A stretch of DNA of 64,000 bases, taken from Mucidula mucida. Lineage: Eukaryota; Basidiomycota; Agaricomycetes; Agaricales; Physalacriaceae. Numbering within the stretch: the first letter of the stretch is position 1; the number at the start of each line of letters is the position of its first letter. The position numbers were made by a program, and so were the translations under genes. Under the pieces are notes generated by a model. It worked only from the letters and a program-made list of their open reading frames with translations, was not told where the DNA came from and searched no databases. This document shows, piece by piece, positions 1 to 64,000 of this stretch. The stretch covers positions 124,001 through 188,000 of the forward strand of contig JADNYV010000044.1 in assembly GCA_015501055.1 (NCBI GenBank), given 5' to 3'.

Positions 1-480
1 TTCAAACTCTTCCCCAGGCCCTCGTGCCGTGGGAGTACATCAATACCTTGGATGCCGACAACAAGGTGGTGACCTTGCGAATGTGCCTGCTAGTTTGGGA
101 AGCATCCTCCCACGCAGAAGTGCCCCGTGAAAATCAACTCTGTTCCGCGCTGTCAATGTATTCACGGAAGAGTGATGTCCTTGTTATTGCGGGAACTGGG
201 TCGGGGAAAACACTCATCATGGTGATTCTACTCCTGATGCAGCGCGCTCCATCAATATGTGTGACAATCTCTCCCTTGAAGAAGCTGCAGGAGAGCCAGG
301 TTTGTGTTCTATTGCATCAACGAAGAACATTTACCCATCCCGACCAGGCAAAAATCTTCAATGAGAAGTATCACATCAAGACCATATGTGTGAATGATGA
401 TACGCCACAGGACCAGGAGTACTGGAAGGTAATCTTTCTTGTGCATCAGCCTTATTAACACGACTGAGCAATGTTTAAGG
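1..480 (+). pseudogene. RecQ-like helicase relic (5' part, cut by window edge)
   Basis: An open stretch at about 24-430 encodes a P-loop AGTGSGKT followed by a motif-Ia-like segment SPLKKLQESQ. This is the order seen at the start of RecQ/DEAH helicases and in the better-preserved helicase at 2697-5471. A possible intron donor lies near 428. After it no helicase motif (DEAH box, motifs III-VI) can be found before the convergent DUF6589 relic starts at about 535. The true start is outside the window or lost. I read this as the left part of an internally deleted transposon related to the one at 2271-8683. It is unlikely to make a functional protein. Confidence 0.6.
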
Positions 481-534
481 AAAATGTCTACAACTTTGCT
501 ACCAGAACGCCTGGTACGGCGCGCCATCTCATTG

Positions 535-1866
535 TCACCACCGAACAGAGACCTGTTCCACAAAGATTGACGAGGAGAGATTGATGTTGTCATATCCAAA
601 CATGTGCGGTTGGAAGGAGAACTCGCTAGCGCGCGCCAGCACATGAGTAGCAAGATTTGCGATCGTGCTGAGCGTGGTAGTGAATGAGGTCGAGAGACTG
701 GAGTGGCTGAGCACTTCTATCATCCTTCGTGACGCGCCGGTGGCCCACGCAAACAGTGAGAAAACGAACTGCAACATGGAGGACGCGTTAGACCGGACGT
801 GGAAAGCCTGTACCGTGATTATATTCCTCACCTGTTGATACTATTAGAGTCGATAATAATGGGCCAGCCACAAGCAGATCAGACATACCAGGTTGTCTGT
901 TTTGACCTTGTTCTTTCCAGACTGCTTGCCCTGCGTTGCAGCCTCCAAGATCGCGTACCACCAAGGCATCATGTCTTGACCCTCGATTATGATATCAAGA
1001 GCTCCCTCTTTCTTGGATCCAAACATGCTTCAAATGTCCCAGGTCTTGAGAAATTCGGGAGTGACATGTGCGACGTTCATCGACAACCGCGCCTTGTTCG
1101 CCTCAAACTCTTCCGCAACCTGCTTACAACACATATCCAGAGCGAAAGGAGCCATCCATTCCATAAACCGCAACTGACAGTGGAACCACATGAGAGATAA
1201 AATGAACATAAAGAAGCGAGAGTCTTTCCGATAGAACCCATTCTGCTGGGTAGTGTACCTCACACTACGTCGATCCATGACGGTGTAGAAGAACTCGCCC
1301 GGACTGAGCTTGACCTCATCCAACTTCTCCAGGACCTCGGCTACTCTTTCACAAACACCTGGTGTCGATATCGGGTGAGGAAATCCTTCGACAGTGCGCG
1401 TCGTGGGGAGATCCGATAATTTAGGCACCGTTGACGCGTCGGGAATGAGTGACGATGGGAGAGAAGGATTGGGTGACTGAGAAGGAGGATCTTGGGGTGA
1501 GACATCCTCCATAAATATGTCTTCATGTCTGCGATTGACGTCTCCGGGCTCTGATAGCCCCGATGACTGATCATCGTGCATAGATGGTGTGGGGGAAGTA
1601 GGACGCGACCGCGTATCAAATTGCATCCGGAATGGGACCTGGGACGTCGAGGGCGACACTATTCCATCCCAGGCAACATGTGTTGGCGTCTGTGCGGATT
1701 GGAATGCGGATTTGGGTGGCCTGCCTCGCGGTTTCTTGCCAGAAACAGAGATTACTGATTGTTGGTTTGTACCGGGTGTGGCAGCGGAAGCAAGGAAATC
1801 GGGGGGTGAAATCGGTGTATTTGGTGTTAAAACACTAAAACTCCCAGCCGACGAGGGAGTCTCCAT
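535..1866 (-). pseudogene. DUF6589-domain transposon protein, broken copy
   Basis: Starts at ATG 1866 with a Ser/Pro-rich low-complexity N-terminus that contains an AT-hook-like KKPRGRPPK. A globular part follows. The frame is interrupted by TGA at 1030-1032 and then continues in the same frame (SMFGSKKEGALD). A 57-nt intron (888-832, GTATGT..CAG) precedes an exon reading FSLFAWATGASRRMIEVL and GYDNINLSSSIFVEQ, which aligns with LGLFFKTNGTSSRVIKML and IFDNINIYLRKFQQ of the gene at 5348-8212. This (Y/F)DNIN block is characteristic of the DUF6589 family of basidiomycete transposon-associated proteins. The C-terminal half is missing. It faces the helicase relic at 1-480, the same arrangement as in the intact element next door. 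Confidence 0.7.
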
Positions 1867-2261
1867 GTTCTAGTGGTAGTTTGAGACGCAAACGGTGAGT
1901 CAAGATCTACGTCCGTATATAGTATATAAAAATTCGGACCGTTCCCTCCGACTGTGGCAAACAGAGCCAAAACATGTTCACGCCAAATTTAAACTCCAAT
2001 TTACCTGGCCTTCTGTATTGACGCTTGCTCATTACAGAAGGTTGGTTACCTGGCTACGTTGCACAGGTCGGGGGCGTTACGGTCCATAGTAATCGAAGAA
2101 AAATTCAAAAATTCTAGTATTTAATGATAAATTTTCCTTGTTACGGCCGTGCCGCCCTCGGGGCCCTCTTGCGAGTTCTGACCGGAGCTAAATGACAATG
2201 CAGCTAAATACCACCTTGGCGGTGCTTGTGCCGTCTCACTAAAGTGCAACTATAACGCATA
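1867..2261. other. Non-coding spacer between relic and transposon
   Basis: AT-rich in part, no supported reading frame. It should contain the promoter and the old right terminus of the relic element. I looked for a copy of the TAGGTTCGG/CAAGCCCC terminal motif and did not find one, so the relic's end has either decayed or belongs to a different terminal family. Confidence 0.4.
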
Positions 2262-2270
2262 ACACCACAC
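2262..2270. repeat. Target-site duplication, left copy
   Basis: ACACCACAC directly precedes the terminal TAGGTTCGG of the transposon. The identical 9-mer follows the right terminus at 8684-8692. The match extends 2 bp further (TA) on the outer left and inner right side, so 9 bp with TA-starting termini and 11 bp with an asymmetric terminus are both formally possible. The 9-bp reading keeps the inverted repeats symmetrical. Confidence 0.85.
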
Positions 2271-2400
2271 TAGGTTCGGATCAAGCCCCTTCTCACTTGG
2301 ACCGGATGTTTGGTTGTGTTTGACGTGTTTGGTGGTTTGGTCGGTCCTTCGTGAGAAGGGGCTTGTTGCAGAGTGACGATTTCGGAGGGCTCTTCGTCGT
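2271..2400. repeat. Left terminal inverted repeat with hairpin
   Basis: Matches the right end in inverted orientation over TAGGTTCGGA-CAAGCCC, then after the hairpin over GGGGCTTGTTGCAGAGTGAC versus GGGGCTTGCTTCAAAGTGAC and GAGGGCT(C)TTCGTC. The hairpin arms are CAAGCCCCTTCTCAC (2282-2296) and its perfect complement GTGAGAAGGGGCTTG (2351-2365), with a second inner pair GGACCG (2299-2304) / CGGTCC (2342-2347). The loop is GT-rich. Confidence 0.8.
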
Positions 2401-2696
2401 CATGTAGCTCCCTCATTTCCCACTCTTTTTACACATTTGACCACTCTAATCAACACTCCTTAACTCAACTTAAATTTGTCTCTACTCGCATTTCTTAAGT
2501 TTTACTTTAATTCAGACTATAATCCAAGGTCTTTTGGCTGCTCAACCGTGCTAGGGCTACCAGGTCCACCCAAGTTGATAATTCTGGCTCACGGTGTGTG
2601 GTCCTCAAACTTCTCTGGGGCACTGCCAAAGGCTCTAGACACGTCCTAAACTGATTTATTCCATCTAGATTTAATTTATTTCTATATAATTCCACC

Positions 2697-5471
2697 ATGC
2701 CTGCTCCTCCTACCTCTCCTGCTAAGTCTCAACGTGTTCCGAGCCCGCCGCGTCGTAAATCGTGTTCACATGCAGGCCCTCGTTCATCCCTTCCTGCCCT
2801 CAACCGCCTCCAGGGCATCCGCCAACTCCCAAAGTCACTCTCTGCAGACAGTATTCAGACGCGTCTGAAGGACCGGCTCAATATGTCGTATCTCCCCGAT
2901 GAGTGGCAAGGAGAGCTAGTCAGCCATGTTTTTGCAGGATATGATGCTGTTGTCTGCGCTGGCACCGGCTATGGCAAGAGTCTGACATTTGAGGCGCTAG
3001 CGCTTTTGGCAAAGAAGGGCAAGGTCACCATCATCATTTGCCCACTCAAAGCCCTCAAACGCGACCAGGTAAGCGATTCTCTGTTCTCAATAAATTTCTA
3101 TACTCACATGTAGTATAGGCGCATCAAGCCGCACAAAAAGGTCTTGATACTGTTATTCTTAATGAAGACACGACAAAGAGTGACGCGACACTCTGGAAGC
3201 GCGCGCGTTTATCCACCCAAATTGTATATATGTCTCCAGAGATGGCGCTTTCGGACAGTTTTGGGAATCTCTGGGCCGATAGGGAAGTTTCGACAGCGGC
3301 TGACCGCCATTATTGTCGACGAGGCGCATTGTATTGACGACTGGGGCGATAATAAGTTCCGCCCACTGTACCGTAAACTCAACGGGCTTTGGGCTTTTAC
3401 TGGCCAAGAAGTCCCCATTGTAGCCTGTACTGCGACGTGCTCAACGTCAACGTTCACCGCTCTCTGATCAACACTTGGTTTCGGCAATCGTCCATTCTGG
3501 GGGGTTGATGTTGGATGTGACCGCGCAAACCTCTTCTTCATGACTCGCACTCTCAAACACCCAAAGAATCCTCTTCTTGAGGTTCTTAACTTCCTACCTG
3601 CCAACATCAATTCGAAAATGACAATGTTTGACATTGATAAAGGGATCATTTACTTGGACTCCGTTGCGGGCTGCCAGGCTCTGAAGAATGAGATACAAAT
3701 GCTTACCGCCTCATCTTTGTGACTGTGTGTATGCATTCTCGGCATGCCCTCAGCCCGTGCAAAGGACATGGTATGGAAGGGGTTCTCCAATGGACAGATT
3801 CAAATCCTGGTTGCAACGGATGCAGCAGGCATGGGCTGTAATGTGCCCGACGTTGTATATACCATCGTCTTTGGGTGTTTGAAGACCTTCTCTTCTGTTG
3901 CGCAAAGATGGGGTCGGTGGGACGCACCATGTGACTGCGGGAGTGTGCATCCTTCTTGTTCCCCCTTGGGCATACCCTCCGTCCCTCCCCGCTGTTGCTC
4001 CATCCTTGCAGCGACTGCGAGGACCGCAGAAGACACCGTTGAGACCAAGGCTGATGTTGCAAAACAGGGAGCACTTGACAAGCCGTTGCTTAAATTTCTG
4101 ACTTTAAAGCAGGACAGTATGTTCAGATACTCTATTCTGTTAATCTATACTTACCAGAAGAATTTAGAGCATTGTTGTCACCGCTTTTTCTGTGAAAGCT
4201 TCAGGCCTGACACTGGGTTAACCATTTATGATGGATTCCATTCTACGGTTCCCACAGGAAGTGGCTCACGCGCTTCGGCTGCTCCGTACCAGATGACATG
4301 GATCACTTTACCACCTGATCCTGCGTGCACACCACCACGCAAGCGCTGTTGCGATTTGTGCAACCCAACATATGCTCAAAAGTATTGTGCTGCCGATCCG
4401 AAAGACCCTCAACTATACCGCTATGCCGCAGACTTCATTTATCCTGCAGCTACACCCCCGTCACGCCCTTCCTCCTCGCTCTCCATTGCCTCTGATGCTT
4501 CACAACACAGTACATCCAGCTATTATTGCCCCCACACCGCATATCAAGAGCGAGGTCTTCCTAAAAGCGAAATACAGCGTTTTCAAACGGAGTTAGAGGA
4601 GCAACGCGAATTGATGTGGCGTGCCCATGGGTCAAGTCCGTTTCTCTCCCCAGATGTGTTCCTGCCTCCAAAGCAGCTTAATGCATTAATCAAAGCGGCT
4701 CCCAAGTTTGCTAAGCAGACAACGACAAACGTGAAATCTGTACTTGCCGTTATTAAACTTGATTTTGTGTCCAAGTTCAACCTGATGGAGCTAGCGCGAG
4801 CCATTTCTGAGTGGTGTGAATGCTTCCCATCATTCCTCGAACACCAGCCTCTCAGCATCGCCCTTCGAAAAAGTCTCGTGTCGGGGATGATATCAGTAAT
4901 CTTTTCCTGCCTCCGACCCACCGCGTCTGATACAACTGGTCTTTTTGCCCTTGATTTCCAATACAACCGTAGCCTCATCACCATTAACGCCTGCTTTGGT
5001 TTCACACTACGACCACGTCCTAACTTCAAGAGCTCTGGAGGCCCAGAAGCCTCTTCTACTCCATACCTGGATCTTCCCATACACTGGGTAACAGTAATCC
5101 TTATTCACATCTCAAGCAGTTTACCCCACAGCCACGCCCACCTTCTAGGATCCCGCTATCAACGTCTAGAGGCAGGATATTCCCACAATCAACGTCCGCG
5201 CAATTACCTCACCCATGCCGGTATCAACATCTACAACAGTTGCCTCGCTCACGCCACTCTCAACCCCTCTCAATCAGAACCCATACCGCCATCTGACAAA
5301 CTCACAATTCTCTGTGACTCCACCTCCGCCTTTTCAATGGAAGTGATTTACTGGAGATCAACCTCACCCGTGTCAAATTCATCACCGCCGCCAAGTCCAC
5401 CAAAACCATCTATCGCGCCATCATCATTGCTGAATAGGTCCTCCCGGGAATTGAATTCCAACGGATTCTGA
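2697..5471 (+). pseudogene. RecQ-like superfamily 2 helicase of the transposon (frameshifted)
   Basis: Start ATG 2697 follows a TA-rich leader. Exon 1 has a basic Ser/Pro-rich N-terminus, then the RecQ-type lead-in DEWQGELV, Walker A AGTGYGKS and motif Ia ICPLKALKRDQ. An intron begins at 3069 (GTAAGC) and ends near 3118. The next exon reads VYMSPEMAL, shifts frame near 3275-3290, and continues with IIVDEAHCIDDWGD (motif II, RecQ DEAH box). It shifts again after VACTATC (motif III). Motif V, ILVATDAAGMGCNVPDV, and a damaged motif VI, AQRWGR, lie at 3804-3920. A C-terminal region has a zinc-binding-like CCDLCNP. A 575-codon open stretch runs from 3744 to 5471. At least three frame disruptions make it a pseudogene. 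Such helicases are common near mobile DNA in Agaricomycetes. A role in unwinding transposon ends is inference. Confidence 0.8.
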
Positions 5472-8212
5472 TCAACGGCATCAAAGGCTGTGCCATTATC
5501 GAGGCAAGTGTCTCGAATTTGTTTGTGTGCGCCTTCGTTGCTAATAGGATAACCAACTGCAGGATTAAATGTTGTACTCTTCAGGAAGTCGTGGAGCTTG
5601 CCGTCCTGCCATGCTTGGGCACCCTCGACTAAGATGTCAAACACCGCAGAACGAACTGGCTGCTGCTTGTTTGATTTGCTGGGCTTCTGGGGTGCTGGAA
5701 TGAAACGACTCTCGGCTGCATCTTTTGCAGGTGTGTGCATTCCCTTATTGACCATCTGTTCGACCAAAACCCTAAGATCTTCATAGAACTGTGCTGCTTT
5801 TGACCGGCGAGAGCGATCCTCATCCCCGAAGAACTGTGCTACAAGGTGGGTGATGTCTCAGAATGCTTCAACGCATGCCGACCCTTTCTCCATAATATAC
5901 CGGATGGTGACACCGTTTCCAGTAGAGATGAAGACGCGCTGTGCAGTAATATTAATCAATATGTAAGTGCTTTTAAATAATATCCCACCTTGACCCAAAA
6001 GTTGAGCTGCTCTAGGTACAAATCTGTTGCAATGGCACGGCCCTCTTCGTCCCATCCACTATAAAACTAGGCGCGTTCTAGCGCCGCGCGAGAGGCCTCT
6101 GTTGTCTCGTATTTCTACTTGACCAGGACCTCCGCACATTCTCGAGCGTAATTATGCTGGCCGGCGCCACGAAACGCTAAGCATCAATATTTCATGACTC
6201 AAATAACTTGCCCGGCATCTGCATAGCTGACGGCATGTTTGAACTCGCAGAAGAAGAGAGCATCGCGCATGAAGAGGACTGAGTGTGCTAACCAGTTGTC
6301 TTTGCTCTCCTTCGCTTTCCGTGCAACTATTGTGGTTGTGAACTCATTCTGGATCTCTGTTGCTAAACTTTTCACCTCGTCAAAGTCCGGCCTCCATTTG
6401 GAAAGCTTCGACCACTGTGTCCACCCATTCTTGAGCCTATTTCCATAAGTGAGTATGTTATTACTACAGAGTATGAATTTTACTTACATGACGATATGTA
6501 GGATCCAAGCAATCAACGAGTGTCAAATGAGTGCCTTTGCAGCAGTGTAGTTCGGCTTCTTGACATCCCACTTCCGCCGCAGAAGAGCCTTGTGTGCAGC
6601 AAGAGATGTGGGATCCCGAACCTTGTGTCCAAAGTGTGCGCATGAGAAGGTGGGTGTTTTGTAGCGCGTAATGCCACAGGGTACTGAGTTCATCCAGATA
6701 CTCCAATCAATCCATAGGTGTAACATCGTTGATTCGGTCTCGTTGTGCGGCGCAAGTATTGTTGGAGGTCAGCCAGTCCCCAAGCGAAATCTGTACTTTC
6801 CCTGACCACTCCTCTTCCGACAGGGTGCTTTGCTTCTGCATCTCCTCAAACACTTGAACAATGCCCTTCTTGGATCCTTCGTTAACATTGAATACACCAA
6901 ATGGACGTGCATCTGTTTTCTTGGGAGGCAAAGGTCGATCCTTCGGCATCATTGCCTTCACCTGTTCCATCATCTTCGTACAATCCTTCCACTTCTCATT
7001 TCCTAGACAATAATGAGCAAGGAGCAGTGCAATCATTGCGGTAAACGCTTTTGTTATGTGCGCGTCATCATCAGCAGTGGGAAGGATGTCGAGCGCTGTC
7101 GCCTGTGCACGTTTCCCATGCAGGGCTTTTTTCGCTTCCAAATCTTGAGTTGCGTTAACATCTATACCATCTGAATCAATGGCGATGATGGCGGAGTTGG
7201 TCGCATGGATCATGGAGTTTTGGTTGGTGAGTCGCTGTTGGAATTTGCGGAGGTAGATGTTGATATTATCGAAGATGAGAGCCGAGAGCTGATTACTGGT
7301 GAGGAGTCTAACAGCGAAGGCAATGGCATCTACATTGATTTGTTTCTTCAGTCTCTCAATGGTTGTTCCCGAGATGCTCAGTCCAATGTTGCTGAGCATC
7401 TTGATGACGCGGGAGCTTGTGCCATTCGTTTTGAAGAACAGGCCAAGTATTAGAGGTAAGACATTTGTCCTCTGATTGCGGACAAATGCTAACATCATGA
7501 TTGACAGTAGTACAGCCTAGGCAGCAGTTAGTAGGGATAATATGCAACATGATCAGTAACATACGAATGTTGGATTACGAGCGAATCCTGCTTGACGCTT
7601 CTACGGTTTCTCCTGTGGCGTCTGTGTATCCTCATTCGGATCATCATCCCAGTCGGAGCTTGCGCTCTCATCCTCTGACCCGGACGACGACGACTCCTTG
7701 GCTCTGTTATAGCGATGGTATCGGTTTGGAAGTGAGGCAAAATGGTGCAGCAGCGACCACATAAATGGTGCCAACTGTTGGAGTTTGTCGGAGATAATCT
7801 TGGGCTGAAGAATCTCCTTCACTGATGCCACGGTCAGGTCCTTGATCTTTATCTTGAAGGCCGTCTCAGATATGAGCTTGTTGCTCTCCTCTTCAGCTAT
7901 TTCCAGAGCACATGCCTGTACCCAAGTGTGCAGACGGGTTCGGGCCCTCGAGAAGCGGTCATGCCATAGATTATACACCGTTTCTGGTGGCCAGGGTGTT
8001 GTAGACGTCCCCATGAACATGCCTGCTTGTTGCTTGACTGAAGGGATGTCACTTGAGAAGACAAAGGAGAGGTATTCGGCCAGGGAAAGTCCAAGAAACA
8101 TGGTGAGGGAGAAAATGAGGTGAATTCGTTCTGTGAGTGATTTCTTCTTGTACTCATCACCCAGTTTCTCCTTCCAGAACGTTTCTCCATATGAGAGTGT
8201 AGCGGGAGGCAT
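5348..8212 (-). pseudogene. DUF6589-domain protein of the transposon (broken)
   Basis: Reads from ATG 8212 with an N-terminal helical domain and an acidic Ser-rich linker. It has an intron at about 7555-7508, then the DUF6589 core: MLAFVRNQRTNVLPL, LGLFFKTNGTSSRVIKML, IFDNINIYLRKFQQ, HATNSAIIAIDSDGIDV, ALHGKRAQATALDILPT, KKTDARPFGVFNVNEGSKK, GDWLTSNNTCAAQRDR, LWHYALQNTHLLMRT, RDPTSLAAHKALLRRKWDV and, after an intron, SVLFMRDALFFCEFKHAV. The last exon (5767-5348) is Lys-rich then Gly/Asp-rich. In-frame stops occur at 7601-7603 (TAG), 6707-6709 (TGA) and 6523-6525 (TGA), with a one-base shift near 6640. The family is of unknown function and abundant in basidiomycetes. It is probably the element's transposition protein (inference from its position between terminal repeats). 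Confidence 0.8.
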
Positions 8213-8566
8213 GATTTTGGGCTCCTATTCTCGCTGTGGCGGCGCTGTCACTTCTTGTGACATACCGTGACAGTTCCGTGCCCCACACTGAAACCTCCGT
8301 CTATTGCTTCATCATGGGCCGCTCATCCCGTCAAGCTCTTAAAATCATTCAGTGACTGTCCTTAACCATCCGCAACGATCCATACTGCATTTTTCATTGT
8401 ATTTACACTCATTCTGTTTTCCACTGCGTGATGCGCTTTCGTACATCTTAGTACTGCCGTAGAAGTCAAAATAAATTATTTGAGGTAGTCGACTACATGT
8501 ATATACATCTTATGAACAATTTTCACCCATGATGCAAGGCAGCAAGACCAATACTCGAGGATGTAG

Positions 8567-8683
8567 ACAGCCTTGACGAAGCCCTCTTAATTTGTCACTT
8601 TGAAGCAAGCCCCTTATGAAGCTAGGACCGAGGTAACGAGGTCCCGTCCGACAGCTTCCATAAGCGGGCTTGTTCCGAACCTA
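8567..8683. repeat. Right terminal inverted repeat with hairpin
   Basis: Inverse counterpart of 2271-2400. The palindrome arms CAAGCCCCTTATGAAGCT (8606-8623) and AGCTTCCATAAGCGGGCTTG (8653-8672) pair with two single-base bulges. The outermost CCGAACCTA (8675-8683) is the exact complement of the left TAGGTTCGG. The stem sequence differs from the left stem apart from the shared CAAGCCCC core, yet both ends keep the fold, which suggests the structure itself is under selection. Confidence 0.8.
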
Positions 8684-8692
8684 ACACCACAC
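8684..8692. repeat. Target-site duplication, right copy
   Basis: ACACCACAC, identical to 2262-2270, directly follows the terminal CCGAACCTA. Confidence 0.85.
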
Positions 8693-8946
8693 CCGTTGCA
8701 CCCATTGGACTTGTTATGGGTCACGTGATGGTTGTATCCATACACTCACGTACAGTATTAGACGCCTTTGTTGTGATAAAATATCCAATGATTATGACGG
8801 AAAAAGCCTCGGGAGGTTAAGATTGATCTCACAGAGGGATGGACTTTTAAGCTCAACTTCCTCTCCAAATAATATACATGTAAAATGAACCCAGTATCGA
8901 CGATACAAGTCCTCACATCTACTAGTGTCCCAGATACTGCCACCCA

Positions 8947-10528
8947 CTAATAAACCCTATCCTTCGCCGCGATGAGTTCACTCTCCACTTTGAAAACACC
9001 TGTTTTGTTCAGCCTATCCACGATAACATCGCCAAACGCGGTTGCTGGAGTCAAGACACCACCTCGCTGGGCGAATTTCGGTAATTTGTGCGTCTCCGAG
9101 GGAAGGAGCGCGAGTGCGCATTCGGCAAGCATTACTGGCAAATATTGTTAACGTCGGTATTATGACCGGAGACAAAGGCTTACTGCAGGACAGGTAATAA
9201 CCGGGATCACCTTTCGCCTTGAACGTGGTGACTGCGTGAGCTTTCCCCGAAGCAGAAGTGGTGACGTTGGTGATATCAAGGAAGCCTTTCTGTACATCTC
9301 TACCAAACAAAATGTAAGCCGAGCAAAGCAAGAAGTCGGAAGCCACATACGCATCCTTTAATCCATCTCCGGGCTGAGGCAAGAGCTTCTTCACGAAATA
9401 ACTCAACTGGATATCGTGTTCAGTTTCGCAGCTATTGATAGAGGGTAGAAACGGCGTACCCCCGGAACAAACAGAGACATCATGCCAAGCATGAGCCCAA
9501 CCGAGAACAGGAAACCATATATTTTGCTGGGCGTAATCATGAACTCTGCATACTCAAAATCGCGTCCATATCGAGCGCGCTGTGTTTCTTTGTTCGGCGA
9601 GGTGATGGCGTTGTATTCGAACAAACCCCAGGAACGTTGCACGATTGCACGATCGACCTGAGACATCATATGATGGCCACCGACGAGTGTACGTGAAGAG
9701 AAAGGTAAGGTGAGAGAGTATACGAATCGGAAGGGCCCATTCGGGGTGCCCACGACTTGCACGACACATTAGCTTTAGAAGGACATGAACGTGGTTGTAT
9801 ACGTACCAGGACTCAAAGCATAGCTGCTGTTCGCCCATTTACGCGTGGCTGGTGGTACAGACTCCATAGCGGTTATTATCGTAGATGCTGTGCCTCCGGA
9901 CATGATGCCTGAAAACTTGCACGCTGAGATGGATTTGCCAATAGGGACAAATGCGTCGCGATCACTGGACGCGATGGTTTTGCGGGAGAGGTAGGTGGTG
10001 ATGTCGCTGGGGATGCAATCCAGGCCGCAGCAGGGAACGATAATGGAGTGGGTTTTAGTAGCATAATAGTCGTATGCTTGAATGATGTCTTTTACCCAAT
10101 GCGCCTCGCCGGTGAGGTCGACGTAGTTTACGCCGTTGCGGACACAAGCGCTGCGTTACGGATCAGAAGAATCACGCAAAAAGGACAAGAGGCGCACCCA
10201 ACGACTGGCGTCCCGTGCAACCAATAGGGACCAACCGTGTTCAGCACGACCTTTGCTGTCTTGACCGCTGCTTCTACTTGATCCACATTCTTGACATCCA
10301 CAAGGAGGACGTCCACATCCTTCGGGAGAGCAAGTTCGGAAACGAGGACGTCCAACTTGGATTGGGAGCGGCCAGCAATGGAAAAGGTGAAAGAACCTCT
10401 TGCAGGGTGAGTCTGCAGGTAACGAATAGTCTGCCGTCCCGTGACACCTGTAGAACAGATAAATCGTTGGAAAAACTTGGCAGAGATAGCCTCGAACCTG
10501 TTCCGAGCACGAGTAAGTCGGTTGGCAT
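8947..10528 (-). CDS. Saccharopine dehydrogenase-like oxidoreductase
   Basis: Six exons: 10528-10498, 10447-10198, 10150-9807, 9755-9460, 9406-9184, 9134-8947. The protein starts MPTDLLVLGTG and continues across the first intron as VTGRQTIRYL, giving a Rossmann GTGVTGRQ nucleotide-binding loop at residues 9-16. GRSQSKLDVLVSEL, LNTVGPYWLHGTPVVGAC and VNYVDLTGEAHWV follow, the standard signature of the SCCPDH/YNR073-type reductase family. The middle contains CCGLDCIPSD. A hydrophobic stretch, YGFLFSVGLMLGMMSLFVPG, near residue 290 may be a membrane or lipid-contacting helix. The C-terminus has GDPGYYLSC. Members are membrane- or lipid-droplet-associated NAD(P)-dependent reductases whose substrates are mostly unknown. 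True lysine-pathway saccharopine dehydrogenase looks different. The gene looks intact and shares a 336-bp divergent promoter with the RS-rich gene. Confidence 0.88.
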
Positions 10529-10864
10529 CGTCGTCAGTGTCTAGAAAGATGCTATGATGACGTTTGGACTGCGACAAGAAACAGCTGCTTGCTCCCCTTC
10601 CATATCGGGCCGAGCTCGTGATTTCCGCGTCTGCTCCTCGTGCAGAGCATACGGCTTTCGGGAATTGAGAAAAGCGGAAGGCTAGAAAACAAACGCGTCG
10701 CGTTTACGCGAGTGTGGGCGCAAAAGTACCGAATCCTTCCCATGATACATTTCAGTGATGTTTTCTGATGGTTGCTTAATCGGGCTCGTCCCGCCCTCCG
10801 ACGTTTGCCGAAATAGGAAGCAACTCCAATTCTGACGTCAACACCTTTCTTGGATCCGTCAACC
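10529..10864. promoter_or_regulatory. Divergent intergenic promoter region
   Basis: The 336 bp between the starts of the reductase (-) and the RS-rich gene (+) must carry both promoters. I see no clear TATA box and no supported coding sequence here. Confidence 0.5.
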
Positions 10865-11884
10865 ATGCCCCGCGGCCGTTCTCCCAGTCCTCGCGGGCGC
10901 CGCCACGATACCGATGAGCGCACACGGCGTCACTCTCGTTCTCGAAGTCCTGTTCCTAAACGACGGAGATATTCCCGGTCTTTATCGCCTCCGCCTCGCC
11001 GGAGCTCTCCTGAACGACGATCTAGGTCAAGAGACAGAAATAGGTCGCGCAGAGAGCGGTCTCGCTCTGTGTCCCAATCTCTTGCGTCCTCGGCAGATAG
11101 GGATAAGAAGAAGAAGAAGAGACGAAGAGATAGCAAGGAGCGCAGGGAGCGCAAGGAGCGGAAGAAGGAGAAGAAGGAGCGCAAGGAGAGAGTATGTCTG
11201 CTCTTCATCTTCGCCGTTTCCTCTTCCCTTATCGCTTCCTCATCCAGAAGAAGAAATCTGCCGCATCACACTGGGGCAAATATGGGATCATCGCAGAAGC
11301 CGAGTGCGTATCTTCCTTTTCCTTCTTTAGCGTCGCTAACCGTGTCAAGCATATTCTCAAAGGGCTCAGAATTCCACACTTGGCTCGTGGAAGAACAGAA
11401 GGTTAATCCAGAAACGATAACGAAAGACCAAAGCAAGAAACACTTTGCGCGCTTCGTTGAGGATTTCAACACTGGTATGTTCCCCAAAAGTCGTCTCGTT
11501 TTGGAATCGCATTTAACTGTCCCTTATTAAGCTACCCTTCCCCACGAGAAATATTACGATATGGAGACGTACGAGCGTCGTATGGCCGCCATGCGTTCGG
11601 GCGAATTCATTCCGCCCTCTGACGATACCTACGACCCGCGCGCGGATTTGAAAGCGATCAACAGTGCTCATAAGAAGCGCCCTGCTGAGCGCGATACGTA
11701 CATGTCCAAGGAGCAGCTCTCCGAGTTGAGACGCGTACAGAATGAGCGTGTAGAGGTAAGCCTAATTTGAGTCTTACTCGTTGCATCGTTGACGTTCGCA
11801 CAGGCTGGAAAGATGAAACTTCTGGGTATGGATATTAAGCAGAATATGGGCGTCCGTATGGATGGCAGTATGTTTGACGAGTAG
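10865..11884 (+). CDS. RS-rich nuclear protein, probably splicing-related
   Basis: Five exons: 10865-11191, 11248-11303, 11350-11474, 11532-11755, 11804-11884. The N-terminal 110 residues are an Arg/Ser and Lys/Arg/Glu-rich tract (MPRGRSPSPRGRR, SRSRDRNRSRRERSRS, KKEKKERKER). A conserved-looking globular part follows: KSAASHWGKYGIIAEADIF, then FHTWLVEEQKV, FARFVEDFNTATLPHEKYYD and a helical MSKEQLSELRRVQNERVEAG. The end is KMKLLGMDIKQNMGVRMDG. RS tracts are typical of pre-mRNA splicing factors and nuclear-speckle proteins, but I do not recognise an exact orthologue. All splice sites are GT-AG and the frame closes cleanly. Confidence 0.8.
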
Positions 11885-12117
11885 TATTATCCTATCGATG
11901 TAAGATAGTGTATTCTGTGTATCCACGATTCACTGTTCCCAGATGCCAAAGGTAGCGATTCCTAATCTCCCTGTAATACTTTATATTCTCCGATTCAAGA
12001 CCATAACTCCACCGACAATTTATATAATGCGTATAACATTTACATGGACGGACAACAGACATCTATTCTAAAATACGTAGGACTCTATGCAACAAAGCGA
12101 TATAAAAGCAATAACCA

Positions 12118-14939
12118 TCAAATACGCAACTCGCTCTTTATCAATGTCAGCCCAACAACTTTAGCCACATGCGTGACACACGCGCCCATATCGCGCGCGC
12201 TGGAGAGCTTTGGAGTGGCGCTACCAGAATCCGAATCATCATCGAGGTCCCCAGTATCATACCCCGAGCTCGACTCGAAAGCGGAATCAAACTCGTCGTT
12301 CACAGGGGAGGAGGGAGAGTTACTGATTGAGGACGGCAAAGTCGATACGGCGGGATATAAATCGAAATGAGGATATATGACGGAGGACCATGAATCCACG
12401 GGCGAGCTGGGCGTGGAAAGGATGTCGGAGGACGGAGATCCAACCAAAGTTGTCCCAGCATACGCCTCAAGTTCAAGAGTTCCAGCTTCAGTCTCAGTAG
12501 GGGTGGGATCGACGAGAGGGGAGCCGACAACAAGAGCGGTAGCCGCTGGGAATGCGACGTTCAATTTCGCAAGCGCTGCACCAGTGCCTTGGTTGAGAAC
12601 AGTCTCTTCGTGCGAAATGATTGGTGAAAGTAGGTCCTCCGCTAACCGAGGATACGGCACAATGTGAGGATACACCGGTGGGTCTGAGGCTGAATCAGTC
12701 TGGCTTTCTCGAGGGGAAGGGGGGCAACTCACAGATAACGAGCACCGGATAACTGCAACGACTGACGTGAAAGCCTAACGCCATAGTTTCCAGAATGGCT
12801 GCCTTTTCTCGAGCAGCGACCAACTTGAGAGTAGCCGCGGCGGCCAACGCTGCTTTGCTGTCTATGATATCCCGAGGATAAGCGTTATATGGGTCGACAT
12901 GAGGGTACGCAGATGGATCTGTTTGTCTATCAAGAAGTGAAATACATCAGAAAGAATGGACTGACAAACAACGAGCATCGGATAGACGCAGCGACTAACG
13001 AGAAAGTCGGAATACATTGTGCGGACAGTCGCCGCCATTTCTGCAGCAGCAGCAGCTTTGGCAGCAGCCTGGGAAGCTAATTTCTCTAGTTGTGCTATGA
13101 TGTCTTGAGGGAAGACATGATACGGGTCGACATGAGGATATGCAGATGGATCTGAGTCTCTGTTAGTAAAAGAATTTGACAAATTGAACCGACGACTTAC
13201 AGACAACGAGAACCGGATAAGTGCAACGACTGACGAGGAAGTCAGCATACATCGCCTCGTTAGTAGCCGCCTTTTCTGCGGCTGCCAGCGCAGCAGCAGT
13301 AGCTTGAGCCGCCAACCTGACTCTGCGTTTTAGGACGTCTTGCGGAATTGTATCGTATATCTCGATGTGAGGATACACAGATGGATCTAGTATTTCGTCA
13401 ACCAGAAGAAGAGCCGAAACGTGATTGGAACTCACAAACAGCCAAAACCGGATAGAGACATCGACTGATGAGAAAATCCGAATACATGGTCTTGACAGTT
13501 GCAGCCTTTTCGGCAGCTGTGATGGCCGCTGCTGCTGCCTGAGCTGCCAAAAGCGCGTTGCGTATCCGAACATCTTCTGGGATGATAGGGTAAAATTTGA
13601 GGGATGGGTACACAGCAGGATCTACGAAGATATTAGTATCTGCGGCGAGTGCAAGAGGTGACAGACAAACTCACATAGATCAAAGACGGGATATATGGCG
13701 GGGATATCTAGATCAACCTTCTCCACTTTTGCGACCTTCTGCGGGTATCCGCGGGATACAGACAACTGATGATAGCTCCTGGGAATGCAACAGACTTCCC
13801 ATATCTTGCGCCGACACCACTCCACGTCATACTCTCTACTTGCTGTATTATTCGTCGAACGCCCAAAGTCAATGACACGGAATCGTCTCTTCCGACTCGA
13901 TGTATGGAGGGCGGGGTCCTCTGAAAGGTCGCCATAGTCCATGACAATATTTCGGGGGTATATCGAGTTGTGTACCCATTCCGAAAGATGCATGCGTTCA
14001 AGCAGTGAGGCACATTCGAGGCTAAAAGTGTTCATGAGTATCGGCCCCAAATGTAAATGAAACGTGTGCTGACCGGTCATCGAACGACATCGTTTCTACT
14101 TCAATTTGTTGGCCACAATTCTCGACTAAAAGAATGGGACTCAGGTACTTGTACTTCTCTCCCTCCTCCCTGACAGGAAGATAATATCCGTAGAACTGAG
14201 GCACGATCGGTGCACATGGGGTGGGATCCTGCAACGGGGGAACGAGATTGTATCCGCTCCAGTGTTGGAAGAAGTACGCTGGAAAGTGTTGGTAGTTGAC
14301 TGCCTCTACCTGAAGTTGATCATCGTGCTCAATAGAGAGCTTCGCAGCTACGGTGACCTTGAACTTTGTTGGCTGGGAGATGGCGACAGGGCCCCCTTTG
14401 GCCTTCCTCGAGGCGCAGCTATCGGTGAATGGAGGTAAATGAGCGCACTGGTAGAAACAACCGTGCGCGGACCAGGCTACATCTACGGGGATGATTGTTA
14501 TAGGCCCAGAGTGGTACTTCTGGTGTTCTTCCTCGTAATCATGCATTTCAAAAATCTCGAATGGGCAAGTTTCGTCTGGGTTCTCGGACGGGAACTTGAG
14601 CAACACGGCGATTTGCTGCTCGAGGCTGAGACTCCCGTTCACTGCCACATCGGGGTTGGTGCGCCGAAGCATCTTCAGAAGCATCTCGAGTGCGCAATCG
14701 TCGCACACGGACGGCTGCACGAACCATGAGCGCGGAACTTCCCATTCTGCATTATAGACAAAAGAGTGGTGCCCTGTGCCAAGCTTGGAGGCGGCAGAAA
14801 GGTGTAAGCTAGCTTCGGGTGTATGTGTAGGGTCTGTAGGTCGAGGAGGGTATTCGACAAATACAGCAGGAAGATCAGCGGGGGAGTCACAATCAGGAAC
14901 TAGCAGCAGCCCATGTCGACGCTTAGTTGACTCAGACAT
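12118..14939 (-). CDS. Kinase-like (pseudokinase) protein with tandem repeated C-terminus
   Basis: Seven exons: 14939-14074, 14021-13675, 13621-13436, 13386-13201, 13151-12966, 12918-12733, 12683-12118. They join to an exact 841-codon frame. The N-terminal 400 residues resemble fungal kinase-like proteins: an N-lobe-like region (LGTGHHSFVYNAEW, a possible glycine loop), later WVHNSIYPRNIVMDYG at the catalytic-loop position and VIDFGRS as the DFG motif. The catalytic Asp expected in H(G/N)D(I/L)-PRN is Ser here, so it is probably inactive. The C-terminus is built of four 62-residue repeats, each one exon, with a diverged fifth unit beginning YPPVYPHIVPY, then an acidic Ser-rich tail. Each repeat begins YP(S/A)xYP, contains an Ala-rich helix (LAAQAAAAAITAAEKAAT) and ends DFLVSRCxYPVLVV. 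Function unknown. Confidence 0.8.
12733..13621 (-). repeat. Tandem array of four 186-nt phase-1 exons
   Basis: Exons 13621-13436, 13386-13201, 13151-12966 and 12918-12733 are each exactly 186 nt. They are separated by introns of 47-49 nt, giving a genomic period of 233-235 bp. Every junction splits a Tyr codon T|AT, so all exons are symmetric phase 1-1 and can be gained or lost without changing frame. Exon sequences are clearly related, introns much less so. Confidence 0.9.
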
Positions 14940-15164
14940 TTTCGCTCGTTCCTTTTGTAGAACCTTGCGATTAGGAGAGGTTAGATGAAGGCGGTATGTG
15001 CGGGGCTTCGTCTGCTTCGAAGTCGACGAAGAACCTGTCGCCGCGAGAGTAGTGTCGGGATCGTGAACATGAAGTATCTCCGGGAGAAGGTGAAGAGGAA
15101 CGGGATGATGGAATTTGTGTACTGGTGCCTAAAGATATCTCAGATTGAAAGAAGAGAAAACTAA

Positions 15165-15635
15165 CTATTCAATCACCTTGCCAGCTATAGACCGTCGCAT
15201 GACATCCGAATCGTAGTCCCTGATGATGTTCTCCATAGGAAACGGAAGAGTCTCGACGGGATCCTCCTCCCTACGTGCCTCAGCAATCTGAAGCGCTGCA
15301 AGTCGCTTCTCGCCTTTAGTCTTCTGGGAGAACTGGAGGAGTTTGCTGCTCGTCGAGATCGTCCAAAACTCTGGGTTCTTGGGAATGACTTGGGTGTAGA
15401 AAAAGTCGGCGAGACTCGCGCCCCATATCGTCAAACCACCATCAGCGCTTTTGCCAGAGGTAGTCGATAGCATTGCGCCGTTAGGGTCTCGTGGCCAGTT
15501 ACGATAGACAACGCGATTTCGTTTCTTGTCCGTTTTGAACAGGTTGTTAGAGTAAATGAACCAGGGTTCTCGTCCATCATTGTTGTCGAGTGAATGGATG
15601 GGTAGAAGCCTGACATTAGCTTGCTGAGGAGCCAT
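15165..15635 (-). CDS. Small uncharacterised protein
   Basis: A single open frame of 156 codons starting MAPQQANVRLLPIHS, with PWFIYSNNLFKTDKKRNRVV, YRNWPRDPNGAM, LTIWGASLADFFYTQVIP and a Lys/Arg/Glu-rich end (KTKGEKRLAALQIAEARREE). No signal peptide or membrane segment. The composition is protein-like and uninterrupted, and there is an intergenic gap on both sides, so it is probably real. I do not recognise the family. Introns near the 3' end cannot be excluded. Confidence 0.55.
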   Translation of the reverse strand: MAPQQANVRLLPIHSLDNNDGREPWFIYSNNLFKTDKKRNRVVYRNWPRDPNGAMLSTTSGKSADGGLTIWGASLADFFYTQVIPKNPEFWTISTSSKLLQFSQKTKGEKRLAALQIAEARREEDPVETLPFPMENIIRDYDSDVMRRSIAGKVIE

Positions 15636-15754
15636 GTCAGTCTCTGTTCAAAGGAAGAGTGAGTGGAGTCAACCGAGGAAGGGCGTGAATCTGAACTTAC
15701 GATGACAGTGGCGGGGGAAAGTGAGGGTTCAGGAAAAGTCAAACAACAAGACAC

Positions 15755-16895
15755 CTCATGTTGGCCTTGTTTTTAAGTGCATGATCGAACAATGAACACA
15801 ACTGATCAGCCCGTTTGACAACAGGCGGGGTTATTGTCCACAGGCGCGCGGTCTTTTTCTTTGTTTTCCAAACGCGTCTTCCGGTGGCTTATGCTACACC
15901 GCCTTTAGCTACCGTATGCGTACAGGTAATGGTTCATCAACTCACTCGTGTGTGTGTGTGGACCAAATGTGGACGCGGAAATTTTACATTCGCCATCGAT
16001 TGCTTTAGACGCCCGAACATTGGTTTGAAGGCTTATCGTTCGGATCCGTAGATGGCGTGCGGGTCATTATTTGGCGTGTGTGTAAGGATGGGGTCCTGAG
16101 GACCATTGAAACGTGGCGACGATGCAGTTGAGAATAAAGAGCATTTCCTTTTCAGTAAAGGACCATTGTCACGGCGCGCCCGGCACGCCGTTCCGACGTC
16201 TGGGAGGACTTGCCCGATCGGGAACTTCCCTCAACCTTTGTCGAAGTGCTCTGAAAGCATCACAGCTTTTGAATTTCTGTCACGATGTCCACCAATTGGT
16301 CTGCTGCAATACTCCGCATGTCTCCCTACTTGTCCCTATCTGTCTTTTCACATTATGGCGCAATGTCCGTCTATGCTAAAATCGTCGTTGGTGGGAGGTA
16401 CCAACATTGACTGGCGCGTTCCAGCCGTATTATTTTACCGCGGCGCGTGGTATGTCCATTTCGCTAGACACCGAGCGTTGGCCTCAGGAGGAAACAAATG
16501 CACCCATGAAGCTACACAGACGGCAAAATTCGGCTCGCGGCGCTTGCTGAATTCATATCTACCCGGCTACGAAGGTCAGACCGTAATAGACACTGCGTCC
16601 AGCTACGCACAGAACCGCAACTGCGTGCTCTTCATCCTCACGAGCGTCCTCCAAGGGCGCCGCACGTCCCTCATCTCCACCGGCTCACGTAACTCAAATA
16701 GGATAGCAAAGCACCAGCCTGTTCATCGACCGCCGGAGATGCTGACCTGATGCTGACGGACCGTCAAAACCATCGACAAATTCGCTTTTCCTGGATGAGA
16801 TAATACTTGCCGATTGCGTATGTCTTACTGATCGGGCCGTGGTGTGACGTTGACACCGACTTTAAATCAAACAGACACTGTGAACTCTCAGCGAC
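15755..16895. other. Intergenic region, no supported gene
   Basis: Holds a short GT microsatellite near 15950 and a 214-codon open stretch at 16106-16750 whose product is compositionally random, without family signature or intron structure. I do not call a gene here. It contains the promoter of the dehydrogenase starting at 16896. Confidence 0.4.
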
Positions 16896-18341
16896 ATGCC
16901 CTTGACAATAACCCACCCTCTTTCTTCGCTGTTCTCAATGATATCGCGAATCTACAAGGTCACAGAGTTCGCATGAGCGTTCAATGAAAGCAGCTGACAT
17001 ACCGCCAAAGATGATGTTCCCACCCGTCGCGCGGGTTCATGCCAGTGGGACGACTCTTAGGTTTGGGATACTCGGAGCGGCGGCCATTGCGCCAGAGGCT
17101 CTGATTCTCCCGGCGAAGAGTCATCCTGAGGTCGTGGTTTACGCTGTTGCTGCCCGGGATCGTGCGCGCGCTGATGTATTCGCCAAGAAGCATGGAATCC
17201 CGCATGTACATACGGACTATCAAGGTTAGCACATCTGTAGAAGGAACATGGATTGATGTACTGACAAACGGGGCGTAGCACTTCTTGATGATCCTAACAT
17301 TGATGTCGTCTACAATCCGGTTCGTCTTGATTTGTTGATGTGCGAACGACGCTCTGACTGTCTCCAGCTTCCGAATGGACTGCATTATGAGTGGACGATG
17401 AAAGCTTTGATAGCAGGAAAACACGTCTTGTTAGAGAAGCCGTCTGCGAATACGGCCGACGAAGCGCGCGCTATGTTTCAATTGGCAGAGAAAAAAGGTC
17501 TTGTCTTGCTCGAGGCTTTCCATTATCGGTACGTGCACAGATAGATACCTCATTGTTCTCGAGGCCATGATGACTACAGCTTCCACCCTGCCATCCAGCG
17601 CCTCAAAGCTATTCTCGTTAGCAATGAACTTGGCAAGGTGAAGAGTATCACGACGCGTTTTTACCTTCCCTTGTTCTTGCCAGAGGACAACATCAGATTC
17701 AATTTGGCGCTAGGAGGAGGTGCCCTCATGGACATGGGCTGCTACAATTTGAACAGCATGCGTTTCCTTGCATCCCCACTCGAAAATACAGCAGTGACGC
17801 CTACAGAGGTGATTGCCGCCTCTGCGATCGCGCTTGTCAAACCTCAAGTGGACAGAGGCATGACAGCGACTCTTGCGTTCCCTAATGACATCGTGGGGAC
17901 TCTCACCGCGGACTTGAACCCTCCGCTCCTGAACGGGATTTCCATGACGGCGAGCGTCGTATGCGAGGGTGGCGAAGCGGAGCTATTCAATTTCGTGATG
18001 CCTACTTTCTACCACACGATCACAGTCAAGAAGGATGGGAAGGTGCGCAAAGAGAAGGTTTATGCGCCTGTACAGAAGGATGGAGTGAAGGCTAAGGGCG
18101 AAGAGTGGTGGACGACGTACAGGTATCAGCTCGAGGCATTTGTGGATAGGGTGCAAGGACGCGATGCGGGTAAGCAAGTTGCATGGGTGACCAAGGAGGA
18201 TTCTATCGCGAACATTGAATGGATCGAGAAGATATATGAAAAGGTGAGCGATATACATTGATTGATTTCCAAGTGCTGACTCGGTTTTAGGCGGGGCTTG
18301 TGTCGCGACCGAAATCAACATATGTACCTCCGGTAATGTAG
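16896..18341 (+). CDS. Gfo/Idh/MocA-family dehydrogenase (D-xylose / dihydrodiol dehydrogenase type)
   Basis: Six exons: 16896-16958, 17011-17224, 17279-17319, 17368-17528, 17580-18243, 18291-18341, joining to 398 codons. A short N-terminal extension (SMISRIYKMMFPP) precedes the Rossmann segment LRFGILGAAAIAPEALI at about residue 33. The family's EKPSANTADEA (active-site EKP Lys) and EAFHYRFHPA follow, then GGGALMDMGCYNLNS with the conserved catalytic-region GCY. These are the marks of the NADP-dependent trans-1,2-dihydrobenzenediol / D-xylose 1-dehydrogenase group, which oxidises sugars or diols in the cytosol. I place the start at 16896 rather than 17011 because related fungal proteins carry a similar helical leader ending in IY. 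The first donor (GTCACA) is weak, so this exon is the least certain. Confidence 0.88.
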
Positions 18342-18592
18342 ATGGTATCTGTGTAGTAAAGTGCTATTACCTCACCCAACTGGTGTGATTGAATCAGGTA
18401 ATGGCAAAGATCAAGTTGATTCGAAGCAAGCGGAAGCGGGATAGTGATCGGAAACGAGACGTTGTGCTCAAAAAGGAAACTATATAGCCATGTTTCCCTC
18501 TCCCCACATACGTGAAATGGCAGCCTTGTTCTGCTTTCAGTCATGCTCCTCCTGAATATTCATATAAATACGATTCAAAGAACCAGTTTATC

Positions 18593-19940
18593 ATGCCTCT
18601 CTCCTCACTTATCGCGACTATACCAGTGGACCAGGACGAGTCTTTAATCTCGGTCGGCCTGTTCCAAGTGACGCGCCATTTCGTCGTAATCGGCGTCGAG
18701 GCTTCGGAACACTTGTCTACCGAAGAACTCTTGCTTCGGCATGGCGCCAGCGATATCAAAGTCTGGGAACTGCAGGCGCCGGAGAAGGAATGGAGAGCCT
18801 TGAATTTTCCCCTCCAGGAGAAGGAGGAAATATCAACATTCAAGTTGAACGAAAGGTCCCGAATTTTGGCTGTAATGACGTGGTATGTACGCTCCTTTTC
18901 AATCGCCGCACTCGATATCTCATGTGTGGGACAGGTTTGACGAGCCAGAACAGGCGGATATCAGAATGCAGCTACATATGGTCAACTTCGACACGCTCCA
19001 CCCAATCCAGACCCCCGTGAATTTGGTCGTCCCCTGGAAGGTTGAGGAGTGCCGTGAGGAATCTCCCAAGGCGTTCGTTGACATATACGGCGACCTCGTC
19101 GGCATCTGCGTGCACGAATGCTCTTCGCGTTCCCATCTGCGCGTATATAACTGGAAGTCTGGGTCTCAGCTATTGGTAAGTATCTTTGATAGTCCCCACT
19201 GTGTTCTCCCTAACAAACGACGCGTAGAATCGCACTTGCAATCGCGCTGATGAAGGCTCCTCTTTCGCTTTCGTAAGCAATACCACCATCGCGGTGGCCA
19301 ACAGAAACCTTGGCGTCGTTGACCTAATCCCTCTCTCTAAAACCCCTTCTGCGCATACACATCGTTTACACGTGTCAGCATCCATCCTCCCCAAATCTCC
19401 TTCCAACCTGCCGTTGTCAAGCGCATCGTTTGGTAGCTCCGACCTTGTTGTGTTCAAATTCGGCGCACCACATTTTGGTCAGCAAGTGCATCTGGTGGCT
19501 TCCCGCAACGCAATGCTCCAGTTTTCTGCTGAGGTCGAACCTCCCTTCCCTTCCCTATCGATCCACCAGCTTGTGGATGATCGCGTGGACATTCCTTGGT
19601 CTCAGTGGGGCAGCATCGTCAAAGTATTTTCAAATAACACCATTCAGTCTGACCCGTTCATGGTGGACGCGAATTGGTTTGTGACGAGAGAAGCTGTGGA
19701 AGGTGGGAACCGTTTCACGGTGCTGGACATGACTGCAGACGCCAAGGTTGTTCTTGACGCGACTTTGTATTATCAAGATGTGATTGTACAAAGCGACCTC
19801 AAGAGGATTATGGGATTGAAGGTAACATTTTTTGCGTTCTTGCTCTCTTTTTCGAATACTGACGACCATTCATGTAGAGCTACGAATACGGCGATGGAAA
19901 TAGATGTTTCGAAAGCATAGATGTGTATGCACTCGAATGA
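18593..19940 (+). CDS. Uncharacterised beta-rich protein (F-box-associated type)
   Basis: Four exons: 18593-18882, 18935-19175, 19228-19821, 19878-19940, giving 395 residues. The sequence alternates short beta-like segments (HFVVIGVEASEHL, DIKVWELQAPEKEW, RSHLRVYNWKSGSQLL, SFAFVSNTTIAVANRNLGV). This resembles the propeller-like region that follows the F-box in many basidiomycete F-box proteins, but no F-box is present. It may be a truncated paralogue or a gene whose N-terminal exon was lost. It has no signal peptide. Upstream at 18560 is an AT-rich CATATAAATAC that could act as a TATA element. Confidence 0.65.
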
Positions 19941-20077
19941 CAGATGCCACCTTCACTCCCTCATCGCGTTAGGTTCTGACAATCATAACGGCAATGAGCG
20001 TAATGTTCCTCAGAAGGGTATCACAGAGATAATCACGCACCTTCACCAGCCGGGGGAATGGAATCTTTGACTAAGGT

Positions 20078-20310
20078 CGATAAAGTATACTGGAAAGTGG
20101 TGGAGTCGGTTGTGAAGACCAATGAAACGAGCGTACATACTTGGGAATCTTGAGAGGGGATGGCATGCAGTAAGGCTCCTTCACATCCTGTGCGTGTGAA
20201 GCGTCTTCCTTTTATTTCTTCTCGCGTTTGCGGCTGACGTGTTCAGTCGCCTTGTGGATTTGTACGATCATGCTGGCTTCTTGGAGCAGAAGTGCGCGCG
20301 CGAGGGGTTG
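20078..20310. repeat. Dispersed direct repeat, copy A
   Basis: Matches 21842-22035 in the same orientation over about 190 bp with several indels. Shared blocks include GAGAATCTTGAG-like, GTCTTCCTTT, TTCTTCTCGCGTTT and GGCTTCTTG(G/A)AGCAGAAG. Copy A carries extra inserts of about 15 and 25 nt. No protein reading is conserved between the copies. Confidence 0.7.
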
Positions 20311-20389
20311 ATTGCTTCCAAGAACATATCTTCTAGTCGATGGTGGTATATTGTCTGCGCTTTCTTAGTACCATGATGCCCAGCTAACG

Positions 20390-21040
20390 ATCTTCCATAA
20401 CATGTCCTGATCACGCACCGACCCACAGTGAAGAGCTAGACCAAGATGCGCCTATTGTCGTGGTAGTCACCGCCATGACTGGTGGTATAAACGTTCTCGT
20501 CGTGTTATTTTACCAACAGCTGAGCATGCACTAGGCACGTATGAACCGTACGTCCGAGCGATATCAGCGCCCTCCAGCAAAGTCGGTGGTCTGAGATATC
20601 GGACATTGGTTGTTAACGACGAGTCTAGTTAGAGACGGCTCCATGACATCCTCGCCGCCTTCAGCCAGGCCAACGATCAAGCCCCGTAGACTGGTTCGTG
20701 CGAGACATGGCACACGCTTCTCAGTCTTGTCCGCGATCCTCTTCTGACTATAAACGTCCGCAACGATCCCATTACTCGGATGATACCCGTAGCCATGGAC
20801 TCACCCCACGTCGTGGTGGTCATTACCCCGCATGGTGGCCATCTGGGGTGGTTCGAGGGCTTGACTGATAGATGGACGCGTCGGACGCCGCCAGTGCTTG
20901 AGTGGATGAGGATGGCAGTGGAGGACTTGGTTGTTGATGAGGATAAAGGACGCCCCGTGTATCAGGATGCAGATGGACTCTTGGAGGAGAAGGGTGGGGA
21001 GGAGATTGGGTGCATACATACTCTATTCCTGGGGGGCTAG
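20390..21040 (+). pseudogene. YheT/EMB8-type alpha/beta-hydrolase remnant
   Basis: Disconnected pieces in several frames match successive parts of the YheT-like hydrolase family. EELDQDAPIVVVVTAMTGG (about 20430) stands where the family has a HGLTGG oxyanion motif. SAPSSKVGGLRYRTLVVN (about 20560) matches the nucleophile-approach strand. NVRNDPITRMIPVAM and VITPHGGHLGWFEGL (20760-20860) match the C-terminal part with the catalytic His. The segment between, including the GxSxG nucleophile, is missing or unreadable, and there are stops between pieces. It is flanked by the direct repeats at 20078 and 21842. Confidence 0.65.
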
Positions 21041-23049
21041 AAGGATTGTTGAATCTTGGGGGGCAAAACGATTTGTGAACGCAGAGTTATATGCGGTTTG
21101 AACAAGTGCGGATCAGTGTCCCGGGTCGGAAGCTGGGCCAAAATATGCGAGATTCCGCAAGATATGTGCCGTCGTTCGGAACATTCTTCATCATGTGAAG
21201 AATCTCCTGCATTATCAAAGACATCAAACATTGAAATATGACTACTCGGGAGGTGCGAGACTCGGTGGACGTTTAACTCCCTTTTCCGGAGGTTCCTGCC
21301 GGACGGAAGGGATGGAGAAGGTATCACGGGCGAGGATGTTCAAGGCGAGTGCCCGTTCAGATGTTTCTTGTCCTTCTTGAGCAAGCCATTCATGACTCGC
21401 TATCTTGGGCGGTCAAGTAATCACTGGGCGTTTCTCGTCTTCCGCCAGTAGATCACCCCATAGATCATCGTCCCGGAACCTCATCCTAGCAAGGCGATGC
21501 CTCCTCGTCGTCCCAACCCCACGTGTTGCTAGGATCTGTATCCATTTGCTATTGCCATTATCATTTTGGTGAGGTGAATGATTAAAGTCCATAACATTGT
21601 TAATAACATGATCATCATTAAAAGCATCAACTGTCTGCTGCTGTGTCCTTGCTTTCGTCTGCTTTACTCCGTGTCTCAGCATTATCCGAACTCCAAGCGC
21701 CACTGTTCTCTGATACGTCATCCTGGACAGGCATGACCATACAGACGGTTCCGGCTGCTGCTCGACTTTGTTGGAAGGGGCGCAACGACGGGCGGTGATT
21801 TCCTTTCTTGGTATGCACTCCTATATAGATAGACCTTCCAAGGCTCAGTAGGTATATTGGTAAGTGATGGCCTCGGTTGCGAAGACTAATCAAACGAGCA
21901 TACGTATTTGAGAATCTTGAGTGGGGACGGCAGTAAGACTCCTTGAAACGTCTTCCTTTCACTTCTTCTCGCGTTTCCGGCTAACGTTCTCAGTCGTCTT
22001 TTGGCTTCTTGAAGCAGAAGCAAGCGCGAGGGTCGTCTAATGCGTTCCTCCGTGGCGGTCCTGTATAAGCACGAGCATTGAAAGGGCGGCCGGGGGGCAA
22101 GCATGGACATGAAGCCAGCTGGCAAGAGAAAATGGATTGCAGATGCTTTTATTAGAGGTATCGCAATAAGCATCGCCGGTGAGGACAGCCTAGTACAGAC
22201 ACCAATAAGAGTGCTTATGAGGGACACAAACCACCAACCAATGCTCTTTTTCAAAGAAGTTCAGTCTGTGGTGGCAGCTACACACTTGTATACAGTCAAT
22301 CTACTGCCTTCCAACTACTGGACTACAGTCCTTGGCAACTCCAAGTTTTGTGGTGATCTCCATCGTTGGCGAGGCATTTCGGGGCAGCATAACCTAGCAT
22401 TCGCAAGTAGAACATCTACATCCGAATACCGTCCTGGAGAGGACTCCGAGTCGCGGTCGTGAAATGATCCATTATCCACAGAAAATGCAACCGCCAGATG
22501 GCTTCCTCACCTGAATGAAGTTGGCCTTGAACGTCGTCATTGAACAGTCCGTCCCGTATTGAAGCCTTTCAATTATACGGACTGGGATTTCACTTCTGTT
22601 TTCGCCCTGATCTCCGTTCCCTGTTCGCTATCGATCCTATGTGGTGCGTTCTATATTAAAAGTGCTTGTATTATATTTAGACAGTCCCCTTGTCGTAAAA
22701 AAATTGCACCAACTGCGCTGATGAACGGGGATAGTGTTGGAGCAAATTTGGAGACGCAAATCCTTGATGGATCTTCGTGAAGTAACGTTATAAAGAACGG
22801 TCTGTGGCGGGAAAACCACAGTATATTTGAGCTCAGGAGGCTCAGGGTGTTAGGCTGAAACGTTGACATGCGTTGACATGCGGAGCCGATATCCGTCGGC
22901 AGGATCTAATCTACTCTGCTCCTGCCTTACATAAACCGAACGACAGCTATCCCACGACCCAGCTTTTCTTCCTCTCCCACTCGGTTACTGCGGTTCGCGC
23001 TCGCTCGCACCACCTTTTTCCAAATTCCCCCACCCGCAGTCTTGTTATA
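21041..23049. other. Gene-poor region
   Basis: Apart from repeat copy B (21842-22035), I see only short open stretches without protein character. A tandem GTTGACATGC GTTGACATGC lies near 22862. The last 200 bp are a C/T-rich leader of the glycoprotein gene beginning at 23050, as is usual for highly expressed fungal genes. Confidence 0.4.
21842..22035. repeat. Dispersed direct repeat, copy B
   Basis: Second copy of the segment at 20078-20310, same orientation, roughly 1.75 kb away, with the hydrolase remnant between them. Confidence 0.7.
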
Positions 23050-24360
23050 ATGTCTTTATCAACCTCAGTCGCTCTTTTCTCTACCCTCCTCGCCGTCGGT
23101 ACCCAAGTCCGTGGCCAAGCCACGGGCACCTACCCTGCCACGCCCTTGGCTGAAAAGACCTTTGCTTGGGAGGATCTGGTATGTCTATTTCACCTCGGTT
23201 TCCGGGATTTTTCTAACGTTGTTTTCCCAGCCATACCAAGCGGACACCGACACCCAGTTGATCAGGGGTTCCCAGTCAGGTTATAACAAGTGTAACGACA
23301 CTACCGAGGGACAAGAATCCAAGTGCCAGACCTCTGTCTTTAACAACATTGGTGGTACGTTTTTCAAACATGAAAATATTTTTATTTGCTCATTTTCATC
23401 ATAGACTTCTGCCTATGGGCTCCCCAGGAGATGGACATCATTGCCAACACCGAGGGTGAAGAAGTTGCCTGGTGCACGACGGAGCATGGTGGTCGTCTCA
23501 TTCCCGAGGGCACCATCACTGGTCTCCAGCTCATAGAGACCACCGAGTACCTTCAGCTCACTGGGTTCATCAACGGCCCCAACATCAACATCCAGGCGGG
23601 TGACTTTGGTGGTGAACTCGACCCTCACGGTGCTGACTTGGTAAGCCCTTTGCCCTGACACGCTGAAGCGGCTAATCAACGCCGTTAATTATCCAGCGTG
23701 GTAACCCCCTTGGTGGTCTGATGTACTCGACCGCCTGGAGTGGCAACAACGACACCTATCAGCAAGTCTTTGAGTGGCATCAGTGCGTCTCCCGCTCAAT
23801 CTTCCTCTTCATCACGCTAATCCCCTTTCAGGTTCATCGGTGCTGATGGCTTCTGCTTCCGTATTTGCAAGCCCACTTCAGATCAGGATGCTTCTTACTG
23901 CCAGCACATCTACGACCGTATCGGCTGCTCTTACAACGACCCCGCTGACGCCAAGGACGGCGAGTTCACTCACTGCAAGGGTGATGTTGGCCTCCCCCCT
24001 GGTATCTACGTTGAGGGCGGTGTCACCATGACCTACACTCAGCCTGCAGAGTCCCTCGGTGCTATCTCCACCATGCCTTACACTGCCACCATTCCCCCTT
24101 ACTCCGAGTGCACGACCTTCCAGAGCACTGCTCTCTTCGCAGACATTGCCTCGGTCTCTGCCACCCAGAGCGGCGCCTCCTCCGGTGCTACTGCTACCGG
24201 TAGCAAGTCATCTCACGGTACCACTGGAACAGGTGGTTCGACCAGCACCCGCACCTCCAGCGGATCCAGCGCTTCGTCCACCGACAACGGTGCCATCAAC
24301 ATCGCCGTTGGTGGTTTCTCGTTGATGGGCGTTGTCTTCAGCGCTCTCTTCCTGTCATAA
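23050..24360 (+). CDS. Secreted GPI-anchored glycoprotein, MAG-like
   Basis: Five exons: 23050-23178, 23231-23354, 23405-23640, 23697-23782, 23832-24360, joining to 368 codons. A signal peptide (MSLSTSVALFSTLLAVGTQVRGQ) leads into a Cys-containing domain: PYQADTDTQLIRGSQSGYNKC, FCLWAPQEMD, VAWCTTEHGGRLIP, GADGFCFRICKP, YCQHIYDRIGC and GVTMTYTQP. This order is that of the basidiomycete macrophage-activating-glycoprotein-like surface proteins. The last 80 residues are Ser/Thr/Gly-rich, likely O-glycosylated, ending in a hydrophobic tail suited to GPI anchoring. Codon use is strongly C-ending compared with its neighbours, which suggests high expression. Role in the cell wall is inferred. Confidence 0.85.
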
Positions 24361-25198
24361 GCCTGGAAATATCATGATTCGTACGATCTGATTTGGCCTG
24401 CTGTTATGATATTTGATGTCTGCTTGACCTGCTTGTTGAGTGTCGTTCGTTACCACCTACCTACCATACCCGTCACCTATTCATATTACACGGACTACTA
24501 GTTTCTTTTTCCTCTCGCATTTCAACCTTTTTGGCTATGTGTCGATAGGTGTCGGTCATAATCAGGATTTTTCTTGATCACTGTGGAACGTGGTGTTGCC
24601 TTACTGTCGCTGACTGGCTGCAAGAAACTGCTCCTGGGTGTCATCACAAGTATGCGTTGTTCCTGACGCTCTGAGCGACCAGGCTTTCTGTTTTCTAGAT
24701 CTTTTCCAAATTGTGCGATGCCTGTAAGCGTTCTAGAACCCCTTGATGCATTCACAACACGAAACTGTAGTCCATCTTCTGGAGGATGTTGCGTGGTGCG
24801 CGTATCAGCTCGACAGATTTCCCTACTTGTCTCCATCTCGTCAAATTATGGTCGTACTCAGGAAAGACCTGAATCTCTGGCAGAACGAGCCCGAACTTGA
24901 CGTGTATAGCTTTCCACGCCCCGATGGCGGTTTGAAGGACTTGTGTGTCTGCCTCACCAGCATCCATATATTCTTGTCCGACTGAATCCAGGCCAGCATT
25001 AAAGAAAAGGGTTGGATATCGCAAGCTAGTATGAAAGATATTTAAGGCAGATGGTGACTTCTATAGTGAACACTGAAGCATGGACAATTTGTTTATATTC
25101 CGACAAGGTAGAGCTGTGATCACGCGTGCTCATTGATCTACTTACCAGTAAGCAGAAAACTTGAGATATGGTCCGGGGTTTAGTATACCATGTAGGAT
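24361..25198. other. Intergenic between convergent genes
   Basis: Contains the 3' regions of the glycoprotein and amylase genes. A minus-strand open segment (about 25024-24522, with pieces MRYPTLFFNAGLDSVGQEYM and LTGIAQFGKDLENRKPGR) could be a small gene of about 170 residues if spliced. I recognise no family and do not call it. Confidence 0.3.
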
Positions 25199-27190
25199 TC
25201 ACACAGAAGACATTGCTCCAGTATGAAATGCGATCGCTGAACGGGCACCAATGGTCGCTGCTAACAACCCATCCTGGTCAATTGTGAATGTGCTCCTTCG
25301 ACTTGTATTAGTCAACGTCGTAGCTCAAAGATAGCAACTTACGTCTCGTCACACTGCGCCACTCCCGGACCGACGTTGCAGTAACGACCTGCGGGCAATC
25401 CAGAGGAGAACGCCGTCTCCGACCACGACGCGTCTCCATTGTTTATAGCAACGAATCCTGCATTACCGCGGGAAAACGCAATACGTTCGTTCGAGGGTGA
25501 ATACCAGTTTGTTAAGTCAGCGGATTGAACGGTGTTGCGGAAGCCGACCATGCCACTCATCGTCCTGAGATACTTTAAGTCAATCTCAAGGAGAGAAAGT
25601 CGTGAAGATGGACCGCACCGATGCTGGCACAACCACCCACTCCCGTCGTCACACGAACCCCTTCCGTTGTTTGGGGCGCCATCAGTTATGTCGTTGAATG
25701 CGTAACTTGAGAGTATAGTGATAGTGCCATATGGATGAGCTAGAGAGTACACCATGGCATTGATATATGTGTTGGAAGGCGATGTATGATTCAGCGAGTC
25801 GGCATGCTTTGATAGTCTCAACACGCGGTAAGAAATTGTAATCAATAAACTCACCCTTTCTGTATCATGATTTGCGACGAAGACGTTGGCGGTATCACTG
25901 GCGATCCAGCCCTGGGGGAGAATGGTCAAAAGTACGTCGAGAAATAGAAACTTGAGCTACTACCTTATCATCTAGATTCTGTAGTTGGGCTATATCGCCG
26001 GATTCGAAAGCAGCTTTGATGAGATCGGTGTAGTAAAAGTTTTGCACGTCGCCTACCTCGTCGTTGAGATTCGAATCCATAAAGTATTCGTTACACACCA
26101 TTTTGGACGTACGCCTGAGGTTGTATCGCCTCGGGATTTCCTGTTGAGGAATGCGCCTCTTGCGTAATGTATGCGTTGGAGTTGCTGAGACGTGAGGTGA
26201 TGTTGTGAATATCGTCGCTTGGGATGACTTGAAACAATGTTAGGACTACAAACCCATGTAGCGAGACGGGACGTACACAGTGCAGCGTCGAGTCTAAATC
26301 CATCGACGCCGAGCGACAAGAGGTCATTGGCATACCACGCCAACGTCGCTCGAACATACTCCGTTTCGGTGCGCAAGCTAGATGGATGAATCAGCCGACA
26401 TGGCACGACGAATAAGGGAACTCACTCGGCAAGGCTATCCAGCTCGCATGTCTGGACTTCGGTGACATTTTGGTAACTATCGCAATCAATCACGTCTCCA
26501 TTTCCGTTCCCGCAGTGGTGGAAGTCCCATTCATGATACGGGACAGCTGTTCATCCCATTCAGAGTCCAGAAAATGAGAGAAGGTCCTCGGATGTCACCT
26601 TCATAGGTATAGTGACTAAAGGCGCTTCCACCAACACCGACGCCTTCATGATTGCCACACATGTGGTTCAAAATGGTGTCTGAAAATCAATATATCACAT
26701 TCAAGTTAAGCGTACTCGGTGCGACTAACCTTGGATGATGCCAACGCCAACTGCATGGCAAACCTGCACCATGTTCGCGTACTGGTCGCGATTCCCGCGT
26801 TTTGATGTGATATTGTATGACACAACCTGTCGTTCTGGCTTTGAACTCAAGCTGGCGTATGACAAGAACGCACTAACCTCATAATCGGAAGACCACTCCG
26901 CGCCATCTGTATGTTCCGCCGCAGGGCTTGCTGCAAAACAGTGAGGGGTACGGACATCGTCATATTACGATTTGGGAACGTACTTTGGACAAACCCGTAA
27001 CCAGCGGGACCCAGAAAAGACGTGCACTGAACGGTATGAAAAGATTGATTTGGACATCACTCGAGACGCGTACCTCGGCAGCGACTGAATCCCAGTCCCA
27101 TTCAAACATCTGCGCAATCACCTTGTTGGTGGTGGACGGCGCGGCAGACACGCCTGAGAAAAGAACGGCAATAGAAACGAATGCAATCAT
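25199..27190 (-). CDS. Secreted alpha-amylase, glycoside hydrolase family 13
   Basis: Intron-rich gene starting at ATG 27190 with signal peptide [16 protein letters not shown]. Mature segments in order: [54 protein letters not shown] (nucleophile Asp), AYITQEAH (acid/base Glu), [18 protein letters not shown] (third Asp), [15 protein letters not shown] and [12 protein letters not shown]. All three GH13 catalytic carboxylates are present. The C-terminus, [19 protein letters not shown], ends the barrel plus beta-sandwich. There is no starch-binding module. It hydrolyses alpha-1,4-glucan outside the cell. One splice between YVQNG and VGDVQNF needs an intron of only 40 nt (GTGTAA..GACGAG). Without that splice a stop follows, so this step deserves RNA support. 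Confidence 0.85.
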
Positions 27191-27647
27191 GGTGTGAAGA
27201 GAAAAAAGATTCAAGACAGGCCGCAAGGAGCTCGAGGAGCCCCAAACACATGTCCTCGTGGTCGTCAAGTCCTTTTGAAAATGGTGTTCAGAATGCGTTT
27301 CAGGACTGGGCGTTGGATCAAGATCGTGGATTGTAGTTTTGACTCCATGCATATAACACTATACAGAATTGAAATCGCGGACATCGCCGAGCAGCCTGCA
27401 GCGAGCCACGAGGTTAGTCTAGATTTCATGGATGAGAGAGCGCTTGCGCGTGAAAATATGGTATTCGTCTCTCGCTTGCTGTCGAGACTCGAGAGACGAG
27501 ACGGCGTTCGCTGTGGACCGTTGTGGACCAAGGAATGATATTGGATCGCAATTACTGGTCACGCCTAAATCACGTTTTCAACACGTTGTTCAACCAAAAA
27601 AAAAGCTGCTTCCCTTTTTGGCTTTTGCAACTCACCCGCAAACCGTC

Positions 27648-28849
27648 ATGTCGCCCGCCGACTTGCCCACTGAGCTCCTCACGACGATTTTTCGAGAATT
27701 GAACGAGCACCAAGAGACTCTCAGAGCCTGCGCTCTCGTCTGCTCTAGGTGGACTAGTGCAAGCCAAGCACTACTGTTCAATCGCGTCAACATTACTCCC
27801 ACTTCCGGTCTCGTTGACCACCTCCTCATGCTCATGAAAACAGCACCCCATCTTAATGGCTTCGTTCGCTACCTCGAACTAAGCGTAATCGACACTGGCA
27901 CGCGATTGGAGAAACTCCTCGGCGTTGTCGAGAGTCTCACCGGCCTGCGTACCGTCGAATTGCATTGCGTTCTGTGGACCAACGTTGACGTCCCTCTGGA
28001 ACGTCTTCTTCTTGCCCTATCCCGCCTCGAATCTCTCCGCACCGTCTTTGTGGATAATGATTCAGCGGGCAAGCTCGGAATTCCTCGCTCGTTCAAGTTC
28101 GTGTTTAAGGCATTGTCGGAGTCTCGCGTGTCTCGGATTGGGCTGTACGGAATCGATATAACGAATGACCTCGGTGACGTAGACGCTGTCGAACTTCCAT
28201 CATCACTAAAAAGCATCTCTCTGGACTTGGACGGCGCTTCGTTAAAGCGCTTCACCAGCTGGTTCCCAACTCGTCTTCCTCTTTCTGACGTGGAGATCTA
28301 TCTCTTGATGATGAGGGAGATACCGAGCATTAACGAGGTCCTGTCGGCTTGCACATTTTCTTCTGCACCACACCTCCGTATCTCTTTTAGCATGCTCGGT
28401 AAGTGTTGCAACCAAATCGTGGCATATCTACTCACCGAATTGTAGATGCAGTAGCACACAAAGGCGCTGAAACACTTGACATCGCTCGTTTTAGTCGTGT
28501 TTTTTTCACTTTGAACATTTATACGTCTCAAAAACTCAGCAAAGCCGGCTATGCCAGTATCATCACACTTTGGGCGGCCACATTCTCCCAACAAGCACCC
28601 CACAATAATATTTCCGAGATCACTCTAACATTCTATTCCAAGAGAGGTTTGGGCAAGGACGCTGAAACGGCTTGGGCTAGTCTGGATAATGCGTTAGTGG
28701 GTGAGAATATGGGGCGATTGAAGAGTATCCGCTTTGAGGACGAGACCGGTGCCTTGATTTCACCGGGAAATGGGAACCAGCATTGGAGGGACCATCTTAT
28801 GCTTCGGAAACTTCTACCTTGGTGTCACAATAAGCGGTTGGTCTTTTGA
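27648..28849 (+). CDS. F-box protein
   Basis: Two exons, 27648-28398 and 28446-28849, 384 residues. The N-terminus is a clear F-box: LPTELLTTIFRELNEHQETL, ACALVCSRWTSASQALLF. The remainder is made of leucine-rich alternating segments (LRTVELHCVLW, RLESLRTVFVDND, VSRIGLYGIDITNDL, SLKSISLDLDGASLKRF), the usual substrate-binding part in basidiomycete F-box proteins. It would bind Skp1 in an SCF ubiquitin ligase. The target is unknown. The gene is divergent from the amylase, with about 450 bp between their starts. Confidence 0.85.
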
Positions 28850-29175
28850 AGGACTGAGAGAGCGTGGGGCCCAGGGATTGCCGTACCGTGCCATCGGACC
28901 GTGATCCGTCTACTCCTGGTCAGTCGCCATACATTGCGTTGACTTCAACTCATTCTATGACAGATATGTAGTGAACAATTATCTCACGATGTATACAGAC
29001 TTTCCAGACGTTTCTGAGCCAATTCAATGAAATTATTTTATAGCAGCGGGTTCATTCTGTGAAATTCTAACACAAATTGCGGAGAAGATTTCCGGCCCGG
29101 GAAGAACACGCGGCCCGTGCGCTTGCATATAAAGCGTCATTTGACTGGGAGACGCCATACTCCCACCTGCTATCG

Positions 29176-30424
29176 ATGTCCTTGAAGAAATCCATTACTC
29201 TCGCGAGCGGCCAGCTCATCCCCCAAATTGGATTGGGTACTTGGCTGTCCAAACCCAAAGAGGTGGAGAACGCGGTATGTGAATGCTTCACTATCTTGAC
29301 GATCAGTATTAACGACGGAGATAGGTCGAATATGCCGTCAAGGAGGCTGGATATCGCCACCTTGATTTAGCATACATCTACGAGAATCAGGATGAAGTTG
29401 GCGCTGCACTGAAGAAGCTCATTCCCGATGTGGTCAAACGCGAAGATCTCTTCATTACCTCGAAGTTGTGGAACACGGCCCACAAGCCTGAGCTCGTCGA
29501 GAAGGAGCTGGATATCACTTTAAAGCAGATCGGCACTGATTACCTCGACTTGTATCGTGCGTGTTTTCGCTTTACACCTTAAGTTATATTCTGACCTTAT
29601 TCCGACAGTCATCCACTGGCCCGTCGCCTTCAACGATACCAACCAAGGTCTGCAGCCCCCTAGCCCCGCGGACCCCAATTTGGTTGACCTTGATCTGGAA
29701 ACTCCCATCATTGAGACATGGAAAGCTATGATTAGGCTGCCCAAGTCAAAGGTACAGCATATTCTGCGCTTTCCACGCGTTATCTAACGGGTCATTCATA
29801 GGTCAAAGCTATTGGCGTGTCCAACTTCAACATCGAGCAACTCGAAGGTATCACCAAGGCGACTGGCGTTGCCCCGGTGCGTGCATCCCAGTGATATCGA
29901 TTCTGCCGAAGTATTTCCTTACCCCATGATTCGCAGGTCGCTAATCAGGTCGAGTCCCACCCGTACCTTCCTCAAGATGACCTCGTCGCGTACTGCAAGT
30001 CGAAGAACATCCACATCACTGCTTACAGTCCTCTCGGTAACAACAGTGCGTCTATTTCCTCCAATGTTACATCACGTTCTGATCGTGGCGCGCAGTGTTG
30101 GACAAGCCCAAGCTTACCGACCACCCCGTCGTGAAAAAGATAGCTGAGAAGCTCGGCGCGACTACTGCTCAAGTCCTCGTCGCATGGGGCGCCTACCGCG
30201 GCTACTCCGTCATTCCCAAGAGTGTCCAGCCCGAACGTATCACGTCCAACTTCAAGCAGGTCGAGCTCAGCCCCGAGGATTATGAGACGATCTACGCGCT
30301 TGGTGCTACGGAGCACACGCGCTTTAACATTCCTTACCTCTATTCGAAACCGACGTGGGATATCAACATCTTCGATGAGCCGGAAGAGAAGTCGGCCAAG
30401 CATAGGCCGCTCTTGGGCATTTAA
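29176..30424 (+). CDS. Aldo-keto reductase
   Basis: Six exons: 29176-29274, 29325-29556, 29609-29751, 29802-29876, 29937-30045, 30096-30424, joining to 329 codons. Starts [25 protein letters not shown]. The catalytic tetrad is intact: Asp and Tyr in [15 protein letters not shown], Lys in FITSKLWNT, His in [41 protein letters not shown] and the cofactor-binding [12 protein letters not shown] follow. It is an NADPH-dependent cytosolic reductase of sugar and aliphatic or aromatic aldehydes, close in pattern to fungal glycerol dehydrogenase / xylose-reductase-like enzymes. The exact substrate cannot be read from sequence. Confidence 0.93.
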
Positions 30425-31529
30425 AAGTGTATGTTAGGGGAGAAGTGAATTTATGTGTATGTGTCGGAATTCAGAACATCTGCAACAGTGGACATGAACC
30501 CTAGCTATCAAACTTTTGCAAGTTGCACGGTTTTTGTTTATTCGCTATGTACACGGAAAAGCCTCGCGCAAGGAAAGTGATATTTTATCTTGTCGTTAAC
30601 TCGAGCCGCCTGGACGGGGAGCGTGTACGATCTCATCTTCTAAAAGCCTGAGGAGATGCTCGCTGCTTAGCATGATAATGTGCGACCTGACCAGTGCTGT
30701 CGTGTTGAGAGAGTTGGTACGTCGCTGAATGAACCGTAAACATATTCTAAAGGAGCGTTGACAATGGATACTCATATACGACGCGAACTTGTCGATCGTC
30801 CGATCGTTGAAAGTGGTTAGGATGCGTGACGGCCTGAGCTCTATGGAAGCACGTTCAGTATAAGATACAACTTGCAAGTGCTGACGCACACAAGCGCGCG
30901 TACCACGAGACAAAATAATGCAGAAGACAAGTAGGCTGGTCAATGAGTGCGCTGAATTGATGGGATGCCTCTTTCGCGATCTGTGGCGCAATTAATGAGG
31001 GCGAGGGCACGCAAGGGATGCAGAGCACTCACATGACAGTGCGATCATGTTTGGCTATAAAGGCATATTTCTCATCCACGGACCTTGGGCACAAATGAAG
31101 GTACAGAACGACATTCGGTGTACGCGGACCGAGCACCCCTTGTCTCACTTCAAGGGATCGTCAAATCAGCCGCAGTAACGCAGAGGCATTCATTGTCAAG
31201 CTATTTCAAGGTTCAGTGACGTGAATCTCGCGCGATATGTCCCGATTCATCAGACAGTGGCGTCCTCGATGGCAGACGGGGAGTTTCAATGTCGAAAAAG
31301 CGCTCGTGTATGTGGATGTGGACAAGTCGAAAAGACCTTGAACAAACTCATGGTTCACTGCAAGGCGCCCTGGGTCACGAACCTGCATTTGATGCCGTAC
31401 TATTCCGTGTGACTGCCCCAAACGGTGTTGACGAGTCCAGCGCTGGATCAGGAGCATTTAGTAGTATTGGAACGGGTAGCAATGGAAGCGTAAACGAAGG
31501 CAAAGGTGAAGGCAGCACCGATGGTAATA
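30425..31529. other. Intergenic region, no supported gene
   Basis: A minus-strand open stretch of 131 codons (30991-30596) includes FNDRTIDKFASYMSI. This resembles FNNRKIDELALYLRI near 55350 on the plus strand, with about 80% nucleotide identity over 35 nt. It may be a shared fragment of a repeated gene, but there is too little for a call. Confidence 0.3.
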
Positions 31530-32145
31530 CTAGCGATCACGAAACAGTTCGCGTATATCCTTCATCTCGAAGATGTGGACACCCGCTTCTTCTAGCTCGT
31601 CCTCAATTTCCGTTGCGACAGAGGCGGCAGGCGTTATACCACCTCCGTACAAGACCTCCAGCCGGTCATACGTCCCATGGGCCCCACGAACGAGTAACAC
31701 CTCATTCCCTCGATCGAGAGCTGCACTGCACGCTGATAGCGCGTGTGAGTGGAATGTCTGAGAGATCGCTGACGAGACACCTACTAGCCCTCAACGAAAA
31801 GTCGGAATGTAATCCAGCGACAATGATTTCAGCATCAGGGTGTATAAGATTTCCCAGCTCTGTTCCCGTGAACGCGTTGTTCTTCCGCTTATCGATAACG
31901 TGCTCGCCTGGTAGCGGCGGAAAGGCGAGCTGCCATCCTGGCGTGTTCGGTTCGTCGGGGTCTCCCGAGTCCCCTGTATTGCGAACGTGCACGATTAACG
32001 GGACTGGTTTGGCCTGCCGAGCGTGTTCGAGGACTTGGGAGATGTTGGGACCAAGGACAGCAGAAGAGGGCACTCCATTAGGAGGCGGAAGCAGACTGGC
32101 AACTTGAACGTCAAGGAGAAGGAGAACTCGGTCTGTCGTGCGCAT
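31530..32145 (-). CDS. Isochorismatase-like hydrolase lacking the usual cysteine
   Basis: Two exons, 32145-31785 and 31732-31530, 187 residues. It starts MRTTDRVLLLLDVQVASLL (first conserved Asp in LLLDVQ). HVRNTGDSGDPDEPNTPGW, VIDKRKNNAFTGTEL (conserved Lys) and IIVAGLHSDFSLRATCSAAL follow, ending VLLVRGAHGTYDRLE. Cysteine hydrolases of this family use D-K-C. The Cys normally sits in (T/S)DxCV, but here the segment reads SDFSL. A Cys occurs four residues later, after the splice. The fold is therefore clear but activity is doubtful. Splicing with donor GTAGGT gives the only continuous frame. Confidence 0.82.
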
Positions 32146-32698
32146 GGCGATTACGAGCCTGGTCGATGGTGATAGGCTTTAAATAAGCAGGCAGTCAGCT
32201 TAGAACGCGAGGTACATCTCGGTGACTGTTATGCTCGTGAATTGATCTGATCATCAGCTAGCCAAATATGTCACTGAACACGCCTCGCGGCCATTCACAT
32301 CGTGGAGTAAAGTCTCAGTCATCCATGTCCTCAGTAGTTACACGTCTATCAAGTAGTCCGGACAACTCGATGCCATCCGTGTCCACCTCTCATGCCTCCG
32401 AGGCAGTCCACGCATTGGAAAGTGATTGACCAGGACTCCTTTGGTAAGTGTCGGTTCCGGGGCTTTTAAGCGGAACAACAGCAAGGTAAGACCCTTAGCA
32501 CGAGACAACGCTTTGCTTGATCGATAATGTCAGTGGCACGGTACGAGCCGGAAACGTTGGGGAACCAAGTGTATTTTCATCTAGCATCTGGGAGCCGTCG
32601 TACAAGATGCCCTAATATATACAGTGATCTGTGGAGCACGAGAAAAACATTTGCATCAAGAACAAGGGAGATTTCTTTGAAACGTACAGAGAGAGTAA
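32146..32698. other. Intergenic region
   Basis: No supported coding sequence or repeat. It carries the promoter of the isochorismatase-like gene and the 3' region of the MYND gene. Confidence 0.4.
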
Positions 32699-33701
32699 TC
32701 AAGTCGAAGCTTTGCATAATTTCTTATGCCTAGGCCAGTCCCATTTCTGACATTCTCGCATTGATGCAACACAGTAGCGAGCGGATTTGCATCTCGTACA
32801 GCGTGCCAATGTCGTGGAATCCTCCGCGCGACCACATAACGAGCAGCACTTATCCCCCAACCTCTTCCTACGCTGTTCCTCCTTTGTTACGACTTTCTGA
32901 ATAGAGGCGGTTGAAGAAAATCGACTGAGAGTCTGCAGCATCTTCCTGACAGTCATTCCGTCTCCATCCGCGATATCGATGTTACCGCCATGTGAGAGGT
33001 ACCACTCCGATGCCACCGTAGCTCGGTTCACTACTTCCCAATCCTGCGGCTTCCATAATTGCACAATCTCGGATGCCACGGTGGTCCCGTATCGGTTACG
33101 TGCATTCACGTCACCGCCCGCGGCAGCAAGCAACTGAGCATACTCCAGATCAAGTGCCGGTTTCGTTGAAATTGTATGAGAGAGCGCGCGGGTTCCTGAA
33201 AGATCTGGCGCGTCGACTGGAACGAGCACCGTGTCGATGAGATACTTGGCTATTTGCATATACGCATTCCGTTTGTCGGGGCAGAGGAGCATGAACAAGC
33301 CAAGCAAGTTGAACACCGGAACTTCCGTTAGTCCCCACCTCATCTTGTATATCTCTGCGGCCACTTCCTTCTGTATCAATGTCGAATCTTCCTGTGAAGC
33401 GGGTTTGTTCTGTTTGAGGAGTTCGACGCGGCGCAAGTTTTCCGCCTGGACGAGCTCAAGTTTGGCGATGGAGAGCAAGCGGCCGTAGTCATCCAGATCT
33501 CGAGCAGGTATCATACATTCTGACGTGCAGAATTGGCGCAGTCGGAGACTTTCTTGGCCTTTCAGTATGCCCTTTGATCGTTTAAGCTCTTCCAAAGGAC
33601 TAGACGCCTGTAAGTAACTTTGAGGATAACGGAAAGAGTACACACCGTCCTTCAGATGTCATATGTTGGGCAACAAAATCCTGGATTTTTTCTCTGTCCA
33701 T
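32699..33701 (-). CDS. Ankyrin-repeat MYND zinc-finger protein
   Basis: The main open frame runs 33643-32699. A short 5' exon from ATG 33701 (MDREKIQDFVAQHMTSEG) probably precedes it through a very short intron, so the start is uncertain. Two ankyrin-like units are visible: YAQLLAAAGGDVNARNRYGT and WYLSHGGNIDIADGDGMT. The C-terminus is a MYND finger: CCSLCGRAEDSTTLARCTRC, SARYCVASMRECQKWDW and HKKLC. The spacing YCVASMRECQ is three residues longer than the usual YCSxECQ. MYND fingers bind proline-rich partners. Such proteins are strongly expanded in mushrooms and mostly uncharacterised. Confidence 0.78.
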
Positions 33702-33966
33702 CGCTAAAAGGCTTAGCTTGATCCGCAATGACCGTTGAAAAGAGAAATGAGACAGCTTATGTCATTTCCTCGCGCACGCGATTGGCACATGATCGTCATT
33801 TCCCTTTTTTAGTCCCGCCCATCTTATAGAACGATTTGAACGAGGTTGCAGACCCATGGCTGCGCCGCCCGCGTCCTTAGCAACCCACATTAGCGTAAGA
33901 CTCAGAGTGACAATGCACGCGTAGTAGACTCATCTTCTTTTGGCGCTGACAACGGCATGTCTGTGA

Positions 33967-35926
33967 GGCTCGCCAAACGCAATCCATGATCTCGTATATC
34001 TGACGCGCTCGGAAAATCTTCATCTGAAAGATACCATAGATACTGTGAAGCGACTGCTGGACAGGCGGGGCTTACTCGTGACTGGTCCCGCTTCCGCGCC
34101 TTTCATTGACGGTGCTTTGGCCAGCTTTGAACTATTGACAATTGGTCTGCGCCAGGTCAAACCCACGGATCCTATGCAAACACGTCTTTCTCTCATTTAC
34201 GACTTGGAAGGTCTCCTGCCCATCATGAAGGAGTGGATCTCCCACATTATCAACCTCTTTTTTCATTCAGAGTGTAGCAGGTTTCACGGCATTCTTCCCT
34301 GTGCTGGAAGAGTTTCGGCGAGGCCCACGTAATTCAGGAAGCGTTTCCTGATGCCTTCAAGGTTCATGACTCGACAACCATCGTTTTCATTCGTAACCTT
34401 ACTCGTCTCTGGCTGCATTCGGCCAGTTCACCGTCCGCGTTCTCCTTGCCTGTTTGGTCATTGTTGAACGTCCTGACACTGTCGATTTTCAAAGCCCAGG
34501 GTCCCAAAAGTCACCCAGTGTTTCAAGAAATGTTCTCCTGTCGCTCCTCCGACGTATCTCGCGCATTACGCATATCGCTTTTCCATGTTCTGTCAGAAAC
34601 CGAGATAGGCTTTGGTTCGTTGAACTCGCTTCACGGACTGATGTTACTTGCGACGGAGGAGGACTCTATGTGTCATCAGATGGCTGTAGATGGCTTCATC
34701 CCTCTCTTGATAACCCTCTTATTCCGGCTTACATCACCTAGGACTCCGATTGCAAGGCCAGAACGTCGGGTGTATACTCGAAATGAATTGGTAAAGGGAG
34801 CCATATTCGCACTCATGATGTTGCATAGGAAACCCAAGTTTTATTCAAATGGAGACTTCATTGAAGTGTCGCCTCTTGGAGGCCGTGCTGCTGGCCCACG
34901 TCCGGCTTCGCTGTACTATCGAATATGCCACAGCCTTATTGGACTCACCCCGTCTGATTGTGATTATAGTTTCGTCACACCTAATTTACCGCTCGATACT
35001 GCGGGCCTGCCCGACTACTTTACGACGAATTGAAAGCCGGAGACTGGAGCAGAAACTGGACGAAGAGGATGGTTTTGCTAAATCGTGGTTGACCTTGCGC
35101 TGCAGGGTTGTGACCCAATTGCGCTTAATGAAGACTTTGAAGAAGCGGTCTTTCTTTGATTGTGGAAACGCCTGCGTACTATACCCTTTTTGACTGACTG
35201 CGCATATACTCACTCGCGTTGTAGTGCATGAATGCGATTCCAAAAAGTCTCCCGAACCGAGCACCTCGACGCTGTTCTGGCTGCCAACATGTCGCGTACT
35301 GTTCATATGAATGTCAGCGCGTAGACTGGAAGGCCCGACATGGGACGTACTGCACCAACAGAATTCGAGAGCGAGGTTTGTCCTTTACTGTACCCCCATA
35401 TTTGATGTTTGAGGCTGATTGTTCATATCTGACAGAAGACGGCCGACTGTATACAACACCAATACCGCCGCTAGACGAAGAACTCTTGTTGTGGCTTGCA
35501 ACCCGAGACTTCCGAGAAAACGAAGGATTTTGCCGTCAGATTACCACCTACAGAGGGGAGTTGGCAGTCATTTTGGACTATTCCAGCTGGGAGGTCCAGC
35601 GCGGTGAATGCGACAACATGCGGCTCGAAGTCATCAACCGGGGCGCGAAATTATGGCAAGAAGGATTACCAGAAGAAAAGCCGTTTTCAGCCTTTCAGCA
35701 ATCGTCCCAGTACTTGGCGTCCAAAGGGGAAGATTCCGTTTTGCTTATACTCCAAGCGCCGAATGCTACAGCTATCAAGTTTTTGACCAGCCTCCAACAA
35801 CTCGAACGGAGATGTTACTCGATGATGTATACTAGGCTACAGATAAACTTGGTCCTATACCCACGTCATAGCCATAATATTACAATATACCGTGCTCTTC
35901 TCCAGAATGTCATGGCCAAATCATAG
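33967..35926 (+). CDS. MYND zinc-finger protein, second gene
   Basis: Multi-exon gene with the 5' end not resolved. The readable protein starts near HDLVYLTRSENLHLKD (33985). It runs through FIDGALASFELLTIGL, FGEAHVIQEAFPDAF, TIVFIRNLTRLWLHSA and MLLATEEDSMCHQMAVDGF, then a Glu/Arg-rich helix LRRIESRRLEQKLDEEDGF. It ends with the MYND finger: CGNACCMNAIPKS, RRCSGCQHVAYCSYECQR and CQRVDWKARHGTYC. Splice choices near 34270, 34960 and 35165 are needed to keep frame. The C-terminal exon after 35376 is long and open to 35926. It is transcribed divergently from the ankyrin-MYND gene, so two MYND proteins sit head to head. Confidence 0.7.
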
Positions 35927-36210
35927 AGAACGCCGCCCAATCCCCCCCTCTCAATATATCACCGAGTCCTGTGGCGTAAAAGCGAGGCCCCATGCAATCA
36001 TACGATAAGCTCCAGGACTACATCTATCATGCCGTTTGACCTCACCAATTGCGAAAGAATTTCTTGCTGGAGACGTTGTTTTATAGAAGGACTCCGGAGA
36101 TTCAGACTAACACCGTTCTCAAATGAGATAGATGTGATTGATAGCAATGCGACAACTGAGTGCTAAGATCAGACGATAACATACGGTAACGACTTTGACA
36201 ATGGAGTAAC

Positions 36211-37019
36211 CTAGGAGATGTAAACTCTCCGCAACTGGTCCTCCCGAGCTTCTGCTTCGCATATCGGACAGACACCAATGTATTTGATAGCAGCGGTGAC
36301 GCATCTAACGCAGAAAACGTGCCCGCAGGCAGTCGCACACATGATCGACTTCTCTTCATCACACATCGGACAGCACACAGGCTCGGCTTCCGCATCCTCC
36401 TCCTCCTCGTCGCATTCGGTGTCAGATTCATGGCTTGGTGTGCATGTCTAAAGAAGTAATCAGCGCCGCATTCAAACAGAACAGGATATTGCCCTTACTA
36501 TGCAGGGAGGCGACGAAAGATACTCGACATCTTCAAAAGCGAGAGAATCATCTTCGACAGATGCGTCTTCGATGGGGTCGGTGGGCGGGTAGGCTTCATC
36601 GGGATACCGGCTTTTGGCCTCTTCATCCTCCCAATCATCATCCAAATCATCGCTATGGTCATCGTCATCTTCATCACTGTCATAGTCGATGTCGCAGGGA
36701 TGGAAGTGTTCATTATGCACCCGAAAGCCGCCTGGCGACTTCATGTGCTTGTCGCAGAGACCGCAGTAGAAGTGGTTGAGAGTATTAACATAGTGCTTTG
36801 AAATGCATGTTGGCTACGCTGCTGAAGCCGAGCCGCGAAGCTTACCTGTTGTAACGCCTGACGATTCAAGAAACGCCGGCCGCACTTGCAACACTCCGGA
36901 TGGTTGGAGGAGTTGATGATATGCTCCGTCCTCTGCTTGCAGTTAAGGAGATACACGTCGCAGAGGGCGCAATAACTCTCCGCGCCGTTGAGATAAAGCA
37001 TGTGCGAAGAAGAAGCCAT
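36211..37019 (-). CDS. C2H2 and RING zinc-finger protein (putative ubiquitin ligase)
   Basis: Three exons, 37019-36846, 36795-36499 and 36447-36211, 235 residues. N-terminal zinc-finger pairs: YCALCDVYLLNCKQRTEHI, ECCKCGRRFLNRQALQQH and FYCGLCDKHMKSPGGFRVH. A long acidic Asp/Glu stretch follows (YDSDEDDDDHSDDLDDDW). A C-terminal RING then reads CCPMCDEEKSIMCATACGH, VFCVRCVTAAI and CPICEAEARED, with the full C3HC4 order. Likely an E3 ubiquitin ligase in the nucleus or cytosol, substrate unknown. Confidence 0.88.
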
Positions 37020-37598
37020 GTTGACGAATGTGAATTTGAGTGTTTTGTTCAAGTTTGGATGATTATAGTTCGGTAGTAAGAAAAACACGCCAAGTAATCA
37101 AGGCTTTTATACCCTTCCTCCGGTGATTTTAAGCCCCGGAAGACTTGTTGGCTCCTCGAGCACAAATATGGTGAATAGGAGTTAAATATGAGACAAGTCT
37201 CGATTGTTGGGTCAAGGGTACACCTGTAGGAGCCAATAAACTTGTAGCACAGACGTCATATCCTCCATTGGGGCAGAGAGCGAAGACACGAGTCCCAGTA
37301 ATTCCTCAGTCTCAGCGCATGCAGGTAACAGGCAACCAGACTGAAAGAAATCTGTCAACGGCAAGAAAGAGAACATTTAGAGGGGCGTATGCGGTCTGCA
37401 GGCAATTAAGGAAAAGAAAGCCAAAGAGAACAGCCGAAGAGAGAGGTCGAGAATAGAAATGAGCATGAGCGCCGGCTGCGTGTCGTCGCCGCCGGCACTT
37501 GCCTCGGAGCATTCGGTCCGGATAACCCGCTGGAAGATGACAAAAAATTGGGTTCTCCCTCTCTCCACCACCTCTGAACCCGCCGTTTCCTCTGTAGA

Positions 37599-38670
37599 AT
37601 GTTTCAACAGGATTCTGTCTCTTCGACTGAGTCTCCGGATATTCTCTCTTTGCCTCCTTTCGTGGAAGTTCAGGGGGTCATCAACATCCGCCACATCGGA
37701 GGATACTCTGTTGATCCTTTCATCACTAAAATCAATACTATATTTCGCTCCGGAGAGCTAAATAATATTACGGACTCCGGGAAGGAGCAACTTGTTGCGC
37801 TGGGGGTAAAGCACATCTTCGACCTACGTTCCCCTGGAGAAATCGCTTCTTACAAAAGTGCGACTCCAGTGATTGAGGGCGTGACCGTCAGCCATGTTCC
37901 GGCAAGTCTTCAGGGCTTCGACCCTGTTAGCCTAGTATCAAGGTATGCCCAGGAGTGCTTCTTGTTAGCTCACCTTACAATGCTACCAGATTAGAATCAT
38001 TCCAAACAGATGTAGTCGATGTCAGTGACTTTCACTTCCTGGTCCTTTCCGTGGTATCAACCCTTGCTTTACAGACCTTTGTCACTCTTTATGACGAGAT
38101 TCTGACGATCGCGTCATCTTCCTTCGGTACTATCTTTCGTCACATTGTCGATAAACCCGATGAACCTTGCCTCGTGCACTGCACTGGTGGGTGTCGCTCT
38201 TTTCGCTTTCCGTCTATCTAACGGAATGCTCTTTCGCTAGCTGGAAAAGATCGAACTGGGGTCTTTTTCGCTCTACTGCTCATGGTGTGTCGAGGCCATA
38301 GCGTAGCATTGGACCAATAGTCATTGATTGACAGGTCCTTGGAGTATCAGATGAGGATATAGCAAAGGATTATGCTTTGACGACAGCTGGTCTGGCACCT
38401 GTTATGCCGATTCTGTTCGAACGCTTCAAGAAACAGCCTGCTTACGCCAAGAATCCAGTCGGCGCCATGAACATGGGGAGTTCGAAGTGCGTGCTTTCGA
38501 TCATTTGTCCAGCTGTGTCTGACTCTCCCTTTAGACCGGAGTGCATGCTAGCGACTCTGAACATGATTCGCAAGAAACATGGTGGCGCCGAAGAGTATCT
38601 CAAGAGGAACACTAGTCTGAAGGATGAAGATTTCGATATATTGAGAACCGTCTTTATCACGGCACCTTGA
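37599..38670 (+). CDS. Tyrosine phosphatase family protein (HCX5R)
   Basis: Starts MFQQDSVSSTESPDILSL, then VINIRHIGGYSVD (the NxRxxGG signature of the Tyr_phosphatase_3 group), IFRSGELNNIT and IFDLRSPGEI. The active site HCTAGKDRTG is formed across an intron (38187-38240), giving the expected Cys and Arg of HCX5R. The C-terminal exons carry ILFERFKKQPAYAKN and LATLNMIRKKHGGAEEYL. It resembles fungal protein-tyrosine/serine phosphatases of the LipA/IphP-like group, which act on phosphotyrosine or phosphoinositides. The gene looks intact with four or five introns. Confidence 0.85.
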
Positions 38671-39038
38671 GACAGACATGGAGATTTAGAGACATGTATC
38701 TGACCATGGAATAACAACGAAATGTACTAGGTGGATCCTTTGAAGGAAATACAGCAGGCAGATTAGATTAGATGAAGAGCGGTGCTTTGACTTTGTCTCT
38801 GCTTGGCATTTAAATTTTGGTTCCCGTTGGCTCCGACTCTCCTTGCTCGAACACCTTGCTGGTGTTTACCGACCCTTTTTCCTGCCACTATACGAACCGG
38901 TGCGTCGGTCTGTCGCGAGGCACCGATATTTGGCCGTTTGTGTGGCCAGGAGAACTTGAACACGTCGCACGCGTTGATCTAATGTTACTTTAGCGCCTGA
39001 TCCATCAATCTAGCTGGCTCATCGGGGATTACTTTGGT

Positions 39039-39380
39039 CTAACCGGATGGCTTCAAGCGCCACACAAATGTTGAATTGTTATCGTTCTTGCCCTGTCTCT
39101 GAATAGCCGTGATGTCCTCGACAGCCACTAGTGCAGGTGATGTAATATCCAGGATTTTGCATATGTTTTCCTGAAGATTCCGACAAAGAAGAAAACAGTA
39201 TTTACCATGCATAGCCATGTGCATCTCAACAATTGGTTGCTTGCACCATTGAAGGCAAGTCCTTCTTCCGCATATGGTGTATTCGAAATTTGACTTACAC
39301 AGGTTGCACAGGTTGCTCGTCGCCATGTGCTTGTTACTTGTGCTGATCAGGGCATCGAAGGACTGTTTCTTCGACGTCAT
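39039..39380 (-). CDS. Small cysteine-containing protein, uncharacterised
   Basis: Open frame of 113 codons from ATG 39380 with Cys pairs CNLCKSNF, CGRRTCLQWC and CFLLC, which could bind zinc. A 36-nt in-frame segment starting GTAAAT could be an intron, which would remove CFLLC. No recognised family. Neighbouring intergenic DNA is otherwise empty. Confidence 0.4.
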   Translation of the reverse strand: MTSKKQSFDALISTSNKHMATSNLCNLCKSNFEYTICGRRTCLQWCKQPIVEMHMAMHGKYCFLLCRNLQENICKILDITSPALVAVEDITAIQRQGKNDNNSTFVWRLKPSG

Positions 39381-40081
39381 TGCTCAGTGAAGCAGCTCAG
39401 ATCCGTAATGCAGCAAAAGTAGAGACCACACATCCTTATGATGATTTAGAACTCATCTTTCGTTTCCAGTGGTCTGTTCTCTCTTCGCACGCGAAGCGCT
39501 TCGTGTGATAGTACTGTTGTATGTGTGCTCTCCGCATACAAGCTCGAATGCATCGATGATGCTGATTTATCAATCCATTAGATGAAGTATCGCCTCACCT
39601 CCGCAGGCCCCGGCTCTGTGGGTCGTACGAAGTTACCGGTATTACTCGGTACGCTTTAAGCCAAGCTGGATCGATAGGATCCATCACCAGTTGGTCTTTC
39701 CTGTCGGTCGACTCCGGATAAACTGAATAGTAAGGGATTTTTCAACAGCTGTCAAGCAGCCCCAGGTTGTTGATAATGGAGTTTACGGAAAGCTACTTCT
39801 GGAATGTGCAAAATGTATAAAAGACAGATGCCTGGATATACGCGAGCAGAAAGCAAACGGGTTCACGGGATCGGATTGACAAAGCGATCACTTGTGCAGC
39901 GCGATCGACGGAGTGCAGTGTTGCTTTCTCAGGACCCTGTCCCATCCTTTGCGAAACCCGAAGCGTTGTTGTTCTCGCCAGTATGCCATTCGGATGTGCT
40001 ACGGCCTTCAAGGCCTTTATAAACGACTTCCGCTCTGCCATTTGCCTATCACCTCCCGCCGCCTCCGACACGAATACCAAC
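39381..40081. other. Intergenic region
   Basis: No convincing gene. It carries the promoter of the PLP enzyme. A minus-strand open stretch at 40083-39793 overlaps the upstream leader and looks spurious. Confidence 0.4.
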
Positions 40082-42088
40082 ATGGGCAGTTCCCATTCGC
40101 ATATCTATGACCCCCACATGCGACCTATCTCCAGCATCGAGAAACCCTCTCCCTTCTATTCATTGGGTTGCGGAAGAGTCAGCTCAGCGACGCTTGCTTC
40201 TCAACGATCCGGACCGTCATCATCAAAAGCCCATCTCGTTCACGAAAAGGCGCATTACCACACGAACAGCGATGACCACAGCAGACCTCTCGTCGACCAA
40301 CAACCTCGCCCTGGAGTATATCTTTCCACTAACAGTTTGGTGCCGGACGAGGCCACTGTGGCGTACGAACACTTTCTCCATGAATATCCAGGTATGCCGT
40401 CATTGTGGTTACTCCATTTCGCCAGTCTTACTCGTATGCTCCAGAGTATCGGATGACATGGATATTGGACACTCTTCGCCGAACCGATTATTCTCGGCTC
40501 GAAAAGACCGGCGAGACCTACGTTGACTATATGGGCGGAGCTATCTATCCCGAAAGTCTCATTCGCGTACACACCGAGTTCCTAAACAGCAATGTGCTAG
40601 GTAATACTCATTCGGTCAGCAATAGGTGTGTGCTTTTTCGGTTTTGTCAGCTATCTAAATAACTCTACCGTCGCAGCTCAAAATTATCCTTGAAACATGC
40701 CGACCAAGCTCGCGCCGCCGTGCTGTCCTTCTTCCATGCTCCCCCTGGCTACACGGTTGTGTTTACGCAAAACGCCACCGGCGCGCTTAAACTCGTTGGA
40801 GAGTCTTTTCCCTTCGTTGAAGGTAGCGCGTACGTTCTCAGCGCCGACTCGCATAACTCTGTTCACGGAATTCGACAATTTGCATCGGAGAAGGGTGGAC
40901 ATGTCGCTTACATACCGTGCCAACCACAAGGCGGAGTTGATGTCCAGATCTCAAAGGTTTGAAACGCATATATTTGCGTCTGCAGTTACTCAACTATTTA
41001 CGCAGGACATTCTTAACCGCAATCGAGCACAGACTCAAGAAAACCGCAAAGCCGCGCCCTGCTTGTTTGCATTAACTGGACAATCAAATGTTACGAACTC
41101 CAAATCACCCCTTTCACTTCTCTTCTACGCGTCTTCGTTAGGTTACTACACTCTTCTGGATGCGGCAGCTTTGGCACCGACCTCGGTTGTGAATTTGACA
41201 GAGACTCCGGTAGATGCAATGGCCATATCGTTCTACAAGATGTTCGGTTTCCCGACAGGCGTCGGCGCGCTGGTGGTCAAGAAGTCCTTTCTCAAACAGC
41301 TCAAGCGGCCATGGTTCGCTGGCGGGACCGTGGACGTAGTTCAGGTTCCGGGAACAGTTGTTACAAGATCATCAGAGCTACATGAGCAGTTCGAGGTTGG
41401 TTCCTTGTCGAACTTGCCTTTTTGACGTTAACTTACTCCTTCGACAGGACGGTACCATTAACTATCTAACGCTACCTGCCGTAACGGATGGACTGCGGTT
41501 TCTATCTGCCTACCTTCCTTTTCTTCCCCTTCGACTTGCGACACTCTTAAATTATACGATATCATCTCTCTCACTCCTACGACACGATTCCACTGGCGCA
41601 CCTGTTGTCAACATTCTCTCACGGATACCTCTACGTCGACTCACCCATGTGGGAGACCAATCCGACACAGGCTCCACCATATCAATGATTTTTCTTTCTG
41701 TATGTCAACCTACCTTTCTCGAGGCTCGTCTAATCGCCTCTTATAGCCTTCTGGAGAGATGATTCCTAACTCCTTTATCGAGTACTCTGCCTCTCAATGC
41801 AACGTATCCTTACGCACGGGATGCATGTGCAATCCTGGTGGCGCCGCCGCTCTTCTCGGTATCGAGGACGACATGGCGAAGCTATATCCTGGCGTCACGA
41901 TGAAGGACTTCCAACGCCACGTTGGTCGAGAACTTGGTGTCGTTCGAGTCAGCTTAGGGCTGGCCAGTGACTTTCAAGACGTTTGGCGTCTGCTTCAGTT
42001 CGCTAATCGCGTCGCATGTTCTAGTACGAGACTAGAAATGTGGGCCCACTGGGTCGAGGCTGTTATTGCAGCAGGCGGCAGTCATTGA
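40082..42088 (+). CDS. PLP-dependent class V aminotransferase, molybdenum-cofactor sulfurase-like
   Basis: Six exons: 40082-40391, 40445-40625, 40677-40956, 41006-41395, 41448-41699, 41747-42088, joining to 585 codons. After a polar N-terminal extension of about 100 residues come YVDYMGGAIYPESLI, NVLGNTHSVSNSS, VVFTQNATGALKLV and VLSADSHNSVHGIRQFA. AMAISFYKMFGFPTGVGAL carries the PLP-binding Lys. The C-terminal small domain has SLRTGCMCNPGGAAALLGI with the sulfur-accepting Cys region. This matches the N-terminal half of Mo-cofactor sulfurases. The MOSC domain is absent, so it is more safely a cysteine-desulfurase-like enzyme of unknown substrate. Confidence 0.87.
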
Positions 42089-43182
42089 TTGAGGTTAGCT
42101 TTTCGTCCTTCGTGTTAAATGGACTACTGTATCATATATATTTTCTGATTTCTCATCTACTGTATCCCTACTATTCGCACTCGGCCTCATTCAGCACCCC
42201 TTGCATAATTCATATCTTTCGGCATTTTTTACACTGTATCTTTTTAGCACGTTATGAATAGACATGACCGGAACAGCTGCACCCACAGGATTGTCGATTA
42301 CCTATACACGTTACTTATCAGTACCTGCAGTTTACAAAATTCGACGCCACCGACATATAGAATGATGGACAAAGTTGGAATGCCGTTAGTGGAACGGCCG
42401 CCAGAATGACGCCTTCGGTCGTCAGTCTAGATACAGGCTTGACCTGAAGACCTAGGCTCTAATTCTTACTGAACTCGAGTTCGAAGGGGCCTTCTGGGTG
42501 TGGTCACCGCAAGGCAGGCTTATTTGATTCTAGTAGCCTGTCGAGGATATCTTTGACATCTCGGTGACAATGCGAGCATCCTATCCCTCCGAGGGGATGT
42601 TGTAACTGCCAGAGAGTGACGGGCAGTATGGCATTGGTGGCGCGAACACGTGGTTCAACTCTTTTTGGACATGAACCAATATCATCCGATCCCGAGGCAA
42701 ATCTCACTAGCCTTTTCACGACGTCTACAGTGAATCTGGCATGCTAGTGAACGTCTAGGCCTTGGGCGAGCGTCAACTCGCGTCATGATTGCGTTTCGGC
42801 TGGCACTCCTCATTCCTCTTGAATGCTTGTAGGTAGATCTCAACGACAGCTCTGATATATGTCGTAGGGTATCTTGGCGCGTTAAGCTGTCGTCTCATCA
42901 CTTGTATGGGATGCCCAGGTCATTTTCCTCCTTGTCATAGGACCACGTCCTCCCCTTCATACTATACATGAACATTCTCAAGGGCCAGAGATGGCGAGAG
43001 TGAGTGTTCAATTCATTCCAAGAAATGTTGGTTTGATGTTGACATCTCATAGGGCTTTTCAGACCGCTCGTCGTTGACAGCTGTCTTGAGGGCCAATCGC
43101 AATGAAAGAATGCTTCCTCTAACATGAAAGCCAGCGCGATGTGCGCGTTTGTTTGGGACCTGCATGGGCTTGGCGGGTCAGC
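42089..43182. other. Intergenic region, no supported gene
   Basis: T/C-rich 3' region of the PLP enzyme up to about 42260, then mixed sequence. Short open stretches on the minus strand (42719-42504, 43227-42898) lack protein character. Confidence 0.4.
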
Positions 43183-43190
43183 TATAAAAA
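43183..43190 (+). promoter_or_regulatory. TATA box of the lectin-like gene
   Basis: TATAAAAA stands about 50 bp before the first possible ATG (43235) and upstream of the secreted-type reading frame that follows. Confidence 0.45.
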
Positions 43191-43329
43191 GGTCTCTCGT
43201 CCTGCACATTCTGGGTGTCGACGACATTTCTCCAATGTACAGCCGAGGTAAATTCCCCCTTCATTGTTGGATATTCGAAGCAGACCTTTCTCCCAAATAG
43301 TTCTTGTTACACTTCCGACCTCTTTTCTT

Positions 43330-44075
43330 GTCAGTGTGTTTCGGTAGCGTCTTGCTGGGCGCGTTCTCTGGTATGTTCATTTACTCATGACAAAAATGAA
43401 AATGAATGGGTACTACTTGCTTCAGGAAATGTAAATGATGCTCGACGTCTTCTCGGAGACTTTGTTCTTCAATTCTACTACGAATTGGATCTGGACGGGA
43501 GAGCAAAACTCGCTCGGTGTTACTCCCGTTGGATCTCGAGCCTTCCGCTACAACATTAATCAACTTAGTTCTGCATCGCCCACATGTCTTACCGTCGCCC
43601 TTGCTGCGTAAGTCTATTGCTATTAGTATGTCTATCATTATTCTGATGTCTGACGGTAGAGTCTGTACAGCGATAATGGCTATGTTTTGTATGTCAATGG
43701 TGTCCGCATCGGCGACAACCTCAATAAACTTGGCCTGACTTCGTCTTTCACCGAAGCAGAAGTGTACAGCGTTCCTCTCAATTCGGCTGGAGCTAACGTG
43801 ATCGCGGTCAACGCGACGAACGTTGATGTCGGCTCGCGTGCTGCGCTAATCGCCACTGGTGTCGTCCAATATAGCGACGGGAGCCAAACGCGATTTGGTA
43901 CGCGTAACACGTGAAAGACATTGAAGGCAGCGATTCCCTCGGGCTTTCAAGTGACTTCTTTCAACGATGCATCATGGACCGCAGCTGTAACCGAGGGGGG
44001 ACAGGGTACTAGTCCATGGGGCTTTACGACGATTCTCCCGTTTACTGGAACGGAATGTGGCGTGGTTTCGATTTA
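43330..44075 (+). pseudogene. Secreted lectin-like / jelly-roll protein, broken
   Basis: A hydrophobic leader (SVCFGSVLLGAFSG) is followed after an intron by NWIWTGENSLGVTPVGSRAF and YNINQLSSASPTCLTVALAA, another intron, then YSDNGYVLYVNGVRIGDNL, NVIAVNATNVDVGSRAALIA and GVVQYSDGSQTRFG. This pattern is that of Agaricomycete secreted beta-sandwich proteins with an IWTGE start and a YxLYVNG core. The frame is stopped by TGA at 43912-43914, where the family usually has Trp. It then continues in the same frame as KTLKAAIPSGFQVTSFNDAS and ends about 44075. The 5' exon is not resolved. A truncated but folded product is possible. Confidence 0.65.
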
Positions 44076-45289
44076 ATTATGGGCCGAATGTCATCAGTGG
44101 TTCGACTAGGATTGAATGGAATATGTTTTTGGTAATGCAGTCCGCTAAGGGCCGGTTAAAACTAGTGGCTACTGTGAAGCCCCATCTGTGCTGCAGTACG
44201 GTGTTATCTGGGCTGGCATACTTTAAGCAGTATAGCGTAGGAAGGACGATTGTCCCTAGATTTGACGCCACATAAAAAAGGCTAGGGAAATGGATCGAAA
44301 GTGACAGGAACGCCACTGTCGGAGTCGGGATCACCGATGTGTGAGCAAGTTTACGGCGCAGCGATGCGTGGGTAAGTATCATGGAAGATGTTCAGCGTTG
44401 GCTAAGGTGGCTTTAGAACTTGGAAGCCGAAGCAATATGTTGAGTTGCATTGATGTTCTTCGATTGTGCTGACGATTGTGGATCCTTGTGACCGCTGTAG
44501 GTATTGAGTGAGAGCATTGGAGGATCGATATGGTGTTGCAATATGTACCTAGATTAGAGAATCGAGATATCACTGGCGGGCAGCCAAGATCTTGGGATAC
44601 GCACAAGTCGTCATACGATTCAGGGCAGAACTGAGCACGCTCAATTGCAAGGGATTTGCGTTATACGTCCGGAACACGTCTCCGACTCTGAGTTACTTAT
44701 AAACGTCTCCGAGGTCAGTTCGTGCCTGCTGTCATGTCATTGACGGCGAATACTACCCTCGTGAGTCGTAAGACGGTGCGCAGTGTTCTAAATTTTCAAT
44801 AGGAATCGGCGCTTCGGAAAGTCCTCAGAAGTACTAGGTTGTTTTCAGCTTTGAAACGGGGGTCAGAAGAGATACATATTATTATCACCTCGCGTTGGGC
44901 GCCGTTTTCGTCCATGGTCTAAAGCCTTATGAACTCGAATGAGCATGAAGAGATTCACGTCACCTGTACCTGACCGTCACGTTGGACAGAAGGGAGGTAA
45001 GAGCGGCTAGAGTCTTTTCCAAAAGGTCGAGAGTTCATTCATGATGAGATCCTTCCAAGGTAGCACCAGTCACCCAGTTCTATACACAGTCTTAACGAAG
45101 GCCGTGATGGAGATAACTCTCAGTCTATAACGTCCAATAGCGTTAGTATGGTCGGCTAGGATGTTCGAGAATTTGTGGTAGTTTGAAGACCGCGATCCCC
45201 GATCGGGACGAGCATGGAGGCCGTGTATTGCCTTTTTGAGCTTCGACCACGACACACTCTAGCCCTCGTCGTCGCCGTGTGCTGCGACC
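44076..45289. other. Intergenic region, no supported gene
   Basis: Mixed sequence with only short open stretches on either strand. It holds the 5' leader of the Uso1 gene. Confidence 0.4.
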
Positions 45290-48223
45290 ATGGACTTCTT
45301 ATCGCAAACGTATACCGCGCTACGTGGACCGACTGGGGCGCCTCAATCGGCGACGGAAACCATATCGCGCCTCAGCGACAGGCTCTCACCCGCTACCCTC
45401 CTCTCCGATCGACGCGCGTCAGTGCTTGCGCTCAAGGGACTCACGCGGGATTGGAAAGCGGAAGTCGGCGAGCGTGCCCTCAGCGGGTTGCTAGAGGTGC
45501 TATATAATGACGCCGAGGTCGACGCAGACATTGGCAAGGCCGTCCTGGAGACACTGAATCTGCTCTGTGATGTCGAGGATAATGCTGAGATCGGGTACAA
45601 GCACAGTGATGCCGTCTTGGCTACGGAGAAGACGATACACACCCTCTTTACCCTTTTGGCCGACAATACCTTCTACGTTCGCTTCGCGACTCTTCAATTC
45701 TTGTCAACGTTGCTGCAGAACCGAAGGCAGGTAGTACAGGGCTATTTCCTGACTGCATCGAGCGGGCCAACAAGTGTCGTATCCGTACTGGAGGATCAAC
45801 GAGAGATTATTCGAAATGGTGCGTGTCCGCAATATATCGTTGACCGGCTATCTAATCAGGAATACAGAGGCGATTAGCGTCGTACAGGCACTCGTGGCAT
45901 CTAGTCCGGATATTCAGAAGATATTGGCATTCCAGGGCGCCTTTGAAAAACTCTTCAATACAATAAGGCAGGAAGGTGGTGTGGAAGGCGGCGCAGTCGC
46001 TCACGAAGCGCTGGCATGTGTTGACACTCTACTACGCTTCAACTCTTCCAACCAAGTAAGTCCTCACTATGACCAAGTATTCCTACTGACTTTGATCTAG
46101 AGCTACTTTCGTGAAACAGGAATTCCCCCAATGCTTTGTTCACTTCTCCAATTTCCACCCAACATCACTCCTCAACAACCTCCTCCTCAAGACTTTGCTC
46201 TACAGTTTTGGGATGATCAGAAACTCAGTAATGCATCGTATGCCGTCGCCATAATTGGTATGCTGCTCGGATCCAAAGGAGGCAGTGTATGTCTTCACCC
46301 CATATTCTTTGGCACGCATGAATCGATATAGATATAGGAACAAGAATCTGCTGCTTTTACGCGTTTCTTGCTGGAACTTGCGCTAGCCTCTAATGCCCCC
46401 ACTCCCCTCAAATCACAAGCCTTACATCTCCTTCCGCCCAATATAAACTATCCGCTTTCTGAGCTGGTCGTCACACCGTACATGCCCGTTCCGGAGACAA
46501 ATGGAGAGGAATGGGATCGATTGGAGCCCTCATCTGCTTTGGATGCCCTTGTCGAGCTCGCGATTCACGGGGAGTACAACGGCCTTTACGACGACAAGAA
46601 GTTGAAGGATGGTCTCGAGCTTAGAGCTGGTGCCGCTAGCGTCTTTGAGGTGAGACCACTTTGAATTCCATTCCCCAGTAGATGCTGAATTAATGGTAGA
46701 ATTTTGTACGGAAAGACGAAATCAAGGAGGCCATCGTCAAGGCCATGGTTCCCGATGACGGCAGCGCACCTCCGCCAACAACATTACTACAAGCGCTCGC
46801 GTCTCCACACAATTCTCCTTCCGCCGGAATCACCAGTACACATCTAGCATCTATTCTCTTCGCCCACCTCATCCGGTTGTCACCCCAGGCCAAAGCCACC
46901 GCGCGGCTTATAATACCCCGACTAGCTCCCTTGTTGGAACAAGATGCCGGGGGCTCGTTCTTTGTACCCGCAGATGGACCGCCGCCAACTGTACAACCTG
47001 AACCACCCGCAGAGGACGACGACGACCCACAGACTCTTCTGCAAATTTTGAATGAGAATCTGAGCTTGGCATTCTTATCACGATCGCATGCGAACAACTC
47101 CGATCGGGAATCGCGGGAGTGGGAGCGCCTTATTGTAGGATATCTAACTCTGCTGTCACAATGGTTGTGGGACGACCCCGTAGCTGTGCGGGAGTTTCTT
47201 AACGCTGGAGGTCTGGGTGTGGTAAGTGATTCCTGTCTGACTGCTGCCGTTGAATATATGCTGACCGAGGCCATAGCTTGTAGAGCCCATAAATCATATT
47301 ACTGATGCCGAGTCGCTGGTGCCATGTTTATGTGCATTCCTATTGGGCGTGTGTTACGAATTTAACCGGGAGCCTGGGGAAATTACGAGGTAAGTCGACG
47401 TTCTTGACCTTGTGGTATGAATTTGAATGGCTTGTTTGAAGGCACACGATACACTCAATCTTGCATCGTCTGGGAATTGACGCTCTCGTCGGATGTGTAT
47501 CGCGCTTACGCGAAGACGATCGGTTCAAGGCTGTTGGCCCAGATGCGGTCGTGTATCCGTATCCGCCTACATCACATATCCAGTCCGCAGGTGCGGCGGC
47601 GACAGCTTCGAAAGAGGCGGAAGGGGAGATCTGGTTTGATTGGGCTTTTGTGGACTTTTGGAAATCGAACTATTGTGAGGACCCTAGAGTCTACCATCTG
47701 TCGAAAGGATGCTGACTTAATGCGCAGATACTGTTCAGCGGGGCTTCTCGATGGAGCCCGATCAGCTGTCTTCTTCATCAGGTCTGTCAGTTTCGGTTTC
47801 AAGCGAAGGAAGTGTGTTAACGTTTCTCTTTACAGTACAAAGTGCTGAGACAAGTATGCTCATAGCTTCATTGCGGGAAACTGTACGCAAGCAAGCGGAC
47901 GAAATAACAGCCTTACAAGCGCAGCTGAAGCAAGCTTCTAGTGGTTCTGATGAGGTGCGTTCTACGTTCCTTTGCCGCTCTACCCTCATGCTCAAGCCTT
48001 ATAGGTGACGGCGCTCAAGACGCAGGTAACGTCGCTGACCTCACAGTTGGAGACTGCGGAGGAGAAGCGAAAGGATGTAGAGAAGGAGCATGAGGACTTG
48101 CTTGTTCTGCTCGATGAGATTAGTAGCAAGCGTTCGCGAGACAAGGAAACTATGAAGACGGCGGGATTGGAGGTGTCTGATGATGAAGCTGACGACGACG
48201 ATGATGATGATGGAGATGAGTAG
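45290..48223 (+). CDS. USO1: Vesicle-tethering protein Uso1/p115
   Basis: Starts MDFLSQTYTALRGPTGAPQS and reads through an armadillo-like head: LKGLTRDWKAEVGERALSGL, LNLLCDVEDNAEIGYKHSD, NTFYVRFATLQFLSTLLQNR, VVSVLEDQREIIRNEAIS, QKILAFQGAFEKLF and YFRETGIPPMLCSLLQFP. The middle exons carry the second head half (WLWDDPVAVREFLN). The C-terminus is a coiled coil (SLRETVRKQADEITALQAQL, TSLTSQLETAEEKRKD) and an acidic end, SDDEADDDDDDDGDE. This is the Uso1/p115 layout with a short coiled coil. It tethers ER-derived COPII vesicles at the Golgi together with Rab1/Ypt1 and SNAREs. About ten introns. The frame continues in every exon I followed. Confidence 0.93.
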
Positions 48224-49413
48224 TAGAAGAGCTGGGTTTAGTAACTTATAAGCTTTGAATGCGATCAGTACGTGAAAGTTCCTTTAACCAGATTGTGGGC
48301 ATACAGGGAATAATCGTCTCGACCGATTGGCACTCAACATCATCGAAAAGCATGTGACGACCTTACCACCTGTCCCTTTTCGTGAATTGAACCTCCCTGG
48401 TTGTTTGAAATCTTCCGCCATCCCTCCGACCTACGTCGCAAGTTGCGACTGTCGACAAGTGACCATGGGCTCCATGTGTTTAGGACTAAGTCTGTTGAAT
48501 CTAACGGCACGGTCTCCCGTGGCGTCTCTTTCAGTTTATAAGCTCGTAATAAGGGTGCCTCCTTTGACTCTTCATACTTTTTTCAGTCACTTAAGGCCTG
48601 TGCTATACTTACGCTGGTTTTCTTATGCTTTTCGGGATACTTATAGTCCCACTCAGCTTACGAGCGCCACGAAGCGTGGTTCGCTTTGCAATGCTCAAGA
48701 TTTAGTGTATGCCAGATGTTTAGATTAAGAGCAAAATATGACTCAGAGATATGCCTGGACACCTCTAGATTTTGATTGGAGTGCTCAAATGTAGGAATCT
48801 GGGACATTTCTCCGGGAAAGTCTGATATGAGGTAAAATAGCAGTCTATTTACTTTTCTGTGAGGCAGTAGCTTGTGTGGCGCAGGGCAAGCAGTGCACAG
48901 CCACTTGCTGCCCGGTATGCAAATAAGGGGAATCGGGTCATCCGCATGACCATTTATGGTTCTGAATTCACTCTCACTACGCGTCTTCCACAACCAGCCT
49001 GAACTCCGGTCACTTCAAAGGCGATCGCTGGCGAAGGCGCCTCAAAACCCGGCTTTGAGCGGTTGGTCCGAGACTACATTCATTCCTCTTCACGGTCGGT
49101 ATCTCGAAAGAAACAGAAAATTTCATCGGATGCGCTCAGACGCTCACGATGGATCGATGAGTCTCGGATTTGCTATGTATCCTGAAACCATTAGCAGCGC
49201 CGTAATACTGTTGTGCCAAACATTACCGGTGCCCCACTGTAAGGGCAGTGTGGAGAAAAATTGCGCCCAACCATCGCGATCATTCAGCGCCCAAATGCAC
49301 CGGTTGCTGTTTCACCATGCCATAGGGTATATAAGACCAAGGGCTGATCTACGTCGCCATTCGGCGCTGAGCTATTCACCTTCGCGCTTTTTACGCGCTT
49401 TTTTGTTCCAGAG
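48224..49413. other. Intergenic region, no supported gene
   Basis: Open stretches at 48327-48728 and 48956-49492 show no family signature. The second overlaps the promoter and leader of the peptidase gene and is not called. Confidence 0.4.
49328..49334 (+). promoter_or_regulatory. TATA box of the S33 peptidase gene
   Basis: TATATAA about 80 bp before ATG 49414, followed by a T/C-rich leader, the usual fungal core-promoter arrangement. Confidence 0.5.
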
Positions 49414-51980
49414 ATGTTGCATTTCCTTCTTCTTCTACCTCTTTTCTTTTATTCGACGCTGGGTGATCTTGTACGTTCCGTTTCAACCTTGACTTCCATT
49501 TGACCCACCCATTCCCTACTTTTAGGTTCCCAACCCAACTGCGCCTGTTGATTGGACTACCTGCGAGGGTCAACCCGCTAACAGCTCGTTCTCTTGCGCT
49601 TATTATGATGTTCCTCTCGATTGGACCGACCCAAGCGATTCTCGGAACGCGACGCTTTATGTTGCCAAATACTCCGTACCAAAGAAGACCAAGGGAACGT
49701 TGTTTGTCAATCCTGGTGGACCGTACGTAGGTTGCCGCTCTATATTGGACTGTTCACTGAACGAATGGCCAGTGGTGGCAGTGGCGTGGACTTTCTCATG
49801 GGAGAGGGTAACGTGGACCTCCTCTTGGCACTTACTGGCAGTTTGTACGACCTTGTGAGCTGGGATCCTCGAGGAGTTGGACAGAAAACATTGTGCGTGT
49901 TGTACTCTTCGCTTACTCGTGGCGTGCTCATGTCAACGTAGCCCTGGAGCCGCCATATGCTTCGAATCGGATGAAGACGCCTCCAAGTATCTGAACAATA
50001 CGGTCCTTGCTGACTTTGAAGTTCGAGGCAACTTGACGTACCAGCCGGACATTGATAACATGTACTCCCAAGTCGATATCCTGGCTGAACTTTCTGCGGG
50101 TCTCCTCGAGAAATGTACTTTCATACCCGGCGGAGGGCAATACCTTGAGTACGTTGGATCTGTGGCTACTGTTCGAGACATGGTGAGCGTCGAGTTCTCT
50201 ACTCCATTTGACATTTTAATAAATTATCTTTCAGGTTGCGTTAGTGGATGTTCTGGATGGTGAGGGCGCTCCCATCCATTTCTATGGGATCAGTTAGTAA
50301 GTCGTTGTTTTGCGCCGTGAAAACTGCCTAATCGAATGTTACCAGTGGGACCGTTTGTAAGTCCTTCTCTATTCGTGTCATTCAGAGAAGCTAAACCAAC
50401 TCAGTGGGCAACATCGCGGCCAACATGTTCCCCCAGGTATTTCACCTCCCATCAACGAGTGCCCATTTCTAACAAACGTCGGTTAGCGCGTAGGCAGGAT
50501 CATCATTGACGGAGTCATAAGCCTGAAACATTACGCTCTCGAGCAGCCTTACCTTGTTCGTTGTCTGTGCTACACCGCCCTTCGATTACTTACAATTTGA
50601 TAGCAATGGGCGCGTCATGTTGAGAGTGCTGATGAGGCGCTACAAGGTGCGTTTCAACTTGCGTCCTCGTAAAGATGCAGACCAATATCGATTGTGTACA
50701 GCATATGTTGTTGCTTGCGAGCTGGCCGGGCCCGAAGGATGCATTCTTGCTGACGATTCCCTTACCGATGGTGACATTCTGAAATGGATACAAGACCTCA
50801 GTGACGTGCGTATCCATTCGCCACTTCCTCGTATTCTAATCTTACTTCGTGGTCAGCTTGCCTACGATCTGCACGCAGAGGGACAGGTCCTACAAGGCTC
50901 GCAATCGGTTCGCTCAGTTATCTTTGACCAGCTCTATACCCCGCGCTCGTGGCCGGTTCTCACAAGCATATTGTACGACACTTGGGTCAATTACACGTCC
51001 ACGCCACCTTCCTCCATCCCCATGGATCTCTCAGGACTTGCAGACTTTTCTCTGTATGCGATACAGTGTGGAGACGCCACGGATCCGGGCGATACGACGT
51101 TTAGGGACGTGTTTGACGACCTGATCGACGTCACGAGAGAAGTATCAGGTTTTTGTAAGACTTTGCTTTCGTTCGTGGTGCAGGTCAAGCTGATGACTAT
51201 GCCCTCTAGTCGGGCCGAGATCTAGTCAGTACATGAACTGCCATGCCTGGCCTGCGCGATCCAAGGAGCGCTTCCAAGGTCCTTTCAATAGCACACTGGC
51301 GTATCCCATTCTAGTCATTGGGAATACCGCTGATGTATGTCTACTCCCTCGATGTCTTGTGTTCTGCTGACTAGAATGAAATAGCCTATCACGCCGCTCA
51401 AGGAGGCCGAAGCGGTGAATGACGAATTCGGAGACTCTTCGTATCTCATCACGCAGCACGGAGCTGGGGTAAGTCAATCCTTTATCTAGAGCATAAACTT
51501 TACTGATGTGCATAATAGCATGGTTCCTTCGCCGAGCTCTCGTCTTGTACTCTAAAGATGACAGCCGCCTACCTTATCAATGGAACTGTAAGTTAGCTCT
51601 CTGATATTCAGTGGCTACAGATGCTCATTTGGACACTACTATAGACACCTCACAACGATGCCACGGTCTGCGAAATTCTCGACTTTCCGATCTTCCCCAA
51701 CGACACAGGCAATGGTGTCACATCCGGAGATGTCTCGTCAAAGATCAAAGAACTCAATTCGGCTGCTGCAAGCGTGGCCGACAACGACGATGACGATGAC
51801 GAACTCAGCAAGGTGAAGGACGAACGACGGACATTCATGATCGCCACGATTGCTTTGGGCGCGGCGACTGTCGTTCTAGTGTTGATGGTGATTGGGTTGA
51901 TCTGCTTCCGACGACACAAGAAGAGCTATGTGAAGATCCAAGGGCATGACCAGGATCAACCTCGTTGGGCAGACCAGTAG
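49414..51980 (+). CDS. S33-type (TAP-like) alpha/beta-hydrolase peptidase with membrane anchor
   Basis: Exon 1 (49414-49470) encodes the signal peptide MLHFLLLLPLFFYSTLGDL. An intron to 49525 leads to CEGQPANSSFSCAYYDVPLD and VNPGGPGGSGVDFL (oxyanion region), then YDLVSWDPRGVGQ. The nucleophile elbow YGISYGTVLGN is spread over three exons, one only 11 nt long (50346-50356). RVGRIIIDGV follows. The C-terminal TAP domain has YPILVIGNTADPITPLKEA (Asp) and GAGHGSFAELSSCT (His), so the Ser-Asp-His triad is complete. After it come acidic residues and a single membrane helix (FMIATIALGAATVVLVLMVI) with a short basic tail. It is probably a secreted-pathway tripeptidyl/prolyl-aminopeptidase-like enzyme fixed to the plasma or vacuolar membrane. 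Many introns. Confidence 0.85.
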
Positions 51981-52182
51981 CAGCCATATTGTATTTGATC
52001 ATTTTTTTATTTGTTGGTTCAGCTGTGAGTTTGTCATCCCTTTCGGAGATTGATCAAGCCAAGTTGCATAGCAAACCAAAGCTGATATCGGACCAGAGGT
52101 TTCGTGTTACTTATTCTACAATTACATGTGTGGCTGATTAATGAATATTTGTATATCTGGTATTGTTCATAAATTCCTTTCG

Positions 52183-54328
52183 TCACGGCATCTCCGCCTT
52201 TGCATGAGTATCATCTTCGCGAATCTTGACATTGTGTGCATCGAGGACTTGGCGATTATCGACTTCATCTCCGAATACAGCGGCCATGTCTTCTAGCGTT
52301 TTCCCTGGTAAAGTGTAAGTATGCGTGAATACCGGCCGGAGGAGGAGTATTACCTTTGGTTTCGGGGAAGAAGAAGAGGATTACGACAAAGTCGCACAAG
52401 TTTAGTAGGATAAAGAGTAAGTAGAACTTCCACCCGACGTTGTCCATCGCCAACGGAGAGACCTGTGGATGTGTTAGTCTGTTACCATGAATTGACCATA
52501 GCACGCACCTGACTCAAAAGTACGTTGAACGCCCAATTGCAACAAGTCGCCACAGCCGTGCCCATAGACCGCACCGACATTGGGAAAACCTCCGCTGCCA
52601 GCACCCAACTTACGGGACCGAAACTCAGCGAGAAATTGACGCTCGTCAAGAAAATCATGGCGATACCGGCCCTACAAATAGTGATAAGGAAGAGTACACG
52701 ATTGATCAGCACTGAGAACTAACCTTTGTGCTGTCGCATTGACTTGATCGGCAGGAGCACCAGGAGGGTTCGTGGCTACTATGGCAGCGAGAATTGAGAA
52801 TGTGACGACGAAACTTCCGGCGCCGTATAGAAGGGGCTTTTTTCGTCCGACACGATCCAGGATGAAAATGATGAAGCTGTGGAGAGCTAGTCAGCTTACG
52901 TCACGCCGATAGCAAGAAAGCTCACAAGAGATTCGCAATCGGGCCAACAGCGCCGTATATACCCTGTACGAGAAGTCCCTTGCTACCGGTGACGCCCAAG
53001 CTCTCGTACATCTGCGGTCCGAAATAGTTGATGACTGTAGAGGGAGAATAGGTTATTTGGAATATCAGGGAAAACGTGAAAAGGAGGATACCATTTATAC
53101 CCGTGAATTGACTGAAAATCTGCACGCCACAGGCAACCAACGTCCGTCTCAAAATGGCAGGAGTGGACCATAGATCGCTCAGCCTCTTGCTCTTCATCAG
53201 CTGTTCTGCCTTGATGGTCTCATACATCTCAGTGAACTCCGCATCCGCCACTGCCAGCTGCTCCGGTGTCTTCGCGCCATGTAATTGCTGGACGACCTTG
53301 TGCGCTTCTTCGTCACGGCCGACTTCGAGCAGCCAACGCTATTGGCATTTGAGAGGAAGTTAAGATATATAATGTGGAAGGGACGTACAGGACTGAACGG
53401 CAAGAACTGTATGCCGACCAAGAGGCATCCGGCGGGCACAAGCTGCATGGCCAAGGCCAGACGCCACGACGCGTCGCTGTCGATGTATTGACATCCATAG
53501 CCGACCCAGTTGGCGACGATGAATCCGATGCCCAGTAGTTGCTGGAAAAGGCCCACTAAAAATCCTCGAATTCTCGGTGGCGCAATTTCGGTGTTGTAGA
53601 GTGGGACAGTCATGGAGAGTATTCTGGTATGGTATGAGAACACAGAAGACAAGAATTAACAGAATGCTCACCCGATGGCCAAGCCACCGATGATACGTCC
53701 GACGAGTAGGGTGGCGACATTGTTAGCGCCACATTGCATCGCACAGCCCCAGAGTGCGAAGAGGGCTCCTAGCTGTGAGAACGTTTAAATAAAATTACTG
53801 GAAAGCGTTGAAGTTACGTACTTGTATGCTTCGTTTGCGACCATACTTGTCGCATGCCCTGACACAATGATTTAGACCTTGGAACTTGTGAAGAATTGTA
53901 GGCTCACCACCCAGCTAGCATTGCTCCAAAGAAGCAACCACCTATAATACGGAATTTAGAGAATGAGCTCATGCCGCGATCTAAGATACGCACCGTTGAA
54001 CGTAGAAACCACCGCGCCTTTGATGTCTGGATCGTCTCCGAACTTGGCCAAGTAATATTTCATGGTAATGACAGATGCAATAATTCCGCTGAGAAGGCAC
54101 TGTCAGTTTTCCGGAGACTGTTAGAAAGATGAGCGTACCTGTCATAGCTGTGGAAGAGGATGAAACGTTAGAGGGTGGGATGCTACGAGTTGATCACCGA
54201 AGACGCGTACCCAAAGAGAAAAGCACCTGTTCAAGTCATCAGCTCTCGTCTCATGCCCAGTCGACGATACAACAGCATTTACCTATAGAGGAGAAAAAGG
54301 CCAGAAAAATGTTGTAGAAGAGGCCCAT
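52183..54328 (-). CDS. MFS sugar transporter
   Basis: Starts at ATG 54328 (MGLFYNIFLAFFSSI) and continues over several short exons with YYLAKFGDDPDIKGAVVSTF, DKYGRKRSIQLGALFALWG (the family GR(K/R) loop), GRIIGGLAIGILSMTVPLYN (PLYxxEIAP follows), RGFLVGLFQQLLGIGFIVAN and FLPFSPRWLLEVGRDEEA. QIFSQFTGINVINYFGPQM marks helix 7 (QQxxGINxxxYY type), DRVGRKK the central-loop repeat, and NFSLSFGPVSWVLAAEVFP and FFFPETKGKTLEDM the sugar-transporter C-terminal signatures. Twelve membrane helices are expected. The pattern is of fungal hexose or quinate-type H+ symporters. Substrate unknown. Confidence 0.9.
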
Positions 54329-55654
54329 TGCGTGTTATTATTGGGTGGTGTGTGTGTAGGATGATTGTACATGTACTTTGTCCATCGCGCTTTTTATACC
54401 GAGCCCACAAGGGTCAAGTTTCAATGCCACTCCGGAGAATCCCCGGGGCACGTCGTCATGCCCGAGAACAAATCCGGAGCATTGTATACAGCGCAGAAGC
54501 AGACCATGAGAAGAGAAGGTCTCTCCGGCCTCCTTGTGAACATTCAGCACGTAGTTCGCGCCCGAAGAAAGGCTTCCTGCGCCTCTATGCGCCCAGTCAG
54601 AGAGGTTGCTCTATCTGAAAGGTACGCGTATGGATCATAGATTAACGCTGGCCGTAGCCAGACTCGGCGTCCAGATGAAGATATGTACCGAGCGGTAGAG
54701 CGGTCCGCTCAAAGACGTGCCACGTTCAGAGTCTGGGGTCAGGCACATAGAGTGTGTTCCGTGTGAGCGAAACTATCGATGAGTCCATAGGGATACAAGA
54801 CCCGTATTCTTTGCAATACGGGTAAATATTAGCATAATGGTCTATGTGAGGAGCGATCTGGGGCCGCGACCAATCACCTCTTTGAACGAGACGCAAATGA
54901 CAGTAAAGCGAGGCGCGAGGTGGTAATTTTGCGTTCTAGGCCCCTGGTATTCCTACCTTGTCGAACGCGGCTCAACGACTCTGAAAGAATCCAGTAGATT
55001 GGTTACTCTCAGAGCCGAGTGATCGCAAAGCGGTTAGTGCTCTCGTCACCATTTCCTGTAGTCCGAAAAAGTTTTTGCCGACGAGGAGAGGTAAGGAGGT
55101 CACATCACGTGACCGGTCTGGCTGTTACTGCGATGATGTCGGCCGACACAGTCAGCTTCGCAACAACATGTTTCAATCTTTGCGAGAGGAGACAGAATAT
55201 ATGCAGTACAGTGAGTCCTATCGTTCTTCTTTCCCACACTCACTCTGAGTCACCTCCTACTAGATCGCGAAAGGAAGGAGCCCTGTGCTCCACAGCTAGT
55301 TCAGTCTCACCACGGTCTCAGCCACTAGAACTATCCTTGTTTGAGCGTTTCAACAATCGAAAGATCGACGAGCTCGCATTGTATTTGCGAATAATCAAGT
55401 ACCCTGTACCAGGAAGGCGTATCGTGACCACGGCTTGCAAGTACTCATTGACTCGTCGCGCATTTACTTCTTCGTTATTCTGTACGTGTTGCCTCTATCC
55501 CTCCAGGCTCTTTTACCTCCTTAACCGGTCTTGTTCAGATCAGCAAGGGGTACATGGAGAGTCTAAGATATCGACGGAGCGATGCTGAGACGGAAGCCGG
55601 TAGCTGCCATATATATCACTCCCAGCTGCTCGTCACTCTTTTCAGCGCATTGCG
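54329..55654. other. Intergenic region with a small hairpin
   Basis: Divergent promoter area of the sugar transporter and the membrane-protein gene. A perfect 9-bp inverted repeat, ACCCGTATT / AATACGGGT, with a 6-nt loop lies at 54800-54823. A segment near 55350 (FNNRKIDELALYLRI) resembles a minus-strand segment near 30790. No supported gene. Confidence 0.35.
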
Positions 55655-58033
55655 ATGGCCCTTCACCTCCTGCTCGTTGCCTGTGTTTCCTTTCTCACAG
55701 TGCAAGCGCACCAATCCTCGGCGTACCTGGAGGCGTTTGAAGAGTTTCTCCACGGGTCAGTTTTATCTGACTTGGTTCTATCTTTTCCCTTAAGTTCTCG
55801 TAGCTTCATCGATTCCGACATCGTTGCAGCAGGCGAGAGTCCATCATTGGCCAGTGATTGTGTTGGTAGAGTTGATCTGACAACTAGTGAGTGTTCTTCG
55901 CTTTAGTGTTGTCAATCTCTAACGATTCCTTCTCAGCGTTTGTGGGCTCACAACTCAACACTGGTTCGTATTTCTCTCGACTTTACTTACAATAATCTGA
56001 TTTTGTGCAGAATATCTCTACGGATTATTCAGTGACGTGGCTTCCCTTGACACGACGCAACTTCTTGGCGTGCCTATCGACGCTTCTGCTCAGTCTATCG
56101 CTATTGAAGGCTCGCTTGTATCGGCTAGCGTCATCCTGAGCATGCTCTACAAGACGATATCGTACACACTTCCCGTGCAGGCTGACATGTGGCTTGACTT
56201 CAACGACGACTTGAAGATTCGATCGTACGATGTCTCCTTCCGCAAGTTCCCCGAGGCTTTCCCATACCTGCTCCCGAAGCTGGGCCCTCAGATAGCCACT
56301 GAGTTGGAGACAGAGTACAGCGCCGCAAATCTTTCGACCTTGGTAGCCCACAGAGCAGCTATCGATATTTGTACTGTCTCCACGGAGTTCTGCACCGGTG
56401 ACAATCAGCAATACTCATCGTAAATCTCATTTTCGGTTCGTTGGTTATGCGGCTGATTTATTTTCGTGTGTAGGCATGACGCGTGCATGCAGTTCATGCT
56501 TAAGGATGTTCCATTTGGGGAAATTTGGCAGGCTGGTCGAAACACGACTGTATGCAGGTTCGTTGTACACATCTAGTCATACTCCACTAGCCTAACATAC
56601 TCTCAGATACATTCACAAGAATATGGTCAAATTTCGCCCCGAAGTTCATTGCGCTCATATCGGTCCGTCAGGCGGGGACATGTGCAGTAAGTTCGGCACA
56701 GAACACATGAGATATGGTCTGACGCGTATGTTGAAGTCCCCAGAGATTACGAGCAAGTTGCAACTGCGTTCCCCTTCTCCCACGCGCTTGTTGCTCCGAG
56801 CGGAACGTTTTCGTCAGAAGATGTTAAAGGGTTCTCAAACCAGACGCTTCAAGAACTTGCCAAGATCGTCATGCAGCAAGTATACCCTACGACTGTAGCC
56901 TTCGTAAGTCGCGTCAGACATTTGACGTTGGATGCACTGATGCTCAGTGTAGTACCCGATACCGACTTTGATCTATGCTGTCATCTTGTACATCATGGCG
57001 AAGGGCGTTCAGCTTGGTCTTGTTCGCTGGTCGCCGAACTTTCGAGCTCTCTCGTTCGAGAACCAGAGGAACACTGTCACTTGCAAGTTCCTTTTGTTGT
57101 TACGTACAGGACAACATTATTGACTATATTCCTAGACGTTCTTAACACGATATGGACTACTGTCGCATTAGTGTTCCAAGGCCTATCCTCTCCCATGCTC
57201 CGCCAGGAATACTCTCTGGAAAGTTTATCACAACTTCGTATTGCAGCTGTCATCGTCTCCGTTCTCTGTGCGTTTCGTTTCCCATACATGCAGATTTGAT
57301 GATTAACCTCTTTTCTCAGATATTTTCGAACTTACTTACCGCCCGAGCATGCGCTGGCCCCTGATGATACATCATTCCTGCGTGAGTTTTAGCTACATAC
57401 GAAGCTTGGGATTGGTAACTGATATCTTCTCAGACTTTGTTCGCTATCATTTTCGTGCAAATCATTCTACAAATCACGATGCATCCTGCTCTTGCAGTCG
57501 TTGGTGTTATCTGGTTGTTCCAAGCTACGACGGAACAGACAGTCTTCATTGGTCTGTTCATGTACCGACTTCGCTACCCCAAGCGCATGGTGCAAAACCT
57601 GCTAAAATTCGCCGCGGTGCAGTCATTGTAAGCGCATATAAACCAGCTTCGGGGCTCAGTGACTAACCCGTCTATAGCCTCTGTAAATTCGGATTCGCTG
57701 TTTACCTCTTGGTGTGGTGGGCAATGAAGCTCGCGAGATTTACGACCTCTGCCGATATTGCTCTCAGCGTAATGCTTGTGACAATTTGTACTCTTCTTAT
57801 GGCAACTCAAGTGTACTTTCATTTCATCTCAGGCTCCTCGCAGTCACTGACTCTTTCTCTATAGTTATGGATCTTGGGCCGTTTGGTGTGTGGCGACCAA
57901 CATGGACCGATCGCGGAGAACAACAAATGACCTCGAAAAGTGCGCAACTTCGACAACGACCTTCACGGCTTCATCTATGGAAGACAAGCTTGCCGAGTCG
58001 TCCGTGGTGTCTTCCACAGCGTCGTTGGCTTGA
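55655..58033 (+). CDS. Uncharacterised multi-pass membrane protein with secreted N-terminal domain
   Basis: Starts with signal peptide MALHLLLVACVSFLTVQAHQ. The lumenal part has SVASLDTTQLLGVPID-type sequence, ADMWLDFNDDLKIRSYDVSF, AAIDICTVSTEFCTGDNQQY, CMQFMLKDVPFGEIWQAGRN, TVCRYIHKNMVKFRPEVHCA and HIGPSGGDMC, a cysteine-rich pattern recurring in a basidiomycete-specific family. The C-terminal third has several hydrophobic helices (LIYAVILYIMAKGVQLGLFA, FLTLFAIIFVQIILQITMHP, ALAVVGVIWLFQAT, FGFAVYLLVWWAMKL, IALSVMLVTICTLLMATQVY) and a short Ser/Thr-rich cytosolic tail. More than ten small exons, so the exact model is approximate. Function unknown. Confidence 0.75.
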
Positions 58034-58677
58034 TTTGACTTCGCTTATGCTTTACACACATTTCTTTCTGGGTTCATGAGGGGTTTTATGTCTTTATTTA
58101 ACTATTTCTATCAGGTTACAGGGTGCCGGAATAGTTATTGCCAGGTCCTGACTACATACTGTATTGTTATTCATTCGTTGTATCGCTTCAATCATCATAC
58201 GTTCATTACATCTACATCAGCTTGAGTTCAATTCGTTGAATGAAAATTTCTCCCTGTGTTGGGACGATTATTCGATGTCGCATATTCAGATTTGCTTTAC
58301 AAAGATCGCTTCAATCAGACCATGCGAGAAAATACTTCGTGCACTGATTGCCAAGGTAGTTTTGTGTGGGACTCAACTGTAGCTGGGCCCACCAAAACTC
58401 TGCATCCTTCATCCCCCTGAGCTGCCCTCACATTCGGAATTGATATTGTCTTCTCTCTAGCAGGCAGTCAAATTTTTGAGCGCTTGAGCACCGGTTGATC
58501 GCGTTCTTCCATCGAATCTCGCTTTGGCGACGCGTAAGCGTACTCAGCGGTTTTGAAATTCTTGGTCTCGCCTTACTTCCGCCATCGCTGCACGCAAAAC
58601 TAACGACAATCAGCATGATCAGAGGTTATACACGATAGTAGTACACAAAGGAAAGGAAACTACAACGTCCAAACAAC
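58034..58677. other. Intergenic between convergent genes
   Basis: Only 3' flanking sequence of the two convergent genes. No supported coding frame or repeat. Confidence 0.4.
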
Positions 58678-61233
58678 TCAATCCAATAGACCCATTTCAC
58701 CTAGTTTCTTATCAACCACCTCCGTCACCTTTTCGTGATCCAAGAAGGCCTTCACGTTACTCTCCACCTCCCTTTTAACCTCCGCCAACACTAAAAGCCC
58801 TTCCCAGCCAATTTTCTTCCCATCCTCTTTCGACAACTCCACATCCTCCAGATACAAATCCACGAAGCTGGGCACCATGATCTCCTTGAGCTTATACTGC
58901 TTCGCCAAATCGACCCTCTCGAGGGGGGTTAACGCAGCCACTTTCGTGAGAGCCATCTCCCGGATGCTCTGCATGTCGTATTCACAGGCAAAGCGCAGGA
59001 CTTGGCCCCACTGGGCGGGAGTCTGGATGTCGTGCCCACTGAAGGGGTCCTTGGGGTAGAAGATGGACAGAACGAGATCAAACGCCGCAGTGTCGATGTC
59101 GGGAAGCGAGAGAGGGTTCAAGGGGTTGCTATTGGTGTGATTGCTGTGATTGCTGTACAACCCAACCCCAGAATATTGGGTCCTGAAGAACGACGAGTGC
59201 TGCGTTAGAAAGTGGCGGTGGACTTTGTAGTCGATGTTCTTGACCTGCCGTCAATGAATCGATGAGAGGGGATTGACGGTGGAAGTCTGGAGATGCTCAC
59301 TCGTATCCATGCCGTCCCGTCGTTGAAATAGAAGCGTTCGTGAGGTCTGACCGCTTGATAGCCTAGCGCAGCGCTCATGTTGGCCGTCATCTCGTTGATT
59401 GAATTCATCGCGCTGCAAAGCGTTCGTTTGAGCCCGGCCATTGCGAACCGTCAAAGATGTACGTACTTGGCTGCAGCAGCGTAGCTTGCATTAGGCACGG
59501 GGTAGCTTGAGGGTGGAACACAAGTCCGTGGTGGCTGCGTCTGCGCGAAAGGAGCCAGCCAGATCAGCATGAGGAAAATCCGCGAAGAAGAAATTACAGA
59601 CTTTGAAATTGCAGGTCGTATCAAATATAGACCGAGGAGCATACGAGGAATGGTTTGCTGGGGGCGGAGTGGGTAAAGTCATTTTCCACTGCACTGGCAC
59701 GGGAGGTGGAGGCAATGGGCTACGCGGACCGAACAAGCCCTGTGTCGAGAAGGTTTGATCTTGAGCAGCCAGTCAATGAAGGAGAGCTTACAGCAGAGAC
59801 TGGTACGGGTGGTGGACTACGGGCACCGAATAAACCCTGGGTCATAAATTGAACAAGGTTGAACGTTAAATAGCAAGTGATATCTCACAGGAGAGCATGG
59901 GAAATAAGAATCCGCTCCCGAGCTCGTCGAAGGTGAGACAGTTTGACTCAGAGGCGAAGATGGCTCGAAGTGATTGGCGGTCTGCTACGAAAAATCAGTC
60001 GCCCGTAAAGGACTACATGGGAAGAAAAGCTCACGGGCGGCGGACCCCAAGGGTTTCGGACTGGTTTTGTGGGATTGTTTGATCCTGACGACCCCACGAA
60101 TGCATGTCGCGACATATCTTCCTGTCTAGTTGCCTATAGACGACGGCTTGAGTATAAGTAACCTCGCTGTACTCAGTAAAAGGACGTACGGGTCTACACA
60201 CCCATGTTTTGTACGGTATGGGCTGGATACTAGACCTCAGTGTCCTGTACGGTATGGGCTCGGGAGGGGGGTGAGGGAACGCTCCGAAACCGCTGCAAAA
60301 GAAGGCTGATGTCGCTGATAAAAAGCATCAATAGGTATTTATATCTGAAAGATGTGGCGCTTACGGATCCTTGTGGCAGAGCTCTGTGTGATATTGGCTC
60401 GAAGGGGGCGTGAGAGGACTTCCTGAATTCATGTCAAAACGGGGCTGTTAGATGATTATCAGTGGATGCTCCCTTTGTAATTCGACACGCACAGATTCCA
60501 GCACTAAGGTTCTCTTGGGGAATATAGGGCGATGCTGTACTTGGACAGGCAAGACCATGTTTTTTGAACCGAGTAGGGGATACTGCGAGCTGCGTTGCTT
60601 GCAGGACTCTGAGGTGCGCTCCCGACAGGCTGAATAGGAATTGTCAGATAACCTTCACAGCCAGATCAAAACCTTACTGTGATTGGTGGGAGACAAGGTG
60701 GAGAGGTCAAAGAACGCACGCTGGGTGCGATGGACCGAATGACAGGACTGCTTGGGCCGACATAAGGCTGTTGAATGTGAGAATGAGCTGAAGGAATCGC
60801 GTAGTGTCTATATACTCGCCGAAAGCGATCGAAGGCTGTTGGCAAAGGAAGGGGCAGGAGAACATAGAACCGACGCAGGCCCGACAGAGGGAGAGAAGAC
60901 TCTTGATTGTGGAAGAGCGGGAGATGGCGCCTTCGTAGAGTTGGCACTGGAAGGGGGACTGATGTTGATTATTTCCGGAGGTGACAAAGAACGTTCAGAG
61001 TTGGATCTCTCCGTACTTGGCGACCGGGCACGATGCCTAATGAGAGATACAATCAGTGGCGCTCCACTTCACAGCGTCGACAGCCAAACCGACCTATCCC
61101 AGATGGGCGAAACTTCCGTGAGGCTGGGTGCAGTTGCAACGGGGATGGAAAGGTAGTTGAATGAACCAGGATCCGTATCTGGGTCGCTGATAGGGCTAGG
61201 AGAGCGAGAGGACACTGGGGAAAGGACTTGCAT
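58678..61233 (-). CDS. BTB/POZ protein with long Ser/Pro-rich N-terminus
   Basis: The C-terminal BTB part is clear: RFYFNDGTAWIR, then VKNIDYKVHRHFLTQHSSFF, PLSLPDIDTAAFDLVLSIFY, LRFACEYDMQSIREMALTKV and a helical end to TGA at 58678. Upstream, many small exons in compatible phase encode a Ser/Pro-rich region. They include GLFGARSPPPVPVSA (59836-59792), GLFGPRSPLPPPPVPVQW, an exon ending GADSYFPCSP, RNPWGPPP, VGSAPQSPASNAARSIP, PYVGPSSPVIRSIAPSVRSL and HRARSPSTERSNSERSLSPP (from 61036). ATG 61233 opens MQVLSPVSSRSPSPISDP. Some links (60450-60810, 60080-60250) are unresolved. BTB domains dimerise and often recruit Cul3. This kind is common in mushrooms and uncharacterised. Confidence 0.65.
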
Positions 61234-62289
61234 CACTGCTGTGGTGGTGCTGGGGAAGCTGTATACACTGTACGTCAGACGGGCAGCCCTTTTACATGCC
61301 TCGGCTCGGCGCCATCACGCCTGATGCACAACACCCCAATACACGCGTCTATGCCGGTTAGACGCCCGCTATAGAAAAGGACAACATAGTTGGTATGAGA
61401 AGAGGAGAGCGACAGCTGTTATACAGTAAGTACAAAGACCTGTATGATTTGTGGTTATGAGTTGCCGGTTGGCTCCGAGAACACTCGACTGGTCAGGGTC
61501 ATGATCACGTTCATGGTTCGCGACACAGGTTAAGTCAATCATTCAATATTCAGTACTTACTTACTTTCACAAACATTATGAGCATGAACTTATCCAGTAG
61601 TCCGCTTATCATCGGCTCCGAAAAACAAGAACACACCCAAAATAACATAAACAGACGCTAGCCAATGTGCGGCACTATCTCTATCTCGACGTTGACAAGC
61701 GCGCTGTGGAGGATTCTTGGGCAAAGTTGAGGAATACTGAACGGAAGCGCACCCTCATGGGTAAAGTAGGAATGAGTACGCGATCTCCCGCGCGTCGTGT
61801 GAACTCCATAGTGCCATCTTTCGGACTACGCGACCCTGTGGATGCCCTAGCGTTTTATTTGACTGTTCGCACTTTGGAGGATTGGAAGCTTGTAAGTATT
61901 ATAAAACGCGGTAAATGGATCAGTCCGCCACGCTAAGGATTGACGCAGTGATCGTCTTCTTTGCATATGCTGAGAAATGATCCGAGGCTGTAACAATGCT
62001 GTACTGAGGAGATGCTAGTGGCCGCGAAAATATGTAGTGCGCGACCACGTGACGAGGTCATCCTCGTTCCGAGCTGGGTTCTTTTTGTCAGGCGTTTTCC
62101 GAAACGACTGAGATACTTAGCAAGGACACGTTCTCATCCCAAGCACAGGATGATGGCCTTTTCGGTAACTATTGAGGGACGACAGCGGAAGCAAACGTTG
62201 GAACGCATTGGTGATACATGAACGAGTCTATGGAACAGGATATCGATACAGATGGATTACCAAACAATTATGCAAGGGTCCTACTGGAG
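61234..62289. other. Intergenic region, no supported gene
   Basis: An open stretch at 61667-61936 (HYLYLDVDKRAVEDSWAKL) looks slightly protein-like but has no start context or continuation. I do not call it. The remainder is promoter of the BTB gene. Confidence 0.35.
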
Positions 62290-63027
62290 TCAGTTTTCGA
62301 CGTAGATGGCATCCCTCTTGCTGCGGCGCTGGGCCTGGTGTAGAGCGCGTTTGACAGCTTCATCCCACTCCGCTTCACGTTGCACGAGCACCTCTACCTC
62401 CACCATCACCTGGATGGGCTCTTTCGGCGCTAACAGAGCATCGACTTGCTCTTCAAAGGCCTTGGAGGAGCACCCGCCAAATACAATGAATGCGGGGCCA
62501 CTTTTTTGTATGGTGCGTGTCATGGGAAATTCCGATCCAACATAGTTGTAGGTCTGAGAGTGTTGCAACGACCCGTCTTTGAAATCGATGATGGTCGGAG
62601 TGCAGTTAAAGTCTTTGAGAGGCTGTGAGCGTGACGTATCAGCATTTGTCCATTGGGGAAAGGCAACGAACACACCTTCATTACATTGTGTTCGAACCGT
62701 TGGGACTCTAACAGAGAGGTCTTTTTATTGAAGCGTTCGATAACGTCCTCGTCATCGCTTCTGTCAGCCGAAAATAAGATTGAAGACCGCGCGGAAGCGA
62801 TTGGACTGTCGTTGTCCGACGACGAGGATGTTATGGAAATGTCATCCGACGGAATACAATCATCCTGCATCGTCTCGTTGAGATCAGAAATTTTGGTGTA
62901 GAACGGAGACACAGGTGCCTAATGGAATATCAGCGACGAACACTCTGCAGGGTATGCAGTGACTGACCTTCTTCAGGTCGATGTCGAAACATTGGGATCC
63001 GGTTATATCAACGTGGGGGTATGGCAT
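62290..63027 (-). CDS. Uncharacterised small protein
   Basis: Three exons, 63027-62968, 62918-62676 and 62622-62290, give an exact 212-codon frame. Segments: MPYPHVDITGSQCFDIDLKK, an acidic Ser-rich middle (SDDISITSSSSDNDSP), DEDVIERFNKKTSLLESQRF, TPTIIDFKDGSLQHSQTYNY and GPAFIVFGGCSSKAFEEQVD, ending in a Glu/Arg helix. There is no signal peptide or known domain. The consistent GT-AG introns and phase support a real gene. Function unknown. Confidence 0.65.
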
Positions 63028-64000
63028 TGTGGTGGGATTTGGTCGGGGGATGAATGAGTCTCTTGTCAAGTGAGTGTAGCCTTATATGCACGGCGCGGCC
63101 TGGTCCACACGGGTGGTCGACGGTGCATTGTTCGTCAAAGTGGACGCATTAATGAGAGCCACTGGTCGGAGCCCTGCCATTCTTCGCGGATTACCACATT
63201 AAGACAACAATAGTGTGTCTATGACCGCCGAACAAAGACCCCAAGACGGCCATCACGCCAGCACAGAGATACTAGACAGTAGCCACGCAAATACGGTTGT
63301 GCACAGTGTATAGTGTATCATTACCAGTAGCAGTTTTGATTTCGTCGGTTGAGCACAAGATCGGACCCCATCCATTCAGGTCGCGCCTTCAGTTGGTCAG
63401 GAACGCAAAGAAGAGGAGGTTTCCAGGATTTCCGACAAAAAGACGAAATGTCTCTTTGACCAATACCTTGCTATCCGCATCGCTACCGGTGTTCTACTAC
63501 TGCTAGTTCAGAAGAGAGGTATGTATCCGGGATTCGAACTGGATGGTAGAAGAAAAGGGGCCTCCTGAAAGACAAGTAGCTCGGGATCGGTCGGTGCTAA
63601 TGAACTCACCAGTAATCTGGTTGTCCAAATTCCATTCCGTGGGTACAATCAATTTGGTGACTCGACAACGTGGCGACGCGAGGGTCGTCCAAATATATCA
63701 CACTGATCGTAGAATTCCCACGGTCCTTCTTAAACCGATTCTTTCACGGCTTTGAACAAAACGCGTTCCTCACACATCGATTCGGAACCTATGACTTCCT
63801 TGGCGGCCGTGCGTTGGTTTTACTGCACATTTCGGCGTAACCTCATCTCGTGCGCGTAGTTCGATGGAAACGCCGGACAAATGATGGAAAAAAACACGCC
63901 ATCTTGCGCGTGCAGATGGTTCACGAGTCTGCGTAAGGTCGCTGTAAGCTTCTTACATCTGTGGAGCTGTGTTTCTACGCACCGTCCAGATGACTCCTGA
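63028..64000. other. Intergenic region at window end
   Basis: Promoter of the small minus-strand gene, with a CATATAAGG-like AT-rich element near 63080 on the minus strand. The rest has only short open stretches without family signature. Confidence 0.35.

Follow-up and report, generated by a model that had tools for sequence, protein, structure and literature searches.

DUF6589 as the probable DDE transposase of AcademH-like DNA transposons in Mucidula mucida

The stretch of Mucidula mucida DNA analysed here (64,000 nucleotides, referred to as the window) contains at positions 2271-8683 an element of 6,413 bp whose termini are intact and whose two genes are both broken. We interpret it as an old and now defective two-gene element of AcademH type, a group of DNA transposons reportedly defined in Kojima 2020, and its DUF6589 protein as the DDE transposase; we assign this reading a probability of about 85%. 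The type of element is probably already known, and its identity as AcademH is very probable; what is new is that DUF6589 is probably its DDE transposase.

The left end of the element is an 18-bp terminal inverted repeat (TIR), TAGGTTCGGATCAAGCCC (2271-2288, plus strand), which pairs with the inverse right end, TAGGTTCGGAACAAGCCC (8666-8683, minus strand, read from 8683 to 8666), with one mismatch (17/18). A target-site duplication (TSD) of 9 bp, ACACCACAC, directly flanks the element on the left (2262-2270) and is repeated exactly on the right (8684-8692). Among sites at least 60 bp apart, no other pair in the 64-kb window has flanks identical over 9 bp together with an inverted terminal repeat that is exact over 10 bp. 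The original prediction of a 6.4-kb unit with TAGGTTCGGA ends, ACACCACAC on both flanks and two convergent genes was borne out in all these parts. It had also called the element complete, which is true of the boundaries, but not of the genes, as these are interrupted by stop codons and lie in several frames. Given these stops and frame changes in both genes, the copy is very probably dead.

A relative of the insertion site that lacks the element was found as well. When the flanks are joined and a single ACACCACAC is kept, all 240 bases align with C618:258-498 at 93% identity; the alignment is uninterrupted across the junction, and C618 has one ACACCACAC, not two, in agreement with the predicted empty site. 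The C618 site probably represents a related repeat and not an allele, since C172, C282 and C385 match in part, too. The equivalent search for a related element on C283 (see below) matched only the two flanks of C283 itself. The right flank of the element (8811-9286) shares 99.8% identity over 476 bp with another part of C618 (L068:1524-1998), with about 1 kb of other sequence between this stretch and the unoccupied site; it is a recent duplication or a repeat. A duplication bordering this 1-kb insert was examined and is not clean.

Further copies with the ends of the window element, which had been anticipated, exist on C372 and C638. Both were located via their ends and not via their duplications, and they are non-autonomous derivatives with boundaries equal to 2271/8683. 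The left end of the C372 copy is 83% identical to that of the window element (the sole other left-end match in the genome by that search), its right end is 94% identical over 102 bases, and TGACCAACA is duplicated, with one copy on each side. Its interior harbors a nested Ty3/gypsy-like element and otherwise has little in common with the window element. In this locus (C372:10801-20200, locus L007, element at 583-8765 of the reverse complement), the nested retroelement contains an open stretch of 792 aa in which reverse transcriptase motifs can be recognized by eye. The C638 copy consists of just 99 bp between two copies of ATCCTCGTG. A TIR pattern search allowing up to two mismatches gave 30 matches, against 24 with a reversed control, so that we relied only on the five exact matches; four of them correspond to the two termini each of the window and C372 copies, and the fifth is C638. 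At the 15 inexact ones among the 20 loci examined, a second end bordered by the same 9-mer did not appear within about 1.5 kb, although longer elements may be present there, and four of them (C88, C360, C395 and C786) are not independent insertions, as their flanks are near-identical. On C584 (L008:5294-5362) and C793 (L009:4420-4480) we noticed a diverged right end (...GGGCTTTTAYCCGATACTA), which probably belongs to a related non-autonomous family.

A search of the genome with the PF20231 profile returned 30 matching stretches, at 16 or more places by our count, and no match in any of 14 control genomes. Both ends could be read at seven of 16 DUF6589 places; at C118 the right end only was read, and C788, judged by position, runs off its contig. 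Besides the window element, the seven are the elements on C283 (TSD CCTTTAGGC), C495 (CGAATGAAC), C230 (CCATCAATC) and C205 (GGTCTTCCT) and two on C616 (GGTCAAAGA and CTCAATTCC). For the C495 and the second C616 element, the DUF6589 gene was assigned between the ends by position, with interiors that were read only in part. Perfect 9-bp duplications and TAG...CTA ends were found in all nine copies with both ends read (seven DUF6589 elements and two non-autonomous ones), and the TSDs are nine different 9-mers. The copies fall into three families that differ from each other in their end sequences. Within these, the C283 copy is 99.1% alike to the first C616 copy, and the C205 copy 99.6% to that on C230, which indicates that both families moved recently. 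C230 also encodes a Mucidula mucida protein, P0006, whose residues 661-833 match at 100% and residues 1-661 at 90% across 735 columns, some of which look like unspliced introns.

In the window element, the DUF6589 gene occupies 5402-8212 on the minus strand, with limits deduced from the open pieces of a sequence broken by stops and frame changes. An ORF of 263 aa (6707-7498) matches PF20231 with 67.1 bits, above the Pfam cut-off of 27, and the two matches across the whole locus reach 143.7 and 94.4 bits; they contain six stops and one stop, respectively, if introns are disregarded. A read-through query of this gene found 208 homologues. The alignments were built from 63 of the best 120 of these 208 matches (A3) and from 55 of the best 120 of 389 homologue matches (A2), the latter together with four from a search with the C689 protein, which gave four matches, its acidic stretch having probably filled the candidate list. 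Among the best 120 of 389 and of 208, nearly all are hypothetical or DUF6589 proteins from mushroom-forming fungi and their kin.

Three acidic residues are conserved in these proteins and readable in the window, all on the minus strand. The putative first catalytic Asp, in IFDNINIY (codon 7268-7270), is D in 118/120 lettered rows, the second, in GDWLTSNN (6776-6778), in 116/118, and the putative catalytic Glu, in DLYLEQLNFWV (6010-6012), is E in 117/120. The Pfam domain covers residues 351-754 of P0127 and starts after the presumed first Asp at 302, which is thus left out of it. AlphaFold models of two DUF6589 subfamilies are nearer to DDE transposases (Hermes and the P element) than to the other PDB chains compared, with Hermes as best structural match for both, while a viral structure library produced nothing notable (best E 0.33). 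Comparison of profile A2 with the PDB sequences gave no match at E <= 1; DUF6589 is thus connected to DDE transposases through its fold alone. From this predicted fold together with the D-D-E conservation, DUF6589 is probably a DDE transposase. This supports the original prediction, which had named DUF6589 as the likely transposition enzyme and proposed a look at its structure; the fold is predicted to be RNase-H-like, of the DDE transposase kind. The accompanying statement that the element has no recognisable DDE transposase does not hold, as DUF6589 itself is recognisable as one once its fold is predicted. The literature that we searched contained no mention of DUF6589, and PF20231 appeared only in an unrelated context.

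The second gene (2697-5471, plus strand, several frames) encodes a RecQ-like superfamily II helicase and converges with the DUF6589 gene on the minus strand. Its DEAD box lies at 2697-3113 and 3144-3467 (Pfam DEAD 8e-9 and 2e-5, the second below cut-off), followed by Helicase_C at 3744-5471 (7.3e-8). The first fragment matches the NCBIfam model recQ_fam with 7e-10, below the whole-protein cut-off, as is expected for a fragment, and its PDB matches are RecQ5, RecQ and WRN, the RecQ family being the closest. The Helicase_C fragment is less specific, with only Prp28 (0.0012) and RecQ4 (0.0029) in the PDB and 4e-5 for recQ_fam. Helicase and DUF6589 genes are also convergent on C283, where the DEAD match (6e-6) is barely above cut-off, and on C205, where the Pfam scores of the helicase are below cut-off; the C205 fragment is 29% identical to a helicase on C738 (2.7e-28). 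On C738 (L011:608-3959), a DUF6589 gene adjoins a RecQ-like helicase in divergent rather than convergent order, and the helicase fragment matches WRN with 3e-15. At most other DUF6589 places, no helicase was seen within 1.5 kb of flank. An open stretch beside DUF6589 on C689 (L012:222-959) and C73 (L020:1-729) contains a CCDICHP motif; it resembles the CCDLCNP of the window helicase by eye only, and tblastn with the window helicase gave no match there.

The original prediction regarded a helicase as unusual in a TIR element, but this combination is known for AcademH and for KolobokH, according to the excerpts of PMC10045372 and PMC9587614. The former gives TSDs of 9 or 10 bp for AcademH and of 3 or 4 bp for AcademX and ties these to a helicase and a nuclease, respectively. 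AcademH elements are described from Basidiomycota, Ascomycota and Mucoromycota, where they have a low copy number (PMC10799480), and in the mushroom Marasmius oreades insertions of putative non-autonomous elements of the MULE and Academ kinds were noticed to be widespread (PMC8290104). The window element resembles AcademH as portrayed in these sources (PMC10045372, PMC10799480): it has TIRs, a helicase, a predicted DDE transposase and a 9-bp TSD, and its host is a basidiomycete. No difference was found among the features compared. AcademX does not fit, as the TSD has 9 bp and the six element ORFs scanned showed no match to a nuclease model. The name AcademH can therefore be given with high, if incomplete, confidence: it rests on the helicase, the 9-bp TSD, the TIRs and the host group, with Academ proteins known here by description.

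A different descent of the transposase would be compatible with part of these data. DUF6589 elements may form a superfamily of their own that shares the helicase and the TSD length with AcademH without descending from Academ transposases. The fold comparison, which ranks Hermes (hAT) and the P element first, agrees with this, and so does the fact that no family model matching the scanned proteins bears the name Academ. On the other hand, the helicase, the 9-bp TSD, the TIRs and the basidiomycete host all fit the descriptions of AcademH (PMC10045372, PMC10799480), and we consider a separate superfamily unlikely.

Much less probable is a hAT or MULE transposon that has captured a helicase. Hermes is the top structural match, with an RNase-H core and, in our reading of the models, a helical insertion preceding the last Glu in common with DUF6589, and MULE duplications measure 8-9 bp. 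However, neither P0127, P0130, P0140, P0206 and P0001 (E 0.01) nor the window ORFs have a hAT or MULE match in Pfam, and Hermes lacks a sequence match to profile A2. The TSDs of hAT elements are usually 8 bp and sometimes 5, 6 or 7 (PMC12730594, excerpt), whereas the DUF6589 elements have 9 bp in 9/9 copies and carry a helicase. A relationship to KolobokH was considered as well. The excerpt of PMC9587614 describes fungal elements that likewise join a RecQ helicase with a DDE transposase; in KolobokH the helicase is found downstream of the transposase domain, whereas the window element has it as a separate convergent gene, and in one red-algal Kolobok the helicase is on the other strand. We rejected Kolobok and KolobokH, as the TSDs are nine different 9-mers. 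The target duplication of Kolobok is TTAA. Least credible of all is that the helicase is the recombinase, or that the element moves like a Helitron with DUF6589 as a mere accessory: a helicase is indeed encoded in the window element, on C283 and, more weakly, on C205, but exact TIRs and 9-bp TSDs in 9/9 copies, the six ORFs free of nuclease model matches (sub-cut-off hits to ResIII and Hef fall on the helicase regions) and the predicted DDE transposase-like fold with its conserved D-D-E all argue against it.

For an AcademH-type element, the following mechanism can be proposed. The DUF6589 protein would be an RNase-H-like DDE transposase in which a long helical insertion precedes the catalytic Glu. 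It would bind the termini (TAG...CTA), cleave there and transfer the cut ends to target DNA with a stagger that yields the 9-bp duplications, presumably by cut-and-paste and not by copying. The RecQ-like helicase may assist by opening the DNA strands, at the ends or in the joined product.

The ends themselves contain a further feature, possibly a new detail. The outer arm of a subterminal palindrome, CAAGCCCCTTCTCAC (2282-2296, element nt 12-26), is complementary at 15/15 positions to an inner arm, GTGAGAAGGGGCTTG (2351-2365), both given on the plus strand, and 0/300 shuffles were as good. Palindromes immediately internal to the terminal 10-11 bp are present at the left ends of the window element (12-26/81-95), C283 (11-21/46-56) and C230 (12-27/46-61). 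The three DUF6589 families concerned (window; loci L042 and L063) have unrelated end sequences, and in each the palindrome starts 11-12 bp from the ends. Using 300 single-base shuffles of nt 8-150 for each of eight ends, five ends had no equally good shuffle (0/300), while the right ends of the window element (9/300), C372 (10/300) and C230 (2/300) were weaker. As the window and C372 copies share their ends and the two C283 ends are near-copies of each other, the independent cases number three. As a suggestion, the transposase could bind the two fold-back arms as paired sites, or the helicase could use them as a substrate. A more speculative and rather doubtful extension is that helicase-bearing DUF6589 elements form a class whose ends each consist of a short block (10-11 bp) and then a palindrome able to fold back, where the helicase acts on fold-back ends or on single strands formed there, with DUF6589 possibly a superfamily apart from the nuclease-carrying Academ elements. 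If true, transposition would include the unwinding of the ends as a step, which would account for the unusual stagger of 9-10 bp.

With these results, PF20231, a family to which Pfam assigns no function, gains a testable one: its members are probably transposases and should therefore be masked as transposons during gene annotation. The recently moved copies, which are 99% alike and have verified ends, could be used to probe the role of the helicase.
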